Assembly (NCBI RefSeq): GCF_000247645.1
Contig: NZ_AHWA01000004.1
Coordinates: 186,001 to 250,000 of the forward strand
Direction: 5' to 3'
Length of the DNA: 64,000 nt
From: Salinibacterium sp. PAMC 21357
Lineage (GTDB): Bacteria; Actinomycetota; Actinomycetes; Actinomycetales; Microbacteriaceae
Shown: positions 1 through 64,000 of the stretch, one piece after another
How the letters are laid out: the number at the start of each line of letters is the position of its first letter
Position numbering within the stretch: position 1 is the first letter of the stretch
Notes under the pieces: generated by a model
The model's input: only the letters and a program-made list of their open reading frames with translations
Database searches by the model: none
Told to the model about the DNA's origin: nothing
Translations under genes and position numbers: made by a program

Positions 1-241
1 CGTAGTTAACCCATTTGCGCCCCGCCGTCTGGGCGCCAATCAGCACTACTGTCACTCCCGCACCTCGAAGGCCTGAATCGATGAGCTGTGTCAGCGCGGC
101 CTCACCTCGGAGTTTACTTTTCTCCCACAACGAGTGATCTACGAAGCCAGTCTCTTCCTGCAGAAAACCTGAATTACGGACGACGTTCGCGCGGAAAATA
201 TCACGCGAATAGTGAAAAGAAAAGAACACTTTCCTAGCCAT
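1..241 (-). CDS. ThsB-like TIR-domain protein (Thoeris family), partial at the left edge
   Basis: This is the first 80 codons of a gene that continues beyond the left edge. The start is ATG at 241, preceded on the minus strand by GGAG six bases upstream. The N-terminus reads MARKVFFSFHYSRD, followed by an RANVVRN segment, FVDHSLWE, and VTVVLIGAQTAGRKWV. This order of motifs closely matches, from memory, the TIR-like (MTH538/DUF1863) domain of ThsB, the sensor of the Thoeris anti-phage system. ThsB detects infection and makes a cyclic ADP-ribose-type signal that activates an effector such as ThsA. The effector is not visible here and could lie to the left. A DUF1863 protein from another defence context is the main alternative. 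The line 181-240 is 45% GC by hand count, against 63% for 5641-5700. Confidence 0.85.
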   Translation of the reverse strand, partial: MARKVFFSFHYSRDIFRANVVRNSGFLQEETGFVDHSLWEKSKLRGEAALTQLIDSGLRGAGVTVVLIGAQTAGRKWVNY

Positions 242-882
242 TTATTGCTCCATTGCAATGTCAGCCGATGGGCCTGCCCCGCAATCGCGAGCGCCTCCCA
301 GGCGGGGTCTTGATAGTGAATGTTTCTCTGCAACACTATCGGTGACAGCGCTTCGAGGACGTTTTTCTTTGAGAACTAGCCGTAACGGCGCGGAAAAACA
401 TGGCCCAAACGCTGTGGTGCACGGATGCCATGCGCCATCAGCAGCGTAATAGATTTTGCAGAGGTGCCCGCCGCGAGACTTGTCTCCTGCCGCGCGCCCC
501 TGCTGGTCAGTTATTCGCTCTCGAGCAATTTCAAAGACTGGTTTATTACTGCGGTCATGACCAAATTGCACGTTCAGGTGCGGGACGGAAACGTGCTGGC
601 TTAGCATTATGTAGTCACAAAAAATGAGGCAGATTTGCCGCCTTTTGCGTTGGCCAATTGGCCATAGTGTGCGGACTCGCTCGCCCTTCCGATACCCGGC
701 GCTCTTGGTGTGCCGCAGCTGATTGAATTGGGTCATGAGTGAATTTCACGAGAAATGGCGGACTAGCGCGACTGGACTGCTGGTCGGCGTCCCAAGTCAG
801 GCACTCGAGCCCTTCCGGCCGGACGATTCGCGGCCCCGCGCCCGAGGAAATCCGAGCGCGCACTGGTTCCCAAGCGACAATA
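242..882. other. Long divergent intergenic region without a convincing gene
   Basis: This stretch separates the divergently transcribed ThsB-like gene and the gene starting at 883. Its open frames have unnatural residue composition (many Cys, Trp, His and Arg) and match nothing I recognise. The only clear structure is a 14-base palindrome at 651-664. Regulatory sequences for both flanking genes must lie here, but I could not pick a convincing -35/-10 pair. Confidence 0.5.
651..664. promoter_or_regulatory. Perfect 14-base palindrome between divergent genes
   Basis: The sequence TGGCCAATTGGCCA is a perfect palindrome in the non-coding region between the ThsB-like gene and the 883-1881 gene. 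It could be a regulator binding site. No regulator gene is visible nearby, so the role is inference. Confidence 0.3.
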
Positions 883-1881
883 ATGCGTAAGGCATACCTC
901 GAGCTTCCCGCGGGTTCACTAGCATCCGCCGGAACGGTAATGCTCGACTGGAATATTAGTGCGCGCATCGCCAACATTCACCGCAGGCAGTTGGCGTTCA
1001 ATTCGCTGAACTTAGACGCCGCCGAGATGGAACGTCTGCGTGGCCTCGTGAACGATATACCTCCCGGCGCGGATATTCTAAGTGCATTCGGCGCCGCAGA
1101 ACCCGAAACGCGACGCGTCCGAACAGTGTCCGATGTCAACCGATATAACCAGCGCACTGACATCGCATCGGTCTACCTATCTCGCGCACCTGACTACCTT
1201 CTTCATCTGCTCGATGGCGGTGAGAGCAGTGGTTTGGTAATCGAGTCAGAGCCGGACGGGACACCGTTCATGGCTGAGGCGCTTCGCTCTTGGTTCATGG
1301 TGTCCTACGCGGTACTCCTAAAAGCTGTCGCGATAGACCGAAAGAAACTATTTTCGCGCGTCGAGCGCATTGACGAGTTTCGGTTCTGGCTGGAACACGA
1401 GTTAGGCGTCTCAGCAAGCCGTGAAGCTTGGATCGGGTTTCTGCTTCTTGCCGGAACGGGCGAGCACCCTGGTCGTGCTCGGCGTCTTCTCAAAACTGAC
1501 AAATCAGGCGACCCCCGTGATTATGCTTGGGGCGCAACTTGGGATCTTATGTATACCCGGATTCCTTCGCTATTGGCTCAGCCCCTGTTCCATGGGCCTT
1601 GGAAATTGCCAATCGTCTTCGTCACCGATGATTCCGGACTTGTCGACGCGTTAGTCAGCACCAACACTGTTGTCACCGTCGAGAACGCACACGGCGTGAA
1701 TGTCAGTGGCGACAGCGTCGATATGAATGCCCTGCACGAGGATGTATGGCCAGTAGTTAGGTCGCACATCGCCCGCCAACGCGAGCACGTAATGCTTCGA
1801 TCTCGAGGGATGACGACGCAAGTCCTTCGGCGAGCGACCTACCTGGCGCGAAAACTCGAAGGTGAGATTGGCGGCAGCTGA
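883..1881 (+). CDS. Uncharacterised protein, possible PIN-like nuclease fold
   Basis: This encodes about 332 residues from ATG 883. The frame is open further upstream, to an alternative start at 739, but those 48 residues look non-coding. I do not recognise the family. Three acidic motifs are spaced as in PIN-domain RNases: VMLDWNISARI near residue 20, GATWDLMYT near residue 225, and IVFVTDDSGLVDAL near residue 250. PIN nucleases use such clustered Asp/Glu residues to bind metal and cut RNA, often in toxin or defence roles, so the nuclease assignment is inference from motif spacing alone. No signal peptide or membrane segment is visible. It is divergent from a ThsB-like defence gene and close to a tRNA, which fits a mobile defence patch. 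It could equally be an unrelated hypothetical protein. Confidence 0.6.
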   Translation: MRKAYLELPAGSLASAGTVMLDWNISARIANIHRRQLAFNSLNLDAAEMERLRGLVNDIPPGADILSAFGAAEPETRRVRTVSDVNRYNQRTDIASVYLSRAPDYLLHLLDGGESSGLVIESEPDGTPFMAEALRSWFMVSYAVLLKAVAIDRKKLFSRVERIDEFRFWLEHELGVSASREAWIGFLLLAGTGEHPGRARRLLKTDKSGDPRDYAWGATWDLMYTRIPSLLAQPLFHGPWKLPIVFVTDDSGLVDALVSTNTVVTVENAHGVNVSGDSVDMNALHEDVWPVVRSHIARQREHVMLRSRGMTTQVLRRATYLARKLEGEIGGS

Positions 1882-1883
1882 GC

Positions 1884-1927
1884 ACGCGGCCAGCCAATGA
1901 TGTCCTCATCATCTTGCGAGGCCGCGT
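1884..1927. terminator. Possible hairpin terminator between convergent genes
   Basis: Arms ACGCGGCC (1884-1891) and GGCCGCGT (1920-1927) pair perfectly. A small inner hairpin (ATGATG/CATCAT) lies in the loop. The element is just after the stop of the gene ending at 1881 and faces the end of the minus-strand gene at 2076. No strong T-tract is present. Confidence 0.3.
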
Positions 1928-2075
1928 CGCTTCCAAGGGCTATTTTGTTAGCGCAGATCCTGTTCAGTCGGGTGTCGCGCTCCCGAACTCTAGGGAAGCG
2001 GCCTGAGCCCACGGATCCTCTAAGATTTGGCACGCAGGACATCCGTCGCCCCACGGCGGCCCAGCTCGCGTCGAC

Positions 2076-2783
2076 CTACATCCCGTGAAGCTCGCCCTGC
2101 CCGGTAATCACCTGAGGTCGATGCCAGGGCCGTTTCTTCGGAACCGTCCAGTACTCCGTCGAATCGAGCCAGACAGGCGGACGCAATAAGTCCACATTCA
2201 CATCGCTATTGGGGATGACGGTGTTGTGGCGCGCGTGATCTCCGTCGGAAAATAGGTCTACGTAACGAGGACCGACCGCCCTACCAATCGACCAGTCTAA
2301 AAGCATCTCAGTGCGCGGCAACAGGTAAAGCCCACTTGAGAGTCCAACAATCGGGATTCCGTCTGGGCGTCCGGCGCGGGGCGTTTTCTCCACCGCGAGC
2401 CGAGCTATTGGATCTCGGAATGCACCGTAGAACTCGACTGCTGCCCAGAACGCAACGCCTTCTTCCCCTGGAACGAATAAGTCCAAAGTTTCCACTGTTA
2501 GATCGTCATACCGTTCGCGATATCCATTTAGCGGTTTCATGGAATTATCAACCCATGCCTCGTCATAGAGACCGTCACGGACGGCATTCGCGATCAGAAC
2601 CCCAGCACGCGATAGCCCAGAAACAATTCTGCGTCGACGAGCTATCCACTCTCGACGACGCACCAAAATATAACGGACAATCTCAGTCACGAGCCACAGT
2701 AGGACACCAACTACAATTGGCGCGGCTAGGGTGTCCCACAGGTCAATCGAACTATCAGCCGTAGGAACGTGAAGTGGCCCCAT
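2076..2783 (-). CDS. Hypothetical protein with one N-terminal membrane segment
   Basis: This encodes 235 residues from ATG 2783. A single hydrophobic helix (about residues 18-40) is followed by a very basic stretch (RRREWIARRRR). That places the remaining ~190 residues in the cytoplasm by the positive-inside rule. The soluble part has no motif I recognise; it is rich in acidic and aromatic residues, with segments such as DLFVPGEEGVAFW and a C-terminal VDLLRPPVWL. It is convergent with the possible PIN-like gene, and its 5' end is about 125 bases from the tRNA-Gln gene. It probably belongs to the same accessory patch as the ThsB-like gene. A membrane-anchored defence effector is conceivable, but nothing in the sequence proves it. 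Confidence 0.55.
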   Translation of the reverse strand: MGPLHVPTADSSIDLWDTLAAPIVVGVLLWLVTEIVRYILVRRREWIARRRRIVSGLSRAGVLIANAVRDGLYDEAWVDNSMKPLNGYRERYDDLTVETLDLFVPGEEGVAFWAAVEFYGAFRDPIARLAVEKTPRAGRPDGIPIVGLSSGLYLLPRTEMLLDWSIGRAVGPRYVDLFSDGDHARHNTVIPNSDVNVDLLRPPVWLDSTEYWTVPKKRPWHRPQVITGQGELHGM

Positions 2784-2855
2784 CGATTATCCAAACCCTC
2801 CACGACTCGTCGTCGCACTCTACCGTGGTACTCAGCAAAGCTCTCTCAGGCGGGG

Positions 2856-2880
2856 AAAAAAGCCCGGCGTGAGCCGGGCT
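2856..2880 (-). terminator. Rho-independent terminator of tRNA-Gln
   Basis: On the minus strand, a perfect 8-base-pair stem (AGCCCGGC/GCCGGGCT, 2861-2880) with a 4-base loop is followed by a run of T (A-run at 2856-2860 on the plus strand). It lies about 30 bases downstream of the tRNA 3' end. Confidence 0.8.
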
Positions 2881-2908
2881 GAGCGGGAGTTGCTCCCTAG
2901 ATGTTTTG

Positions 2909-2980
2909 CTGGGGTACCTGGACTCGAACCAAGAACAAAAGAATCAGAATCTTCCGTGTTGCCAATTACACCATACCCCA
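2909..2980 (-). tRNA. tRNA-Gln (anticodon CUG)
   Basis: The minus strand folds as a tRNA. The acceptor stem is TGGGGTA/TACCCCA, the discriminator base is G at 2909, the T-loop is GGTTCGAGTCC, and the 5-bp anticodon stem GAAGA/TCTTT encloses loop TTCTGAT, giving anticodon CTG. The U1-A72 pair is typical of bacterial tRNA-Gln. The 3' CCA is not encoded. Its 3' end points toward the accessory genes at 1-2800, the orientation expected for an integration site. Confidence 0.95.
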
Positions 2981-3047
2981 CAGCGTTCAGCCGTAGCCGA
3001 ACCGATTTACTACTTTAGCGCATCTTGAGAGGGTTGTGGTTCACCCC

Positions 3048-3076
3048 TTGACGCCATATAGGACTTGTCCTATATT
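3048..3076 (+). promoter_or_regulatory. padR promoter with overlapping palindromic operator
   Basis: A -35 box TTGACG (3048-3053) and a -10 box TATATT (3071-3076) are separated by 17 bases. A perfect inverted repeat, ATATAGGAC-TT-GTCCTATAT (3056-3075), fills the spacer and overlaps the -10. The ATG at 3083 starts seven bases after the -10, so the transcript is probably leaderless. PadR proteins commonly repress their own promoters through such palindromes, so autoregulation is likely. Confidence 0.8.
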
Positions 3077-3082
3077 CGGGGC

Positions 3083-3634
3083 ATGTCACTACTCCATGCC
3101 GTGCTCGGTTTCGCCGCGATTCAGCCGATGACGGGCTACGAACTCGGCAAGGCGTTCTCGACCACCGCCGCACACTTTTGGCCCGCAGATCAATCACAGC
3201 TCTACCGCACCCTCCACCGCGCCGAGGCCGACGGACTCGTTGACAGCACCACCGTCGAGCAGGCGTCTCGCCCCGACCGCCGCCTCTACTCGATCCTCGA
3301 ACCGGGGCGAGCGGCATTGGCGACCTGGCTGGCCTCACCGCTCGAACCCGACACCTCCCGCGAACCTTTTCTCCTGCGGCTGTTCTTCGCCGCCTCGCTC
3401 GGCACAGCGGGCGTTATCGCACTGCTCGACCAACGCCGCTCCGCTGCCATCGAACTCCTCACCACCCTCGATTCTCTCGCCGCGAGCGCACCCCCGAAAC
3501 TCTCGAAAAAAGCTCTCGCCACTCAGCTGCAATACGCAACGCTCGAATCGGGACGAGCCCACGCGCACGCCGAGATCACGTGGCTCGATGAACTTCGCTC
3601 CCAACTCACCAATCCCAAGGAGTCCGCCCAGTGA
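3083..3634 (+). CDS. PadR family transcriptional regulator
   Basis: This is a 183-residue regulator. Residues 1-80 form the winged-helix PadR domain (MSLLHAVLGF, MTGYELGK, YRTLHRAEADGLV), and the C-terminal helices form the dimerisation part seen in PadR subfamily 2 (Vir-type C-terminal domain). ATG 3083 is chosen because the upstream TTG at 3065 lies inside the operator palindrome and before the expected transcription start. The gene overlaps the next gene by four bases (GTGA), so the two are co-transcribed. It probably represses the pair through the operator at 3056-3075. The ligand is unknown. Confidence 0.9.
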   Translation: MSLLHAVLGFAAIQPMTGYELGKAFSTTAAHFWPADQSQLYRTLHRAEADGLVDSTTVEQASRPDRRLYSILEPGRAALATWLASPLEPDTSREPFLLRLFFAASLGTAGVIALLDQRRSAAIELLTTLDSLAASAPPKLSKKALATQLQYATLESGRAHAHAEITWLDELRSQLTNPKESAQ

Positions 3635-4113
3635 ACGACAAGGTCGCACGAGCGCAGTCTGCCTTCCCGCCCCCGCGCCCCGCAGCATCGCCTCCCATCC
3701 CCCGCGCCCCGCGGGTCGGCGCCACCATCGCGGCCGTGCTCTTCACGCTCGTCGCGCTCTTTCAACTCGCTGTCGTTATGGGAGCACCCCTCGGCGAATA
3801 CACGCAAGGCGGGGCGAACAAAGGCACGCTCCCCACCCAGAGTCGCATCTTTGCCGGCGTCTCTACCGCCCTCGTTCTTGTGATGGCGGCAGCGATCCTC
3901 GCCCGCACCGAACGCGGCCCTCTCAGGCTCGCCCCACGGCGACTCATTACGGTGCTCGCGTGGTTCACCACCGCCTATGCGGGCGTGGGCTTCATCCTGA
4001 ACCTCATCACGCCGAGCGCCGTCGAACGAGCCGTCTGGGCCCCCATCACCGCGGTGATGTTCGCCGCGTGCCTCGTCACCATGCTGAAGACGCGGAATCG
4101 CGCTGCTAAGTAA
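3631..4113 (+). CDS. Four-helix membrane protein (DUF6069-like)
   Basis: The protein is 160 residues from GTG 3631, overlapping the stop of padR. A proline-rich N-terminus (about 28 residues) is followed by four predicted membrane helices (about residues 30-50, 74-92, 107-126 and 133-150). The pattern resembles the DUF6069 family of small actinobacterial membrane proteins, none of which has a known function. PadR regulators often control an adjacent membrane or efflux protein, so this is the likely regulated product. Confidence 0.75.
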   Translation: MNDKVARAQSAFPPPRPAASPPIPRAPRVGATIAAVLFTLVALFQLAVVMGAPLGEYTQGGANKGTLPTQSRIFAGVSTALVLVMAAAILARTERGPLRLAPRRLITVLAWFTTAYAGVGFILNLITPSAVERAVWAPITAVMFAACLVTMLKTRNRAAK

Positions 4114-4116
4114 TTC

Positions 4117-5070
4117 CTAGAGCAAGTCGCGGTTGATGACCGCGGCAACCTCAGCGCCGTCGCCCGCGGCCACGATGAGCTGCTGGGGGCCGGGCGGGGT
4201 GGCATCACCAATCGCATAGGCTCCCGCCGTGCTCGTACGGCCGGCAGCGTCCACGACGATGAGGCCCTCCGGGTCGAGCGCGAGCTGCAGTCCTGCTGCA
4301 TAGTCGAGTGCGGTTTCATAGTCGGGGCGCACAAACGCGGCCTCGCGCGCAATAGTTTCGCCGTCGGCGAGAACAACTCCGGTGAGGCCGTCACGGTCGC
4401 CCGCGACATCCGCCACTTCACGACGATCCACTCGGATGCCGCGCTTAGCGAGCATCGCCTCGTCAGTCTCACTCACGTGCCCGACGCCCTGCGTGAAGAC
4501 AATCAGATCGCGGCTCCACTGCGAGAGCAGCAGCGCTCGCTCGGCCAGGTCATCCGTGTGCCCAATAAGTGCAATGGGTTTATCCGCATATTCGTAGCCG
4601 TCACATTCCATGCACGAGTGGATGCTCGTGCCATAGAACGCGCGCAGCAGCGGCAACTTCGGCAGCACTTCGCGCAACCCTGTCGCGATCAGCACGGTAC
4701 GGGTCGTGACCCCTCCCCCGCGATGCGTCACGGTGAAGCCCGCGCCAACGGTCGCCGAGGCGCCGCCGGCAGCATCAGCGGCAGCCGGCCCGCCAACAGC
4801 ACCGAGCGGCTCAATACCCTCCACAATCGTGCGCTCGAACGAAACGTTCGGATACTGCTCAAGCTCCTCCCGCCCCATCTTGCGAAGCTCGAGAGGAGAA
4901 ATACCATCGCGACTCAAAAAGCCGTGAGAGTGGAACGTCGCCGAGTTGCGGGGGCGATTGCTGTCGAGCACGAGAGTGCGTCGACGCGCCCGAGCCAAGT
5001 TCAGGGCAGCGCTGAGTCCGGCCGGTCCGCCGCCGACAATGACAACATCCCAGTCGAACAGCTCACTCAT
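4117..5070 (-). CDS. NAD(P)/FAD-dependent oxidoreductase, thioredoxin reductase-like
   Basis: The protein is 317 residues. The N-terminal FAD-binding Rossmann motif [20 protein letters not shown] is followed by the redox pair C-M-E-C (in [11 protein letters not shown], mid-protein), as in thioredoxin reductases. Near the C-terminus comes the FAD-contacting [15 protein letters not shown] segment. The NADPH-domain glycine motif is less obvious ([16 protein letters not shown]), so the partner may not be thioredoxin. Related proteins act as general disulfide or ferredoxin reductases in actinobacteria. Its start overlaps the stop of gltX by four bases, implying co-transcription. A true trxB normally sits with trxA, which is absent here. 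Confidence 0.85.
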
Positions 5071-6557
5071 AGTTGGGCGCGCAACGCCTTCAGGCGAACC
5101 AGCGTGGACTCTTTGCCCAGCAGCTCCATCGACTCGAACAGCGGCGGGCTGATGCGGCGACCAGCGATCGCACTGCGCAACGGACCAAACGCGAGACGCG
5201 GCTTCATTTCTTTCACGTCAATAAGTTCGGCGCGCAGGGCCGCTTCGATTGCATCGTGCGTCCACGCGTCAAGATCCGTGAGCACCGCAATGGATGCATC
5301 CAAAACTTCGGGGCCTTCGGCCTTCGGCATGGCATCGGCATCAACGGTGAGTTCAGCATCCGGAGTGAACAAGAACTGCAACAGCGCCGGCGCATCGCCC
5401 AGCAACTGCATGCGCTCCTGCACGAGCGGTGCGGCAGATGTCAGAGTCGCCAGCTCAGCCTCCGTCGGCTCCGCCGAAATCACGTCAGCAGCCACGAGGT
5501 ACGGCACCAGACGGCCCGCAAACTCTTCTGCCGAGAGCAGACGGATGTGGTCGCCATTCAGCGACTCCGCCTTCTTCACATCGAAACGGGCCGGGCTCGG
5601 CGTGACATTCTCCACGTCGAACGCCGCAATCATCTCTTCGGCCGAAAACACGTCGCGGTCGGGCGCAAGCGACCACCCTAGAAGCGACAGGTAGTTGAGG
5701 AGACCCTCAGGGATGAACCCGCGGTCACGGTGGTGGAAGAGGCTCGCCTCCGGGTCACGCTTGGAGAGCTTCTTGTTGCCCTCGCCCATCACGTAAGGGA
5801 GGTGACCGAAGCGCGGGATGGCATCCGTGAGGCCAATCTCGATGAGCGCCGTGTAGAGGGCGATCTGGCGCGGAGTGCTCGAGAGCAGGTCTTCACCGCG
5901 CAGCACGTGCGTGATGCCCATGAGCGCGTCATCCACCGGGTTCACGAACGTGTACAGCGGAGCACCGTTCGGGCGCACCACCACGAAGTCAGAGAACGAA
6001 CCAGCGGGGAACGTGATGTCGCCGCGCACCAGGTCGTCAAAGCTCAAGTCGGAGTCCGGAACGCGCAACCGCAGCGCCGGCAGGCGACCCTCTTCTTTGT
6101 ACGCCGCGATCTGCTCAGCAGTGAGGTCGCGCTCGAAGTTGTCGTAGCCCTGCTTGGGGTCGCGACCGTTGGCCACGTTGCGGGCCTCGATCTCTTCACC
6201 CGTGGCAAACGACTCGTAGAGGTGACCGGAAGCCTTCAGCTTCTCGATGACCTCAAGGTAAATGTCGGTGCGCTGCGACTGACGGTACGGCGCGTGCGGG
6301 CCACCGGTCTCCACACCTTCGTCCCAATTGAGCCCCAACCAGCTCATCGCGTCGAGAAGCTGCAGGTAGCTCTCTTCGCTATCGCGAGCAGCATCCGTAT
6401 CTTCAATACGGAACACCATCTTGCCGCCCATGTGGCGCGCATACGCCCAGTTAAACAGGGCAGTACGGATCAGCCCAACGTGGGGCGTACCGGTAGGTGA
6501 CGGACAAAACCGAACGCGAACGTCGGAAGCGGTTGCAGTAGAAAATGGCGCAGACAT
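5067..6557 (-). CDS. gltX: Glutamyl-tRNA synthetase
   Basis: It charges tRNA-Glu with glutamate in the cytoplasm. The protein is 496 residues, the usual bacterial length. The class I signature [10 protein letters not shown] is near the N-terminus and the KMSKS-type loop is KKLSKRD. The insert and anticodon-binding helices follow. An ATG at 6566 sits inside an apparent -10 box (TAGAAT), so the ATG at 6557, seven bases after that box, is taken as the start; the mRNA would be leaderless. The flavin reductase gene follows with a four-base overlap. Confidence 0.95.
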
Positions 6558-6633
6558 TGCCCCCATTCTATGCGAGACAAGCCGGTGTGGCAGAGGCTAC
6601 CGAAAGCAGCCCCTGCGCACCCCGGTTAGCTTT

Positions 6634-7404
6634 CTACTTCGACGCGCGGCGCACCGGATTGCTCAGGGTGCCGATGCCCTCGATGGTGATCTCGACAGTG
6701 TCGCCATTCACGAGAGGGCCAACACCCGCCGGCGTGCCGGTGAGAATCAGATCGCCCGGCAACAGCGTGAACGCCGCCGACGCATACGCGACTTGCGCCG
6801 CCACCGAATGAATCATCTGGTCAACGGTTCCGTCTTGCTTGAGGTCACCATTCACCGTCGTGCGGATGCTCTGCGAGCCCACCACATATTCGGTCTCGAT
6901 CACGGGCCCGAGGGGGCAGAACGTGTCGAAGCCTTTCGCGCGAGACCACTGGCCGTCCTTCTTCTGAAGGTCGCGAGCAGTGACGTCGTTAGCAATCGTG
7001 TAACCAAAGATCACACTGTCAGCATCTTCTAACGCGACGTTTTTGGCGATGCTGCCGATGATCACGGCAAGCTCGCCCTCAAACGCGATCTCTTCACTCT
7101 GCGGCGGCAGCATGATGGCGTCGCCGGGGCCCACCACCGAAGTGTTGGGCTTGATGAACATCATGGGAGCATCCGGAACTTCGTTGCCGAGCTCCTTGGC
7201 ATGCTCGGCATAGTTGCGACCAAACGCCACAACCTTCGAGCGCGGGATGACCGGTGCCAACAGCTTGATTTCCGACAGCGGCAAGCGCTCCTCGGTGGGC
7301 TCAAAACCATTGAACATCGGGTCACCCGTGAGCACGACAATCTCGTCGCCGTCGATGATTCCGTAGCGGGCTCCGGCGCCGGCGCTGAAACGAGCTACCT
7401 TCAT
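6634..7404 (-). CDS. Fumarylacetoacetate hydrolase family protein
   Basis: This is a 256-residue FAH-fold enzyme. Family motifs are visible: VVAFGRNYAEHAKELG, MFIKPNTSVVG, the metal-ligand glutamates in EIAFEGELAVIIG, and NDVTARDLQ. The C-terminus has GDLILTGTPAGVG, which forms part of the active site. Members hydrolyse or decarboxylate acylpyruvates and oxaloacetate, or act in aromatic degradation; the substrate cannot be told from sequence. Its start overlaps the ilvE stop by four bases (ATGA), so it is translated from the ilvE mRNA. A housekeeping role such as oxaloacetate tautomerase or acylpyruvase is likelier than tyrosine catabolism, as no such genes are nearby. Confidence 0.9.
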   Translation of the reverse strand: MKVARFSAGAGARYGIIDGDEIVVLTGDPMFNGFEPTEERLPLSEIKLLAPVIPRSKVVAFGRNYAEHAKELGNEVPDAPMMFIKPNTSVVGPGDAIMLPPQSEEIAFEGELAVIIGSIAKNVALEDADSVIFGYTIANDVTARDLQKKDGQWSRAKGFDTFCPLGPVIETEYVVGSQSIRTTVNGDLKQDGTVDQMIHSVAAQVAYASAAFTLLPGDLILTGTPAGVGPLVNGDTVEITIEGIGTLSNPVRRASK

Positions 7405-8507
7405 GCGTCAAGCCTCGTCATCCAGCCGTGCGTGTCTTCGCGACGGCCATACTGGATGTCGGTGAGCTCTTCGCGCAGCGACATCGTCAGTTCGCCAGCG
7501 GGAGCATCCGCCGACCCAATTTCAAAGCCGTCACCCTTGAGCAGAGCAATCGGGGTGATCACTGCTGCGGTGCCGCACGCGAACACCTCAGTGATGTCGC
7601 CAGACTCCACACCCTCACGCCACTCGTCGAGAGTGACACGGCGACGCTCGACCGTGTGGCCGCGGTCTTCCGCAAGCTGCAGAACGGAGTCGCGCGTGAT
7701 GCCCTCAAGAATCGACTCCGACTGCGGGGTAACGAGGGTTCCGTCTTTCTTGACGAGAACCACGTTCATGCCACCCAGCTCTTCGATGTATTTGCCCTCT
7801 TCGGCATCCAAGAACAGCACCTGGGCACAGCCCTGAGCGGATGCTTCCTGCTGCGCCACGAGAGACGAGGCGTAATTGCCGCCCGTCTTTGCCGCGCCAG
7901 TTCCACCCTTGCCGGCACGCGTGTAGTGCGTGGACACCCAGATTGAGACTGGGGCAACGCCACCGGTGAAGTAGGCACCAGCGGGGCTCGCGATGACGTA
8001 GTAGTTGACCTTCTTCGCTGCGCGCACTCCAAGGAATGCCTCTTTCGCGAACATGAAGGGGCGCAGGTAGAGGCTGGTTTCGGGAGCGCTCGGCACCCAG
8101 TCGCCGTCGACGGCGACGAGCTGCTTGAGCGAGTTCACAAACTCATTCACCGGCAGTTCGGGCAGCGCCATACGGGCCGCCGAGCGCTGCATCCGAGCGC
8201 CGTTGGCTTCGGGGCGGAAGCACCAGATCGAACCGTCTTCGTGACGGAACGCCTTCAGACCCTCGAAGACTTCTTGGGCGTAGTGGAGCACAGCAGCGGC
8301 AGGGTCGAGCGCAATCGGCCCGTACGGCTGCACGCGGGGACGGTGCCAACCGCCCTGCTCCGACCAACAGATGTCGACCATGTGGTCGGTGAAGTGCACA
8401 CCAAAACCGGGGTTCTCCAGAATCGCGTCGCGCTCCTCAACAGAGCGGGGTTCCTGGTTCTTCTTCACGAGGAACGACAGGGGGCGATCAGCCAAAAGAT
8501 TCTTCAT
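7401..8507 (-). CDS. ilvE: Branched-chain amino-acid aminotransferase
   Basis: This PLP enzyme moves the amino group between glutamate and the 2-oxo acids of Leu, Ile and Val, the last step of their synthesis. It has 368 residues, the length of the large actinobacterial/eukaryotic type. Visible motifs are GFGVHFTDHM, YAQEVFEGLKAFR, RPFMFA, and KTGGNYASSLVAQQEA, where the Lys is expected to hold PLP. CGTAAVITP and the terminal YGRREDTHGW also match. It lies 39 bases after leuB on the same strand, so leuB-ilvE-FAH probably forms one unit. Confidence 0.95.
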   Translation of the reverse strand: MKNLLADRPLSFLVKKNQEPRSVEERDAILENPGFGVHFTDHMVDICWSEQGGWHRPRVQPYGPIALDPAAAVLHYAQEVFEGLKAFRHEDGSIWCFRPEANGARMQRSAARMALPELPVNEFVNSLKQLVAVDGDWVPSAPETSLYLRPFMFAKEAFLGVRAAKKVNYYVIASPAGAYFTGGVAPVSIWVSTHYTRAGKGGTGAAKTGGNYASSLVAQQEASAQGCAQVLFLDAEEGKYIEELGGMNVVLVKKDGTLVTPQSESILEGITRDSVLQLAEDRGHTVERRRVTLDEWREGVESGDITEVFACGTAAVITPIALLKGDGFEIGSADAPAGELTMSLREELTDIQYGRREDTHGWMTRLDA

Positions 8508-8546
8508 GCGATGTCCTTAGTGACGTACAGCCATAATGGCGGTGGG

Positions 8547-9593
8547 TTAATTCTGCGCTACAGCGTCGGCAATTGCACTGCCGATTTCAGACGTGGACCG
8601 TGCGGTGTCGCCACGGGCGCTGAGGTCGGCCTGCACGGCCGCCGTGACCTTGGCCGCGGCATCCGTGTGACCGGACTGTGAGAGCAGCAGTGCAATCGAC
8701 AGGATTGCCGCCGTGGGATCAGCGAGTTGTTTGCCCGCAATGTCGGGCGCTGATCCGTGAACCGGCTCAAACATTGACGGGAATTCCCCGCTGGGGTTCA
8801 AGTTGCCGGAGGCGGCCAAACCGATGCCGCCGCTGATGGCCGCTGCGAGGTCTGTAAGGATGTCACCGAAAAGGTTGTCGGTGACAATAACGTCAAATCT
8901 ACTCGGATTTGTGACGAGGTAAATCGTCGCCGCATCCACGTGCATGTAATCGACTTCAACCTCGGGGAACTCTGCCGCCACCCGGTCGACCGTCGTCTGC
9001 CACAAACCGCCCGCGTGCACGAGCACGTTGGTCTTGTGCACGAGGGTGACCTTCTTGCGGTCTCGCCCCATTGCATGAGCAAAAGCGAACCGAACAACGC
9101 GCTCGACTCCGAACGCCGTGTTGATCGAGACTTCGGTGGCGATCTCGTGCGGAGTGCCGACACGGATGCGCCCACCATTGCCGACGTAGGGGCCCTCGGT
9201 GCCCTCCCGCACAACGACAAAGTCGACGGCGCCCGGATTGGCCAGCGGCGACGTGACACCGGGGAAGATCGTGGTGGGGCGCAGGTTCACGTGGTGATCG
9301 AGCGCAAAACGCAGCTTGAGCAGCAGCCCACGTTCGATGATGCCTCCCGTGAGGCGAGGATCGCGCGGGTCTCCGCCAACAGCTCCGAGCAGGATCGCGT
9401 CGTGCTTCGCGAGCTCATCAATGTCGGAGTCTTCGAGAATGGTTCCCGACTCGAGGTAGTGGCTGGCTCCGAAGGGGAACTCGGTGGGGGCGACGTCGAC
9501 ACCCGTTGCTTTCAGAACCTTGAGGGCCTCGGCCACAACTTCGGGCCCAATACCATCACCGGGAATGACTGCAAGCTTGATCTGAGAAGGCAT
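8547..9593 (-). CDS. leuB: 3-isopropylmalate dehydrogenase
   Basis: It oxidises 3-isopropylmalate to 2-oxoisocaproate in leucine synthesis, using NAD. The protein is 348 residues. Motifs include [25 protein letters not shown], the substrate-binding segment [16 protein letters not shown], and [15 protein letters not shown] followed by [17 protein letters not shown] 9593 is chosen over the further upstream in-frame start at 9665 because the family begins here. A TACTGT box lies exactly six bases before it on the minus strand, suggesting leaderless transcription. ilvE follows closely. Confidence 0.95.
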
Positions 9594-9726
9594 GTAAATA
9601 CAGTACCGCTGCGCACCCAGTGTCGGCCGCAGAGCAGAGAGCGCATTGACGCCAGAATGAACCAATCTCTGATTTCTGTGAGTTTACTGATTGCGCCCTG
9701 TACGGAATTCGCTAATAATTGGTCGC

Positions 9727-9981
9727 ATGAGTATTGGAACCGGAATTGTATTAGTTGTTATCGGCGCGATTCTTACGTTCGCGCTCGATATTCAAGTGGC
9801 AGGAGTGAACTTCGACCTCATCGGATACATCTTGATGATCGCCGGAGTTGTTGTATTCATCATCGGCCTTGTGTTGATGATGCGTAAGCGCACCTCAGTC
9901 ACTACCGTGCACAACAACGACGGAGTCAATAACTCCGTCAGCGAACGTCGCACGACCACAACCCCTGACGAAATGATCTAA
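9727..9981 (+). CDS. Small two-helix membrane protein (DUF6458)
   Basis: The protein is 84 residues. Two hydrophobic helices (about residues 3-20 and 29-50) are followed by a basic MMRKR and a polar Asn/Thr-rich tail. The layout matches DUF6458, a family of small actinobacterial membrane proteins of unknown function. ATG 9727 is preferred over 9691: a -10-like TAATAA with a TTGCGC -35 lies just before it, so the transcript starts at or very near the ATG. It ends at a strong terminator facing serA. Confidence 0.8.
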   Translation: MSIGTGIVLVVIGAILTFALDIQVAGVNFDLIGYILMIAGVVVFIIGLVLMMRKRTSVTTVHNNDGVNNSVSERRTTTTPDEMI

Positions 9982-9995
9982 CGACCACACGCACC

Positions 9996-10042
9996 AACAC
10001 AGAAGGCGCGTCCCGATTCACTCGGGGCGCGCCTTCTGTGTT
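9996..10042. terminator. Strong bidirectional terminator between DUF6458 gene and serA
   Basis: A 15-bp perfect stem (9996-10010 with 10028-10042) is extended by six more pairs (TCCCGA/TCGGGG, one wobble) around the loop TTCAC. An A-rich 5' side and T-rich 3' side let it work in both directions. It sits between convergent genes. Confidence 0.85.
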
Positions 10043-10072
10043 GCTCGCACCACGAAGGTGCGAACGAAATTG

Positions 10073-11665
10073 CTAAGCGTCGACGATGTCGATCGCGTGC
10101 ACGTAGCGCGCGTCAATGCGCTCGGCGACAGTCGCCAGAACCTCAGCGGAGGCCTGCGAGTCGACCGTGAGCACGGAGAGGGCGTTGCCGCCTTCACTTT
10201 CACGCGCGATCTGCATGCCCGCGATGTTGATGTTGGCGTCGCCGAACTCCTTGCCGAACACGGCAACGATTCCGGTGCGGTCTTCGTACATCATCACGAT
10301 GAGGTGGTCAGCTAGCGGAACCTCGATGTCGTAACCGTTGATCTCCACGATCTTCTCGAGCTGCTTGTTTCCGACCAGAGTTCCCGAAACGGAAACCTGC
10401 GAACCGTCAGCAAGCGAGCCGCGGATCGTCAGAAGGTTGCGGTATTCGGGACTCACAGCATCCGTAATCAAACGAACAGTGAGGCCACGCTGGTCAGCGA
10501 GCACCGGCGCGTTGACGTAGCTGACCGTCTCCGACACAACGTTGGTAAAGATGCCCTTGAGGGCAGCAAGCTTCAACACGTTGACATCGAATTCAACGAT
10601 CTCGCCGCGAACCTCAATATCAACACTTGTGAGGGGGCTGTCAGACAGACCAGAGAAGACCTGGCCAAGCTTCTCCATGAGCGGGATGCCGGGGCGCACG
10701 CTCTGGTCGATAACGCCACCAGCCACGTTCACTGCGTCTGGCACGAGCTCGCCGCTGAGGGCAAGTCGAACCGACTTGGCTACCGAAACGCCAGCCTTCT
10801 CTTGCGCTTCAGCAGTCGACGCACCGAGGTGCGGGGTGGCAATGACATTGTCGAGGGCAAGAAGGGGCGACCCTGTTGGCGGCTCGCTCACAAACACATC
10901 GAGACCGGCACCGGCAATGCGGCGCGACTTGAGCGCCGTGTAGAGCGCGTCTTCGTCGATGAGGCCACCACGGGCAACGTTGACGATGTAGGCACTCGAC
11001 TTCATGCGAGCAAACTGCTCAGTCGAAATCATGCCGGTCGTTTCCGGCGTCTTCGGCATGTGGATCGTGATGAAGTCTGAACGCTCAAGCAGCTCATCGA
11101 GCGAGACAAGCGTGACGCCCATCTGCTGTGCACGAGCGGCCGTGACGTAGGGGTCGTAAGCGATGATGCTCGTGCCGAAGGCCTGCATGCGCTCCGTGAT
11201 GAGACCACCAATACGGCCGAGGCCAATGATGCCGATCGTCTTCTCGAACAGTTCAGTGCCCGAGTACTGCGAGCGCTTCCACTGCCCCTGCGCCAAAGCG
11301 TTAGACGCAGCAGGGATGTGACGCGCAAGGCTCACGATGTGCCCAACGGTCAGCTCTGCAGCCGAGATGATGTTCGAGGTGGGGGCGTTCACCACCATGA
11401 CACCAGCAGCAGTAGCCGCCTTGATGTCCACATTGTCGAGCCCAACACCGGCACGCGCGATTACCTTGAGGTACGGCGCGGCGGCAAGAGCTTCGGCATC
11501 CATGTTGGTTGCTGAACGGATGAGAACGGCCTGCGCATCGGCGAGCGCAGACTTCAATGCGGCGCGGTCAGTGCCATCCACATTTCGAATCTCAAAGTCG
11601 GGCCCGAGGGCGTCAACTGTTGCGGGGGAAAGTTCTTCGGCGATCACAACGATCGGCTTAGCCAC
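10073..11665 (-). CDS. serA: D-3-phosphoglycerate dehydrogenase
   Basis: It performs the first step of serine synthesis, oxidising 3-phosphoglycerate with NAD. At 530 residues it is the long actinobacterial form. The order is a substrate domain, an NAD-binding domain (IGIIGLGRIGGLITERM) with the catalytic HLGAS segment, then an intervening domain and a C-terminal ACT domain (HLIVMMYEDRTGIVAVFG) that usually gives serine feedback inhibition. The start is GTG 11665, with AAGGA about eight bases upstream. It stands alone, convergent with the DUF6458 gene. Confidence 0.95.
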   Translation of the reverse strand: MAKPIVVIAEELSPATVDALGPDFEIRNVDGTDRAALKSALADAQAVLIRSATNMDAEALAAAPYLKVIARAGVGLDNVDIKAATAAGVMVVNAPTSNIISAAELTVGHIVSLARHIPAASNALAQGQWKRSQYSGTELFEKTIGIIGLGRIGGLITERMQAFGTSIIAYDPYVTAARAQQMGVTLVSLDELLERSDFITIHMPKTPETTGMISTEQFARMKSSAYIVNVARGGLIDEDALYTALKSRRIAGAGLDVFVSEPPTGSPLLALDNVIATPHLGASTAEAQEKAGVSVAKSVRLALSGELVPDAVNVAGGVIDQSVRPGIPLMEKLGQVFSGLSDSPLTSVDIEVRGEIVEFDVNVLKLAALKGIFTNVVSETVSYVNAPVLADQRGLTVRLITDAVSPEYRNLLTIRGSLADGSQVSVSGTLVGNKQLEKIVEINGYDIEVPLADHLIVMMYEDRTGIVAVFGKEFGDANINIAGMQIARESEGGNALSVLTVDSQASAEVLATVAERIDARYVHAIDIVDA

Positions 11666-11797
11666 AGATCTGGTCCTTCAATTCGCGGGGACTTCGCGCT
11701 AACACAACGAAGGCTGCTTGAGTACACAACTACAGCAACTTTAGCGGCGACGGGAAGCCGCCGTTGCCATGTGACTCCTCAGTGCGACGATAGACCC

Positions 11798-12190
11798 ATG
11801 ATGGATGCCGTCGAAATCGCCCAGTGGGTGTTGCGTATCGCCCTCGCGCTCGCGTTCATCGGCATGGGCGTCAGCCACTTTGTGGCCGCGCCCGCCCGCA
11901 CGATGCGGGCCATGATCCCGCCCGTTTTGCGCCAAAACTGGCTACCCTCCCCCGGCGCTCTCGTCACCATTACGGGACTCTGCGAAGTTGCTGGAGGTCT
12001 TGGTTTGTTGTGGGAACCCACCCGGTTTATTACGGGGATAGCGCTTGTTCTCTTTCTGATCGCTGTGTTTCCGGCCAATGCTTACGCTGCCGAGAATCCG
12101 AAACGCTTCGGCAAAGCAGCAACCCCGTTTTGGCCGCGGTACTTCGCGCAGCTGCTGCTGATTCTGCTCTGCCTCCTCGCCGCGATCTAG
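11798..12190 (+). CDS. DoxX-like small membrane protein
   Basis: The protein is about 130 residues with four predicted helices. Motifs such as LRIALALAFIGMGVSHF, MRAMIPP and TGLCEVAGGLGLL are typical of the DoxX-like family (DUF4260/DoxX_2 type). Roles in respiration or redox balance have been proposed for relatives, but none is established here. ATG 11798 and ATG 11801 are adjacent candidate starts. It is divergent from serA. Confidence 0.75.
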   Translation: MMDAVEIAQWVLRIALALAFIGMGVSHFVAAPARTMRAMIPPVLRQNWLPSPGALVTITGLCEVAGGLGLLWEPTRFITGIALVLFLIAVFPANAYAAENPKRFGKAATPFWPRYFAQLLLILLCLLAAI

Positions 12191-12265
12191 AACGCAGAAT
12201 CTATATTGGGCGCCAGCACCCAACGAAACGGCAGCCCTCGTCGTCTATTTAGGTAGGAGGAAACG

Positions 12266-12880
12266 ATGTCTAGAAAAACTATGTCTACGAGAACAATGTT
12301 CACGAGAACAACGCCCACGCTGACGGCCGGCGGGAGGCCAACACCTCTCTCCGCGTTTCGCGCGCCCAGACTTGTGAAGCTGGTCTCGATCTTTGCTGGC
12401 GGGCTACTTGCCCTCACTGCGTGCGCGGGCGCCGCATCCGATCCTGATTCTGATGAGCCCCCGATCGACAGCGGCCCCGGCTCGGGCGTCGAAGAAACGC
12501 CCGGTGACCCCATCCCGATCGAAGGCATCGATGGCACCTGGACTTTCGCGGACGGCACCGATAGCGCCGGTGGAATAACTACCGGTGATCGGGGTGCTGA
12601 CAGCACAATCACTCTGACGATCTCGGGCAACAGTCTGTCGGGGCAATCGGCGTGCAACAGCTACACCGCTTCTTTCGCTGGCCAAGCGAGTGAGCTCAGC
12701 ATCGGCAGCGTTGCGTCGACAAAGCGTGCGTGCGAGTCGACGCTCATGGATTTTGACTCGCGCTACTTCACCGCCCTCAGTACCGTGACTGCGGCTATTC
12801 CTACTGGCGGCAGTCTCGTGCTGCAAGGCGACGGGGTAGTTATGAACTTTTTGCCCCAGAATTCACTTCCGGAGCAATGA
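12266..12880 (+). CDS. META-domain lipoprotein (HslJ-like)
   Basis: The protein is 204 residues from ATG 12266, with a strong ribosome site (AGGAGG, five bases upstream). A long basic N-region leads to a hydrophobic stretch and a lipobox LTAC (Cys 53), so it is anchored to the outer face of the membrane. The mature part has the META fold: an IDGTWTF start, a LSGQSACNSYTASF segment and a CESTLMDFDSRYFTAL segment, as in HslJ-type proteins. META domains are linked to envelope stress or secretion, without a defined biochemical activity. The signal sequence is unusually long and the true start could be an internal Met. Confidence 0.8.
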   Translation: MSRKTMSTRTMFTRTTPTLTAGGRPTPLSAFRAPRLVKLVSIFAGGLLALTACAGAASDPDSDEPPIDSGPGSGVEETPGDPIPIEGIDGTWTFADGTDSAGGITTGDRGADSTITLTISGNSLSGQSACNSYTASFAGQASELSIGSVASTKRACESTLMDFDSRYFTALSTVTAAIPTGGSLVLQGDGVVMNFLPQNSLPEQ

Positions 12881-12974
12881 GTGCACGCTCCCAGAACCCC
12901 CAGTTCACGGGCAGAGTGGTGCGCCGGAGTGATTTTCAGGGCTGCTTTCAGGGTGGCGGTGGAACAATCAAATT

Positions 12975-13763
12975 ATGGATCAGCGGTTTAGCCGCCAACT
13001 CGCGCTAACCCACTTTGGCGAGACGGCGCAAAAGAATTTGGCGCGCTCACGCGTGCTCGTTATTGGCGCGGGTGGCGTCGGAAGCACGGTCATTCCGTCA
13101 CTCGCTGCTGCCGGCGTTGGCACCGTTGGGGTCATTGATGACGACCGCGTTGAGCTCTCCAATTTGCATCGCCAACACATGCACCGGCTCTTGGATGTCG
13201 GGCACAAGAAGGTGATTTCGGCAATCGAGCGGGTGGCAGATCTCAGCCCCGCCACTCAAATTGTGGCGATTGATCAGAAGCTCACGCCCGAGAACGCCCT
13301 GGCGCTCTTCGCCGACTATGACCTTGTGGTGGATGGCAGCGACAACTACCCGACCCACTATTTGTCTGCTGACGCTGCGGAGATTTCTGGCATCCCGCTG
13401 GTGTGGGGGTGGGCGTGTGAGTTTGGAGCGCAAGCCGGAGTGTCGTGGCCGGCCCGCGGCGCTGGCTTTCGTGACCTATATCCGGCACCGCCCGAACTAG
13501 CAGCGGTGGATATGAATGCTGTGCACGGCATATTTCCGGGGGCGGTCAGTGTGATTGCCTCAATCGTGACAAGCGAGGCGATCAAGATTGCCGCACAGGT
13601 GGGTTCTCCTCTCATTAACCGCTCAACGCACTACAACGCGTTCACGGGTGAGTTCTCAGAGGAACGCTATGAACGTGCCGCTGACGCGATACCGATCACG
13701 CAATTGTCGGACTATCGGGCACTGTGCGGTTATGTCGCTACCGACGAGTGGCCAACCTGCTAG
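12975..13763 (+). CDS. ThiF/MoeB/HesA-family adenylyltransferase lacking zinc cysteines
   Basis: The protein is 262 residues. It shows the E1-like ATP-binding fold: VLVIGAGGVGSTVIPSLAAAGVG, then DDDRVELSNLHRQHMH and the KxxxA-type segment KKVISAIERVADLSP. Enzymes of this family adenylate the C-terminus of a sulfur carrier (ThiS/MoaD-like) or other small protein. The two CxxC pairs that bind zinc in most MoeB/ThiF are missing, and the usual PSCAxxGVLG segment is replaced by VDMNAVHGIFPG, so the canonical Cys is absent. No sulfur-carrier gene is adjacent. It could act on a different substrate. Its stop overlaps that of the convergent gene by four bases. Confidence 0.85.
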   Translation: MDQRFSRQLALTHFGETAQKNLARSRVLVIGAGGVGSTVIPSLAAAGVGTVGVIDDDRVELSNLHRQHMHRLLDVGHKKVISAIERVADLSPATQIVAIDQKLTPENALALFADYDLVVDGSDNYPTHYLSADAAEISGIPLVWGWACEFGAQAGVSWPARGAGFRDLYPAPPELAAVDMNAVHGIFPGAVSVIASIVTSEAIKIAAQVGSPLINRSTHYNAFTGEFSEERYERAADAIPITQLSDYRALCGYVATDEWPTC

Positions 13764-14476
13764 TTGCGGCGTGATGCCCACAGTCGATCGGTGTTTGCCC
13801 ACCGCGCTCGACTGACCGCGATGAGTCCTAGCGCGATTGCGATGATGAACGCGGCAATGCCGAGCACGTAGACGATGACTCCGCCCCATCCGTCTGGTCC
13901 GTTGGGCTGCAGGAAGGGGTAGGGGAACCAGCCGTCAATCGTTCCGCGCACGAGCGTGAATGCCAACCACGCGACCGGGTAGATGATCACAATACGCACG
14001 TCGCGCAGCCGTAACACTGGTCGCGAGGGTGACAGCATCCAGTCCACAAACAAGAACAGCGGCGCCCACACGTGAATGATTTCGTTGGGCCACTGAATGC
14101 CAATGTAGCCCTCGTCTGGCAGCCCGCGCAGCAGCACGTTATACACAACAGCAGTGACCACCGCATACGACACCACGGATGCGCGGAACACACCGAGCAG
14201 GGTCGACTCGCGTTCGCGGCGCCACACCACCAGCCCGCTCAGCGCAAGAATCACGACGTTGATCAGGCTCGACTGAATCGTGAAATAACTGAAGTATTCC
14301 TTAGCCACGAAGTCGTTGTGAATCGATTCGTCAACCACTTGCGTAGTGATACTCGCGAGCACGAGCGCTGCGACGACCAGTCGCAGCAGCCCAACAATGC
14401 GGGATGCGGCGGGGGTGCCAGAGGCCATGTCGGGCTCGGGAAATGTTGGGGAGTTGCGCTGCGCGTTCGTTGTCAC
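13760..14476 (-). CDS. Pr6Pr family membrane protein
   Basis: The protein is 238 residues from GTG 14476. Six hydrophobic helices and the motifs YFSYFTIQSSLINV, NEIIHVWAPLFLFVDW and YPVAWLAFTLVRG fit the bacterial Pr6Pr (FAR-17a/AIG1-like) family of integral membrane proteins. Function is unknown; eukaryotic AIG1/FAR-17a relatives are fatty-acid-ester hydrolases, but that activity is not shown for this branch. A TAGTCT box six bases before the GTG implies a leaderless transcript from the shared promoter at 14482-14493. Confidence 0.8.
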   Translation of the reverse strand: MTTNAQRNSPTFPEPDMASGTPAASRIVGLLRLVVAALVLASITTQVVDESIHNDFVAKEYFSYFTIQSSLINVVILALSGLVVWRRERESTLLGVFRASVVSYAVVTAVVYNVLLRGLPDEGYIGIQWPNEIIHVWAPLFLFVDWMLSPSRPVLRLRDVRIVIIYPVAWLAFTLVRGTIDGWFPYPFLQPNGPDGWGGVIVYVLGIAAFIIAIALGLIAVSRARWANTDRLWASRRN

Positions 14477-14481
14477 TCCGA

Positions 14482-14493
14482 CAGACTAGTCTG
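14482..14493. promoter_or_regulatory. Palindromic bidirectional -10 element between divergent genes
   Basis: CAGACTAGTCTG is a perfect 12-base palindrome. It contains TAGTCT on both strands, overlapping by two bases. On the minus strand TAGTCT is six bases from the GTG at 14476. On the plus strand it lies about 30 bases before ATG 14523, which has its own GGAGG. This fits a symmetric -10 serving both directions, or an operator. Confidence 0.5.
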
Positions 14494-14522
14494 CAGATGC
14501 TCGATCGACGGAGGACTTCACG

Positions 14523-15287
14523 ATGCCATTCACGGATCGCCACGGAAATGAGCTCCGCAGCCTGCCCCTGATCTACCGGCTCGATCGAGACTTTCAGGTT
14601 GCAGAGGCCTTCTGTTGGCATGATCCTCGGCCGGACGGCACGACGATTGAGATTCCGGCGCACGACCCTTCGCTTCCGCCCACCGAGGGCAACAGCACCG
14701 ATTTTGCTTCCGTACCCCCATTTTTGTGGGGTCTCATTGCCAGCTACGGCAAGCAAACTCTCGCCGCGATTTTGCACGACTCGCTCACCTATCAGTCTCG
14801 GCTCGCCCCGGCTGATCAACGGCTCGCTCTGCGTCGCACTGCCGACGAAACCTTTCGTGTGGCCCTCGTCGATAGCGGCGTGCACCAGCTGCGCGCCCGC
14901 GTCATGTGGGCGGCCGTCGGCGCTGAACGTTACGTGCACCACGGCGGCGCGCTCGGGCCGTTGCTCGTCATTCAGTTGGCCCTGGGCATCCTGGCGCTCA
15001 TCGGTTCAGTTGTGCTGGCTAGCCTCCTCACCCCCTGGTGGCTGCTGCTGCTGGCCGCTCCTGCTGTTGCTTCGCTCCTTTGGGGCAAGAATGCCGACCT
15101 CTTGATCACGTCGACCTATCTGGGCGCCCTTTATGCCCCGCTCGTCGCCGCCGCATTCATTGGCTCACGGCTCGAACAGCTCTTGGCAACGGTAATTTGG
15201 GTGGGCACAGGCACTCCCGGCCCGGCCCCCAAAGCTGAGCCCACGCTGCGCTGGCCCGACCACGGCACGACCCTTCCTCCGGCATAG
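14523..15287 (+). CDS. DUF1353 domain protein with C-terminal membrane helices
   Basis: The protein is 254 residues from ATG 14523, with GGAGG nine bases upstream. The N-terminal half is a DUF1353 domain (TDFASVPPFLWGLIASYGKQ, AAILHDSLTYQ, ADETFRVALVDSGV), a domain frequent in phage and bacterial proteins and of unknown activity. The C-terminal half adds three to four membrane helices (from about residue 140), which I do not recall as usual for this domain. The product is therefore probably membrane-bound with a cytoplasmic DUF1353 domain. It is divergent from the Pr6Pr gene. Confidence 0.8.
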   Translation: MPFTDRHGNELRSLPLIYRLDRDFQVAEAFCWHDPRPDGTTIEIPAHDPSLPPTEGNSTDFASVPPFLWGLIASYGKQTLAAILHDSLTYQSRLAPADQRLALRRTADETFRVALVDSGVHQLRARVMWAAVGAERYVHHGGALGPLLVIQLALGILALIGSVVLASLLTPWWLLLLAAPAVASLLWGKNADLLITSTYLGALYAPLVAAAFIGSRLEQLLATVIWVGTGTPGPAPKAEPTLRWPDHGTTLPPA

Positions 15288-15292
15288 TCAGA

Positions 15293-15337
15293 GTCTCGGC
15301 TGTGCCGGTCTCGGCTGTGCCGGTCTCGGCTGTGCGG
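15293..15337. repeat. Three tandem 15-base repeats
   Basis: The unit GTCTCGGCTGTGCCG occurs three times head to tail just after the DUF1353 stop codon. The third copy differs at one base (ending CGG). It lies in the gap before the ilvC terminator. It has no spacers and so is not CRISPR. It looks like a local slippage repeat and may vary between strains. Confidence 0.9.
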
Positions 15338-15377
15338 CCATGCCCGCTCCGTCTTGTCGCTACCGCGTTAACGACCA

Positions 15378-15407
15378 ACGGCCGCCCCGCGGAAGCGGAA
15401 CGGCCGT
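15378..15407. terminator. Terminator hairpin after ilvC
   Basis: ACGGCCG (15378-15384) pairs with CGGCCGT (15401-15407), with an inner CCGC/GCGG pairing around GGAA. It lies 18 bases beyond the ilvC stop and faces the end of the DUF1353 gene. No long T-tract is present. Confidence 0.65.
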
Positions 15408-15425
15408 CGTAGTGACTAGCGAAAG

Positions 15426-16481
<1,056 letters not shown>

Positions 16482-16988
16482 TTAGTTCTTGAAAACTCGG
16501 TCGGTGATGCTCTTCGAACCGCGGCCCATGGCCAGCAGTCCACTCTGAGCAATTTCTTTGATCCCGTAGGGTTCGAGCACTCGGAGGAATGCTTGAATCT
16601 TGCCCGAGTCCCCCGTGGTTTCAATGATGAGCGCATCGGATGCGACATCCACCACACGGGCACGGAACAGGTTTACCGCTTCGAGAATTTGTGAGCGAGT
16701 CGTGTTGTCGACGCGCACTTTGATCAAGAGGTGTTCGCGGGTAACCGACTGCTCAGGGTCGAGTTCCACGATCTTGATGACGTTGATGAGCTTGTTGAGC
16801 TGCTTGGTGACTTGCTCAAGGGGCAGCTCGTCGACATCCACCACAACGGTGATACGGGACAAGCCTTCGATTTCGCTCGATCCAACAGCCAGCGACTGGA
16901 TATTGAACCCACGACGGGCGAAGAGTCCGGCGACACGGGTGAGCAGACCTGGTTTGTCTTCTACCAGCAGGGAAAGTACGTGACCCAT
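16482..16988 (-). CDS. ilvN: Acetolactate synthase small (regulatory) subunit
   Basis: The protein is 168 residues. An N-terminal ACT domain (HVLSLLVEDKPGLLTRVAGLF, RRGFNIQSLAVG) binds valine for feedback inhibition. The C-terminal domain carries EPYGIKEIAQSGLLAMGRG. ATG 16988 is chosen because the family begins MGHVLSLLVE; the open frame extends upstream into ilvB. It starts four bases after the ilvB stop, as expected for coupled subunits. Confidence 0.95.
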   Translation of the reverse strand: MGHVLSLLVEDKPGLLTRVAGLFARRGFNIQSLAVGSSEIEGLSRITVVVDVDELPLEQVTKQLNKLINVIKIVELDPEQSVTREHLLIKVRVDNTTRSQILEAVNLFRARVVDVASDALIIETTGDSGKIQAFLRVLEPYGIKEIAQSGLLAMGRGSKSITDRVFKN

Positions 16989-16992
16989 GGCT

Positions 16993-18776
16993 CTACTCCT
17001 CTTCCCACTCGGGGGCGTGATCGCGGGCATATTGCACGCTTGAGTTTCCGACACCCTGCGGCACCATCGGCCACACCATTGAGTCACGGCTCACAACGAA
17101 GTCGATGACAACGGGGCGATCGTTGGTCTCAAGCGCAAGCTTGATGGCCGGGTCGATCTCTTCCTTCTTGGTGACGCGGATAGACAGGCAACCGTAGGCC
17201 TCCCCCAACTTCACGAAGTCAGGAATCATCACGGTGTCGTGACCGGTGTTGAGGTCAGTAAACGAGTGACGACCGTCGTAGAACAACGTCTGCCACTGGC
17301 GCACCATGCCGAGGCTCGAGTTATTGATGATCGCAACCTTGATCGGAATCTTGTTGATCGTGCAGGTAGCAAGTTCTTGGTTGGTCATCTGGAAGCAACC
17401 ATCGCCGTCGATTGCCCACACGGGGCGATCGGGATTCGCAACCTTGGCCCCCATGGCGGCGGGAAGGCCGTAACCCATGGTTCCGGCACCACCCGAGTTG
17501 AGCCAGGAGTTAGGGCGTTCATGCTTGATGAACTGGGCAGACCACATCTGGTGTTGACCAACACCGGCGGCAAAGATGCCCTCCGGCCCCGTGATTTCAC
17601 CGATGCGCTGGATAACGTACTGCGGTGAGAGCAGCCCGTCGTCTGGCTCGGTGAAGCCAAGCGGAAACTGGTTGCGCAACAAATTGAGTCGCTCCCACCA
17701 CGCGGTGTAATCCGGTGTGGTCTGCTTGCTGGCTTCAGCAAATGCCGCTGTGAGATCAATGATGACGTCTTTCGCGTCACCAACGATGGGCACCTCTGCG
17801 GCACGAATCTTGCCGATTTCGGCCGGGTCGATGTCAACGTGAATGACCTTGGCGAGAGGAGCGAACTCGCTCGGCTTGCCCGTGACACGGTCGTCGAAGC
17901 GAGCTCCGAGCGAGATCAGAAGATCTGACTCTTGGATGGCGAGAACAGCAGGCACAGCGCCGTGCATTCCCGGCATCCCGAGGTTCAATTCGTTGGAGTC
18001 AGGGAACGCACCGCGAGCCATCAGCGTCGTCACGATGGGCGCACCCACGAGCGTCGCCAGCTCGAGCAGCTCTGCCGAAGCGCCGGAACGCACAACACCG
18101 CCGCCAACATAAAAGACGGGGCGCTCGGCCTCAGCCAGCATTTGCGCTGCCGCCTGAACCTGCTTGCCGTGCGCTTTCATAACCGGACGGTAACCGGGAA
18201 GGTCAACCTTGGGCGGCCAGATGAACGGGGCGGATGCCTGCTGGCAGTCTTTCGTCACGTCAACAAGCACTGGACCAGGGCGGCCCGTCGTGGCGATGTG
18301 GTACGCCGCGGCCATCGTCGCCGGGATGTCTTCTGGCTTGGTGACGAGGAACGAGTGCTTCGTAATCGGCATCGTGATGCCCGAGATGTCGACCTCTTGA
18401 AAAGCGTCGGTACCCATCGAGGTCGAGAAGACCTGCCCGGTGATCGCGAGCAGCGGAACGGAGTCCATGTGGGCATCCGCAATCGCCGTAACGAGGTTGG
18501 TCGCGCCGGGGCCAGACGTTGCAATGCAGACGCCAAGCTTCCGGACGAAGACGCATAGCCCTCAGCAGCGTGACCAGCACCCTGCTCGTGTCGGACCAAA
18601 ATATGACGGATGGCGGTGGATGCCATCAGTTCGTCGTAAAAGGGCATGATGGCGCCGCCGGGCAAGCCGAAGACGTCTTTCACACCCAACTTTTCCAGAC
18701 TGCGTAAAATTGCACCAGAACCGGTGAGAATATCCGGTGTAGTGCTCTTCGGCCGCGGTGCGGGTTCAGAGGACAT
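16993..18776 (-). pseudogene. ilvB: Acetolactate synthase large subunit, frameshifted
   Basis: The catalytic ThDP-dependent subunit starts at ATG 18776 ([10 protein letters not shown]) and reads normally for 79 codons, including the active-site Glu in [13 protein letters not shown] (residue 64). At about 18540 the frame shifts. The minus strand reads GGAAGCTT where GGAAAGCTT would give the conserved [17 protein letters not shown], which is intact in the next frame. The rest is complete to 16993, with the ThDP motif GDGCFQM and surrounding residues conserved. One added base would give a 594-residue protein of normal length. The surrounding ilvD, ilvN and ilvC genes are intact, so a sequencing or assembly deletion in an A-run is as likely as a real mutation. 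No other large subunit is visible in the window. Confidence 0.9.
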
Positions 18777-18810
18777 GTGTGAATCCTTTAAGTCGAAAGG
18801 TGAGCTGACG

Positions 18811-20514
18811 CTAACTGGTGACCGCGCCGCGGGCGGCGGACTGCACAAGCTTCGAATACTTGGCGAGAACGCCTCGCGTGTAACGCGGAGGAAGGGGGGC
18901 CCAGCCTTTTCGGCGGGCTTCGAGCTCAGCGGAGTCGACAAGTAAGTCGAGCGAGCGAGCTGCGATATCGACCCGTATCAGATCACCATCGCGCACGAAG
19001 GCAATAGGACCTGCGTCTACTGCTTCGGGAGCTATGTGGCCGATACACAGTCCGGTTGTGCCGCCTGAGAATCGTCCGTCCGTTAAGAGTAGTACATCTT
19101 TGCCGAGTCCAGCGCCCTTAATGGCAGCCGTGATGGCGAGCATCTCGCGCATGCCAGGCCCGCCCTTGGGCCCTTCATAACGGATGACGACAACCGAGCC
19201 GGCTTCGATCGTGCCAGCGGTGAGAGCATCCAGTGCTTCGCGCTCACGCTCGAAGACGCGGGCGGGGCCCTCGAACTCGGCAACGTCGAAGCCTGCCGTC
19301 TTCACAACAGAACCCTCGGGAGCCAGCGAACCACTCAGAATCGTCAGCCCACCGGTCGGGTGAATGGGGTTATCAATCGTGCGCAGCACTTCGCCATCGA
19401 GAGGGTCAATGTCCATCTCGGCGAAGTTCTCAGCGACCGTCTTTCCTGTCACCGTGAGCGCATCTCCGTGAATAAGGCCCTCCTCCATGAGCGCCTTCAT
19501 CAGCACCGGCAAGCCACCGTGACGGTCGACGTCATTCATGACGTACTTACCGAACGGCTTCAGATCGCCCAAGTGCGGCACTTTGTCACCGATGCGATTG
19601 AAGTCGTCGAGCGTAATGTCGACCTCAGCCTCATTGGCGATTGCCAAAATGTGCAGCACAACGTTGGTCGAACCACCAAGCGCCATCGCAACGGTGATTG
19701 CGTTCTCGAAGGCCTTCTTGGTCATGATGTCGCGCGAGGTAATTCCCAGACGCAGCAAGTTCACGACGGCCTCGCCCGAACGGTGGGCGAAGTAGTCGCG
19801 ACGACGATCGGCGGATGCGGGGCTTGCCGAGCCAGGAAGGCTCATTCCCAGCGCTTCCGCAACGCTCGCCATCGTGTTTGCCGTGTACATCCCGCCACAG
19901 GCGCCCTCGCCAGGAGCGAAAGCACACTCGATGCGTTTAGCGTCAGCTTCGCTCATCCGGCCAGCTTTGACAGCGCCGACAGCCTCGAAGGAGTCAATGA
20001 TCGTGATGTCTTTTTCGGTGCCATCGCTGAGCTTGACCCAGCCTGGAGCGATCGAACCCGCATAGAGGAAGACCGAGGCGAGGTTGAGTCGTGCCGCCGC
20101 CATGAGCATCCCAGGCAACGACTTGTCGCAACCGGCGAGCGTGACCGAGCCATCAAGGCGCTCGGCCTCCATAACGACCTCAACCGAGTCGGCAATCACT
20201 TCGCGGCTGACGAGCGAGAAGTGCATTCCCTCGTGGCCCATCGAGATACCGTCAGAGACGCTGATCGTGCCGAACTGCAGCGGGTAACCGCCGCCGGCGT
20301 GCACACCCTCTTTGGCGGCTTGAGCAAGTCGGTCAAGCGACAGGTTGCAGGGAGTGATCTCGTTCCACGAGCTCGCAATACCAATCTGGGGCTTCTCCCA
20401 GTCGGCATCTCCCATACCCACGGCGCGAAGCATTCCGCGTGACGTAGTGGCTTCAATTCCGTCGGTTACTGTGCGGGAACGTGGCTTGATATCGATCGAA
20501 TTGCTCTCAGACAT
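18811..20514 (-). CDS. ilvD: Dihydroxy-acid dehydratase
   Basis: It dehydrates dihydroxy acids to the 2-oxo acids of valine and isoleucine, using an iron-sulfur cluster. The protein is 567 residues. Cluster-ligand motifs [13 protein letters not shown] and [14 protein letters not shown] are visible, followed by GGSTNVVLH and the C-terminal [16 protein letters not shown]. It is the first gene of the ilv operon. A TAAACT box lies exactly six bases before the ATG on the minus strand, so the mRNA may be leaderless, leaving no room for a leader-peptide attenuator. The gap to otsB is only 27 bases, so the promoter overlaps the otsB end. Confidence 0.96.
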
Positions 20515-20541
20515 GATTCGAGTTTAGGGCTTTGCGAAACC

Positions 20542-21339
20542 TCAGTTTGCCCGAGTCGCCACTGCAGCCTCACGACGGTCGGCGAGCAGCTTCAGAAGCT
20601 CAGCGATTTCCTGTGTTCCGGCGACTCGAAGTTGAGCGGCAGAAGGCGCATCCCCCACGCGAACACCGAGATCGTGAGAGCCCAAGGCAACGATGGCGTC
20701 TTCGTCCGTCGTGTCATCGCCGGCAAAGAAAACAGCGTCGGCACCGACATAGTCACGCAACCGCTCGATCGCATCCCCCTTGTCGGCGGAGTGGATCGCA
20801 AACTCGACAACGTTCTTGCCGATGCGAGTGGTCAGGCCGGGAATTTCTGCGCCAACTTGAGCCAGCGTTTGGGCAACCAACCGCTCAGCATCCTCAATGC
20901 TCGATAACCGAACGTGCAAAGCCCGCCCGGCCGGCTTCAACTCAACCCAGGCACCCTCGGCGCTGTCGGCAAGCTCGTGCATGAGCGCGTCAAGCTTCGC
21001 TAGCGCCTTCTCGTCATCGTCGCTCATCGGCAACACCGAGTCGCCATCGTCGAGTCGATACTCGAGCCCGTGCGATCCGCCGAGAAGCACCCGGTCTCCG
21101 AGATGCGCAACATGGCCAAGGCTGTCTAGCGCTCGGCCAGAGACGAGAGCCAATCGAGTGTCGGTGAGCTCGAGCATCCGCAACAATTGCGCTTGAGCTT
21201 CAGGAAGCGCGCGGGCCTCAAGCGGGTCATCGACTTCAGGAGCCAAGGTGCCATCGAAATCAAGAGCGATCAAGAGCTGAGGGACGGAGACGAGGCGGTC
21301 GACGGCCGCCTCAATCTCTGCTGCTGTCGAGTAACTCAC
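20542..21339 (-). CDS. otsB: Trehalose-6-phosphate phosphatase
   Basis: It removes phosphate from trehalose-6-phosphate, the second step of OtsAB trehalose synthesis. The protein is a HAD-superfamily phosphatase of about 265 residues. The catalytic motif is LDFDGTLAPEVDDP, motif II is LALVSGR, and the late acidic motif is FFAGDDTTDEDA. GTG 21339 overlaps the otsA stop (GTGA), giving translational coupling; an earlier GTG at 21372 is an alternative. Trehalose is a stress protectant and, in many actinobacteria, an envelope glycolipid precursor. Confidence 0.93.
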   Translation of the reverse strand: MSYSTAAEIEAAVDRLVSVPQLLIALDFDGTLAPEVDDPLEARALPEAQAQLLRMLELTDTRLALVSGRALDSLGHVAHLGDRVLLGGSHGLEYRLDDGDSVLPMSDDDEKALAKLDALMHELADSAEGAWVELKPAGRALHVRLSSIEDAERLVAQTLAQVGAEIPGLTTRIGKNVVEFAIHSADKGDAIERLRDYVGADAVFFAGDDTTDEDAIVALGSHDLGVRVGDAPSAAQLRVAGTQEIAELLKLLADRREAAVATRAN

Positions 21340-22850
21340 GGCTTGCGTACCCGCTTGCGTTCGATTGTCCACTCAACCTCTTCCGCCATTTCGAGCGGCG
21401 CGATGCGACGGTGACGGTCAGAGCGAGTGGCGGCCAAGTTCTTGAGGAACGCGTTCGACCAACGGGCAACATCGTGTTCAAGAACACGCTTGCGCATTGA
21501 CCGCATCCGCGTGGCACGATCAGCCTTCGGCATGTTGATTGCCTTCATCATGGCTTCCTTCAAGCCATCAATATCGTGCGGGTTGACGAGAAGCGCCTTG
21601 CGCATCTCTTCCGAAGCACCGGCGAACTCACTCAAAATAAGCACACCATCGTTGTCGAACCGGCTCGCGGCATATTCTTTTGCTACCAAGTTCATACCGT
21701 CGCGCAGCGCCGTCACTAACAGCACATCAGCGGCCAGATACAGGGCGACCATTTCTTCCCGTGGGAACCCCTGGTGCAGGTAACTGATCGGCGAATGACT
21801 CAACGTGCTGAACTGGCCATTGATGCGGCCAACGGTTAGCTCGATCTCATCGCGCAAGTGCATGTACGCCTCAACGCGTTCACGACTCGGGCTTGCGACC
21901 TGAATGAGAGCAACGTCGCCAACTTCGATCGATCCGTTACTCAAGAGCTCGCCATACGCCTTTAAACGGTGACGGATGCCCTTGGTGTAGTCAAGGCGGT
22001 CGACCCCAAGCATGACGGTCTTGGGATTACCAAGGCCCTTACGAATATCGCGCGCCCGCTGCTGGATCGCCGGCTCACGAGCAAGCTCCTCAAAGCTGCG
22101 GGAATCAATCGAAATCGGGAACGATTTCGCCACAACGCGACGCGTCGGCTGGCCCTCAATCGTCACCTCAATAGCGGGGTTCTTGGTCGGATGGTTCGTG
22201 AGACGCCGAACGGCTGCCGAAAAGTTGGAAGCATCATCTGAGCGTTGGAAGCCAACAACGTCAGCACCGAGCATGCCCTCAATGATCTGAGTACGCCACG
22301 GCAACTGGGCAAAGATTCCATACGGCGGAAAGGGAATGTGATTGAAGAACCCGATCGTCAAATCGGGGCGTTTCTCCCGCAACATGCGCGGCACAAGCTG
22401 CAGTTGGTAGTCCTGCACCCACACCACCGCACCGTCGGCACTGATTGCGGCAGCAGCATCCGCAAACCGCTGATTGACCGCCACGTAGTCATCCCACCAC
22501 TCACGGTGATAGGCCGGCGGCGCAATTACATCGTGATAAAGCGGCCAGAGTGTGTCGTTGCTGAAACCCTCGTAGTACTCCTCAATGTCTTGAGAACTGA
22601 GAGGGACAGGAACGATATGGATGCCGTCGTTGTGGAACGGCGCAACCTCGAGATCGGGCCGGCCAGCCCAACCGACCCACGCACCGTCGGCGGCTTTCAT
22701 CACCGGCTCTAGCGCCGTAACGAGCCCACCGGGCGAGCGCTTCCAAGTGAGCGAGCCATCATCTTCAACGGTGCAGTCGACCGGCAGCCGGTTGGAAACG
22801 ACGACGAAATCGTACTCGGAATGAGAAGAATTCTTATGTGCTTCCGTCAT
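21336..22850 (-). CDS. otsA: Trehalose-6-phosphate synthase
   Basis: This GT20 enzyme joins a nucleotide-activated glucose to glucose-6-phosphate. The protein is 504 residues. Motifs include VVSNRLPVDC near the N-terminus, VWVQDYQLQLVPRML, FFNHIPFPP, GVDRLDYTKGIRHRLKAY, and DGMNLVAKEYAA for the sugar-nucleotide site. A TAATGT box lies six bases before the ATG on the minus strand, suggesting a leaderless otsAB mRNA. Confidence 0.96.
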   Translation of the reverse strand: MTEAHKNSSHSEYDFVVVSNRLPVDCTVEDDGSLTWKRSPGGLVTALEPVMKAADGAWVGWAGRPDLEVAPFHNDGIHIVPVPLSSQDIEEYYEGFSNDTLWPLYHDVIAPPAYHREWWDDYVAVNQRFADAAAAISADGAVVWVQDYQLQLVPRMLREKRPDLTIGFFNHIPFPPYGIFAQLPWRTQIIEGMLGADVVGFQRSDDASNFSAAVRRLTNHPTKNPAIEVTIEGQPTRRVVAKSFPISIDSRSFEELAREPAIQQRARDIRKGLGNPKTVMLGVDRLDYTKGIRHRLKAYGELLSNGSIEVGDVALIQVASPSRERVEAYMHLRDEIELTVGRINGQFSTLSHSPISYLHQGFPREEMVALYLAADVLLVTALRDGMNLVAKEYAASRFDNDGVLILSEFAGASEEMRKALLVNPHDIDGLKEAMMKAINMPKADRATRMRSMRKRVLEHDVARWSNAFLKNLAATRSDRHRRIAPLEMAEEVEWTIERKRVRKP

Positions 22851-22934
22851 GCGGCAACATTACCAGCGTCTCTTGCGCCATGACCGAGGATGACATGCGG
22901 CACGCAGCACGCCTAAAAGCACCGGCCGCTCGCG

Positions 22935-24671
22935 TTACAGCGGCCGAGAGTCGGCCGCCGCCAGGATCATCCCTGTCGCGGCCGATTTTCGTATCCGCTT
23001 CACGGCAAGCACCGAGAGGAGAACGCTGACCACTCCCAAAGCGAGCAACGCGACGGCAGCGGTAATCGCTGGCTGGGCGCTTCCGCCAGACAAGATCACA
23101 TACATTCCCTCTACCGCGTAGGTCAGGGGAAGGAACGGGCTTACTGCTTGGAACGGTGCCGCGAGAGCCTCAATCGGGTACACCCCGCCGGTTGACGTGA
23201 GTTGGATCGCCAGCAAGAACAGCGAAATCACGAGACCCCCTTTGCCGAGCGCAGCGATCAAGAAGTAGTGGAACGCAGCAAACGACAGTGCTGTCAAGAT
23301 CGCGAAACCGGCCGTGGCTGGCGCAAGAGCCCAAGAGACACCCACTCCGACGTGCAGCAGCAGCACCAGCAGCACCGCCTGAATAGCCGTCAGCAGCGAT
23401 GCTCTAATCAACGTCGAGGCAACGATACGACCGTCACGAGCGGTGGAGGACAACGAACGGTACGAAGGCAAGCTCAGCACCAGAAACACAGCAAGTGCGC
23501 CAAGCCAGAGTCCGAGCGGAATCAAGAATGTCGCAATTGCTTGGGCTGGTTCGGTCACGGCGTTATCGGTCGTCACTGAAAGTGTCACGGGCTCGGCGGC
23601 GATCTCAGAATTCGTGCTGGCCGCGTCAGCATCGGTCGGAGGCAGTTGAGCTGCGCCTTCGCTCAGGCCAGTGGCCAGTTCTGACGCTCCGGTCGAGAGC
23701 GCGCTGGCTCCCTCGGTAAGCGCTGGCGATCCCGCGGCGAGCTGGCTTGCTCCTGACGCACTTTGAGAGATTCCGTATTGGATGCCGCTGACGGCGGCAC
23801 CGGTCTGCGACTTCAGCGTCGCCCCGCCGGCAGCCGCTTGAGCGAGCCCGTCGGTGACAGCCTGAAGGGTTCCTTTGAGTTGGGGATCGGTGAGTTGAGC
23901 CTGAATCGCAGGATTGATCGCCGCCAACGTTGAGGATAATTGGGAGACGCTAGCCGTGTAGGTGGCGACGCCGCTGGTCAGCCCTGACAACCCGCCGGCA
24001 CCGTTATTGAGTTCTTGCAATCCGCTGGCTAGGGAGTCGACTCCCGCGGTATAGGTCGTGAGGCCACCAGCGAAACCGTCGGCACCAGCAGAAAGTTCTG
24101 CCGCCCCATCGGCTGCGCTGGTGAGCGCTCCCCCGAGTTCACCGATGCTGGCATAAACGCCATCGAGGTATTGCGACGTGATCGCTCGCCCAAACGTGTC
24201 GGTCATCGATTGGCCGACGACCTGCGCAACAGAGCCGGTGAGATAGCTGTGCGAGTCATCGGTTCTTATCGAAATCTGCGCTTGTGTTGGGGCGTCAGTG
24301 GAGAGGGAGAGAATCGACTCTGAGAACTCTTTCGGCACGGTGAGAATCGCGTAGACGTCTCCGTTAGCGAGAGCTGTTTCGGCGTCATCCGAGTTGGTTA
24401 TGGTCCAGTCAAAGCCGTCGGCACCGGTGAGTTCGGTAACCAGTTGGCGCCCCGCAAAGACTATTTGTTCATCGCCATCGAGAGCTGTTGTGGTCTGGAT
24501 CTCATCGTTGTTGACGAGCGCAACCGGAATGTTGTCGATCGAACTGTTGCCGTCGCCGATCGCCGCCACGAAGAGTCCCGTGAAGGCGAGCGGAATTACC
24601 GCGACAGCGGCAAGTCCCAGCACGGTCAGCCAACGCTTTTTGGGCAGCGCGGTGGGGTACGAAGTTCTCAT
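22935..24671 (-). CDS. YhgE/Pip-family membrane protein (ABC-2-type)
   Basis: The protein is 578 residues. An N-terminal membrane helix (about 14-36) is followed by a long extracytoplasmic domain and a C-terminal block of five or six helices related to ABC-2-type permeases. The mid-region is a coiled, repetitive stretch of Ala/Gly/Ser/Leu units (GAxxLxxGxxxL-like, about residues 185-340), typical of YhgE/Pip proteins. Relatives include phage-infection protein and type VII secretion accessory proteins. Its start overlaps the stop of the MMPL gene by four bases, so the two are made together. The MMPL protein carries an ABC-like tail, and an ABC-2 permease partner next to it is suggestive. Confidence 0.88.
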   Translation of the reverse strand: MRTSYPTALPKKRWLTVLGLAAVAVIPLAFTGLFVAAIGDGNSSIDNIPVALVNNDEIQTTTALDGDEQIVFAGRQLVTELTGADGFDWTITNSDDAETALANGDVYAILTVPKEFSESILSLSTDAPTQAQISIRTDDSHSYLTGSVAQVVGQSMTDTFGRAITSQYLDGVYASIGELGGALTSAADGAAELSAGADGFAGGLTTYTAGVDSLASGLQELNNGAGGLSGLTSGVATYTASVSQLSSTLAAINPAIQAQLTDPQLKGTLQAVTDGLAQAAAGGATLKSQTGAAVSGIQYGISQSASGASQLAAGSPALTEGASALSTGASELATGLSEGAAQLPPTDADAASTNSEIAAEPVTLSVTTDNAVTEPAQAIATFLIPLGLWLGALAVFLVLSLPSYRSLSSTARDGRIVASTLIRASLLTAIQAVLLVLLLHVGVGVSWALAPATAGFAILTALSFAAFHYFLIAALGKGGLVISLFLLAIQLTSTGGVYPIEALAAPFQAVSPFLPLTYAVEGMYVILSGGSAQPAITAAVALLALGVVSVLLSVLAVKRIRKSAATGMILAAADSRPL

Positions 24672-27571
24672 CGAAGTAGTCCTTCTGGTGCATGGAGGTA
24701 GAGGTCTACGAGGATCACTTTGCGATCTCCGTGATCAATCGAGCGGGCAACGGTCACGGGAGATTCTGTGCCGAAGATGATGGTGGTTGAGGCATCCGCT
24801 AAACGTCCGACGGCGGTGAGGAAAGCGACTTCGTCATCGTCAGAAGCGAATTGGTCAAAGCGATCAAAGAACACAATCTCCGTTCCTTCCGCGAGGGCGA
24901 CTGCGGCGAGCGCCACTGCTCGTTCGAGTTGCGGCAGCGCGCTGATGTTGGTCGCGGCGGTGATGCGCACAGTGTGTCTCGCCGTGACCTCCGCGAGCAC
25001 CCCATCACTGCGGCGAATCCAGTCGCGAACACTGGCTGCCGTGCGCATGCTGCGGCGCAGAGGCTGCGTCATCTCTAGCCGTTCGCGCAGGATCGCTCCC
25101 ATCGATGCCAAACCATCGTTATAGGGTGACCCGGCCACCTCGGCGAGCGCCACTGCCCGATTTGCTTGATCCGCATGGGAAGGAAGCGGGAAGCCGGCAA
25201 CCTGCACCATGCCAGAGACCGGTGGCAGAGCTCCGGCGAGAGTTGCGCCGATTACTCGCCGATCGCGACGGTCGCCAGAAGCGATCACTACCGAACCGCG
25301 GGGAATCGCGACAGAGAGCGGGCCAAGTTGGCGCTCGGCATCCCCGACCACAAGGTATTCAGAACTCAAAGCGAGCCCCGTTTGCGTCTCAGCCCAGTCG
25401 AGCTCGTGGCGATGCTCGCGCAACTGCTCGCCCTCGATATCAACGTTAGGTAGAGCGCGGCTGAGCCAGGCCGGTAGCCACCAGGCTGCCCGACCAAAGA
25501 GGGCCATAAGGGCAGGTACCAGCGTCATCCGCACCAAGAATGCATCGAAGGCGATGCCCACGGCGAGTCCCAACGCAATGGGCTTGATGGTTCCGCTGCC
25601 TTCAGGAACGAAGGCGAAGAACACGAAGAACATGATGAGCGCTGCCGCTGTTACGACGCGCGCGCTGCTGGCAAAACCGTGCTGCACTGACGACGCAGCA
25701 TCGCCGCTCTTCACAAACTCTTCACGCATTCCGGAGACCAAGAACACTTCGTAGTCCATGGCCAGCCCAAAGAGCACGGCCATGAGCAGAATCGGCATAA
25801 AACTCAGGATGGGGCCCGGATTCTCGACCCCAATGATGTCCCCAAACCAGCCCCACTGGAATACCGCAACGACAACACCGAATGAGGCCACTACAGAAAG
25901 CAAGAACCCTGCCGCTGCTTTGAGAGGCACGAGCACAGAGCGGAATACCATCATGAGCAGCAAGATCGATAGCCCGACCACAATCACGCCGAAGGGCACG
26001 AGAGCGCCGCTCAACCGGTTCGAGATATCGATTCCGACCGCGGTCGTTCCCGTAACGAAGCTCTGGATGTCGTACTTGCGTTCAATGTCCGGGGCAAGAT
26101 CGCGAATCGTTTGCACGAGCGCTTTGGTCTGTTCTGAGTCTGGTGCGCTTGATGGAGTGACTTGGATGATTGCGGTGTCTAGTCCATCGTCAGGGAATCC
26201 CTGCGAAACAAAATCCACGTCGTCGAGCTTCTCGAGGTCAGCGGCAATCGACTCCAGATCCTCTTGGATGTCGACGGTTTGAGTGATGTCGAGCGCCACG
26301 ACAAGAGGCCCGTTGTATCCCGGGCCAAAGCCCTCGCTCACCAGATCGTACGCTTCGCGTTGCGTGGACCCTGACGGCTCAGAGCCGCCATCCGGAAGAC
26401 TCAGTTGAAGGCTTGCCGCCGGAATGGCCAGCGTTCCCAGAACGGCGACCACCGCAATCGTGGCCAACCACGGGTGACGTGTTACCCCGCGCACCCACCG
26501 AGAGCCCATCGTCTTGCTTTCCGTAGCCGACACTGTGAAGCGCCGATGAGTTCGCGAACCGACCTTCGGGATGAGCCGCGCTCCGGCCAAGCCGAGCAGC
26601 GCTGGCAAGAGAGTAGTCGCCACACCCATAGCAATGAAAACGGCAACAGCAGCGCCGATGCCCATCACGCTGAGGAAGGGAATGCCGACAACGAGCAATC
26701 CAAGCAAAGCAATGATTACCGTGACACCGGCAAAGACCACCGCACTGCCTGCGGTGCCGACAGCCATCGCCGCGGACTCTTCGGGATGCTCGCCCCTCGC
26801 CAGCTGGGCTCGATGCCGCGACACGATGAAGAGAGCATAGTCAATGCCAACCGCTAGCCCAATCATGAGCGCCAAAAGCGGCGCCGAACTCGACACCGTG
26901 GTAAACGCCGAGAGAGTAGTGATGAGCCCCATCACAATTCCGACCCCGAGCAAAGCACTCAACAACGGCATCCCGGCAGCCAGTAGCGAGCCGAAAGTGA
27001 TCACGAGTACCAACGCCGCAAACACGACGCCAACAACTTCGGTGACCGTTATGCCGAACGATGTGTCCTGAAACACCTGGCCGCCAAACTCAACGCGAAG
27101 GCCAGCATCCTCACCGATCTGAGCCGTAGCGATCAGCTCTTCAAGAGTCGCCGCTGTGACCTCTGTTCCCACCCCATCAAACTGCACCCGGATGATCGCC
27201 ATCGTGTGATCATCCGAGATCGCCTTACCGGCGTACTCATCGAAAGGGCTCACTGCCGAATCGATACCGTCAATGCGGTCGATTGCCGACGTGATTCGCT
27301 TGATGACGGCTTCCGAGTTCTCGACGCGAGATCCGTCTTCTTCGACAATGACCGCGGTCGCGGCGGCGCCCGCCACAGACGGGAAAACGGCCTCTAACCG
27401 ATCGAGAGCAGCCTGCGACTCTGTGCCGGGAATCTCAAACGACTCTTGAGTTTCGCCGCCAAGAGCTATCCCGGCCCCTAGCGCTCCGGCCACGAGCACT
27501 ATCCACACAATGAGCACACGCCACGAATGACGAAAGGAGAATCGACCAAGCCGATAGAGAAGGATTGCCAC
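24668..27571 (-). CDS. MMPL-family transporter fused to a degenerate ABC-ATPase-like domain
   Basis: The protein is 967 residues from GTG 27571, with CGGAG upstream. Residues 1-716 form a standard MMPL/RND-type exporter: two sets of membrane helices, each after an extracytoplasmic domain. MMPL proteins export lipids or drugs by proton motive force. Residues about 717-967 (24671-25423) are extra. They read like an ABC ATPase: a LSVAIPRGSVVIASGDRRDR segment where the P-loop belongs, LPPVSGMVQVAGFPLP (the SGxVxxxG stretch after Walker A), QLERAVALAAVALAEGTEIV in place of signature plus Walker B (VFFDRFD), and IIFGTES as the switch strand. The P-loop Lys and Ser/Thr are lost, so ATP hydrolysis is unlikely. 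It is co-transcribed with the YhgE/Pip gene and preceded by tetR. Confidence 0.85.
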   Translation of the reverse strand: MAILLYRLGRFSFRHSWRVLIVWIVLVAGALGAGIALGGETQESFEIPGTESQAALDRLEAVFPSVAGAAATAVIVEEDGSRVENSEAVIKRITSAIDRIDGIDSAVSPFDEYAGKAISDDHTMAIIRVQFDGVGTEVTAATLEELIATAQIGEDAGLRVEFGGQVFQDTSFGITVTEVVGVVFAALVLVITFGSLLAAGMPLLSALLGVGIVMGLITTLSAFTTVSSSAPLLALMIGLAVGIDYALFIVSRHRAQLARGEHPEESAAMAVGTAGSAVVFAGVTVIIALLGLLVVGIPFLSVMGIGAAVAVFIAMGVATTLLPALLGLAGARLIPKVGSRTHRRFTVSATESKTMGSRWVRGVTRHPWLATIAVVAVLGTLAIPAASLQLSLPDGGSEPSGSTQREAYDLVSEGFGPGYNGPLVVALDITQTVDIQEDLESIAADLEKLDDVDFVSQGFPDDGLDTAIIQVTPSSAPDSEQTKALVQTIRDLAPDIERKYDIQSFVTGTTAVGIDISNRLSGALVPFGVIVVGLSILLLMMVFRSVLVPLKAAAGFLLSVVASFGVVVAVFQWGWFGDIIGVENPGPILSFMPILLMAVLFGLAMDYEVFLVSGMREEFVKSGDAASSVQHGFASSARVVTAAALIMFFVFFAFVPEGSGTIKPIALGLAVGIAFDAFLVRMTLVPALMALFGRAAWWLPAWLSRALPNVDIEGEQLREHRHELDWAETQTGLALSSEYLVVGDAERQLGPLSVAIPRGSVVIASGDRRDRRVIGATLAGALPPVSGMVQVAGFPLPSHADQANRAVALAEVAGSPYNDGLASMGAILRERLEMTQPLRRSMRTAASVRDWIRRSDGVLAEVTARHTVRITAATNISALPQLERAVALAAVALAEGTEIVFFDRFDQFASDDDEVAFLTAVGRLADASTTIIFGTESPVTVARSIDHGDRKVILVDLYLHAPEGLLR

Positions 27572-27660
27572 GAATGCTCCGGTTCTTGAGGTGTGCGCTA
27601 GGCGATGAAGTTCAACGCAGAAGAGGCAGTTGCTGCTGCGAAGTGCCAGTTGCTGAAAAG

Positions 27661-28215
27661 TCAGTTGCTGCTGATGGGGGCGAGCAGATCGCTCATGATC
27701 GAGATGAGGGCCGAGCGAGTGTCGTCGTTCGACTCGAGCGTCAGCGCCAAATTATCTGCCGTGCAGAGCATGTAGGCGGCGCCGCCGAGGGCTATTCCGA
27801 AGCGCATTTTGTCGTGGGGGTCTGCCGTGGTGGCGGAGAAGAATTCCGCGAGGTTGCGCACCGTCTTATTGGCGCGCTCAATCACCGCAAGATCGCGCAG
27901 TGACGGTCCTTGATTGATGAACATGTGCACTTCTTGGCGGTATTCAAAGAGGAAGTCCACGAACTGTTCGAGAAACTGTTGTCGATAGTCGGCCGATAGC
28001 CCGTGCCGGGCGAGTTCGGCCATGAGCGACTCGATACGGTCGACCGCCGGACCGACGGCGGCTTCCAGCAGCGCCTCTTTCGAAGTGAAGTGATAGAGCA
28101 CGCTGGATTTCGAAAGACCGGCAAGCTCGGCGATTCTCTGAATCGAAGTTCCGGTGTACCCGGCCGACGCGAATTCGGTGAGCGCTATACGCTGAAGTTC
28201 CTCTTGACTAGACAC
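27661..28215 (-). CDS. TetR family transcriptional regulator
   Basis: The protein is 184 residues from GTG 28215. The N-terminal helix-turn-helix reads ALTEFASAGYTGTSIQRIAELAGLSKSSVLYHFTSKEALLEA, the typical TetR DNA-binding domain, followed by an all-helical ligand/dimer domain. It is upstream of, and in line with, the MMPL and YhgE genes (90 bases apart). A perfect 16-base palindrome lies just upstream of its start. It most likely represses itself and the export operon; the inducer is unknown. Confidence 0.92.
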   Translation of the reverse strand: MSSQEELQRIALTEFASAGYTGTSIQRIAELAGLSKSSVLYHFTSKEALLEAAVGPAVDRIESLMAELARHGLSADYRQQFLEQFVDFLFEYRQEVHMFINQGPSLRDLAVIERANKTVRNLAEFFSATTADPHDKMRFGIALGGAAYMLCTADNLALTLESNDDTRSALISIMSDLLAPISSN

Positions 28216-28228
28216 CAGTTGAGACTAA

Positions 28229-28244
28229 CTGACCGATCGGTCAG
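28229..28244. promoter_or_regulatory. TetR operator palindrome
   Basis: CTGACCGATCGGTCAG is a perfect 16-base palindrome, 14 bases upstream of the TetR start codon. The TGACCGATCGGTCA core is a familiar TetR-family operator form. It probably overlaps the promoter upstream of a TTAGTC -10-like box. Confidence 0.8.
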
Positions 28245-28361
28245 ACGTTGCCCTGTCGTCGGTTTCCCAGTGGATCTCCAGCCCCAACGCAACTCGCTAG
28301 CCGCAATCAGAAACTGCCACTAGCCTTAACGTACCGATCACCGCACCACCACGGAGGAAAC

Positions 28362-28553
28362 ATGCGCAAATACCTGTTCAACGGCAGTCTCCTCAGCGCA
28401 ATAGCTGGCGGCTGGAGCATTTTTCAAACCACAAAAGAGGGCCCACGTGACTGGCGCCTCATTCTCATGTGGATCAGCTGGGGCCTCACCATCGCCATCG
28501 CCGCCGGCACCATCGCCAAGCAAGCCCAAGACTCGTACGACCTGGAAAGCTAG
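28362..28553 (+). CDS. Small hypothetical membrane protein
   Basis: The protein is 63 residues from ATG 28362, with a strong GGAGG ribosome site six bases upstream. The upstream part of the open frame is not expected to be translated. Two short hydrophobic stretches are seen: about residues 8-20 (SLLSAIAGGWSIF), and about residues 31-50 (LILMWISWGLTIAIAAGTIA). The polar tail ends in YDLES. I do not recognise a family. Its stop overlaps the end of the convergent amidotransferase gene by four bases. Confidence 0.65.
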   Translation: MRKYLFNGSLLSAIAGGWSIFQTTKEGPRDWRLILMWISWGLTIAIAAGTIAKQAQDSYDLES

Positions 28554-29311
28554 CGTTCGTCAACCGGAGCGCGTCGTTTTTCGCGATAGCGCGCTGCCGC
28601 CTCAACAACGCCAGTAAAGAGACGCAGATCTTCTTTGGCATCCTCTTCCGGATGCCACTGCACGGCAACCCCAAAATCCACGCTCGGCATTTCAACGGCT
28701 TGAATTACTCCGTCGTCGCCGCGCCCAGACACTACGAGCCCTTCCGCTAGCTCGTCAATCGCCTGATGGTGGTAGGACTTCACGGCAACGTTTTCGTCTC
28801 CCCCGAGCAGCGACGAGAGCGTAGTGTCTGGCTCAACAGCAACGTCGTTCACCAAGAATTGCCCACCACCTGCGCTATAGCGCGTTGACCCGGTGACGTC
28901 GGGCAAATGCTGAATGATGGTACCGCCCAGAGTCACGTTGAGCACCTGTGCGCCCCGACAGATCCCCAAAAACGGGACGTTCTGCTCAATGGCTGCCCGC
29001 AAGAGGGCGTCTTCGAACGCATCGCGGTCTTTGCGCGGAACATCGGCGGTGGGATGCGCTTCTTGACCATAGCGCGCGGCGTCAACGTCTTTGCCACCGG
29101 TCAGGATCAAACCATCGAGGCCCTGGATGAGCGACGCCGCGATTTCAGAATCTACCGGCTGCGGGGGCAACAGCACAGCGATACCCCCGGCATCCGTCAC
29201 TGCTTCAAAGTAGATCTTGGGCAAGAATGACGCTGGTACGTCCCACACTCCGGTTTGGGCTTGCTCGAGGTACGAAGTGAGCCCGATAACCGGACGCGAT
29301 CTGGTTCCCAT
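28550..29311 (-). CDS. Class I glutamine amidotransferase-like (gamma-glutamyl-GABA hydrolase family)
   Basis: The protein is 253 residues from ATG 29311, with a GGAGAGG ribosome site. The catalytic nucleophile is in FLGICRGAQVLNVTLGG and the catalytic His is in AVQWHPEED, as in PuuD-type peptidase C26 enzymes. LILTGGKDVDAARYG near residue 80 is also typical. PuuD splits gamma-glutamyl-GABA in putrescine breakdown; no other putrescine genes are nearby, so the substrate may be another gamma-glutamyl compound. The upstream in-frame start at 29377 lacks a ribosome site. Confidence 0.88.
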   Translation of the reverse strand: MGTRSRPVIGLTSYLEQAQTGVWDVPASFLPKIYFEAVTDAGGIAVLLPPQPVDSEIAASLIQGLDGLILTGGKDVDAARYGQEAHPTADVPRKDRDAFEDALLRAAIEQNVPFLGICRGAQVLNVTLGGTIIQHLPDVTGSTRYSAGGGQFLVNDVAVEPDTTLSSLLGGDENVAVKSYHHQAIDELAEGLVVSGRGDDGVIQAVEMPSVDFGVAVQWHPEEDAKEDLRLFTGVVEAAARYREKRRAPVDER

Positions 29312-29590
29312 GCGGGTTCCTCTCCATCGAAGATCTAGAACGTTTGTTACCAAAGGATATAGGCCGACGACGGCCAATCGTGGCTTCCTGAGAGTGGTTC
29401 TCAGGAATCTGCGCTAACTTCGACGACTTACTCGTCTGTCTAACTGCATCGAAGCGGTTTCGACGAGTCTGCTGCACACCGAACCAATCCGGCTCTTTTG
29501 TCGATCACGTCTCAGTGAGCGTTGAGCCAGCACCAGATTCTTCGTTGTATTCGCAGCCATTGTCTCTGCCCCAAAAACCAAGGAACGCTG

Positions 29591-30250
29591 TTGAAACGAT
29601 CTATTACTATGTTCGCCATTGGAGCGATCCTTATCGGCGGCACAGTACCCGCTGCAGCTATCTCGAATGCCGAGACCGACGCCGTAATCGCCAGCGCCGA
29701 GAACAGCACCTCAAGCACCACCAGTGCCGCCGCTCCCACCGCTCCCAACGCGCCGAGCGACGACATTCAGACGTTCGCGTCACCATCCGCTACCGCCGCC
29801 ACGCCTGTCGTTCGAGATTCCTACCAGATTGAACAGGTAAAGCAGCAAGTTGTGATCACTGCGGCGGGCATCAAAGGAGTTCTCGAACTCTTTCCCGCAA
29901 ACGGCCCCGTCAATGACGGCTTCGGCTATCGCGGAACCGAGTTCCACGGCGGAATCGACATCATGGCTCCCGAGGGATCCGCCATCCTCGCGGCATCCCC
30001 CGGAACTGTAGAAAGCGTCACCTACGGCGGCGGCTGGGGCCGCCACGTCATCATCGATCACGGCAACGGCATCAAAACCCTCTACGCCCACATGATTGAA
30101 GGCTCGCAGCTGGTTACCGCCGGCCAATGGGTCTCTGCAGGAACCCAACTCGGCTCGGTCGGCAACACCGGCTACTCAACCTTTCCGCACCTCCACTTCG
30201 AGGTCTACGTCTTTGATACCCGCGTAGACCCCGCGCCGTGGTTGCCGTAA
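29591..30250 (+). CDS. Secreted M23-family peptidase (LytM-type)
   Basis: The start is probably TTG 29591 (LKRSITMFAIGAILIGG), with AAGGA about seven bases upstream, giving 219 residues. A classic signal peptide ends near AAAIS. A low-complexity Ser/Thr/Ala/Pro linker follows. The C-terminal M23 domain has the zinc motif FHGGIDIMAP (HxxxD), GGGWGRHVIIDHGNG and HLHFEV. Such enzymes cut peptide cross-bridges of peptidoglycan, or act as inactive amidase activators; the zinc residues here look complete. It is convergent with the surface-protein gene, two bases away. It may act in wall turnover. Confidence 0.85.
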   Translation: MKRSITMFAIGAILIGGTVPAAAISNAETDAVIASAENSTSSTTSAAAPTAPNAPSDDIQTFASPSATAATPVVRDSYQIEQVKQQVVITAAGIKGVLELFPANGPVNDGFGYRGTEFHGGIDIMAPEGSAILAASPGTVESVTYGGGWGRHVIIDHGNGIKTLYAHMIEGSQLVTAGQWVSAGTQLGSVGNTGYSTFPHLHFEVYVFDTRVDPAPWLP

Positions 30251-30252
30251 AA

Positions 30253-32130
30253 CTAGCTCACGGCATCCATCCGTCGTCTGACATAGATAGCGGCAGCACC
30301 GAGCAGAATCATGCTCGTTGACAGCAACCACCAGAGGGGCCCGACTCCCCCACCGCCGGTAAAGGCGAGGGTCGGCAGCCTTAAGGCAAGCGTTGGCAGG
30401 GCAGAACCGCAGTCGTCGTCTGACGGTACCGCAAACGTGAACGCTGCCGGATCGACCCAGTCGAACTCGAGCCCATTAGGCGCGACTGCCTGCGCGCTCA
30501 CAGCAACCGCACCAGAATTTGCCACCGGATAGGTGCCGGCAACCATTCCCGCAACCCCGTCGACGGTGAACGTGACCAGAGCGGGGTCATACCCTGCAGC
30601 GGTGCCCAGCGTGTAGCTTCCGGCAGCCGTGCAACTAGCTTGGCTGAACGTCACAGCAGGCATCAGAAGCCCCAAAGTCACCAAATCACACTCGGGGTCA
30701 GCGGGGTCAAGCTGCGGATCGAGGGTTCCGGCGAATGTGAGCGTCGTCACGCCGGTGGAAACCCTCAGCTCTGGACCACTAGCAAACTCAGCGCCAGCAT
30801 CCGCCGTCGCCGTCACGCTGTAATCGAGCGGACCCTCAGGATCGGTCACTTCTCCCCACGTGGCGTTGGCGATTGGCCCCAGGATGAGCTGTTGCGGCGC
30901 ACTACATCCAGCGGTGCTGAGCGCCACCTCGGCGGTCGCCTGCGCTAACTCGATGGGCGGGCAGCTACTTTGCTCACCCTCTGTGAGATCGCGCACTTTC
31001 ACTGTCGTGCGCTCACCGACCGGAACTGTTCCATAAAAGTACGTTCGGAGTGTCGTCATCGTGGCGTAGCCGTCGACCATCGCCGTGGGGCACATCACTT
31101 GCGTTGATCGCTCAACAGTCGAGGAGGCACACAGTGCGCGGTCATTGCTGGCCACGATGAACGATGGTTGCTCGACCGTGAAGCCGTCAGCGTTGCGAAT
31201 GTCATCGCTGAGTTCGCTCAGCCAGGTGAGCACTGGTTGGTCTCCGTGAGCCAAGACCCAGCCCGTCGAATGCTTCTTGCTCGGCTCGAACTCGCACACA
31301 AAAACCTTTTTTGGCGGATCGCATTTGTCGTGCTCCCCCGCGGTCAGATCACGCGTGCTGTGAGTGATCGTAACGCCGGCTTGAGTCGCGCCGTAGTAAA
31401 ACGTGGTCGTTGTCGTCACGTTTACGGTGCCGCCGTGCTTGTGCGGGGAGCACACCACGTCTTCGTCGACCGTCGTAACCGAACGGGAGCACAGATTCAC
31501 GTCATTCTCAGCAACAACAAATGAGGGCTGGCGATCATTGAAGGCACGCGCTGCATCGAAATCGTCGGTCGCGCTGACATCGTTACCGACGGAATTGGCG
31601 CTCACCTCGATCGGCTGTTCACCTTTCTTCAGCGCATAACCAGAGGGCGAGTTCGCGCTTGAGACGAACTTGCAGACCCAGACCTTCTTATCGCCATGGT
31701 CGTTGCCGTTGCCGTTGCCCTTGTCGTTGTCTTTGTCTTTGTCTTTGTCGTCCTTTTTGCGAGATTGAGTTTCGGATGGCGCTGCTTCCACAATTGCTGT
31801 TGAAGCTGCTTCGACCGCTGGCGTTCTTTCTTCCTCCACTGGGGCCACTGCTTGGGCGGCCAGCGCAGCAGCTGCCGCTGTGGGAGTGAGGTCGGGTACG
31901 ACTACGGAAGACACTGGTTTCGCAGCGACTGGCGCCGGAGCTTCATTGCCAAGCTCGCTGGGGGTGGATTCGGGAGTCGGGATGCCGCTATCGCTCAGCG
32001 ATAGAGACGTGTCGGAAGAATGTGCGGGTGGCGCAACATCGTCGGCAAATGCTGGGGTGGAGACTCCGAGGAGTGCACCACCCGTGAGGGCGACACTGGC
32101 GACGGTCGCCAGAAGCTTCTTCAGGAACAT
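30253..32130 (-). CDS. LAxTG-type sortase-anchored surface protein with tandem repeat domains
   Basis: The protein is 625 residues from ATG 32130 (MFLKKLLATVASVAL, a clear signal peptide). A proline/alanine-rich region is followed by a Lys-Asp-Asn-Gly repeat tract (around KDDKDKDKDNDKGNG). Two related units of about 110 residues come next. Each starts with a K-V-[WF]-V-C-[KE]-F motif, contains a SFxVAxND/LC segment and ends with RDLTxGE. The C-terminus has LAFTGGGG, a hydrophobic helix and RRR. LAxTG is the class E sortase signal of actinobacteria. The paired cysteines suggest disulfide-stabilised domains. Function is unknown; adhesion or surface display is likely. No sortase gene is visible in the window. 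Confidence 0.85.
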   Translation of the reverse strand: MFLKKLLATVASVALTGGALLGVSTPAFADDVAPPAHSSDTSLSLSDSGIPTPESTPSELGNEAPAPVAAKPVSSVVVPDLTPTAAAAALAAQAVAPVEEERTPAVEAASTAIVEAAPSETQSRKKDDKDKDKDNDKGNGNGNDHGDKKVWVCKFVSSANSPSGYALKKGEQPIEVSANSVGNDVSATDDFDAARAFNDRQPSFVVAENDVNLCSRSVTTVDEDVVCSPHKHGGTVNVTTTTTFYYGATQAGVTITHSTRDLTAGEHDKCDPPKKVFVCEFEPSKKHSTGWVLAHGDQPVLTWLSELSDDIRNADGFTVEQPSFIVASNDRALCASSTVERSTQVMCPTAMVDGYATMTTLRTYFYGTVPVGERTTVKVRDLTEGEQSSCPPIELAQATAEVALSTAGCSAPQQLILGPIANATWGEVTDPEGPLDYSVTATADAGAEFASGPELRVSTGVTTLTFAGTLDPQLDPADPECDLVTLGLLMPAVTFSQASCTAAGSYTLGTAAGYDPALVTFTVDGVAGMVAGTYPVANSGAVAVSAQAVAPNGLEFDWVDPAAFTFAVPSDDDCGSALPTLALRLPTLAFTGGGGVGPLWWLLSTSMILLGAAAIYVRRRMDAVS

Positions 32131-32518
32131 GATGGGCAGCTTTCTGCAGGGGGATGGCTTTTCGGCGCATCGGCACGCAGCTGCAGAGTCGTGGCCGCCA
32201 TTGGCGCACGAATGGGAGTGCGAGCGCATTTACGGGGGTAAAACGCGCCGCTGGGGTGAGATTCGGGTATCACCTTCTTCAGCACTTTCGGGGTGACCGC
32301 GGGTGACTCGGTCTAGTGCTGCTCAAAAAATACCACGACCCCCGTCGAGGGGACACTAGACGATTCTGTCTGGTCTGCTTCGTCCTTTGTGCTGACTACT
32401 GGGAGATCACGGGTGTAGCGAGGCGCTGGCTCCACGCTCGCAGTCATTGGATTCGTGACTCACCCCGCCTGTGCATCGTTTTGACGAGCGAGAATGCCAT
32501 TCAGCTACGCTCAGCGCC
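32131..32518. other. Intergenic region with a long-looped inverted repeat
   Basis: These 388 bases separate divergent genes and should hold the promoters of both. The inverted repeat at 32311-32361 is the main structure. On the plus strand, TTGACG (32480-32485) and TACGCT, 19 bases further on, precede the GTG at 32519 by seven bases, a possible leaderless promoter with wide spacing. I see no further gene. Confidence 0.45.
32311..32361. repeat. Inverted repeat GTCTAGTG...CACTAGAC
   Basis: Perfect 8-base arms at 32311-32318 and 32354-32361 flank a 35-base loop. The loop contains an A-run and a smaller CCCC/GGGG hairpin. It lies upstream of the surface-protein gene and could be an operator pair or an RNA structure. 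Confidence 0.4.
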
Positions 32519-32989
32519 GTGTCATTTCTCCCGAGTGCTTGGATTAGCTGGATTCACGAGTTTTGGGCGTCGCGATTTGGGGAGTTCCTCGGCAACCCGA
32601 GCGATTTAATTCCTGCCGCTATCGCCCTAGTCGCGCTAATCGTGGGCATGGTGGCCCTCGCGCGCTCCGTAAGGTTGACGCCCAAACCCGACTTGCGTCT
32701 CACGGTGTACTCCTTGGTAGACACCACGACAGCCGCGACTGACGGCGGGGCGCCCCACTACTTGCTGAATGTGAGCGTCTTGAACCGAGGCGAAGGTCTT
32801 GCCCTTGACGTTCTGGTCACCGTCAAACCTCGGTCGAGAAAGAGGCTGACCCACGAACTGGGCTCCGTCGCGACCGATGAGACTCAACGCCACCAGTTTG
32901 AGTTTCGCAACACCGAAAGAGAGCCCACCGGAAAAGTTATAGTCACCTGGAAAAACGGCAAATCTCGAGGGCTACGCGCCAAGTATTAG
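32519..32989 (+). CDS. Hypothetical protein with one membrane helix and a beta-rich domain
   Basis: The protein is about 156 residues from GTG 32519. A single helix (about residues 30-50, LIPAAIALVALIVGMVALA) is followed by a domain reading PDLRLTVYSL, HYLLNVSVLNRGEGLALDVLVTVKP and GKVIVTWKN, which suggests an immunoglobulin-like beta fold. I do not recognise a named family. The start is uncertain: an ATG at 32471 is in frame but lies within the probable promoter. Confidence 0.6.
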   Translation: MSFLPSAWISWIHEFWASRFGEFLGNPSDLIPAAIALVALIVGMVALARSVRLTPKPDLRLTVYSLVDTTTAATDGGAPHYLLNVSVLNRGEGLALDVLVTVKPRSRKRLTHELGSVATDETQRHQFEFRNTEREPTGKVIVTWKNGKSRGLRAKY

Positions 32990-33115
32990 GCGGGCCCGTC
33001 AGTCGCGCATCGAGCCCGGCGCGACCGCATTATGCTCCCGCGAACACATCGGTTCTTCCGGAGAAAGCCACATGGCCTTTGCCGGAATAAATACTCGGTC
33101 ACAGGCCATTCACTA

Positions 33116-33191
<76 letters not shown>

Positions 33192-33262
33192 TTGGCTTGG
33201 TTTTCCCTCTCAGGGCAACCGAGGAACAACGTTACCATGAGTTAAAGCGACTAAGGAGCACA

Positions 33263-33742
33263 ATGACCACGGAATCCACTCGACTTGCCTCAGGCACCCC
33301 CGCCCCCGGCTTTTCTCTGCCCGATCAAGACGGAAAATCGGTGGCGTTGAGCGACTTTTCTGGCAAGAAAGTGATCCTGTATTTCTACCCGGCGGCGATG
33401 ACTCCCGGATGCACGAAGCAGGCCTGTGATTTCCGCGATCAGCTTGGTTCCCTGCAGTCAGAGGGCTATGTCGTGTTGGGCGTTTCGCGTGATACTCCCG
33501 AGAAGCTCACCAAGTTCCGTGAGGTAGAAGCCCTCACCTTCCCGCTGCTCAGCGACCCAGATCACGAAGTCCACGAGGCATATGGTGCCTGGGGCGAAAA
33601 GAACCTGTACGGCAAGCAGGTCGTTGGCGTCATCCGCTCCACCTTTGTAATTGACGAAGCCGGCACGATCACTCTTCCCCTGTATGCCGTCAAAGCCACC
33701 GGTCACGTCGCCTCGCTGCGTAAAAAGCTGGGCCTCGACTAG
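33263..33742 (+). CDS. bcp: Thioredoxin-dependent peroxiredoxin (BCP type)
   Basis: The protein is 159 residues from ATG 33263, with AAGGAG upstream. It reduces hydrogen peroxide and organic peroxides. PAPGFSLPDQDGKSV leads to the active site YFYPAAMTPGCTKQACDFRD. The peroxidatic Cys is in TPGC, and the second Cys five residues later (KQAC) is the resolving residue of the atypical two-Cys BCP type. It stands beside tRNA-Lys. Confidence 0.95.
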   Translation: MTTESTRLASGTPAPGFSLPDQDGKSVALSDFSGKKVILYFYPAAMTPGCTKQACDFRDQLGSLQSEGYVVLGVSRDTPEKLTKFREVEALTFPLLSDPDHEVHEAYGAWGEKNLYGKQVVGVIRSTFVIDEAGTITLPLYAVKATGHVASLRKKLGLD

Positions 33743-34158
33743 CCTTCGTGGCGCGTGGTTGCGGCCAGTACAGGTTTCGTGAACAGCAAGACGAGCACAG
33801 CGATCGCCGGGATCAGCAAAAGCCAGCCGATATCGGGGCGCGCGAAAACGCCCTGAAAGCTGCCGATCGCCACTGAGATCTGCAACACCTGCCACACCAC
33901 CGCCGCGCCACGAATCCACGCCTGACGCCTCAGAACACTTATCCCGATCACCGCCACCCACGCCGCCGCTAACGCCGTGAGAACGCTCAGTGCGATCGCG
34001 CTGGGGTACGACTGCGGCGTCTCGCTGCTCAGCTCAAATACCAGGTAACCAAGTGCGGCAAAGAGCACAGCGCTTTCAAGAAGGATTATCAGAGCGAGCA
34101 CAACCACGTTCGGATGCAACTTTCTCGGTTTTTCATCTGGGACAAGTTCGTCTACCAT
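33739..34158 (-). CDS. Hypothetical four-helix membrane protein
   Basis: The protein is 139 residues from ATG 34158, preceded by GGGGAG. Four predicted helices lie at about residues 18-40, 55-75, 84-103 and 108-126, with a charged N-terminus. It resembles small actinobacterial membrane proteins without a known role. Its stop overlaps the bcp stop by four bases on the opposite strand. Confidence 0.7.
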   Translation of the reverse strand: MVDELVPDEKPRKLHPNVVVLALIILLESAVLFAALGYLVFELSSETPQSYPSAIALSVLTALAAAWVAVIGISVLRRQAWIRGAAVVWQVLQISVAIGSFQGVFARPDIGWLLLIPAIAVLVLLFTKPVLAATTRHEG

Positions 34159-34341
34159 TCGCTCCCCGTTAAATCGCTGAAAAAGCATTGCTTTGCATAA
34201 GCCGATATGCGATTCTAGTTGAGGTTGATTTCTGGCTCCCAGTGTTGCGAGCGAGACCCACTTTCTTTCTCAAGCTCGACGCCGATCAGGGCAGTTTTTT
34301 TGTGCGCTTGAGCATCGCAACACACTGTAAGGAGCAACACT

Positions 34342-34590
34342 ATGGACTGGCGCGATAACGCTGCATGCCTCACCGCTGACCCGGAGCTTTTCTTTCCGGT
34401 AGGAAACACTGGTCCGGCCGTTGACCAGATCGAAAAAGCAAAAGCCGTCTGCGGCCGCTGCTCGGTTACTGAAATGTGCCTCCAGTACGCACTTGAGACC
34501 AACCAAGATTCCGGTGTTTGGGGTGGACTCAGTGAAGACGAGCGCCGCGCCCTCAAGCGCCGCGCAGCACGCGCACGCCGCGCGTCCTAA
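34342..34590 (+). CDS. whiB1: WhiB-family iron-sulfur regulator, WhiB1 type
   Basis: The protein is 82 residues from ATG 34342, with AAGGAG upstream. Four cysteines (C9, C37, C40, C46) bind a [4Fe-4S] cluster, the turn GVWGG is at 58-62, and the basic tail RRALKRRAARARR contacts DNA. WhiB1 partners the primary sigma factor and responds to nitric oxide in mycobacteria. Adjacency to a PdtaS kinase gene matches the M. tuberculosis whiB1-pdtaS order and supports the assignment. Confidence 0.95.
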   Translation: MDWRDNAACLTADPELFFPVGNTGPAVDQIEKAKAVCGRCSVTEMCLQYALETNQDSGVWGGLSEDERRALKRRAARARRAS

Positions 34591-34717
34591 GATCGCACTG
34601 CCTCTTAGCCTCTAGGCGGGGCTGAGCCCCGATTCGAGCCAGCCTCAATCAGGGCACGGTCTTAAACGACCCCCCGTAGACGTCAAGCGCCATAGAGAAA
34701 ACCAGCACCACGGCATG

Positions 34718-34750
34718 ACGACGCGTGAGCTTTCAGAAGCTCCGCGTCGT
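34718..34750. terminator. Hairpin between convergent whiB1 and pdtaS
   Basis: The left arm 34718-34732 pairs with 34737-34750 around loop TCAG with one bulged base. A T-rich stretch (TGCTGTTCTT) follows on the plus strand. It probably ends the whiB1 transcript and may act both ways. A smaller CGGGGC/GCCCCG hairpin at 34617-34631 is closer to the whiB1 stop. Confidence 0.65.
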
Positions 34751-34761
34751 TGCTGTTCTTG

Positions 34762-36261
34762 CTACTTAGTACGCGTCAGCCAGGTCAGCGGAATATCGAT
34801 GGTTACTTCGGTCCCACTACCCATCAACGTATGCCAGTCGATGGTTCCACTCAGCTCACCCTGAATGAGGGTGCGCACGATCTGGGTGCCGAGTCCCTCG
34901 CCGACTCGTCCTTCCGCAAGCCCAACACCGTTGTCGCGAACCTGAACGGTGAGCTTGTCCTCCGTACGACGCGCATCAATCTCAACCGTGCCATCCGCGC
35001 GCCCGGCGAGACCGTGCTCAACAGCGTTCGTCACCAGTTCGGTGAGAGCCAATGCCAGCGGAGTCGCGTACTCACTCGGCAAAGCGCCAAAGCTGCCCAC
35101 TGATGTGGGGTGCACCGTCGTGTTGTGGCTCGACGCAACCTCGGCAATCAACTTCAGCACGCGGTCAAACACCACATCGAAGTCGACGCTCTGGCTAAGG
35201 CCCTCAGAAAGTGTGTCGTGCACCACCGCAATTGCGGCGACTCGGCGCATAGCGTGCCCGAGTGCTTCCCGTGCGACCTCGCTGTGAGTTCTGCGCGCCT
35301 GAATTCTGAGCAGTGATGCCACCGTCTGCAAATTATTTTTTACCCGGTGGTGAATCTCACGAATCGTCGCATCTTTCGTGATGAGTTCGCGCTCTTGATG
35401 CCGCACCTCGGTCACATCGCGGCACAAGACAATCGCGCCAACACGTTCCCCACGATCGCGAATCGGAATCGCGCGCAACGACACCGTCACTCCGCGAGCC
35501 TCAATATCGGTGCGCCACGGTGCACGCCCGGTGACAACCAGCGGAAGCGACTCATCAACTTCTGGCTGCCCGGCAATGAGCGTCGTCGTTACCTCGGCGA
35601 GAGATTCTGCTTCCAGCTCCCCCGAGAACCCAATGCGGTTGAACGCCGACAACGCGTTCGGGCTGGCGAAAGTAACCAGACCATCCACATCCAAACGAAT
35701 GAGACCATCGGATGCTCGGGGCGCGCCTCGACGTGGTGACGCCGGGGCGCCCATGTCAGGAAAATCGCCAACAGCGATCATGGCAAAAAGATCATTCGCA
35801 CAGCCGTTGAACGTGAGTTCTTGCCGGGACGGCGTTCTGGCGTCGCCCAAGTTGGAATGGCGCGTGATGACAGCGATCGGTTTTTCAGTAGTCGCGTTGC
35901 CCGTTGCGGTAAGCCTGCGCAACACGGGAACCGCTCGAACCCTCGTGGGAGTTTCTTCGTACCAAGCGGGTGCCGCTGTATCCACAATGCGCGCCGTCTC
36001 GAACGCCTCAATGACTTGCGCTTGCCACTCAGGTTTAACTTTCTGGCCAACGAAGTCACGGTAGAAAAGGGTAGCCGAGCTGCTCGGCCGCGCGTGAGCG
36101 ACCGCCACAAAAAGATCGTCGTCGCTCGGCACCCACAAAACGATGTCCGCGAAGGCCAAGTCGGCGAGCAACTGCCAGTCACCGACCAACATGTGCAGCC
36201 ATTCGATATCCGCCTCGCTCGAGAGGCCCTGCTCTTGGACTAGATCGCTGAGTGTCGACAC
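34762..36261 (-). CDS. pdtaS: PdtaS-type sensor histidine kinase
   Basis: The protein is 499 residues. The N-terminal GAF-type domain begins STLSDLVQEQ and includes HMLVGDWQLLADLAFADIVLWV, the PdtaS pattern. A PAS domain follows (about residues 185-285). The HisKA_2 box EIHHRVKNNLQTVASLLRIQ has the phospho-acceptor His at 304/305, and a HATPase domain (DNGVGL) ends the protein. PdtaS is a cytosolic kinase that signals to PdtaR, an ANTAR antiterminator acting on RNA. No pdtaR is visible in this window. It is convergent with whiB1. Confidence 0.92.
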   Translation of the reverse strand: MSTLSDLVQEQGLSSEADIEWLHMLVGDWQLLADLAFADIVLWVPSDDDLFVAVAHARPSSSATLFYRDFVGQKVKPEWQAQVIEAFETARIVDTAAPAWYEETPTRVRAVPVLRRLTATGNATTEKPIAVITRHSNLGDARTPSRQELTFNGCANDLFAMIAVGDFPDMGAPASPRRGAPRASDGLIRLDVDGLVTFASPNALSAFNRIGFSGELEAESLAEVTTTLIAGQPEVDESLPLVVTGRAPWRTDIEARGVTVSLRAIPIRDRGERVGAIVLCRDVTEVRHQERELITKDATIREIHHRVKNNLQTVASLLRIQARRTHSEVAREALGHAMRRVAAIAVVHDTLSEGLSQSVDFDVVFDRVLKLIAEVASSHNTTVHPTSVGSFGALPSEYATPLALALTELVTNAVEHGLAGRADGTVEIDARRTEDKLTVQVRDNGVGLAEGRVGEGLGTQIVRTLIQGELSGTIDWHTLMGSGTEVTIDIPLTWLTRTK

Positions 36262-36270
36262 CCCTACAGA

Positions 36271-37503
36271 TTACCCGCGCGCACGCGTCCTGCCGAACAG
36301 GGAGCGTCGAGGTGTTTGCTCGTGCACATCGGGCACCAGTCGAGAGGTGACCAGGTCCCGCACCGCAGCGCGCGCGGCAGAGCGGGGTGCGGCATCAAGT
36401 AATGTTTTGCCGCTGAGCACAGCTCCATCAAAACCGGCAAGGTCGTGCGGAACGAGAATCGGATGCTCGATGCCCCCGAACCTGGACAACGTTTGGGTCA
36501 CCTGACCGTGCGGGTTCATGCCGCTCGCAGTCACCCGAACCTTGTTCATCACCACGCTAACGCTGCGCGTAGTGACTGTTTCGAGCAGGTCGACGTGGGC
36601 GCGCAAGAAGCGCGAGAGCCCCACCGGATCGGCACCGCCAACAGCAATCACGTGGTCGGCGGCACGAACGGCCGTCACCGCTGCTGCGTTGCGACGCGGC
36701 GCAAAGAGGTCGCTGGTGATTTCTTCATCATTTTCGAGACTGGAGCTGGTGTCGAGAACGGTGTAATCGACCCACTGGCGACACTGCGCGATCGTCGTGC
36801 CGACTCGTTCTGCCGAAAGCTCGGGCCACCGGCTCGGCCTCCCGATGCCCGTGAGCACCCAGAATCCGCCAACCGGCGACTCATAGCGTTGTCCGATGCG
36901 GGCCAGTTCGTCGGTGGTGAGAGTGTCGGTGCCGGCCAGGCGGCAGGCGGCCGCAAATCCCGGAGCCTCATCAAGCATCCCGAGAGCGGGAGCGACTGAG
37001 GCTCCATGAGTGTCGACATCGGCGAGCGCCACACTGTGCCCGAGGGCCGCCAGCTCAGCCGCAATGGAGATAGCAATTGATGTTCGGCCGGGCGCACCGC
37101 CGGGGCCCCAAACTGCAATCACTTGCCCCGCAGTGCTTCGCGGAGAGGCGGCAGGGGCAGAGCTCCACTGAGATTCGGCGAGCAGGGCATCTACCGCCGA
37201 CCAACTGCCGCCACCATCCACAATGTCGAAAAGACCCAGATCACTCGCGTAGCGCTGTTCACGCTCGCTACTGGCGACCGCGATAAGCCGAACACCCGCC
37301 TGATCACTTGCAGCAATGAGCCGGTCAGTGAGGTACCGCGCCTCAGAAGCAACCAGGGCGATGTCGACCTGTGCCCCCGCAATTCGAGATGCTAACTCGG
37401 GAGCACTCACGGCGCGCAGCATTATTTCGTGGCCGTAATTCGCGGCGTCGAAAGCAAACTGGTCTTCAAGATTCACGGGCATTGCCAGCGCAAAAGTTGC
37501 CAC
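36271..37503 (-). CDS. CpaE/MinD-like ATPase with an altered P-loop
   Basis: The protein is 410 residues from GTG 37503, starting one base after the SAF gene's stop. The N-terminal ~120 residues resemble a receiver-like domain. A MinD/ParA-type domain follows. Its deviant Walker A site, normally KGGxGKT, reads GPGGAPGRTS (residues 133-142), with both the signature Lys and the catalytic Lys changed. Other family segments are kept (VALADVDTHGASVAPALGML, DYTVLDTSSSLE, VMNKVR). The C-terminus is basic. Related proteins help localise Flp pili in Caulobacter; here no other pilus genes are present. ATP binding may be retained through the Arg, or lost. Confidence 0.8.
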   Translation of the reverse strand: MATFALAMPVNLEDQFAFDAANYGHEIMLRAVSAPELASRIAGAQVDIALVASEARYLTDRLIAASDQAGVRLIAVASSEREQRYASDLGLFDIVDGGGSWSAVDALLAESQWSSAPAASPRSTAGQVIAVWGPGGAPGRTSIAISIAAELAALGHSVALADVDTHGASVAPALGMLDEAPGFAAACRLAGTDTLTTDELARIGQRYESPVGGFWVLTGIGRPSRWPELSAERVGTTIAQCRQWVDYTVLDTSSSLENDEEITSDLFAPRRNAAAVTAVRAADHVIAVGGADPVGLSRFLRAHVDLLETVTTRSVSVVMNKVRVTASGMNPHGQVTQTLSRFGGIEHPILVPHDLAGFDGAVLSGKTLLDAAPRSAARAAVRDLVTSRLVPDVHEQTPRRSLFGRTRARG

Positions 37504-37504
37504 C

Positions 37505-38152
37505 TCAGCCCCTCGCGGGAAGGTTGGCCGGAATCACCGAAAGGACATCGCCGTTAGCCATGGCCTCCAGCAGACGGGCAACTCTCGATCGTGGAACAAG
37601 CAGCTCGAGCGTGCTGCCGCGCGCAGACGAGACGAGAGAGTCATCCTCGACAAGCCGAACGACGGTGGCACCCGAGATGATCACCCCCGGAGCCCCATAC
37701 CCGCCATCTTCTTCCTCGGCACTAGCCCACACATCAACGGCTGCCCCCGAGGTCACTGTCTCGGCAAGGCCGCCTTGTGGCGACACCACGACCGCCGTCA
37801 ACGAAAGCCCGGCATGGCTTCCCAACGAAGAAACGGGGATCAGCTCCCCCTTGCTGATCGGCCGAGTTGCAATGAAGCCCTCATCCGGAAGGTCACCCCG
37901 CACGATGTAGAACTCGCTTGACTCGTTGAGCTTCACGCTCGTCACAACCAAATCAGAACTTGTCACTTGATCGCCGGGCGACAACGGTGATCCTGCGGCA
38001 TACACCTCGATCGAATCATCAGCAGCAGCCACGAGCGAAACAACGCCAACGATAGAGGCCACAACAAGCACAATGCCGATCGCGAGGCGTGGGTCGAGAG
38101 CGAAAGCTCGTGCACGGGCTTGAGACTGGGTGCGACCGGAACGACGGCTCAC
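37505..38152 (-). CDS. SAF-domain protein (CpaB/RcpC-like) with one membrane helix
   Basis: The protein is about 215 residues from GTG 38152 (an earlier in-frame start at 38242 is possible). A basic N-terminus leads to one helix (RLAIGIVLVVASIVGVVSLVAA). An SAF domain follows (IEVYAAGSPLSPGDQVTSSDLV, GFIATRPISKGELIPVSSL) and the last part resembles the RcpC/CpaB region. SAF domains bind sugars or stabilise pilus secretins. It is coupled to the CpaE-like gene downstream. Both could serve an unassigned envelope structure. Confidence 0.8.
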   Translation of the reverse strand: MSRRSGRTQSQARARAFALDPRLAIGIVLVVASIVGVVSLVAAADDSIEVYAAGSPLSPGDQVTSSDLVVTSVKLNESSEFYIVRGDLPDEGFIATRPISKGELIPVSSLGSHAGLSLTAVVVSPQGGLAETVTSGAAVDVWASAEEEDGGYGAPGVIISGATVVRLVEDDSLVSSARGSTLELLVPRSRVARLLEAMANGDVLSVIPANLPARG

Positions 38153-38271
38153 AGCGCGAATTCCACGGGACGGGTGTTGATCATTGCACCATCGTTCGCC
38201 ACCGCCCATAAGTGGCGCGGGAGTTATCCACATCAGCCCCATTTACAAGCGCACGAGAGCATAATCGAATC

Positions 38272-38553
38272 ATGAACGCGACCAATCCAGCAGAGGGCCT
38301 CGGGCGATTTCTCACCCTGGCTGACACTGCCGAAGTGCTCAGCGTCTCTCCGCACGAGGTTCTCGACTTAGTGCGATCGGGCGAATTGCCCGCAATTAAA
38401 GTTGGCAGTAAAGGCCAATGGCGCATCGAGAACTCGGTGCTTGAGTCCTACATCGAGGCGCTGTATGAAGAGACGCGTCGCATGAGCTTGTGGAATCAGT
38501 CAGACATCGCCACTGTCACCGAAGTCAACTTCGGAGAACAGCGCACCCGCTAA
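38272..38553 (+). CDS. Helix-turn-helix (excisionase/MerR-like) DNA-binding protein
   Basis: The protein is 93 residues. A winged HTH of the excisionase type covers about residues 12-60 (FLTLADTAEVLSVSPHEVLDLVRSGEL, then IKVGSKGQWRIENSVLESYI). CATAAT (38260-38265) lies exactly six bases before ATG 38272, so the mRNA is likely leaderless and the longer frame from 38212 is rejected. No integrase or phage gene is near, so a chromosomal regulator is more likely than an excisionase. It diverges from the SAF gene. Confidence 0.85.
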   Translation: MNATNPAEGLGRFLTLADTAEVLSVSPHEVLDLVRSGELPAIKVGSKGQWRIENSVLESYIEALYEETRRMSLWNQSDIATVTEVNFGEQRTR

Positions 38554-39149
38554 GGCCGCACCAGCACCAGACTCGCGAAAGGCACCAGGCGGTATTCCGT
38601 CACGGCAGTTTCCCGTCGTGCTGCTCCGCGTTCATGCACCGCAATGTCGAGGTGATCGCGCCCTACACGATCGATCGTGCCATGAACCTCGCCTGAGGCC
38701 AGCAGCAAAGAGACCGCTCGCCGCCGCCGACACAGATCCCGCAAGACATAGCTCAAGCCCAATCGCTGCGAGAGGCTCGGATGCCCGCTAGCCGGCATAG
38801 TGGCCAAGCTTGGAGTGATGTGGCCTGCCCCGAGAGATATGCCCGCCACGGCCGCGAACGGAACGATGCACTGTGCTGGGCGCCCACTGTCATCGACAAG
38901 ATCGGCAGACATCCAGTCTCTGCCGATGATGGCGGGGCGGATGGTGAGCCTCAGTCCCGTGACGAGTACGACGGAGATCGTGAGTGGTGATTGCTCAGAA
39001 CTGCGGCTATGGAGTGACACGATTCGGTCGCGCATACTGAGCCGGCCGAGGCGGAGCCTCTCCTCTTCCGCGTCGATTTCAAGGTCATCAGCCGTAATCT
39101 CATTTTCCAGCTGACTCTCGAGATCGTCGAAAAGGTTGTCCCAGCGCAT
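38550..39149 (-). CDS. Conserved hypothetical protein of the secA region
   Basis: The protein is 199 residues from ATG 39149. It is soluble with no signal peptide. The first 40 residues are very acidic (LFDDLESQLENEITADDLEIDAEEERL). The rest looks beta-rich, with motifs such as GRDWMSADLVDDSGRPAQCIVP and GTIDRVGRDHLDIAVHERG, recalling small PRC- or Sm-like barrels. I do not know a function. Its stop overlaps the stop of the HTH gene on the other strand. Confidence 0.65.
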   Translation of the reverse strand: MRWDNLFDDLESQLENEITADDLEIDAEEERLRLGRLSMRDRIVSLHSRSSEQSPLTISVVLVTGLRLTIRPAIIGRDWMSADLVDDSGRPAQCIVPFAAVAGISLGAGHITPSLATMPASGHPSLSQRLGLSYVLRDLCRRRRAVSLLLASGEVHGTIDRVGRDHLDIAVHERGAARRETAVTEYRLVPFASLVLVRP

Positions 39150-39247
39150 GGGGCGACCGTACCGGCGGAGGCGGCAAAACGCACAATGTTATCCACACTT
39201 GAAAAAAAATCATAGACAATTGGTCTAACTCCTGATTGAGTGTGGTC

Positions 39248-39265
39248 TACCCCCCAAAGGGGGTA
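39248..39265. promoter_or_regulatory. G/C-run inverted repeat upstream of the Rv3235-like gene
   Basis: TACCCCCCAAAGGGGGTA forms near-perfect arms around AAA, 34 bases before ATG 39300. It may be an operator, or part of the leader of the Rv3235-like gene. The divergent gene starts at 39149. Confidence 0.4.
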
Positions 39266-39299
39266 TACATCGTCGTCTTGACCTTTTACCCGGGAGATC

Positions 39300-39788
39300 A
39301 TGAGTACCGAGCCACTCCGAAAGCTTTCGCCGAGTGTGGATACCCCTCCACAGGCGCGACCGCAATCAGGAACCCTGCCCTCCAAGATCATTCGCCCGCG
39401 CTTCGTGCCCGACGAATTCTTTGGCCACCAGCCCACCCCCAGTGCCGAGCTGCCTGATCCTGCTCCCCTTGTCGAAAATCTCACGCGTTGCGTTATCGAG
39501 GTTCTTGCGGGCGCTCGTGATCTTGAACAGATTGCGCGATGGGTGACGGATGATGTCTACCGCCACCTTCTCAAGCGCACCGTCTTATCTGCCCGTGCTC
39601 GTCGCGCAAAAGGGCAACCCGTCACTCGCCCCAGTTTCACGATGGGCTCGATTCGCCTCTGCGAGCCGCGCGATGGTGCGGTGGAAGCTGTCGTGATCGT
39701 TCGAGGTCGAGCACGTACGCGCGCTGTCGCCATACGTCTCGAAGGGCTCGACAAACGTTGGCGGGCAACCGCCATCAACGTTCTCTAG
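39300..39788 (+). CDS. Rv3235-like protein (DUF6459)
   Basis: The protein is 162 residues. The N-terminal 60 residues are proline-rich and disordered (PPQARPQSG, DEFFGHQPTPS). The C-terminal ~100 residues form a small domain: ENLTRCVIEVLAGARDLEQIARWVTDDVYRHL, then VSIRLCEPRDGAVEAVVIVRGR-like strands (here GSIRLCEPRDGAVEAVVIVRG) and RLEGLDKRWRATAINVL at the end. This matches the Rv3235 family found just upstream of secA1 in many actinobacteria. Function is unknown. It is convergent with secA, separated by a hairpin. Confidence 0.8.
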   Translation: MSTEPLRKLSPSVDTPPQARPQSGTLPSKIIRPRFVPDEFFGHQPTPSAELPDPAPLVENLTRCVIEVLAGARDLEQIARWVTDDVYRHLLKRTVLSARARRAKGQPVTRPSFTMGSIRLCEPRDGAVEAVVIVRGRARTRAVAIRLEGLDKRWRATAINVL

Positions 39789-39873
39789 GCAACTAGGCTG
39801 CGCTCCGGAGCGGTCCAGAGCAAAGCCTGCCCGAGAACACGGCTCTTCAGGAATCAAGAGCCCGCTTAACGGC

Positions 39874-39907
39874 GTATGCCCCCATCGACCGAGCGATGGG
39901 GGCATAC
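39874..39907. terminator. Hairpin terminator between Rv3235-like gene and secA
   Basis: A perfect 14-bp stem (39874-39887 with 39894-39907) closes a 6-base loop. It lies 14 bases beyond the secA stop codon. A weaker hairpin at 39841-39862 precedes it. No long T-tract is seen. Confidence 0.75.
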
Positions 39908-39921
39908 AGCGTTGCTGAGCT

Positions 39922-42749
39922 CTACTTCTTACGCTTCTCCTGCGCACGACGCTGCGAGCGGTTAAGCGGAGCCTCGTCCGCACCACCCTCCGCACGCTGG
40001 CCGAAGGCGCCACGCTCGCCGCCTTGAGCATTCTGAGACTGCTGAGCCTGTTGTGGCTGCTGAGGGGCCGTCTGCTGAGCTTGACGTTGCCGCGCAGTCG
40101 CTGTTGCCGCACGCTCGACCTGGCCGCGCTCGTTGCGAACTTCGACCTCACCAGCAGCATCGGCGTTAGGTGCTGAATAGCTCAACGCCGTTGACGGAGC
40201 GCTTCCTGCTTCTAGTCCTCGTGCCTGCACTGTCGTTGACTCGCCGCCGCCGCTCACTTCGACATCAAGGTTGAAGAGGAAGCCAACAGATTCTTCACGA
40301 ATCTGCCCCATCATGGTTTGGAAGAGAGCAAACCCTTCGCGCTGGTACTCAATGAGCGGGTCTCGCTGGGCCATTGCACGCAGGCCGATTCCATCCTTGA
40401 GGTAATCCATCTCATAGAGGTGGTCACGCCAGCGACGGTCGATAACGCTCAAAACAACGCGGCGCTCGAGCTCGCGGGTTGCGGTCTCTCCCAGCTGCTG
40501 TTCGCGGCGCTCGTAAGCAATCACGGCATCTGAGTGGATCTCTTTCGCAATGAACGCGCTCGTTAGCTTGCCGCGTGAACCGCCCTCAGTCAGCACCTCA
40601 TCAACGGTGATACCCACGGGGTACATCGTCTTAAGTTCAGTCCAGAGAGCGTCAAAGTCCCAGTCTTCGGAGTGTCCGTCAGCCGTGTGAACATCGACGA
40701 CTTCGGTGACAACATCGGCAAGGAAACGCTGAACCCGATCCTTCAAGTCGTCGCCCTCAAGGATGTGGCGGCGGTCGCCATAGATCGCTTCACGCTGGCG
40801 ATTCAACACATCGTCGTACTTGAGCACGTTTTTGCGAATCTCCGCGTTGCGCGACTCCACCTGTGACTGAGCACTGCGGATGGCACGGCTGACAACCTTG
40901 GATTCGATAGCCAAGTCGTCGGGAACCGTCGAGCGCCCCATGAGTGCTTCGGCGGCGCCGCTGTTGAACAGGCGCATCAGGTCATCCTGAAGCGAAAGGT
41001 AGAAACGGCTCTCACCAGGGTCACCCTGACGTCCGGAGCGACCACGCAACTGGTTGTCGATACGACGAGATTCGTGACGCTCGGTGCCCAAGACGTAGAG
41101 GCCACCAACGTCGACGACCTTCTTGGCCTCTTTATCGACCTCTGCTTTGACGTCAGCAAACACGTCATCCCAGGCGGCTTCGTAGTCATCAGGCGTCTCA
41201 GTCGGGTTGAGTCCGCGGCTGTTCATCTCGGCAACGGCCAAGAACTCGGCGTTTCCACCGAGCATGACGTCTGTTCCACGGCCGGCCATGTTGGTAGCAA
41301 CGGTCACAGAGCCCAAGCGCCCGGCTTGAGCCACGATCGCAGCCTCGCGGGCGTGGTTCTTAGCGTTCAGAACCTCGTGCTTGACACCCTTTTTAGCGAG
41401 CATCTTCGACAGCAGTTCGCTCTTCTCAACGCTGGTTGTTCCAACGAGAACGGGCTGGCCGAGCTCGTGGCGCTTAGCGATATCGGCAACAACCTGCTCG
41501 AACTTTGACTGCTCGTTCTTATAAATCAGATCCGACTGGTCGATGCGCTGCATCGGCCTGTTCGTCGGGATTGCTACGACACCAAGCTTGTAGGTTGACA
41601 TGAATTCGGCGGCCTCAGTTTCGGCAGTACCGGTCATGCCCGAAAGCTTGTTGTAGAGGCGGAAGTAGTTCTGCAGAGTGACCGTCGCGAGAGTCTGGTT
41701 CTCTGCCTTTACGGCAACGCCCTCTTTAGCTTCGATTGCTTGGTGAATACCTTCGTTGTACCGACGGCCCTGAAGAATACGGCCGGTGTGCTCATCAACG
41801 ATAAGCACTTCGCCGTTCATGACGACGTAGTCCTTGTCTTTTTTGAAAAGTGCGCGGGCCTTGATCGAGTTGTTCAAGAATGAAATCAGCGGAGTATTGG
41901 CCGACTCATACAGGTTGTCGATGCCGAGATAATCTTCGACCTTTTCAATGCCGGGTTCGAGAACACCGACAGTGCGCTTCTTCTCATCAACTTCGAAGTC
42001 GACCTCGGGAACAAGCTTCTTGGCGAGGTTCGAGAACTCAGTGAACCAGCGGTTCGCTTCTCCCGACGACGGCCCAGAGATAATCAGTGGGGTGCGGGCC
42101 TCATCGATGAGGATCGAGTCGACCTCGTCAACCACAGCGAAGTGGTGCCCGCGCTGAACCATGTCGCTTGCTTGCCACGCCATGTTGTCGCGAAGGTAGT
42201 CGAAGCCAAACTCATTGTTGGTTCCGTACGTGATGTCGGCGGCATACTGCTCGCGACGCTCTTGGGGGTTCTGACCCGAGACGATACATCCGGTAGTCAT
42301 GCCCAGGGCGCGGAAGATGCGGCCCATAAGTTCTGATTGGTAGCTCGCGAGGTAGTCGTTCACCTAATCACGTGCACACCCTGCGCGGCAATCGCATTGA
42401 GGTACGCGGCCAGAGTCGCCACCAGAGTCTTGCCTTCACCGGTCTTCATCTCGGCGATATTGCCCAGGTGGAGCGCGGCCCCTCCCATGAGCTGAACCTC
42501 GAAGTGGCGCATACCGAGCGTGCGGCTCGCAGCTTCACGCACAGCCGCAAACGCCTCCGGCAGCAAGTCGTCGAGCGACTCACCAGCAGCGTAACGCTCG
42601 CGCAGCTCGACGGTCTCGTTCTTAAGCTCGTCATCGGTCAGCGTCTTGAAGTCTTCTTCAAGGTGATCGACTGCTTGCGCATAGCTCTTTAAGCGTCGAA
42701 GAAGTCGACCCTCGCCCACACGAAGTGCGCGTTCCAAAACATTCGCCAC
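39922..42749 (-). pseudogene. secA: Preprotein translocase ATPase SecA, frameshifted
   Basis: SecA drives protein export through SecYEG. Reading starts at GTG 42749 (RBS GGGAG) and runs through the Walker A site [14 protein letters not shown] to VHVI. There the minus strand has ATTAGGTGAAC, where ATTACGGTGAAC would continue as T-V-N-D-Y-L-A. One base is missing near 42364-42365, and a stop follows. The next frame continues without damage (DEAD-like [13 protein letters not shown], helicase motifs such as [14 protein letters not shown]) to the basic tail ending [12 protein letters not shown], without the zinc-binding end found in many other bacteria. Repaired, it would be 942 residues, normal for actinobacterial SecA1. 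Since SecA1 is essential, a sequence error is the best explanation. Confidence 0.92.
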
Positions 42750-42909
42750 CGAATACTCCCATTCTTGTCGGACGGGTCCGACACTGGCACTGCTCGACGA
42801 AACGCAACCTTTAGACGCTTACGTCGCGGTAACGCGGTGCGTGCATTCAGCGCACAGCCGCGTTACCGGTTCGTAATCGTATCAAGTTCACACCAAAAAC
42901 TTGGTGTAC

Positions 42910-43608
42910 TTAGCCGTTGACGACCTTACGTTTGCGCGAACGGCCACCATCGGCCGCTTCTTCGCCCTGCTCTTCAAGGGCAATAACGCCGTAATCCCAG
43001 CCCTTGCGACGATAAACCACACTCGGACGGTCGGTCTGACTGTCAACGAAGAGGAAGAAGTCGTGACCGACCAATTCCATGTGATCCAGCGCTTCTTCAA
43101 CCGTCATATGGCTCGACGGGAACACCTTGCGCCGAATAACAACGGGCGAGTAGTCGTCGTCGCCAGGCTCTGGTTCGACATTTTGCGTCGGCACAGAACC
43201 TGTGGCGACACTTTCAATCACTTCTGGACTTGCCGGAGTGATATCGACGACAGCAAACCCACCGGCACTAGCCTCACGCAACGACGTGGGGCGGTGATTT
43301 CCGCGATGAACTTTCTTGCGGTCGAGAGACTGGCGGATGCGCTCAATGAGCTTGCCCATCGCCAGATCGAAGGCAACATATTTATCCGAACCAGCAGATT
43401 CCGCTCGCACAAGCGGACCTGGTCCGATCAGCGTCAACTCGACACGATCATCTCCACTTGACCCTTTGGTTTCGTGGTGGCGGCTTACCTTAATCTCGAA
43501 GGCAATTGCCTTTTCGGCCAGGTGAGCGACCTTCTCAGACTTTTCGATCGCATACTCACGGAAACGATCCGTGACTCCTACATTTCGTCCGTTGACGGTG
43601 ATTTCCAC
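42910..43608 (-). CDS. hpf: Ribosome hibernation promoting factor, long form
   Basis: The protein is 232 residues from GTG 43608, with a strong AGGAGG. The N-terminal domain (MEITVNGRNVGVTDRFREYAIEKSEKVAHLAEKA) binds the 30S subunit. A linker leads to the C-terminal domain (VIRRKVFPSSHMTVEEALDHMELVGHDFFLFVD) that makes ribosome dimers. The length matches the long HPF type. It lies between comF and secA, as in other actinobacteria. Confidence 0.95.
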   Translation of the reverse strand: MEITVNGRNVGVTDRFREYAIEKSEKVAHLAEKAIAFEIKVSRHHETKGSSGDDRVELTLIGPGPLVRAESAGSDKYVAFDLAMGKLIERIRQSLDRKKVHRGNHRPTSLREASAGGFAVVDITPASPEVIESVATGSVPTQNVEPEPGDDDYSPVVIRRKVFPSSHMTVEEALDHMELVGHDFFLFVDSQTDRPSVVYRRKGWDYGVIALEEQGEEAADGGRSRKRKVVNG

Positions 43609-43683
43609 GGCGACCTCCTAGCCATCATGCGCGGCCGCCTCGTGAGGCAGCTTTTGTTGTGCGCCCTTTTCCTTACCGTAGCC

Positions 43684-44409
43684 CTAGGTGCTGGCATTGT
43701 CACGAGACGCTCCGGTTCTCGGAGTGAACCCGATGGTTACGGCCGCAACGACGGTGCCGCCAGCGGCACAAATGGCCCGCGAAGCCTCGTCGATGGTGGC
43801 CCCGGTAGTGAGAACATCATCGACGATTATTACGCGCGCTGAACCAAGCCAGCGTGTCGCGACGAAAGCCCCCTGCACGTTCGTGGCGCGTTGCCGGGCG
43901 CTCAGCAACTTTTGACTCGCCGTTACCTTCGTGGCGCGAAGCACTCGTTCGTGGCGAACTCCGGCGGACCGAAGCACCAACGACATCGGGTGATAGCCCC
44001 GAGTTCGAAACGCACGCTTGCTCGTCGGCACCGCCACGATGAGCACTGGCGCTTCGGTTTCCCCGCTGGCTGCGGACTCTTCGATTGCCCGGTGCAACGC
44101 CGGCAACAGGGCCCTCGCCAATGGCCGCGCCTGATCAGTGCGATGGTGGTTTTTGAACGCCAGCACAACCCTCCGCACCCTCCCCTCGTAATACAAGGCA
44201 GCAAAAACACGCACATGACGCGGAGTCGAGTGAACTGTGGGCTCCGCGACCAGACTGCGGGTGCACTCCGCACACAGGGCACGATCGTCGCTATCGCATC
44301 CAGCGCACTCCACGGGCATGAGCACTGCCCAGGCATCTCGTAATGCATCGAGCGTCTTTGCCACAAACCGTCGCAACCAACCACCATCATCGTTTTCCGG
44401 GGAAGTCAT
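43684..44409 (-). CDS. comF: ComF family phosphoribosyltransferase-like protein
   Basis: The protein is about 241 residues (an earlier GTG at 44424 adds five). A zinc-ribbon N-terminus (CAGCDSDDRALCAEC) is followed by a PRTase domain ending in the PRPP-binding loop VIIVDDVLTTGATIDEASRAI. ComF proteins are linked to DNA uptake; in actinobacteria the role is undefined. The position between lpqB and hpf is the standard synteny. Confidence 0.9.
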   Translation of the reverse strand: MTSPENDDGGWLRRFVAKTLDALRDAWAVLMPVECAGCDSDDRALCAECTRSLVAEPTVHSTPRHVRVFAALYYEGRVRRVVLAFKNHHRTDQARPLARALLPALHRAIEESAASGETEAPVLIVAVPTSKRAFRTRGYHPMSLVLRSAGVRHERVLRATKVTASQKLLSARQRATNVQGAFVATRWLGSARVIIVDDVLTTGATIDEASRAICAAGGTVVAAVTIGFTPRTGASRDNAST

Positions 44410-44472
44410 ACCTCGACAGTGCACTCTCGCTCAGAACCGCGGAGCAGTCCGAGAGAGGTCCGTGGAGAGGAC

Positions 44473-46152
44473 TTACTGTTGAACCGCCAGGTAGGAGGCG
44501 TCGAGCCCCGTACGCACCCACTCTTGGCTTCCCTGCGGCCTCCACACCTCACCATCGGCCAGAAGCCTGAGGCTGTCAGTGTTTGTTCCCGTGCTCACCA
44601 GCTGGCGCGCACCATCCACATCACCGAGGCTTTGAGTTGGTCCGCCGATACTGAACGCGGTCACCGCCACAGAATCGTCACTCGACGACAAGGTGGCTAC
44701 AGTGCTTGATCCCACCCAGGAAGCATCGATCGGAGAACCAGGCAGCGCTGGCAGGACCGTTGGTTCCACCAACTGAACGGGAACGTTGCCCTGTTGCCGC
44801 ACGATTCCATAGACGAGCAGTTGAGGCCCCGCCGGCGAGGCGAGATACACGAGCAATCGCGCCCCGTCACGCGAAACATCCAACGAAACAATTTCTGAAT
44901 CTGCCGGCAACGATGACTGAATCGGATGCTCGGTGCCGTCTACCTCGAAGGTTGACAGCGATGCAGCGCTCCCCCGCTGGGCCGACCACACGAAGCGGAA
45001 CGGGTCGAGCGACGGCGCCGCCAACTCTGGACGGTCATCGATTAGTCGCGGCTCGGCTCCCACCGTCGCGAAGTAGGCGTAGTTGTCACCGGCAAGGTAA
45101 GCGACGGAAAGTCGGTCAGCCGAGAGCACTGCGGCACTAGACGCGGCGTCTGAAACGATCGCACTGAGCTCGCTAATCTCGCTGAGACCGTCACTGGTGT
45201 TGAACCCAAAATCACTCGCCGTTCCCACCACTAGCGGGCCACTCGACGCCGGTTCGACAACGGCAGAATTCTGCCCAGAATTTGAACTCGGCAACTCTCG
45301 GCCATCAACCGTGAGCACCACAATCGGCGTGTGCAGCGTTGCAGCAAGCTGCTGCCGCATGCGCTCTCTCGCTATCGTGTCAGCCGCTAAAGCTTCGGAG
45401 CTGAGATCAACGACCACTCTGCCGCTGGTCTGGCTGCTCGCGCTGCCAACAGAAGTTGCCGCCGGAAACGCGGTAAGCACGACACCCTGCTGAAGCCACG
45501 GCGAATCCGCGGAAAGTAACGCTGTGACCGCGCGTGATTGTGAGGATTGGCGCACCGCAAACCAACGAACATCCGGAATCAAATAGGCGAAACTCGGATC
45601 GAAATAATAGAGCACCTGCTGCTCAAAACTAACCTCAAAACCGTTGCTCGACAGCACGATTCCCGGCGGCGCTGAAGAAATTCGCCATTCACCATTTTCT
45701 CGCTCAAAATCGAACGTCAGTGTCTGCGATGCCACTGAGCGCAGCTCGGCGAACACCCCACGCTCATCAATCACTGCCTGAGCGGAGAACGAATAGGTGA
45801 GCGCGTCTTGCTCAAGAGCAGGCGAGATTGTCGGAAGCTTGTCGCGCTCGCGAATTGTTGCGCTCGCCGCTGGCTTCCACACGTCACTCATCTGGCCGGT
45901 CAAGAATTCGCGCGCCACCGAATAGTCACGGCTGGGGGCACGCACCGCGTTCATGAAATCGGTCAAAATTTGCTCTTGAGTCGAACCTGCAACCGGGCCT
46001 TCGGCAACAATCTCGAACCTACCGTCAAGCTGTTCGTCGATAAGGGGGCCAGCTTCAACCTCGCTGGAGGTTGGCACCCCGACACAGCCGCTCAGGGCGG
46101 CCAGCACTGCGCCCACCACGACGAGGTAGGCAAGCTGTGATGTCTTAGCCAT
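44473..46152 (-). CDS. lpqB: Lipoprotein LpqB
   Basis: The protein is 559 residues. A signal sequence ends in the lipobox LSGC (Cys 23), so it is anchored on the outer face of the membrane. The N-terminal part is a GerMN-type domain and the C-terminal part a beta-propeller-like LpqB domain. In mycobacteria LpqB interacts with MtrB and modulates MtrAB signalling. Its start overlaps the mtrB stop by eight bases. Confidence 0.93.
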   Translation of the reverse strand: MAKTSQLAYLVVVGAVLAALSGCVGVPTSSEVEAGPLIDEQLDGRFEIVAEGPVAGSTQEQILTDFMNAVRAPSRDYSVAREFLTGQMSDVWKPAASATIRERDKLPTISPALEQDALTYSFSAQAVIDERGVFAELRSVASQTLTFDFERENGEWRISSAPPGIVLSSNGFEVSFEQQVLYYFDPSFAYLIPDVRWFAVRQSSQSRAVTALLSADSPWLQQGVVLTAFPAATSVGSASSQTSGRVVVDLSSEALAADTIARERMRQQLAATLHTPIVVLTVDGRELPSSNSGQNSAVVEPASSGPLVVGTASDFGFNTSDGLSEISELSAIVSDAASSAAVLSADRLSVAYLAGDNYAYFATVGAEPRLIDDRPELAAPSLDPFRFVWSAQRGSAASLSTFEVDGTEHPIQSSLPADSEIVSLDVSRDGARLLVYLASPAGPQLLVYGIVRQQGNVPVQLVEPTVLPALPGSPIDASWVGSSTVATLSSSDDSVAVTAFSIGGPTQSLGDVDGARQLVSTGTNTDSLRLLADGEVWRPQGSQEWVRTGLDASYLAVQQ

Positions 46153-47758
46153 CTGAATCCTCCAAGCTGGGCACGTCGTCGTTCGGCGGAAGCTCTAACG
46201 GAGACGACTGAAGCTCAGCGCCACGAACGCGCGGCAACGTTACTCGGAAGCACGAGCCATTGTCGCCATCCGACCACGCCTCAAGCCAGCCACCATGCAA
46301 CACCGCGTCTTCGAGAGCGATAGCCAAGCCGAGCCCCGTGCCGCCCGTGGTTCGCTGCCGCGAAGGGTCAGCTCGCCAAAAACGGTCAAACACACGCTCG
46401 AGCGCCGCCGTGCTCATTCCCACACCGTAATCTCGCACTGCAATCGCAACGGCATCCTGATCGCTATCAACCCAGATCACAATCGGCAGCCCGTCGCCAT
46501 GGTCAATCGCATTGCTCACCAAATTTTGCAGAATACGACGGATACGGCGGGGGTCGACATCGGCTTCAAAATAGCCACCGGGCGCCACGAGTCGCAACTC
46601 TGAGCCCTTGCTTGCGGCCAAAGACGTCAGACTCTCGATGGCATCCTCCGCAAGGCGCACGAGGTTCGTCGGCTCGGTCTCCATATCAACCGCGCCCGCG
46701 TCGTAGCGACTCATCTCCAGCAGGTCGGCCAATAAAAGCTCGAAACGCTCCACCTGGGTGTGCAGCAGCTCTGCTGTGCGCGCCGTTGCTGGCGGAAAAC
46801 TCTCACGCTGATCATAGAGAACGTCACCAGCGAGTCGGATAGTGGTGAGCGGTGTGCGCAACTCGTGAGAGACATCCGACACGAAACGTTGCTGAACTTG
46901 AGAAAGCGCAGCCAGCCGGGTGATCTGCTGCTGCATGCTCGTTGCCATGCCATTGAACGAGCGGGCCAGAGTCGCGATCACATCGTCGCCCCGCACCGGG
47001 ATGCGCACCTCAAGCTCCCCCGCCGCCAAACGTTGGCTTGTTTCTGCCGCAAGCTTTACCGGTGCCACAACAAGGCGAACAACGAGATACGTGACCGCTC
47101 CGATAAGCGCGAGCAAGGCAAACCCGCCAAGCCCAAGTGTGCGCTGGACGACGACGAGAGTTTCTTGAGTGTCGCTGATGTCGTAGACGAGATACAGCTC
47201 GTACTGCGCGCCACGAATATCGAGAGTGGATCCGATGACAAGTCCCGGATGGGCCGTGTCATCGGTCGTTTGAGTAAGCGCAACCGACTGCCAATAAGTG
47301 CGCTGCTCCGTTGACGCCGCGACCGTATCTCTCAGCTCTTGTGAAATGTCCACATATGAAGCCAAGCCCTGCGACTGAACATCAGTCGGGACGCGGGCAC
47401 CATCTTGGCCAGGGCTACGAAGAATCGCATAGCTTGTGCCACCGGTGCTCGACGCGACGCTCTCAATAACCCGTGCCGCATCCCCCATCATGCCGTCGAG
47501 GTCTTCGAGGCCCAACCCCTCATCGGCAGCGTCGAACACTTGCTGCCCTGCCAGCGTGGCATTCGCCGACGTACGAGTGAGCTGATCGCGACTTGCGTCA
47601 AAAAGGTTGGCGCCAAGGCTCAACGACATATAACCGGCGATGACCGTAACGGCCACCGACGACAGCAGCACAGTGATCGCCACGGTGCGCAGCTGGAGCG
47701 ACGAGCGCCACAGCGAAGCGAGCCGCTGCACCACCTCGCGCCAGCCGAAATAGCGCAT
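46145..47758 (-). CDS. mtrB: Sensor histidine kinase MtrB
   Basis: The protein is 537 residues. Two membrane helices (about 25-47 and 208-230) enclose an extracytoplasmic sensor region. A HAMP domain, the phospho-acceptor H298 in FVSDVSHELRTPL, and a HATPase domain (RDYGVGMSTAALERVFDRF, then GTGLGLAI) follow. MtrB signals to MtrA, which lies immediately upstream with a five-base gap. MtrAB coordinates cell-wall and division genes. Confidence 0.95.
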   Translation of the reverse strand: MRYFGWREVVQRLASLWRSSLQLRTVAITVLLSSVAVTVIAGYMSLSLGANLFDASRDQLTRTSANATLAGQQVFDAADEGLGLEDLDGMMGDAARVIESVASSTGGTSYAILRSPGQDGARVPTDVQSQGLASYVDISQELRDTVAASTEQRTYWQSVALTQTTDDTAHPGLVIGSTLDIRGAQYELYLVYDISDTQETLVVVQRTLGLGGFALLALIGAVTYLVVRLVVAPVKLAAETSQRLAAGELEVRIPVRGDDVIATLARSFNGMATSMQQQITRLAALSQVQQRFVSDVSHELRTPLTTIRLAGDVLYDQRESFPPATARTAELLHTQVERFELLLADLLEMSRYDAGAVDMETEPTNLVRLAEDAIESLTSLAASKGSELRLVAPGGYFEADVDPRRIRRILQNLVSNAIDHGDGLPIVIWVDSDQDAVAIAVRDYGVGMSTAALERVFDRFWRADPSRQRTTGGTGLGLAIALEDAVLHGGWLEAWSDGDNGSCFRVTLPRVRGAELQSSPLELPPNDDVPSLEDSDG

Positions 47759-47763
47759 ACCTG

Positions 47764-48444
47764 CTACGCGCTGCTGCCGGCGCGGTAACCAACGCCGCGG
47801 ACCGTCATCACAATCTTGGGGTTGTCTGGGTCTTCTTCGACCTTCGCACGCAATCGCTGCACGTGAACATTCACCAAACGAGTATCGGCCTTGTAGTGGT
47901 AACCCCAGACCTGCTCAAGCAGCATTTCACGGGTAAAGACCTGCTCCGGCTTCATTGCCAGCGCGAGAAGCAACTCGAATTCGAGCGGCGTCAGGTTGAT
48001 TTTGGTGTCGCCGCGGCGAACCTCATGGCCCGTGACATCCAATTCGACATCGCCAACAACGAGGGTTCCCGTTGCGGAATCGCTGGCAGGACGCAAACGA
48101 GTACGCACCCGGGCAACAAGCTCTTTAGGGTTGAAAGGTTTGACAACGTAATCGTCGGCGCCACTTTCGAGGCCCTTCACAACATCTGCGGTGTCACTCT
48201 TAGCGGTCAGCATGATGATCGGCACGCCAGACTCTTCACGGATGCGCGCACAAATTTCGATGCCGTCCATGCCGGGCAGCATCAAATCGAGCAGCACAAG
48301 ATCGGGCGCAGCCGACTTGAATGCGTCAAGCGCTAGGGCGCCATCCTGACAAAAAAACGGTTCATAACCTTCAGTGCGTAGAACGATTCCGATCATCTCT
48401 GCCAAGGCAGTGTCGTCATCGACTACAAGAATTCGCGGGTTCAC
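47764..48444 (-). CDS. mtrA: Response regulator MtrA (OmpR family)
   Basis: The protein is 226 residues from GTG 48444, with GAGGA upstream. The receiver domain has the acidic pocket VVDDD and phospho-acceptor D53 (LLDLMLPGMDG). The C-terminal winged helix (LTPLEFELLLALAMKPEQVFTREMLLEQVWGYHYKADTRLVNVHVQRLR) is the OmpR type. The LEQVWGYHYKADTRLVNVH segment is typical of MtrA. It is the first gene of the mtrA-mtrB-lpqB operon. Confidence 0.95.
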   Translation of the reverse strand: MNPRILVVDDDTALAEMIGIVLRTEGYEPFFCQDGALALDAFKSAAPDLVLLDLMLPGMDGIEICARIREESGVPIIMLTAKSDTADVVKGLESGADDYVVKPFNPKELVARVRTRLRPASDSATGTLVVGDVELDVTGHEVRRGDTKINLTPLEFELLLALAMKPEQVFTREMLLEQVWGYHYKADTRLVNVHVQRLRAKVEEDPDNPKIVMTVRGVGYRAGSSA

Positions 48445-48564
48445 GTGTCCTCGTTACTTTCTAGCTCTCGGGCTAACAGAGTGAGAAGCTTTCGCATAAG
48501 AGTAGTCGAGTGTGAAAGCATGAGTGCGATTCAATTGGCACAGTTGGTTAATCAAAGGTGAGAC

Positions 48565-49746
48565 GTGAGCAATAGCAATCCGTGGCAATCGCCAGATAGC
48601 AGCGGGAACAGTGGCGAATCTGGGCCCTACGCGCCGCCCGTGTTACCCCAGATTCCTGCGCAGTACGGCACGCCAGCGCCGTCATGGACCCCGCCGCCGA
48701 AACCTGGCCTTATTCCGTTGCGCCCCATGACTCTCGGCACGATACTGTCGGCTTCCCTCATGGTGTTGCGCCGCAATCCGCGCCCTATCTTTGGGCTCTC
48801 CCTGATCATCATGGGCGTCGTTACCGTTGCCTCCCTCATTTTGGTCGGCATCGTCACTTTCCTCGGGGTCGATAGAACTTTCAGCGCCACCGGTGTCGAT
48901 GCCGACATCATCGAAGCCGGTGCGACAGTCGGAGTCATCCTCGCGGCACTTTTCGCCGTTTCTCTCTCGTTGGTTGGCGGCTCAATACTTCAAGGAATCG
49001 TGTCGATTGAGGTTGCGCGAGGCGCCGTTGGCGAAAAATTGCGGTTAAGCGGACTATGGGCCGCTGCCAAGGGTCGCCTGTGGGCGTTAATCGGATGGTC
49101 GGCACTCGTCGCTGTAGCGACCTTCTTCGGGATCGTCGTGTTTGCTCTAGTAGCCGCACTCTTCTTCGCCATTGGCGGCACCGCAGGCACCGTGTTCGGC
49201 GTACTTTCTGTGTTGGCAGGAATCGTCATTGGCATCGCGTTGATGGCCTGGCTTGGCACCTCACTCGCGCTCGTACCGAGTGCGCTCATGATCGAACGAC
49301 TGCCGTTAGGGCGCGCCATCCGACGCTCCTGGTCGCTGGTTTCGGGAAGCTTCTGGCGCACCTTCGGTATCTTGGCGCTCATCATCGTGATCGTGCAGGT
49401 CGTGTCGAGTGTTGTCACCGCGCCCTTGAGCATCCTGGGCAGTTTTGGGGCGGTGTTGCTCAATCCCACCGGCAACGAGGCCGCTGGAACCGCCACGTTT
49501 GTCGGGCTCTACATCGTCACCATGATCTTGTCTGTGGCCATCGGTGCGATCACGATCATTATTCAATCGGCCGCCCCTGCACTGCTGTACATCGATTTGC
49601 GGATGCGCAAAGAGGGCTTCGACCTCGACCTCAGTCGGTTCGTTGAGGCTCGCAGCACCGGCGACGATTCAGTGCCAGATCCCTACGTCACCGTAGACAG
49701 CAAAGCAGCACGCGCTAGCGAGCCCGCCCCGTACGCAGCTTCATGA
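48565..49746 (+). CDS. Membrane protein, glycerophosphodiester phosphodiesterase membrane-domain type
   Basis: The protein is 393 residues from GTG 48565. A proline/tyrosine-rich N-terminus (PYAPPVLPQIPAQYG) is followed by six or more membrane helices. The pattern matches the membrane domain of GlpQ-like proteins (GPDPase_memb) and resembles the first gene of moxR2 clusters. No catalytic phosphodiesterase domain is present. It overlaps the next gene by four bases and diverges from mtrA. Confidence 0.82.
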   Translation: MSNSNPWQSPDSSGNSGESGPYAPPVLPQIPAQYGTPAPSWTPPPKPGLIPLRPMTLGTILSASLMVLRRNPRPIFGLSLIIMGVVTVASLILVGIVTFLGVDRTFSATGVDADIIEAGATVGVILAALFAVSLSLVGGSILQGIVSIEVARGAVGEKLRLSGLWAAAKGRLWALIGWSALVAVATFFGIVVFALVAALFFAIGGTAGTVFGVLSVLAGIVIGIALMAWLGTSLALVPSALMIERLPLGRAIRRSWSLVSGSFWRTFGILALIIVIVQVVSSVVTAPLSILGSFGAVLLNPTGNEAAGTATFVGLYIVTMILSVAIGAITIIIQSAAPALLYIDLRMRKEGFDLDLSRFVEARSTGDDSVPDPYVTVDSKAARASEPAPYAAS

Positions 49747-50429
49747 CTTTATCGACGTTGACGTTTACCGCGCCCGCCATGATTTCTGGCTGGCTAGCTC
49801 GCGCGGTGCCCGTCGACCCGGACTCAGATCAAGCGACAGAGTGGCTAGTCAATGAGCTTTCGAAAGCTCCGTACCAGGCGGCCAAACCGACGCTTTTTGA
49901 CCGCATCTCAAAGTCTTTTCTCGATTGGCTCGAATCATTGACCATCGGCGATGGCTCGGGAATCCCGCCCATCGCCTTTGTCGTGCTCATTGCCTTAGTG
50001 ATCACCGGCATCATCGCCGCGATCCTCATCTACGGGATTCCTCGACTCAATCGCAAGAGCCGCCACGAAACGCTGCTCTTCGGCGAAGCCGACCACCGAA
50101 CATCAGCCCAACTACGAGAAGCTGCCGAAAAGGCCGCAGCAAAAGACGACTTTTCCAGCGCTGTCGCTGATATGTTCCGCTCAATCGCCCGGGGTCTCTC
50201 CGAACGCACCCTTGTGACGATGACGCCGGGCACCACCGCACATGGCTTCGCGGTACGTGCCGCAGCAGTGCTCCCCGAATGCGGCACCGAACTCGCCATC
50301 AGCGCCGACACCTTCGATCTCATCCGCTATGGCCGCAAGTCAGCAACGCGCGCCCAATACGAACAGCTTCGCGCCCTCGAGGCACGCGTACGAGCTGCCA
50401 AGCCGAATTTAGCCGAGGCCGCACTGTGA
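49743..50429 (+). CDS. DUF4129 domain membrane protein
   Basis: The protein is 228 residues. One membrane helix (about residues 79-100) separates an outer N-terminus from a cytoplasmic domain. The C-terminal segment SAVADMFRSIARGLSERTLVTMTPGTTAHGFAVRA is characteristic of DUF4129. It sits in a MoxR/DUF58 cluster. It overlaps the next gene by GTGA. Confidence 0.85.
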   Translation: MTLSTLTFTAPAMISGWLARAVPVDPDSDQATEWLVNELSKAPYQAAKPTLFDRISKSFLDWLESLTIGDGSGIPPIAFVVLIALVITGIIAAILIYGIPRLNRKSRHETLLFGEADHRTSAQLREAAEKAAAKDDFSSAVADMFRSIARGLSERTLVTMTPGTTAHGFAVRAAAVLPECGTELAISADTFDLIRYGRKSATRAQYEQLRALEARVRAAKPNLAEAAL

Positions 50430-51604
50430 GCGAACCGACAGTCATCACCCCGAGCATCCGGGCCACACTAACTCGTGCACTGTTCTGGATCATCGCCGCA
50501 CTCTTCCTGCTCGGAGTAGCCATTGCCAGCCTTAACCTCGTAGGGACGGCCGCCGAAGGGCCACGTCTCGACCCCACGAGCCCGCGTGAATCAGGAGCCC
50601 TCGCCCTCGCCGAGGTGCTGCGGCAGCAAGGCGTCGACGTAATCGTGACAACTAGTCTCAGCGACACTCGCGATGCGCTCTCGAATTCGGGTGATAGCAC
50701 CCTCTTCTACTCTGACTTTGACGGCTACCTCACCGAGGCACAGAGCGTCGACGCAGCCGGGCTCGCCCGCACCGTTATTCTCGCCGAGCCCGACGTCGCA
50801 GCCCTGCTGGCGTTGGCCCCCGAGATCGCAAACGCTGGAGCACAAGACGGAACCATAGCCGCCGACTGCTCGGCATCTCTCACCTCCAACGCGCCCCAGA
50901 TCACTGCAGGCCCATCAAGCCTTCGGATTATCGAAGATGATGATGACGCTATCGGTTGCTACGGAAGTGATGATGCGGGATTCGGACTCGTCACTCTTGA
51001 CCACGGCGACGCTGAACTGCTGCTGCTCGGTGCGACGGATGCACTAACCAATCGCGATATTGTCGCCGCAGACAACGCAGCCTTCGCACTTCGTATGCTC
51101 GGGCAACACGACACACTGGTTTGGTACACCCCCAGCTTCGCGGATGTCGAAGGCAGCGGTGAAGTGAAGACCTTTGATGAGCTTGCCCCCGGCTGGGTAA
51201 CGCCGGCCACTTGGCTCATCATTCTCACCCTGCTGACCGCCGCGCTGTGGCAAGGGCGTCGGTTCGGACCGCTCGTCATCGAAAAGCTGCCGGTGACCGT
51301 GCGCTCTAACGAAACGATGCAGGGCCGCGCTCGACTTTATGAGAGAACAGCAGCGCGGCTCCACACTCTCGATGCTCTGCGAATCGGATCGATCCGGCGC
51401 CTCGCCACACTCTGCGGAATGGCGAAGACGGCGTCGGTCGATGATGTCATCAACCGAATTGCTCCATTGATAGGTCAGCCCGTCGCGTCTCTTCGCACAC
51501 TGCTTGTCGACGTGAGCCCGACGAACGACAACGAACTACTGGAACTTTCGGATGAACTGCTCGCGCTCGAACAGCGTGTCGAGCTAGCCATCCGCCCCAT
51601 CTAA
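50426..51604 (+). CDS. DUF4350 domain membrane protein
   Basis: The protein is 392 residues from GTG 50426, overlapping the previous stop. The N-terminal helix (FWIIAALFLLGVAIASL) is followed by a DUF4350 extracytoplasmic domain (RLDPTSPRESGALALAEVLRQQGVDV). A second helix is at about residue 255-270 (WLIILTLLTAALWQGRRFGPL). The soluble C-terminus follows. DUF4350 proteins accompany MoxR/DUF58 genes. Confidence 0.88.
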   Translation: MSEPTVITPSIRATLTRALFWIIAALFLLGVAIASLNLVGTAAEGPRLDPTSPRESGALALAEVLRQQGVDVIVTTSLSDTRDALSNSGDSTLFYSDFDGYLTEAQSVDAAGLARTVILAEPDVAALLALAPEIANAGAQDGTIAADCSASLTSNAPQITAGPSSLRIIEDDDDAIGCYGSDDAGFGLVTLDHGDAELLLLGATDALTNRDIVAADNAAFALRMLGQHDTLVWYTPSFADVEGSGEVKTFDELAPGWVTPATWLIILTLLTAALWQGRRFGPLVIEKLPVTVRSNETMQGRARLYERTAARLHTLDALRIGSIRRLATLCGMAKTASVDDVINRIAPLIGQPVASLRTLLVDVSPTNDNELLELSDELLALEQRVELAIRPI

Positions 51605-51663
51605 GCACTCAGTACCACCGAACCCTCAGCACCACCGAGCCAGAAATAGAGAAGAATCGAGAT

Positions 51664-52620
51664 ATGACTGACGAGCAACTGCGGCACGCATTCACTCAAC
51701 TCCGCACCGAAGTCGGCAAGGCCGTTGTCGGCCAAGACGCTGCGGTCACCGGGCTCACAATTGCGTTGCTCACCGGAGGGCATGTGCTTCTCGAGGGCGT
51801 ACCCGGTGTCGCGAAAACGCTGCTGGTGCGTACGCTGAGCCGTGCGCTGAAACTCGATACCAAACGAGTGCAGTTCACTCCTGACCTGATGCCCGGTGAT
51901 GTCACCGGATCCCTCGTTTATGACTCTAAGTCTGGCGAATTTGAGTTTCGCAAGGGGCCCGTCTTCACCAACATCTTGCTCGCGGATGAGATCAACCGCA
52001 CACCGCCGAAAACCCAATCGTCGTTGCTCGAGGCGATGGAGGAACGCCAAGTTTCGGTCGATGGTCAGACGCTGAAACTTCCGGTGCCGTTCATGGTGGC
52101 CGCGACGATGAACCCCATCGAATACGAAGGCACCTACACGCTTCCCGAAGCTCAGCTCGACCGCTTTCTTCTTAAGCTCGTTCTCGATCTCCCGGAACGT
52201 GACACCGAAATCGAAGTACTCACGCGCCACGCGGCCGGGTTCAATCCCCGCGATCTCGCGGCAGCGGGTGTTACGCCAGTGCTCGACGCTTCGATGCTTG
52301 CTGCCGCCCAGGACGCTGTCGCGAAAGTGGATGCTAGCCCCGATGTGATCGCCTACGCGGTCGACCTTGCGCGCGCCACACGCCAGAGCCCTTCGGTGAA
52401 GCTCGGAGTTAGCCCGCGAGGCGCAATCGCACTGGTCTCTGCCGCTAAAGCGTGGGCCTGGCTGACGGGCGCTGACGCCATCACCCCAGACCACATCCAG
52501 AGCATGGTTTTGCCGGTCCTTCGCCACCGTCTTCAGCTTCGCCCCGAAGCTGAACTCGAAGGTGTCTCCCCTGATGTCATCTTGCGTTCGATCGTGCAGC
52601 AAGTGCAGGTACCGATCTAA
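51664..52620 (+). CDS. MoxR-family AAA+ ATPase
   Basis: The protein is 318 residues. The Walker A site is GVPGVAKT (45-52), Walker B is LLADEI (105-110), and the arginine-containing segment EAQLDRFLLKLVLDLP follows. MoxR ATPases act as chaperones for co-factor insertion or assembly, usually with a DUF58/vWA partner, and that gene starts two bases later. It resembles MoxR2 by cluster position. Confidence 0.93.
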   Translation: MTDEQLRHAFTQLRTEVGKAVVGQDAAVTGLTIALLTGGHVLLEGVPGVAKTLLVRTLSRALKLDTKRVQFTPDLMPGDVTGSLVYDSKSGEFEFRKGPVFTNILLADEINRTPPKTQSSLLEAMEERQVSVDGQTLKLPVPFMVAATMNPIEYEGTYTLPEAQLDRFLLKLVLDLPERDTEIEVLTRHAAGFNPRDLAAAGVTPVLDASMLAAAQDAVAKVDASPDVIAYAVDLARATRQSPSVKLGVSPRGAIALVSAAKAWAWLTGADAITPDHIQSMVLPVLRHRLQLRPEAELEGVSPDVILRSIVQQVQVPI

Positions 52621-52622
52621 CA

Positions 52623-53915
52623 ATGGCACTTTCCGGATGGTTCGTGGCCCTCGTGGCGCTCGGTATTGTTCCGATCGTCATCACGGGCGAGCCCATTGTG
52701 CTGCTGCTGTGGCTGATTTTCGTGATCGCGCTGGGGCTTATCGATATGGCGTTCGCAGTATCGGTGCGCCGATTGCGATTTGAGCGCAACTCGCCCGACC
52801 GTTTGCGGCTTGGCGAGACCACCAGCGCTCAGCTGCTCATCACTAACCCGTCACGACGTCGGCTGCGCGCCATCGTGCGCGACGGCTGGCAGCCCTCGGC
52901 CGGTGCACACACCAATCGGGTGCGCTTGTCGGTGCCGGCACACGAACGCCGTGAACTGGTGACGGTGCTCACACCACTGCGACGAGGCACCCGCGAAGCG
53001 GCCCACGTCACCGTGCGGTCCTATGGGCCTTTGCGACTTATCGCACGCCAAACGACAGTGGCGGTTTCAGGGTCTTTCACGGTGTTGCCGCCGTTCAACT
53101 CTCGCAAACATCTTCCCTCTCGCTTGGCGAGATTGCGTGAACTCGATGGCGCTACGAGCGTCATGATCCGCGGTCAAGGCACCGAATTCGACAGTCTTCG
53201 GGATTACGTTCGTGGCGATGACGTACGCTCTATCGATTGGCGAGCCACCGCGCGACGCTCGGAGCTTGTTGTTCGAACGTGGCGCCCCGAACGCGATCGT
53301 CGCGTAGTGATCGTTGTCGACAGCGGACGAACTTCGGCTGCTCGCATCGAGGACGAGCCTCGCATCGACACCGCGTTCGAAGCCGCACTGTTGCTTGCGG
53401 CCCTCGCCTCCAGCGCCGGTGACCACGTGGATTTCATCATCTACGATCGCCGAGTTCGTGCCCGCGTTCAGGGTGCCCGCGGTCCCGACCTTCTCTCTAA
53501 GATGGTCAACGGAATGGCACCGGTGCAGCCAGAACTTATCGAAATGGACTGGAGCGCGGTACCCAGCCTCGTGCGTCAAGCCACATCGCAACGAGCGCTT
53601 GTTGTGCTTGCGACCTCTGCCGAGTCTCCCGGTGCCAGCCACGGCCTGCTTGCCGTGCTTCCCCAGCTGACGACGAAGCATACGGTCGTGGTGGCCTCGG
53701 TCACCGATCCGTCGATTCTGGATGCCACTCGCGACCGTTCTACCCGTGACGCCGTGTATCAGGCTGGGGCCGCCGAACGCGCTCTTCTTGATCAGTCACG
53801 TGTAGCCACCGCGATCAACCAGCTCGGAGCCTCTGTTGTCTCGCAACGCCCCTCTGAGCTGCCTCTCGCCCTGGCTGATCACTACATTGCGTTGAAGGCT
53901 GCAGGCAAGCTCTAG
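52623..53915 (+). CDS. DUF58 domain protein (MoxR partner)
   Basis: The protein is 430 residues. Two N-terminal membrane helices (about 5-40) are followed by a soluble region. The DUF58 hallmark GTEFDSLRDYVRGDDVRSIDWRATARR is at about residues 183-207. A vWA-like domain (RRVVIVVDSGRTSA) follows; its DxSxS metal site is changed to DSGRT. It is coupled with moxR and probably receives its chaperone action at the membrane. Confidence 0.92.
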   Translation: MALSGWFVALVALGIVPIVITGEPIVLLLWLIFVIALGLIDMAFAVSVRRLRFERNSPDRLRLGETTSAQLLITNPSRRRLRAIVRDGWQPSAGAHTNRVRLSVPAHERRELVTVLTPLRRGTREAAHVTVRSYGPLRLIARQTTVAVSGSFTVLPPFNSRKHLPSRLARLRELDGATSVMIRGQGTEFDSLRDYVRGDDVRSIDWRATARRSELVVRTWRPERDRRVVIVVDSGRTSAARIEDEPRIDTAFEAALLLAALASSAGDHVDFIIYDRRVRARVQGARGPDLLSKMVNGMAPVQPELIEMDWSAVPSLVRQATSQRALVVLATSAESPGASHGLLAVLPQLTTKHTVVVASVTDPSILDATRDRSTRDAVYQAGAAERALLDQSRVATAINQLGASVVSQRPSELPLALADHYIALKAAGKL

Positions 53916-53963
53916 AGCGGCTGCTAGCGCAGTTGTTGCCGTGTGTGACAGTGCCGTCAGCGG

Positions 53964-54959
53964 CTAGTTGGCAACAATGTGAGTGGCGCCCGCATCGAAC
54001 TCGCTGAGGTCACCGGTATTGCCTGCGCGAGCGCTTCGCCCGCCAAGAATCCACTGATAGGCCAAGAAGCTTGCGAGCGCTATCGTGCCGATACCGATCT
54101 TGATCGGCCAAGGCCAGTCTTGGCGCGTGACATAACCCTCGATGATTCCCGAAACGAGCAGCGCAAGAATAAGCCCAATGACGATGGTGAACAGCGCTCG
54201 TCCGGCTTGGGCGAGGGATTGCGCACGACTTTTGTTTCCGGGGGCGATCCACGACCAGAAGATCATCATTCCTGTCGCACCGGCCACGAACACGGCGTAA
54301 AGCTCAAGTTGGCCGTGCGGGGCGATGTAGAGAAAGAACACGTCGAGGCGATCAAATTCGTTCATGATTGCGGCGGTGAATCCGAGTTGTTGTGCTGTGT
54401 TGAACAGCAGATAGGGCACGAAGACCCCGACGATTCCGAACGCGATGCACTGTGTGGCAAGCCATGCGTTATTGGTCCAGACGAGACTTGTGAACGACCC
54501 ACCGGAGAATTCTGAGTAGTAGCCAACGAAATCGTCGCTGGCTAGCGCTTCGCGCTCAGCGGGGGTGCCGAAGCTGGCAAGGACTTGGGGGTTAGAGATC
54601 GCCCACCATGCGAACAGGAAGCCGACAAAGAACGTCGCGGCGGTTAACACGAGCGACATCCAACGCACACGATAGAGCGCTGCCGGAAGCTGAACAACAA
54701 AGAATTGAGGCAACTGGCTTAAGAAATTGACCGAAGCACCCGTGAACCTCAAACGTGCGCGGCTGAGTGTTAGCGACAAACGATCTGCCTGAACTGATTG
54801 GCCAGAACTGGTCTTCATCATCGAAAGATTTGTCGCGCCAGACTGGTAAAGGTCGATCAGTTCATCGACTTCAACACCGGAAAGTCGGTGCTGCGTCCCC
54901 AATTGGGCAAGGCGATCCCAGTCTTCGCGGTGCGCGGCTGAGTACGAGTCGAGATCCAT
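53964..54959 (-). CDS. SpoIIM family membrane protein
   Basis: The protein is about 331 residues from ATG 54959; an ATG at 54977 adds six. The soluble N-terminus begins MDLDSYSAAHREDWDRLAQL, as in actinobacterial stage II sporulation protein M-like proteins. Five or so membrane helices follow. In Bacillus SpoIIM helps engulfment, but here it belongs to the MoxR cluster and sporulation genes are absent. It diverges from the RDD gene, with overlapping 5' regions. Confidence 0.88.
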   Translation of the reverse strand: MDLDSYSAAHREDWDRLAQLGTQHRLSGVEVDELIDLYQSGATNLSMMKTSSGQSVQADRLSLTLSRARLRFTGASVNFLSQLPQFFVVQLPAALYRVRWMSLVLTAATFFVGFLFAWWAISNPQVLASFGTPAEREALASDDFVGYYSEFSGGSFTSLVWTNNAWLATQCIAFGIVGVFVPYLLFNTAQQLGFTAAIMNEFDRLDVFFLYIAPHGQLELYAVFVAGATGMMIFWSWIAPGNKSRAQSLAQAGRALFTIVIGLILALLVSGIIEGYVTRQDWPWPIKIGIGTIALASFLAYQWILGGRSARAGNTGDLSEFDAGATHIVAN

Positions 54960-54975
54960 CTGCTTAAATGATGTC

Positions 54976-55836
54976 ATGCCCGGGACACAAATGAGCAACA
55001 CTCTTACCTATGAGGACCAATCTGATGAGCTGATCACCGGTGAAGCGGTAGCTCTGGAACTCCGTTCGGCGAGTTTTGTGTTGCGAGCAGCGGGATCGAT
55101 TATTGACTTTCTCGCATATGTGGCAGCCCTTGTCGGGCTCCTCATCCTCGTGAACCAGTTCACCACCGGTGCCGGCCTCGATTCTGCTCTGGGCCAAGCT
55201 CTCAGTGTCAGTGCACTCGTTCTCTGTCTTGTCGTGCTCCCAACCGCGGTAGAAACTTTTAGCCATGGCAAGTCGCTCGGCAAATTAGCGGTGGGCGCGC
55301 GAATCGTTCGCAACGATGGTGGCTCGATCGGTTTTCGCCACGCGTTCATCCGCGCGCTTCTTGGCGTGCTGGAAATCTTCATGACTGCTGGTGGCCTCGC
55401 CGCCGTCGTCGGACTGCTCAACACCCGCGCGCAACGTCTCGGGGACCTTCTCGCTGGCACCTATAGCCAATACGAACGGGTAAACAAGCTCGCAAACCCT
55501 GTCGTGCAACTCCCCGGCCAACTTATCGAATGGGCCAGAACCGCCGATGTTGCCAAAATGCCGGATGCTCTAGCCCGACGCATCTCTCACTTTTTAGTTG
55601 CCGCAAACGGCTACACCGCTACAACCCGTCGCCAGCACGCGGCCAATTTGGCGAACGAGGCCGCAACGTACGTTTCACCGCTTCCCGATGTCGAGCCCGA
55701 GATCTTTCTCTCGGCGGTGAGTGCCGTGCGGCGCGACCGCGAAACGGTAGCGCTCACTGGTGAACAGCGACGACTTGAGGCGCTCCAGCCCGCATTGACA
55801 AGCGTCCCGCGTGGTTTTCCGACTGACCGCGGTTAA
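54976..55836 (+). CDS. RDD-family membrane protein
   Basis: The protein is 286 residues from ATG 54976; an ATG at 54991 is an alternative. TTAAAT (54964-54969) is six bases before 54976, so leaderless transcription from it is likely. The RDD domain (ASFVLRAAGSIIDFLAYVAAL, SHGKSLGKLAVGARIVR) has three helices. A soluble tail of about 120 residues follows. RDD proteins of the MoxR cluster may transport small ions or solutes. It overlaps the convergent manB stop by four bases. Confidence 0.88.
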   Translation: MPGTQMSNTLTYEDQSDELITGEAVALELRSASFVLRAAGSIIDFLAYVAALVGLLILVNQFTTGAGLDSALGQALSVSALVLCLVVLPTAVETFSHGKSLGKLAVGARIVRNDGGSIGFRHAFIRALLGVLEIFMTAGGLAAVVGLLNTRAQRLGDLLAGTYSQYERVNKLANPVVQLPGQLIEWARTADVAKMPDALARRISHFLVAANGYTATTRRQHAANLANEAATYVSPLPDVEPEIFLSAVSAVRRDRETVALTGEQRRLEALQPALTSVPRGFPTDRG

Positions 55837-57257
55837 GCCCGGATTAGCGCAAGCACCCGGTCGCGAATCTTCTCAAGCTGTTCGGCCGACCCTGCCTCAG
55901 CGTTCAACCGCAACAGCGGCTCCGTATTCGATGGGCGAACGTTGAACCACCAAAACGAGGCGTCATCGGCCGTGATTCCGGTGACGGTCAGACCGTCGAG
56001 CTCATCGAACTCAGCCTCTTCCGCGAATGACTCCCGGATCCGAGCTGTTGCCGCCGCCACATCCTCAACGACGGAGTTGATTTCTCCACTACTGGCGTAG
56101 GGCGAAAAGCGATCAGAGAGCACCGACAGGAGTTCGGGCTGCGAACCGAATTCGGCGAGCAAATGCATCGCCGCAAGCATCCCGTTATCCGCACCCCAAA
56201 AATCGCGGAAGTAGTAGTGCGCCGAGTGCTCGCCGCCAAAAATCGCCCCGGTCGCCGCCATCTGATCTTTGATGAGCGAATGGCCAACGTTTGTGCGCAC
56301 CGGGATCGCACCAGCGGCTTCGATCGTTTCAGCCACAATGCGCGACGTGATCAAGTTATGGATGACAAAGATGTCGCCATCGGGCTGCGTAATTCGCAAT
56401 CGCTGAATCTCGCGAAGAGCTACGACCGCAGCAACCGCACTCGGACTCATCGGAATTCCGCGCTCATCGACGACAAAACAGCGATCCGCGTCGCCATCGA
56501 AGGCGAGCCCAACATCGGCACCGTGTTCGAGCACCGCTTTTTGAAGGTCAACAATATTGGCTGGGTCAAGAGGGTTTGCTTCGTGATTAGGGAAAGTTCC
56601 GTCGAGCTCAAAATACAGCGGGATAATCTCGATCGGCAGTTCTGAAAGGCCGGCCGCAGTCGACAGCACGGCAGGAACAGTCAATCCACCCATGCCGTTA
56701 CCGGCATCTACAACAACACGAATCGGTCGGATGCCGCTGAGATCGACAAGCTGACGCAAATAGGCGGCATAATCGGCGAGCACATCAATTTCGCGCTGCG
56801 AACCAGGCACAGCCACAGGATCAATGCCCACCTCGAGATAGGTTTGCGCACGATCGCGGATAGCCTTCAAGCCGGTCTTGAAACTAATGCCCTGAGCGCC
56901 GGCCCGGCTGAACTTGATGCCGTTGTAGGTCGCCGGGTTGTGGCTGGCGGTGAACATAGCGGCAGGGGCATCCAGACTTCCGGAGGCGAAATATGTCTCA
57001 TCGGTGGAGCACAACCCGATGAGGACAACGTTTCCCCCGCGGGCGCGTGCACCGTCCGAGAATGCTGCAGCGAAACCCGGAGATGAATCACGCATGTCGT
57101 GACCGACAACGATTTCTTCGCCCGCTGCATCCACTTCATCGACAAAAGCGGCGCCGAGCGCCTCTACGACCTCGACAGTGAGTTGAGAACCGACAAGGCC
57201 GCGAACGTCGTAGGCCTTGATGAAGGGGGCGAGATCAATGGGTTTAGCTTTGCTCAT
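55833..57257 (-). CDS. manB: Phosphomannomutase/phosphoglucomutase
   Basis: The protein is 474 residues. It interconverts mannose-6-phosphate and mannose-1-phosphate. Motifs are the catalytic phosphoserine loop FTASHNPATYNGIKF, the metal loop GLAFDGDADRCFVVDERG, GGEHSAHYYFRDF for sugar specificity, and RPSNTEPLLRLNAE for phosphate binding. It supplies mannose-1-phosphate for GDP-mannose, used by the dehydratase-family genes at 62985-64000. The start overlaps DUF3499 by 14 bases. Confidence 0.94.
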   Translation of the reverse strand: MSKAKPIDLAPFIKAYDVRGLVGSQLTVEVVEALGAAFVDEVDAAGEEIVVGHDMRDSSPGFAAAFSDGARARGGNVVLIGLCSTDETYFASGSLDAPAAMFTASHNPATYNGIKFSRAGAQGISFKTGLKAIRDRAQTYLEVGIDPVAVPGSQREIDVLADYAAYLRQLVDLSGIRPIRVVVDAGNGMGGLTVPAVLSTAAGLSELPIEIIPLYFELDGTFPNHEANPLDPANIVDLQKAVLEHGADVGLAFDGDADRCFVVDERGIPMSPSAVAAVVALREIQRLRITQPDGDIFVIHNLITSRIVAETIEAAGAIPVRTNVGHSLIKDQMAATGAIFGGEHSAHYYFRDFWGADNGMLAAMHLLAEFGSQPELLSVLSDRFSPYASSGEINSVVEDVAAATARIRESFAEEAEFDELDGLTVTGITADDASFWWFNVRPSNTEPLLRLNAEAGSAEQLEKIRDRVLALIRA

Positions 57258-57459
57258 GCCCCAAAACTACATGCCGAACAACCTGCCACCCCTGAGGTGC
57301 CGAGAGACGTTCGGCGTGGCGCGCACACAAATCGTAGCTGTGCGGCTCTGCGCTGTAGCTCAGCGGCCCAAGCACCGCCATTGAGTCCGCATAGACATAC
57401 GTGAGAGTGGCCTCTGCTTCGGAGTTGCAGGCGACCTTGCTGCACGGGCGCTGATTCAT
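57244..57459 (-). CDS. DUF3499 family protein
   Basis: The protein is 71 residues from ATG 57459. The family pattern is clear: RPCSKVACNSEAEATLTYVYADS, GPLSYSAEPHSYDLCARHAERLSAPQGWQVV. The cysteine pairs and histidines suggest a small metal-binding fold. Function is unknown. It lies between manB and the metallopeptidase-fold gene, the standard actinobacterial order. Confidence 0.9.
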   Translation of the reverse strand: MNQRPCSKVACNSEAEATLTYVYADSMAVLGPLSYSAEPHSYDLCARHAERLSAPQGWQVVRHVVLGHEQS

Positions 57460-57522
57460 GGTGAGCCCTAGCCTACGACTGCGCACCCACAGCAGGGCAA
57501 CTGCGGCCCGTAGAATGGTCTC

Positions 57523-57966
57523 GTGGCTAGATCATCGAAGCGAGCACAGACCCGCTCTGTGCGCGGCAATTGGCGGGATCGTCACGGTCGCGGAATCCGA
57601 GCCGCTGTCACCGGGCCGCACTTGCCGTTATTGCGCAGCCGCCACGGCAATTTCGAACTCACGGTTGCCTCCGCCGCCCAGTTCCTGAAAGAAATGTGGC
57701 CAGAGGAACTCGCCAAAGCCCGCTTCGAAATCGGACTAATGCCCGAGAGCAGCCCTGAAGGCACCAAAGTCGCCCGCTGGAAAGTTTCCGCCAGCGAACA
57801 CCGCATCATCCTGTTTCGCCTCCCTATCGAGCGCATGGCGAGACTGCACCGCGACGATGAACTGCACCGCCGAATGCTTATCGAGAGTTGCGTGTTTCGC
57901 GCTGTTGCCGAGTACCTCGGTAAAGAACCGTGGGAACTCGCGCCGAATCGCTTTCGTCACTTCTAA
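57523..57966 (+). CDS. Metallopeptidase-family (zincin-fold) protein lacking HExxH
   Basis: The protein is 147 residues from GTG 57523. TAGAAT lies exactly six bases before the GTG, so it is probably leaderless. The first 30 residues are highly basic. The remainder matches the metallopeptidase family next to DUF3499 (FEIGLMPESSPEG, RIILFRLPIERMAR). The segment that holds HExxH in active relatives reads SCVFRAVAEYLG, with no zinc ligands. It is therefore probably not an active peptidase and may be structural or regulatory. Confidence 0.8.
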   Translation: MARSSKRAQTRSVRGNWRDRHGRGIRAAVTGPHLPLLRSRHGNFELTVASAAQFLKEMWPEELAKARFEIGLMPESSPEGTKVARWKVSASEHRIILFRLPIERMARLHRDDELHRRMLIESCVFRAVAEYLGKEPWELAPNRFRHF

Positions 57967-58020
57967 GTACGCACCCTTCGGTTGGAGCGCCGACTTTGCG
58001 AGGTGCGCGGTCTATCCGGG

Positions 58021-59601
58021 TTAAGGGAACACAGTCAACGGAGAAGAACCCGGCGTCTGCGGGTCGATCGCATACGCCGCGATAAAGCCCTTTTGTGCCT
58101 GCGTGATGCTCGCGAACGCCGGGGCGCTCAGTCCGAGCGTGTAGCTCGTGCCGTTGGTTACGGGCGCGCGCAGTACCGAATCCGGTTTGATCGTGTATTC
58201 CTCAATGTCGCCGTCGGTAGATGTCAGAGTCACGTCGATGGCATCGCTGTCAGAGTTCACAATGTTGAGCATCGCTGTCAGCCCAGCGGCGACGGTGAAC
58301 TGGGTGTCTTCCTCAAGCACCGGACTCGCCGTAAACCACGCGAAGTCCGTTGCCGTGACCACGCCACCCTCAAGAAGCGCAGAGGTGGTTCGCGCAGAGG
58401 CAACGACAGGAACATCAGACTCGATCTGCAATGAGTAGGCGCCCGTTGTGAGTTCTTCAATCGGAATATCGGTGACCACACCTGCGCTCAAGTCGAGACT
58501 GAACCTGATCGGATCGGCCTCAGCCTCCGATGACGTCAAGGTCGCCGAGATTGAGGCGCTCTGCTCACCCGGAACAAACACCCGCACTGCTGCGATAAGG
58601 TCATCGGTTTCGGTACCGGTGCCGCGCAGTGCTTGCACTCCTTCGAGACTCGTTACAACGATCCCCGGGATGACCACCGATTTCGAGGGTGCCTCGGTTG
58701 CTCCCACAATCTCAACCCCACCAGCATCGAGACCTCGAACTATCGACTGCTGCAATTCAGCAGTAATCTGACCGCCGCTGCTCGTGACATGAACCACCGG
58801 CGACGTAACTCCGGGAGCAAAACCTGCCAGAGAAAGCACTCGCTGCCCATTGGGCGGAACAACGATTCCGGCTGTTCCCGCCGCAGAAACAGCACCTCGC
58901 TCATCAAAGATGTCGAGCGTTACCGTTGATGCCACTTCAGTCGGGTTTGTGAGCGAAATGAGAGTCGTACGACCAGTAGTCGTTGCGCCTCCGACTAACC
59001 AGCTATCGCCGCCGACTGCGCGACACCCTGCGGAGGTGAATCCGATGTAGTCGCCTACCGCAACAGACTGAGACTGCGCCCCGCTGAGCCGAACGAGAGT
59101 CTGAGGAGATTTCGTGTCGGGAGCAGCGCTAAGCACGAGAGGCGCAGCCAAAGGCTCAACAGCTTCGGCATCCGAAGCAGATATACGGGATTGTTCGACG
59201 GCGCCAGAAGTTGACGAGAAACGCGTGTTTGCTTCGCCGAGGGTGAAGACGGACGATGCTTCGGCCCCGGACTCATCTGACAGTCGAAGAAGCGGCCCAG
59301 GACAGGTCAGTTGTTGAGCGGTGGGAACCGGGACAACCACCGTGCTCGGTGGCTCGGAGTTCACAAACGGCACATCCAGAAACGTCGCACCGAGGATGAC
59401 AGCAGCGGCCGTGCTTATTCCGACAACCCCAACCAATACTCGAGCGCCGACTCGAGCGGCCGCTTTCGCGGATACCGGTCGGCGCGTACTGGACACTGGC
59501 TCTGCAGCACCCGTGAGGTCAGCGTCGTCATCGAATTCCGTGCCCGTCGGCTCATCGGGAAGCGCCGCCGCCTCATCGTGGGTCGGGTCTGTGCCGGTCA
59601 T
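58021..59601 (-). CDS. DUF5719 membrane-anchored protein
   Basis: The protein is 526 residues. An acidic N-terminus (about 45 residues) leads to one helix (GARVLVGVVGISTAAAVILGATFL), then a large beta-rich extracytoplasmic domain with many Ser, Thr and Val. The pattern fits DUF5719, a family found with the membrane glycosyltransferase next to it. Its ATG overlaps the glycosyltransferase stop by four bases, so both are probably one functional unit at the cell surface. Confidence 0.82.
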   Translation of the reverse strand: MTGTDPTHDEAAALPDEPTGTEFDDDADLTGAAEPVSSTRRPVSAKAAARVGARVLVGVVGISTAAAVILGATFLDVPFVNSEPPSTVVVPVPTAQQLTCPGPLLRLSDESGAEASSVFTLGEANTRFSSTSGAVEQSRISASDAEAVEPLAAPLVLSAAPDTKSPQTLVRLSGAQSQSVAVGDYIGFTSAGCRAVGGDSWLVGGATTTGRTTLISLTNPTEVASTVTLDIFDERGAVSAAGTAGIVVPPNGQRVLSLAGFAPGVTSPVVHVTSSGGQITAELQQSIVRGLDAGGVEIVGATEAPSKSVVIPGIVVTSLEGVQALRGTGTETDDLIAAVRVFVPGEQSASISATLTSSEAEADPIRFSLDLSAGVVTDIPIEELTTGAYSLQIESDVPVVASARTTSALLEGGVVTATDFAWFTASPVLEEDTQFTVAAGLTAMLNIVNSDSDAIDVTLTSTDGDIEEYTIKPDSVLRAPVTNGTSYTLGLSAPAFASITQAQKGFIAAYAIDPQTPGSSPLTVFP

Positions 59602-62408
59602 TCGCTCGCCTCAATCACGGTAACGGCACTTTCTGCCTTCGCCGCACGCAGTCGCCTGCGTCGCGTTGTTGGGATCGCCAACAGCAAAGTGAGGCCCAAG
59701 ATTATTGCCTGTCCTAGAAGAACCGCTCGGCCGAGCTGTGTGTCTGTGTTGGTCACGCCGACAGTAGTACTCGATTCGGCCACTTCCGAATAATGCCAAA
59801 GATTGCCCTGGGCAGTATCACCGATCGGGTTTAGCAAGCTATTGCCATCAAGCGCCTCGATGATCCGCTGACGCGTTGAAGCGGCATCCGGATCGGATTC
59901 TGGCGTTAGCACAATGAACGCAATTTGGAGATCGTCGAGTTCGCTAGCGATATCGAAACCGCTTCGTGATGCGATGTTTCCGGCGAGGGTAGCGCTTTGT
60001 TTTTCCGCGGCAGAAAGCTCGGTACTGGTGGCGGCAAAGGTGGATTGCTCATCGAGCCCAGAACCTCGACCGCGATGGATATCCACGGCCATGGTGGAAG
60101 GTGACGTAACGGTCAGCTGCAACGTGCCGAGCCCGTCGCGCTGAGTCGATTCTGCGGAGACGAAGGCAGGCAACAATCGACCATTGCTGGCAGAGACCGG
60201 GGCGGCACCTGAGGCGAGAGTCCATAGCGGGGCAACAGCGAGCGCCAATACGCCGATCAGCGTGAGGAACGCGGGCAACGCAGAATGACGTTCCAGACTC
60301 TCAACAGCCACAACCACTGCCCCACAGAGTCCGAGCCAATACAAGCTAAGAGCGGCACCGGCCCAAAGCACTACCGATGCCTCGCCGGCTGAACTCACTG
60401 ACAGATGGGTGACGGCTACGGCCGTAACGAATCCGAGCAGCGCCAAGGAAAGCGACGGAATCGCACGTCGACTCCCCGGAACGAAGAGACTCATGAGGGC
60501 AAGCGCGGCGAAAGGAGAAAGCAAGAGAGCCACCAAGAGCGGGCCGTACTGGTCGTTCAGCCCCAGCGCCGACAAGAGCGAACTCCAACCGTTGGAGCCC
60601 GGGACTACGCTCCCGAGAGCAAGCTGCCAACCGTTCGATGCTATCCGCGCAACAGGCAGGCCCGGATCAGCAAAGATCGCCAACAGCGCGCCTCGCGACA
60701 CCTGCTGAACGACCAACGGAGCGAAGAGCGCAGCTGCGGGAATCACGATCCACAGGAGACGGTGCGACGATTTCGGGCGAGCGATGATCCACGCAACGAG
60801 CGCGATAACCAGTGCAGGCACGATGCTCGGGGCCGAGGCCGCAATTGTCGCAAAAAGCAACGCCGCGATAGCGGACATCGCCCAGTTGTGAGCCGCCCGC
60901 AACACTGCGAGCACAAGCCACGGCAGCAAGATGTGCACCAGAACGGCACCCAATTGCCCTTCACCGAGCGACACCAAGAAACTGGGTGCTAGCGTCCACG
61001 CTGCTGCTGCAAGCATTGGAGCCCAGGGACGTTCAGAGATGGATGCCGCACAGAGCCAGGCGGCAAGTGCGGCCAACGGGAGCGCAACCAGATACAGCAC
61101 GACAATGCTGAACGACGGATTCCAGAACGTTAGCGACCCCATCACCGCAAGAACTACAGCGAAGGGGTCTGCCGCTACTACTTGTTGGGCTAGGTCGTTC
61201 CAGCCATACCCGACGTGCGACCACAGCTCAGGGACGCTCGCAGACAGCGGCAGCAGCCCTCCCCCGGTAAGCGCGCGAACATCCACAAATCGGGAAAAGC
61301 TAATCACTCCGACAACAGCGGCGAGAAGCACAACCCACGCACCGCCGTCACCGAACAAGCGGGGATGTGCAACTTCAAACGCCGCATCCGGGGCATCACC
61401 ACTGCGTTCGTGAGCGCGCAATTCGCGGAGTTCCGACCACGTGATCCTCAGCGGATTCACCGCGCCAAAACCAACCCGTTTGTTACGTCGGAGATTACGC
61501 CGAGCAGCAACAACCCCGCCGTCAAAGATTGCCGCAAAAGCGGCAGCGAGCTCTCCGATTACGGCCGTTGGCCGTTTGGCCACCAAATGTCCGAGAGAGC
61601 GAAGAATGGCTAGCGGCAGCAGAGTGAGCCAGTGCAACGGAACGGCAAAGCCGGGTGCATAAACTAAACGCCGATGAAGTTGCGCAAAACGTTGAAGACG
61701 ATTGTGCGCCGCGGCAGACACGGACTTTTTGCCAAAGAGTTCTGGGCCGCCAGCGCTAGCAATGCGAGCATCGGCAACAGCGACAACGCGGTGACCAGCC
61801 AGTCGAGCCCGAACACAGAAATCTAGCGCCGCATCGACCGATGGGAGCTTGGGATCAAAACCGCCGAGCGCAGCCCATACATGGCGCCGCACCAGCATGC
61901 CTGCTCCCGCTACACCTAAAGCATCGGTTTGCACGTCGTGTTGAGCTTGATCGAGTTCGTCGTTGACGAGGCCAAGCGAGCGGCCGAGTGGCGTCAGCGA
62001 TTCCCCGAAATTTGTGATGGTTGTCGGGTCGTCCCACCGCACGAGTTTGGGTCCAGCGACAGCAACTGACGGTGCAATCTCTACAGCCCCCAGGAGTGCG
62101 CTCAGCGCATTCTGATCGGGAGCGCTGTCATAACTGAGCAGCCACAGCCACTCATCTTCGGCCGCTTGCGGCGCTGCCGTCTGCAGCGCTTGAGCAATTG
62201 CGCCGCCAAACGTTCGGCGACCGTGAGCGTCGGCGATCTGGGCCGGGGCAGACGCGACCATGATCGACAGCGACTCATCACTGGAATCCGCATCAACCGC
62301 AATCACCGAATCGGGTCGACGGTGTTGTGCCGCAATCGCGGCTAGCGTGCGTGGCAGATATTTGGCGCCATTTCTGGCGACAATGACTGCTGTAACTCTC
62401 GGCTGCAT
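59598..62408 (-). CDS. Large membrane glycosyltransferase (GT2 fused to a multi-helix domain)
   Basis: The protein is 936 residues from ATG 62408; an earlier GTG at 62435 adds nine. The N-terminal 240 residues form a GT2 catalytic domain: TAVIVARNGAKYLPRTLAAIAAQHRRPDSVIAVDADSSDES, with acidic DxD-like residues, and GGFDPKLPSVDAALDFCVRARLAGHRVV. The rest carries at least ten membrane helices with loops outside. This layout is typical of actinobacterial enzymes acting on lipid-linked sugars. It is coupled to the DUF5719 gene and near manB and gmd-like genes, so a mannose- or deoxyhexose-containing polymer is a plausible product. Confidence 0.87.
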   Translation of the reverse strand: MQPRVTAVIVARNGAKYLPRTLAAIAAQHRRPDSVIAVDADSSDESLSIMVASAPAQIADAHGRRTFGGAIAQALQTAAPQAAEDEWLWLLSYDSAPDQNALSALLGAVEIAPSVAVAGPKLVRWDDPTTITNFGESLTPLGRSLGLVNDELDQAQHDVQTDALGVAGAGMLVRRHVWAALGGFDPKLPSVDAALDFCVRARLAGHRVVAVADARIASAGGPELFGKKSVSAAAHNRLQRFAQLHRRLVYAPGFAVPLHWLTLLPLAILRSLGHLVAKRPTAVIGELAAAFAAIFDGGVVAARRNLRRNKRVGFGAVNPLRITWSELRELRAHERSGDAPDAAFEVAHPRLFGDGGAWVVLLAAVVGVISFSRFVDVRALTGGGLLPLSASVPELWSHVGYGWNDLAQQVVAADPFAVVLAVMGSLTFWNPSFSIVVLYLVALPLAALAAWLCAASISERPWAPMLAAAAWTLAPSFLVSLGEGQLGAVLVHILLPWLVLAVLRAAHNWAMSAIAALLFATIAASAPSIVPALVIALVAWIIARPKSSHRLLWIVIPAAALFAPLVVQQVSRGALLAIFADPGLPVARIASNGWQLALGSVVPGSNGWSSLLSALGLNDQYGPLLVALLLSPFAALALMSLFVPGSRRAIPSLSLALLGFVTAVAVTHLSVSSAGEASVVLWAGAALSLYWLGLCGAVVVAVESLERHSALPAFLTLIGVLALAVAPLWTLASGAAPVSASNGRLLPAFVSAESTQRDGLGTLQLTVTSPSTMAVDIHRGRGSGLDEQSTFAATSTELSAAEKQSATLAGNIASRSGFDIASELDDLQIAFIVLTPESDPDAASTRQRIIEALDGNSLLNPIGDTAQGNLWHYSEVAESSTTVGVTNTDTQLGRAVLLGQAIILGLTLLLAIPTTRRRRLRAAKAESAVTVIEASE

Positions 62409-62517
62409 TTGTTTGAGACTAAGCGCCGAGAGCACTCACGAGCACTCGACTCGCTGCGGTCGAGCGAGTCTGGGAGTTGCCCTCAACGAAAGGTCAGTAA
62501 TCGTCTGTCGGCGCTGG

Positions 62518-62844
62518 CTAGCTTGCGCGCTTGCGCAGCTTGCGACGTTCCCGCTCGGACAGCCCACCCCAAATGCCGAATCGCTCATCGTTTTCGAGAG
62601 CGTATTCAAGGCACTGGCTGCGCACTTCACACGATGAACAAATCTTCTTCGCGTCCCGAGTCGAGCCGCCCTTTTCTGGAAAGAAAGCTTCTGGGTCCGT
62701 TTGAGCGCAAAGCGAGTCGGTCTGCCACGAGAGGGCATTGCCGTCTTCATCGGCGAGCGGTTGCCGCACACCAGGAACCCCAAGTCGTACGGGGTCGACA
62801 AACCAGTCGTCAGGAACTCCCGAGCGGTATCCGCTGTTGTCCAT
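62518..62844 (-). CDS. whiB2: WhiB-family iron-sulfur regulator, WhiB2 (WhmD) type
   Basis: The protein is 108 residues from ATG 62844, with GGAGGGGAGAG upstream. Four cluster cysteines are C46, C69, C72 and C78, the turn is GIWGG (90-94), and the tail is RERRKLRKRAS. The extended N-terminus and DPEAFFPEKGGSTRDAKKIC pattern fit WhiB2/WhmD, which controls division and septation in mycobacteria and streptomycetes (WhiB). The position near DUF3499 and manB supports this. A clear promoter is at 62897-62925. Confidence 0.93.
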   Translation of the reverse strand: MDNSGYRSGVPDDWFVDPVRLGVPGVRQPLADEDGNALSWQTDSLCAQTDPEAFFPEKGGSTRDAKKICSSCEVRSQCLEYALENDERFGIWGGLSERERRKLRKRAS

Positions 62845-62896
62845 CTGGTCTCTCTCCCCTCCGCCTTCAATGCTTCGCATCAAATCGCGTTACATA

Positions 62897-62925
62897 ATTA
62901 CACCGGTGTAGTTCCTCAGAGTCAA
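62897..62925 (-). promoter_or_regulatory. whiB2 promoter with a palindrome in the spacer
   Basis: On the minus strand, TTGACT (62920-62925) and TGTAAT (62897-62902) are 17 bases apart. A 12-base palindrome TACACCGGTGTA (62899-62910) overlaps the -10 and spacer. The predicted start near 62890 gives a leader of about 46 bases with a ribosome site. Confidence 0.75.
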
Positions 62926-62984
62926 GTCGCAGATCATAATTGCCTCGACCAGAACTTAAGGGTTATGGCGCGCCGTGACTTTGC

Positions 62985-63932
62985 TTAACTCAGCAAAGCG
63001 AGATCATGATCGACCATCGCCGCCACAATTTCATCAAACTTTACCGTTGGTGACCAATCTAGAATCCGGTGAGCCTTGCTTGCATCCCCCAGTTGTAGGG
63101 CAGCATCCCCCGAACGCAACAAACCATCTGACACGCGAACGCGCTCGGACCAGTCCTCCACACCTGCTCGAGTAAAAGCGGCGGCAACGAAATCGCGAAC
63201 AGAATGCGAAATGCCTGTGGCGATCACAAAATCATCGGGCTCGGAATGCCGGGCTGTCTTGAGGAGAGCGTGGGCGTAGTCAGGCGCCCAACCCCAATCG
63301 CGCTGCGCGTCCATATTTCCGAGTTCGAGCGTCTCCTGCTTGCCTACCGAAATGCGGGCGGCAGCCGCCGTAATTTTGCGCGTGACGAAAGTCTCCGGAC
63401 GTCGGGGCGACTCATGGTTGTACAAGATCACCGACGACGCCGCCACTCCCGCAGTGCGATAGGCGCCTACGAGGCCGTGTGCGTAAGCCTTAGCCGCCCC
63501 GTAAGGGCTCGTCGGCCGGATTACCGTCTGCTCGTTCTGGGGCGACTCTGTGGGCGCACCAAATATTTCGGCGCTGGAGGCCTGGACGAAGCGGATGTCG
63601 ACAGCACCGCGATCATGGATCACTTTTACGGCAGCCAACATCTCTGCGACCACGGCGCCATTGAGCCTGGCAGTCAGGCCAGGATTTTGCCATGACTGGT
63701 ACACAGAGCTCAGTGCAGCAAGGTTGTAAATCTCATTTGGTTCGATGTCGGCAATGAGCTCTGCGATCGCGCTACCAGTAGCGAGGTCAAGCTCGTGCGG
63801 AACAACACCAGCTGTGACGACTTCATCGGCATCACGCGTGACGCCGTGAACTTCGTAGCCTTGGGCGAGCAAGAGCTCCGCCAAGTAAGACCCATCTTGG
63901 CCAGTAACTCCGGTGATTAGCGCGCGGGTCAT
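62985..63932 (-). CDS. GDP-mannose 4,6-dehydratase/GDP-deoxyhexose reductase family protein
   Basis: The protein is 315 residues. The SDR-fold NAD(P) site is TGVTGQDGSYLAELLL. Catalytic residues lie in SSAEIFG and SPYGAAKAYAH (YxxxK). The segments LYNHESPRRPETFVTRKIT and ELGNMDAQRDWGWAPDY are Gmd-like. It overlaps the next Gmd gene by three bases, so it may be the paired reductase (Rmd-like) or a second dehydratase. The likely product is a GDP-6-deoxy-sugar such as GDP-D-rhamnose. Sequence alone does not settle which. Confidence 0.8.
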   Translation of the reverse strand: MTRALITGVTGQDGSYLAELLLAQGYEVHGVTRDADEVVTAGVVPHELDLATGSAIAELIADIEPNEIYNLAALSSVYQSWQNPGLTARLNGAVVAEMLAAVKVIHDRGAVDIRFVQASSAEIFGAPTESPQNEQTVIRPTSPYGAAKAYAHGLVGAYRTAGVAASSVILYNHESPRRPETFVTRKITAAAARISVGKQETLELGNMDAQRDWGWAPDYAHALLKTARHSEPDDFVIATGISHSVRDFVAAAFTRAGVEDWSERVRVSDGLLRSGDAALQLGDASKAHRILDWSPTVKFDEIVAAMVDHDLALLS

Positions 63933-64000
63933 TGGATACCGGCAAGCTCTTTCTGCTCGGCCAGATCGGACTCAACCATCATCGCGATAAGCTCAGGAAA
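63929..64000 (-). CDS. C-terminus of GDP-mannose 4,6-dehydratase, partial at the right edge
   Basis: The last 23 residues before the TGA at 63929-63931 read FPELIAMMVESDLAEQ, then KELAGIQ, like the end of full-length Gmd. The gene continues to the right. It overlaps the start of the 62985-63932 gene. The assignment rests on a short segment and on the neighbour. Confidence 0.6.
   Translation of the reverse strand, partial: FPELIAMMVESDLAEQKELAGIQ

Follow-up and report, generated by a model that had tools for sequence, protein, structure and literature searches.

Why does a pump of the RND type end in what resembles the motor domain of an ABC transporter, and what would that domain do beside a YhgE/Pip permease gene? 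RND pumps and ABC transporters count as two distinct classes, each with its own energy source, and at the locus analyzed here the two transporter kinds may be joined into one machine. The locus lies in a 64,000-nucleotide stretch of Salinibacterium sp. PAMC 21357 (contig NZ_AHWA01000004.1, positions 186,001 to 250,000), the whole of which is called the window below.

Organization of the exporter locus

The exporter gene occupies 24668..27571 on the minus strand, starts with GTG and encodes 967 residues, divided between an MMPL core and a C-terminal tail. The features of the locus, in window positions, are as follows.

22935..24671, minus strand: YhgE/Pip ABC-2-like permease (TIGR03061/TIGR03062, ABC2_membrane_3)
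24668-24670, minus strand: stop codon of the exporter gene
24671..25423, minus strand: C-terminal degenerate ABC nucleotide-binding domain (NBD), residues 717-967 (profile and hhalign homology)
24863..24877, minus strand: Walker B strand, residues 899-903 (IVFFD), Asp903 conserved
24920..24946, minus strand: signature region, residues 876-884, without LSGGQ, L879 and R884 conserved
25256..25276, minus strand: remodeled P-loop, residues 766-772, G-x4-R-R replacing GxxGxGK[ST] (conserved columns)
25424..27571, minus strand: MMPL (RND-type) core, residues 1-716 (Pfam MMPL, PF03176, 2.6e-87, two stretches)
25751..25756, minus strand: second DY pair of the MMPL core, D606-Y607, conserved in alignment
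26837..26842, minus strand: first DY pair of the MMPL core, D244-Y245, conserved in alignment
27661..28215, minus strand: TetR-family regulator, directly upstream of the exporter (PF00440, 8.1e-13)

The next gene, which overlaps the exporter gene by four bases, had been read as a YhgE/Pip ABC-2-like permease, and this is borne out: its product exceeds both NCBIfam YhgE/Pip cut-offs (TIGR03061, 152.8 vs 96.15 bits; TIGR03062, 179.9 vs 102.2 bits) and matches Pfam ABC2_membrane_3 at 4.9e-21. The YhgE/PIP domain is termed one without known function in a passage of PMC4999554, and a passage of PMC3924187 gives the PIP family homologues in the ABC-2 superfamily. Among 80 close relatives, kept of 169 found by genome scan, the YhgE start lies no more than 60 bases from the exporter end in 78, the exceptions being L024, cut by a contig end, and L033, with its frame broken inside the core; a TetR homologue lies within 1.5 kb upstream in all 78 relatives having upstream sequence. 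Another broken frame, between core and tail, occurs in L189 (genome G358). In one genome of the same genus, G289, a tail match at E≤1e-15 and a TIGR03062 match are both absent, as though the permease had disappeared together with the tail.

The core contains both MMPL halves and ends in an LPxVDIEGE segment, the same segment at which tail-less relatives stop. Against the MmpL3 equivalog NF052608 the exporter scores 177.8 bits, far below the cut-off of 1400 bits. The DY pairs of MmpL3 act as its proton carriers or relay. Both pairs are kept in every row of a 79-row alignment comprising the window and 78 of the 80 relatives (L024 and L033 dropped), so the MMPL pump is probably powered.

The tail is homologous to ABC nucleotide-binding domains

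The last ~250 residues had been described as ABC-ATPase-like. Taken alone, the tail sequence has no match in Pfam (E≤10) or NCBIfam (E≤1), and its sole PDB row is an antibody (E 0.74), a silence that would suit an accidental likeness or descent from another P-loop/Rossmann family. Profiles built from many tails give a different picture. A profile of 64 aligned tails (A1) reaches 208 distinct PDB sequences at E≤1, and the 60 matches listed of these are ABC proteins; the best is an NBD at E 1.8e-5, aligned over profile positions 20-221 of 226. The match thus spans nearly the whole profile, more than the one weak strand to which it might have been limited. Pfam ABC_tran is reached at E≤1 by 16 of the 64 single tails, with a best value of 1.2e-4.

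The second line of evidence is profile-profile alignment. Compared by hhalign with A2, an alignment of 32 stand-alone YhgE-linked NBDs, A1 aligns over the tail's length with 99.9% probability (E 1.5e-33), and the controls are flat: 0.8% for reversed A2, at most 0.2% for MMPL and YhgE pieces, and at most 1.4% for 20 column shuffles. The earlier description is thereby confirmed, and by profile homology residues 717-967 are homologous to ABC NBDs. The flat controls rule out a chance likeness to an ABC ATPase as a candidate, and the wider reading of accident or another P-loop/Rossmann family is extremely improbable against the NBD profile matches, the contrast between hhalign result and controls, and intermediates that score above the Pfam cut-off. 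Two of the 111 fused tails counted below (L283 and L294) are too diverged to reach 15 bits with either first-round NBD profile. In L250-L260, the fused tails measure ~190-220 residues, and the middle, helical part of the NBD seems to be missing.

Catalytic motifs and selection

The P-loop Lys and Ser had also been read as lost, and the alignment agrees: the Walker A Lys place is R771 in 79/79 rows, in register with the Walker A Lys in the hhalign alignment, and the Ser place is R772 in 76/79. None of the 64 A1 tails contains Walker A (GxxGxGK[ST]), an LSGG signature or the hhhhDE pattern of Walker B plus Glu. The signature region keeps L879 and R884, each in 77/79 rows; the Walker B Asp903 is retained in 74/79 and followed by Arg, the canonical motif having Glu there; the switch His is absent. 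Because Walker A, signature, Glu and switch His are all lost, ATP hydrolysis by the window's tail is very unlikely.

Loss of the motif is accompanied by conservation of what replaced it. The former P-loop stretch with its following helix is the most conserved part of the tail, 9 of its 17 columns showing one residue in at least 90% of A1 rows, and, judged from these columns, the window's clade has turned the P-loop into a conserved G-x4-R-R motif. The peak of conservation sits at the old nucleotide site and not plainly at the permease-facing side, a position that would suit ligand binding no less than docking. The strongest rival to the adaptor reading set out below builds on this point: the rebuilt loop would bind nucleotide or another anion as a ligand and not hydrolyze it, making the tail a sensor that gates pump or permease. 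It draws on the invariance of R771 in the Walker A Lys register, on the loop stretch being the best conserved of the tail, and on the Arg found at the Lys position in 16 of the 32 stand-alone A2 relatives. We consider it unlikely, since the loop is one residue shorter than GxxGxGKT and the signature motif and Walker B Glu are missing.

Selection on the tail was compared with that on the core in 14 pairs, giving dN/dS of 0.05-0.35 for the tail and 0.02-0.11 for the core, with the tail below 1 in 14/14, these values being rough for the many pairs with dS >1. The lower-dS pairs give 0.046 for the tail and 0.019 for the core (L003-L007) and 0.139 and 0.090 (L006-L008). By this measure the tail is under purifying selection and less constrained than the core. 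A decaying vestige with no present function would fit the faster evolution of the tail and its lost catalytic motifs; we regard it as highly improbable, given dN/dS below 0.36 in all 14 pairs, the invariant residues, and the retention of the tail across 111 fused genes.

Stand-alone relatives of the tail precede YhgE

The sequence-only reading had posed the choice between homologues that keep the fusion and homologues with a separate intact ATPase gene; both exist, since some fusions have an intact P-loop and there are separate NBD genes with Walker A. A match at E≤0.001 occurs in 138 of 149 genomes of the window's order, mostly to ordinary ABC proteins; beyond the window's own family the strongest matches are to stand-alone proteins whose genes immediately precede YhgE. 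All 32 members of A2 match Pfam ABC_tran, and A2 reaches the PDB at 3.4e-24 (ABCA3). The Walker A of A2 carries Lys in 16/32 and Arg in 16/32, while LSGGQ and hhhhDE are missing from these 32 rows as well.

Across the fetched loci, 55 stand-alone NBD proteins were found; YhgE adjoins 54, the remaining one lying at a contig end, and none of the 55 adjoins a whole MMPL gene. Walker A with Lys or Arg is kept in 48/55. The proposition that every stand-alone relative has Walker A holds for A2 (32/32) and was rejected in the wider set, where 7/55 lack the pattern, some keeping GSGRT minus the first Gly and others having lost more.

Several further arrangements were observed. Stand-alone YhgE-linked NBDs of other families (L264, L273, L275, L279 and others) have P-loop alterations of their own. 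The window's own genome encodes a second YhgE (L241:6291-8956, G000:C3 about 1245790-1248455); in front of it lies a 269-aa stand-alone protein that weakly resembles an NBD (26 bits, E 2e-6), has no recognizable P-loop and gave no match in a Pfam search. Tandem NBD-YhgE-NBD-YhgE sets, an arrangement that a heterodimeric ABC transporter would be expected to have, are present at L272:4582-11575 and L278:791-7724.

Fused and stand-alone forms separate in the NBD tree (69 rows, support 100/100) and in the YhgE tree (47 rows, SH-aLRT 99), both built before fused forms with an intact P-loop were discovered. As both trees show the same split, NBD and permease were inherited together, and by homology and gene order the tail shares ancestry with NBDs that partner YhgE.

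Fused forms with an intact P-loop and the order of events

A search for genes sharing the MMPL core covered 299 genomes of the family, of which 265 gave a match at E≤1e-120, and 246 of the class. Whole fused genes, counted in fetched loci L102 to L210 and L241 to L301, number 111; these loci were picked from search lists rather than at random, and some of the genomes recur among the 80 relatives. The Walker A Lys is present in 6 and lost in 105. The six intact tails belong to the window's own family (L251, L261), to another family (L262, L274, L291) and to a third (L295), and they overturned the view, drawn from the first set of loci, that all fused tails had lost the P-loop. In L262, Pfam MMPL and ABC_tran both lie above cut-off in a single chain, ABC_tran at 57 vs 25 bits; against the same 25-bit cut-off, L291 (46.2) and L261 (25.4) lie above and L251 (23.6) and L295 (18) below.

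In a 62-row MMPL-core tree, the fused genes form one clade against two tail-less rows (support 100), an outgroup of two rows only, on long branches. The six intact rows are scattered over this tree; its supported branches require the P-loop state to have changed at least three times, and grouping the six together is rejected (p 0.025). Since an intact-P-loop fusion exists, the simplest account would place fusion first and P-loop loss later, more than once. An intact P-loop would then be ancestral; the tree demands state changes only, and we think it unlikely that the motif was regained in register. Retention of Walker A in 6 of 111 fused genes means that nucleotide binding may still matter in some lines.

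Linkage with YhgE and a candidate adaptor role

YhgE adjoins 109 of the 111 fused genes, the exceptions being L190, at a contig end, and L282, where an over-long YhgE ORF defeats the distance rule. By comparison, YhgE is found near none of the tail-less MMPL genes at 20 loci of ~10 kb each, two of them from the window's own genome and one (L302) a distant MMPL of 143 bits. From these two counts it follows that the tail, rather than the pump, goes with YhgE.

This bears on another rival, in which the tail regulates or stabilizes only its own MMPL pump and YhgE is a co-regulated, unbound neighbor. The placement of the MMPL and YhgE genes in one TetR-linked operon would allow it, and cytoplasmic C-terminal regulatory tails are known in MmpL proteins. 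It is nevertheless distinctly improbable: YhgE is absent at the 20 tail-less loci and the tail's kin partner YhgE without MMPL, so the tail tracks YhgE, not MMPL.

An NBD docks on the cytoplasmic face of its permease, and the C-terminus of MMPL proteins is cytoplasmic; the tail is therefore rightly placed for binding YhgE. With moderate confidence, we favor the reading that the tail acts as a non-hydrolyzing NBD adaptor through which a proton-driven MMPL pump docks onto YhgE, the ABC-2-like permease. The sequence-only suggestion of a scaffold between exporter and permease is supported in part, by the tail's NBD ancestry and its nearly exact linkage to YhgE at the loci covered, with scaffolding itself a candidate function. 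The NBD would once have been the cytoplasmic motor of a YhgE-type ABC-2 permease and would later have been joined to an MMPL pump at its cytoplasmic end. After fusion the protein would have lost nucleotide hydrolysis, with the window's clade rebuilding the P-loop as a conserved Arg-Arg loop. The tail would still occupy the position on YhgE that an NBD takes on its permease, holding pump and permease together as one putative exporter under the upstream TetR regulator, with proton-motive force as the presumed sole energy source. Beyond the homology, fusion, motif loss and gene linkage established above, we infer the docking and the energy coupling, and an adaptor joining pump and permease is the reading that would explain the linkage best.

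A bolder version is possible, and we hold it only tentatively: a hybrid RND-ABC exporter, in which a proton-driven pump acquired the ATP motor from an ABC-2-type permease and this motor was then disarmed in several lines, proton-motive force replacing ATP and the NBD persisting as a mechanical coupler. If true, the series from stand-alone NBD through fused intact P-loop to fused Arg-Arg loop would preserve, in living species, a switch from one energy source to another. A conserved fusion of an RND pump with an ABC motor, in graded P-loop states, makes the trade of ATP for proton-motive force in a transporter testable, and YhgE/Pip gains a candidate NBD partner in actinobacteria.

Comparison with known systems

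The literature searched, with subscription papers and preprints outside its scope, yielded no description of such an MMPL-NBD-YhgE system. By the NCBIfam cut-offs the partner gene belongs to the YhgE/Pip proteins, which include phage infection protein and EsaA of type VIIb secretion; in the portions of that literature covered, an NBD or MMPL partner of these proteins was not found described.

HAE2 pumps export complex lipids, according to a passage of PMC3924187. With MMPL/HAE2-type RND exporters (MmpL3-like), the present exporter shares the two-half Pfam MMPL core and one DY pair per half, but differs by its NBD-derived tail and the YhgE gene that follows.

Compared with ABC NBDs (PF00005), the tail shares profile homology over most of the domain and the Walker B Asp, whereas it lacks the Walker A Lys, LSGGQ, the Walker B Glu and the switch His and is joined to an RND pump. 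The nearest relatives of the tail outside the fusion are the stand-alone YhgE-linked NBDs of actinobacteria: both precede YhgE, but the stand-alone forms are separate genes in which the Walker A Lys or Arg is mostly kept.
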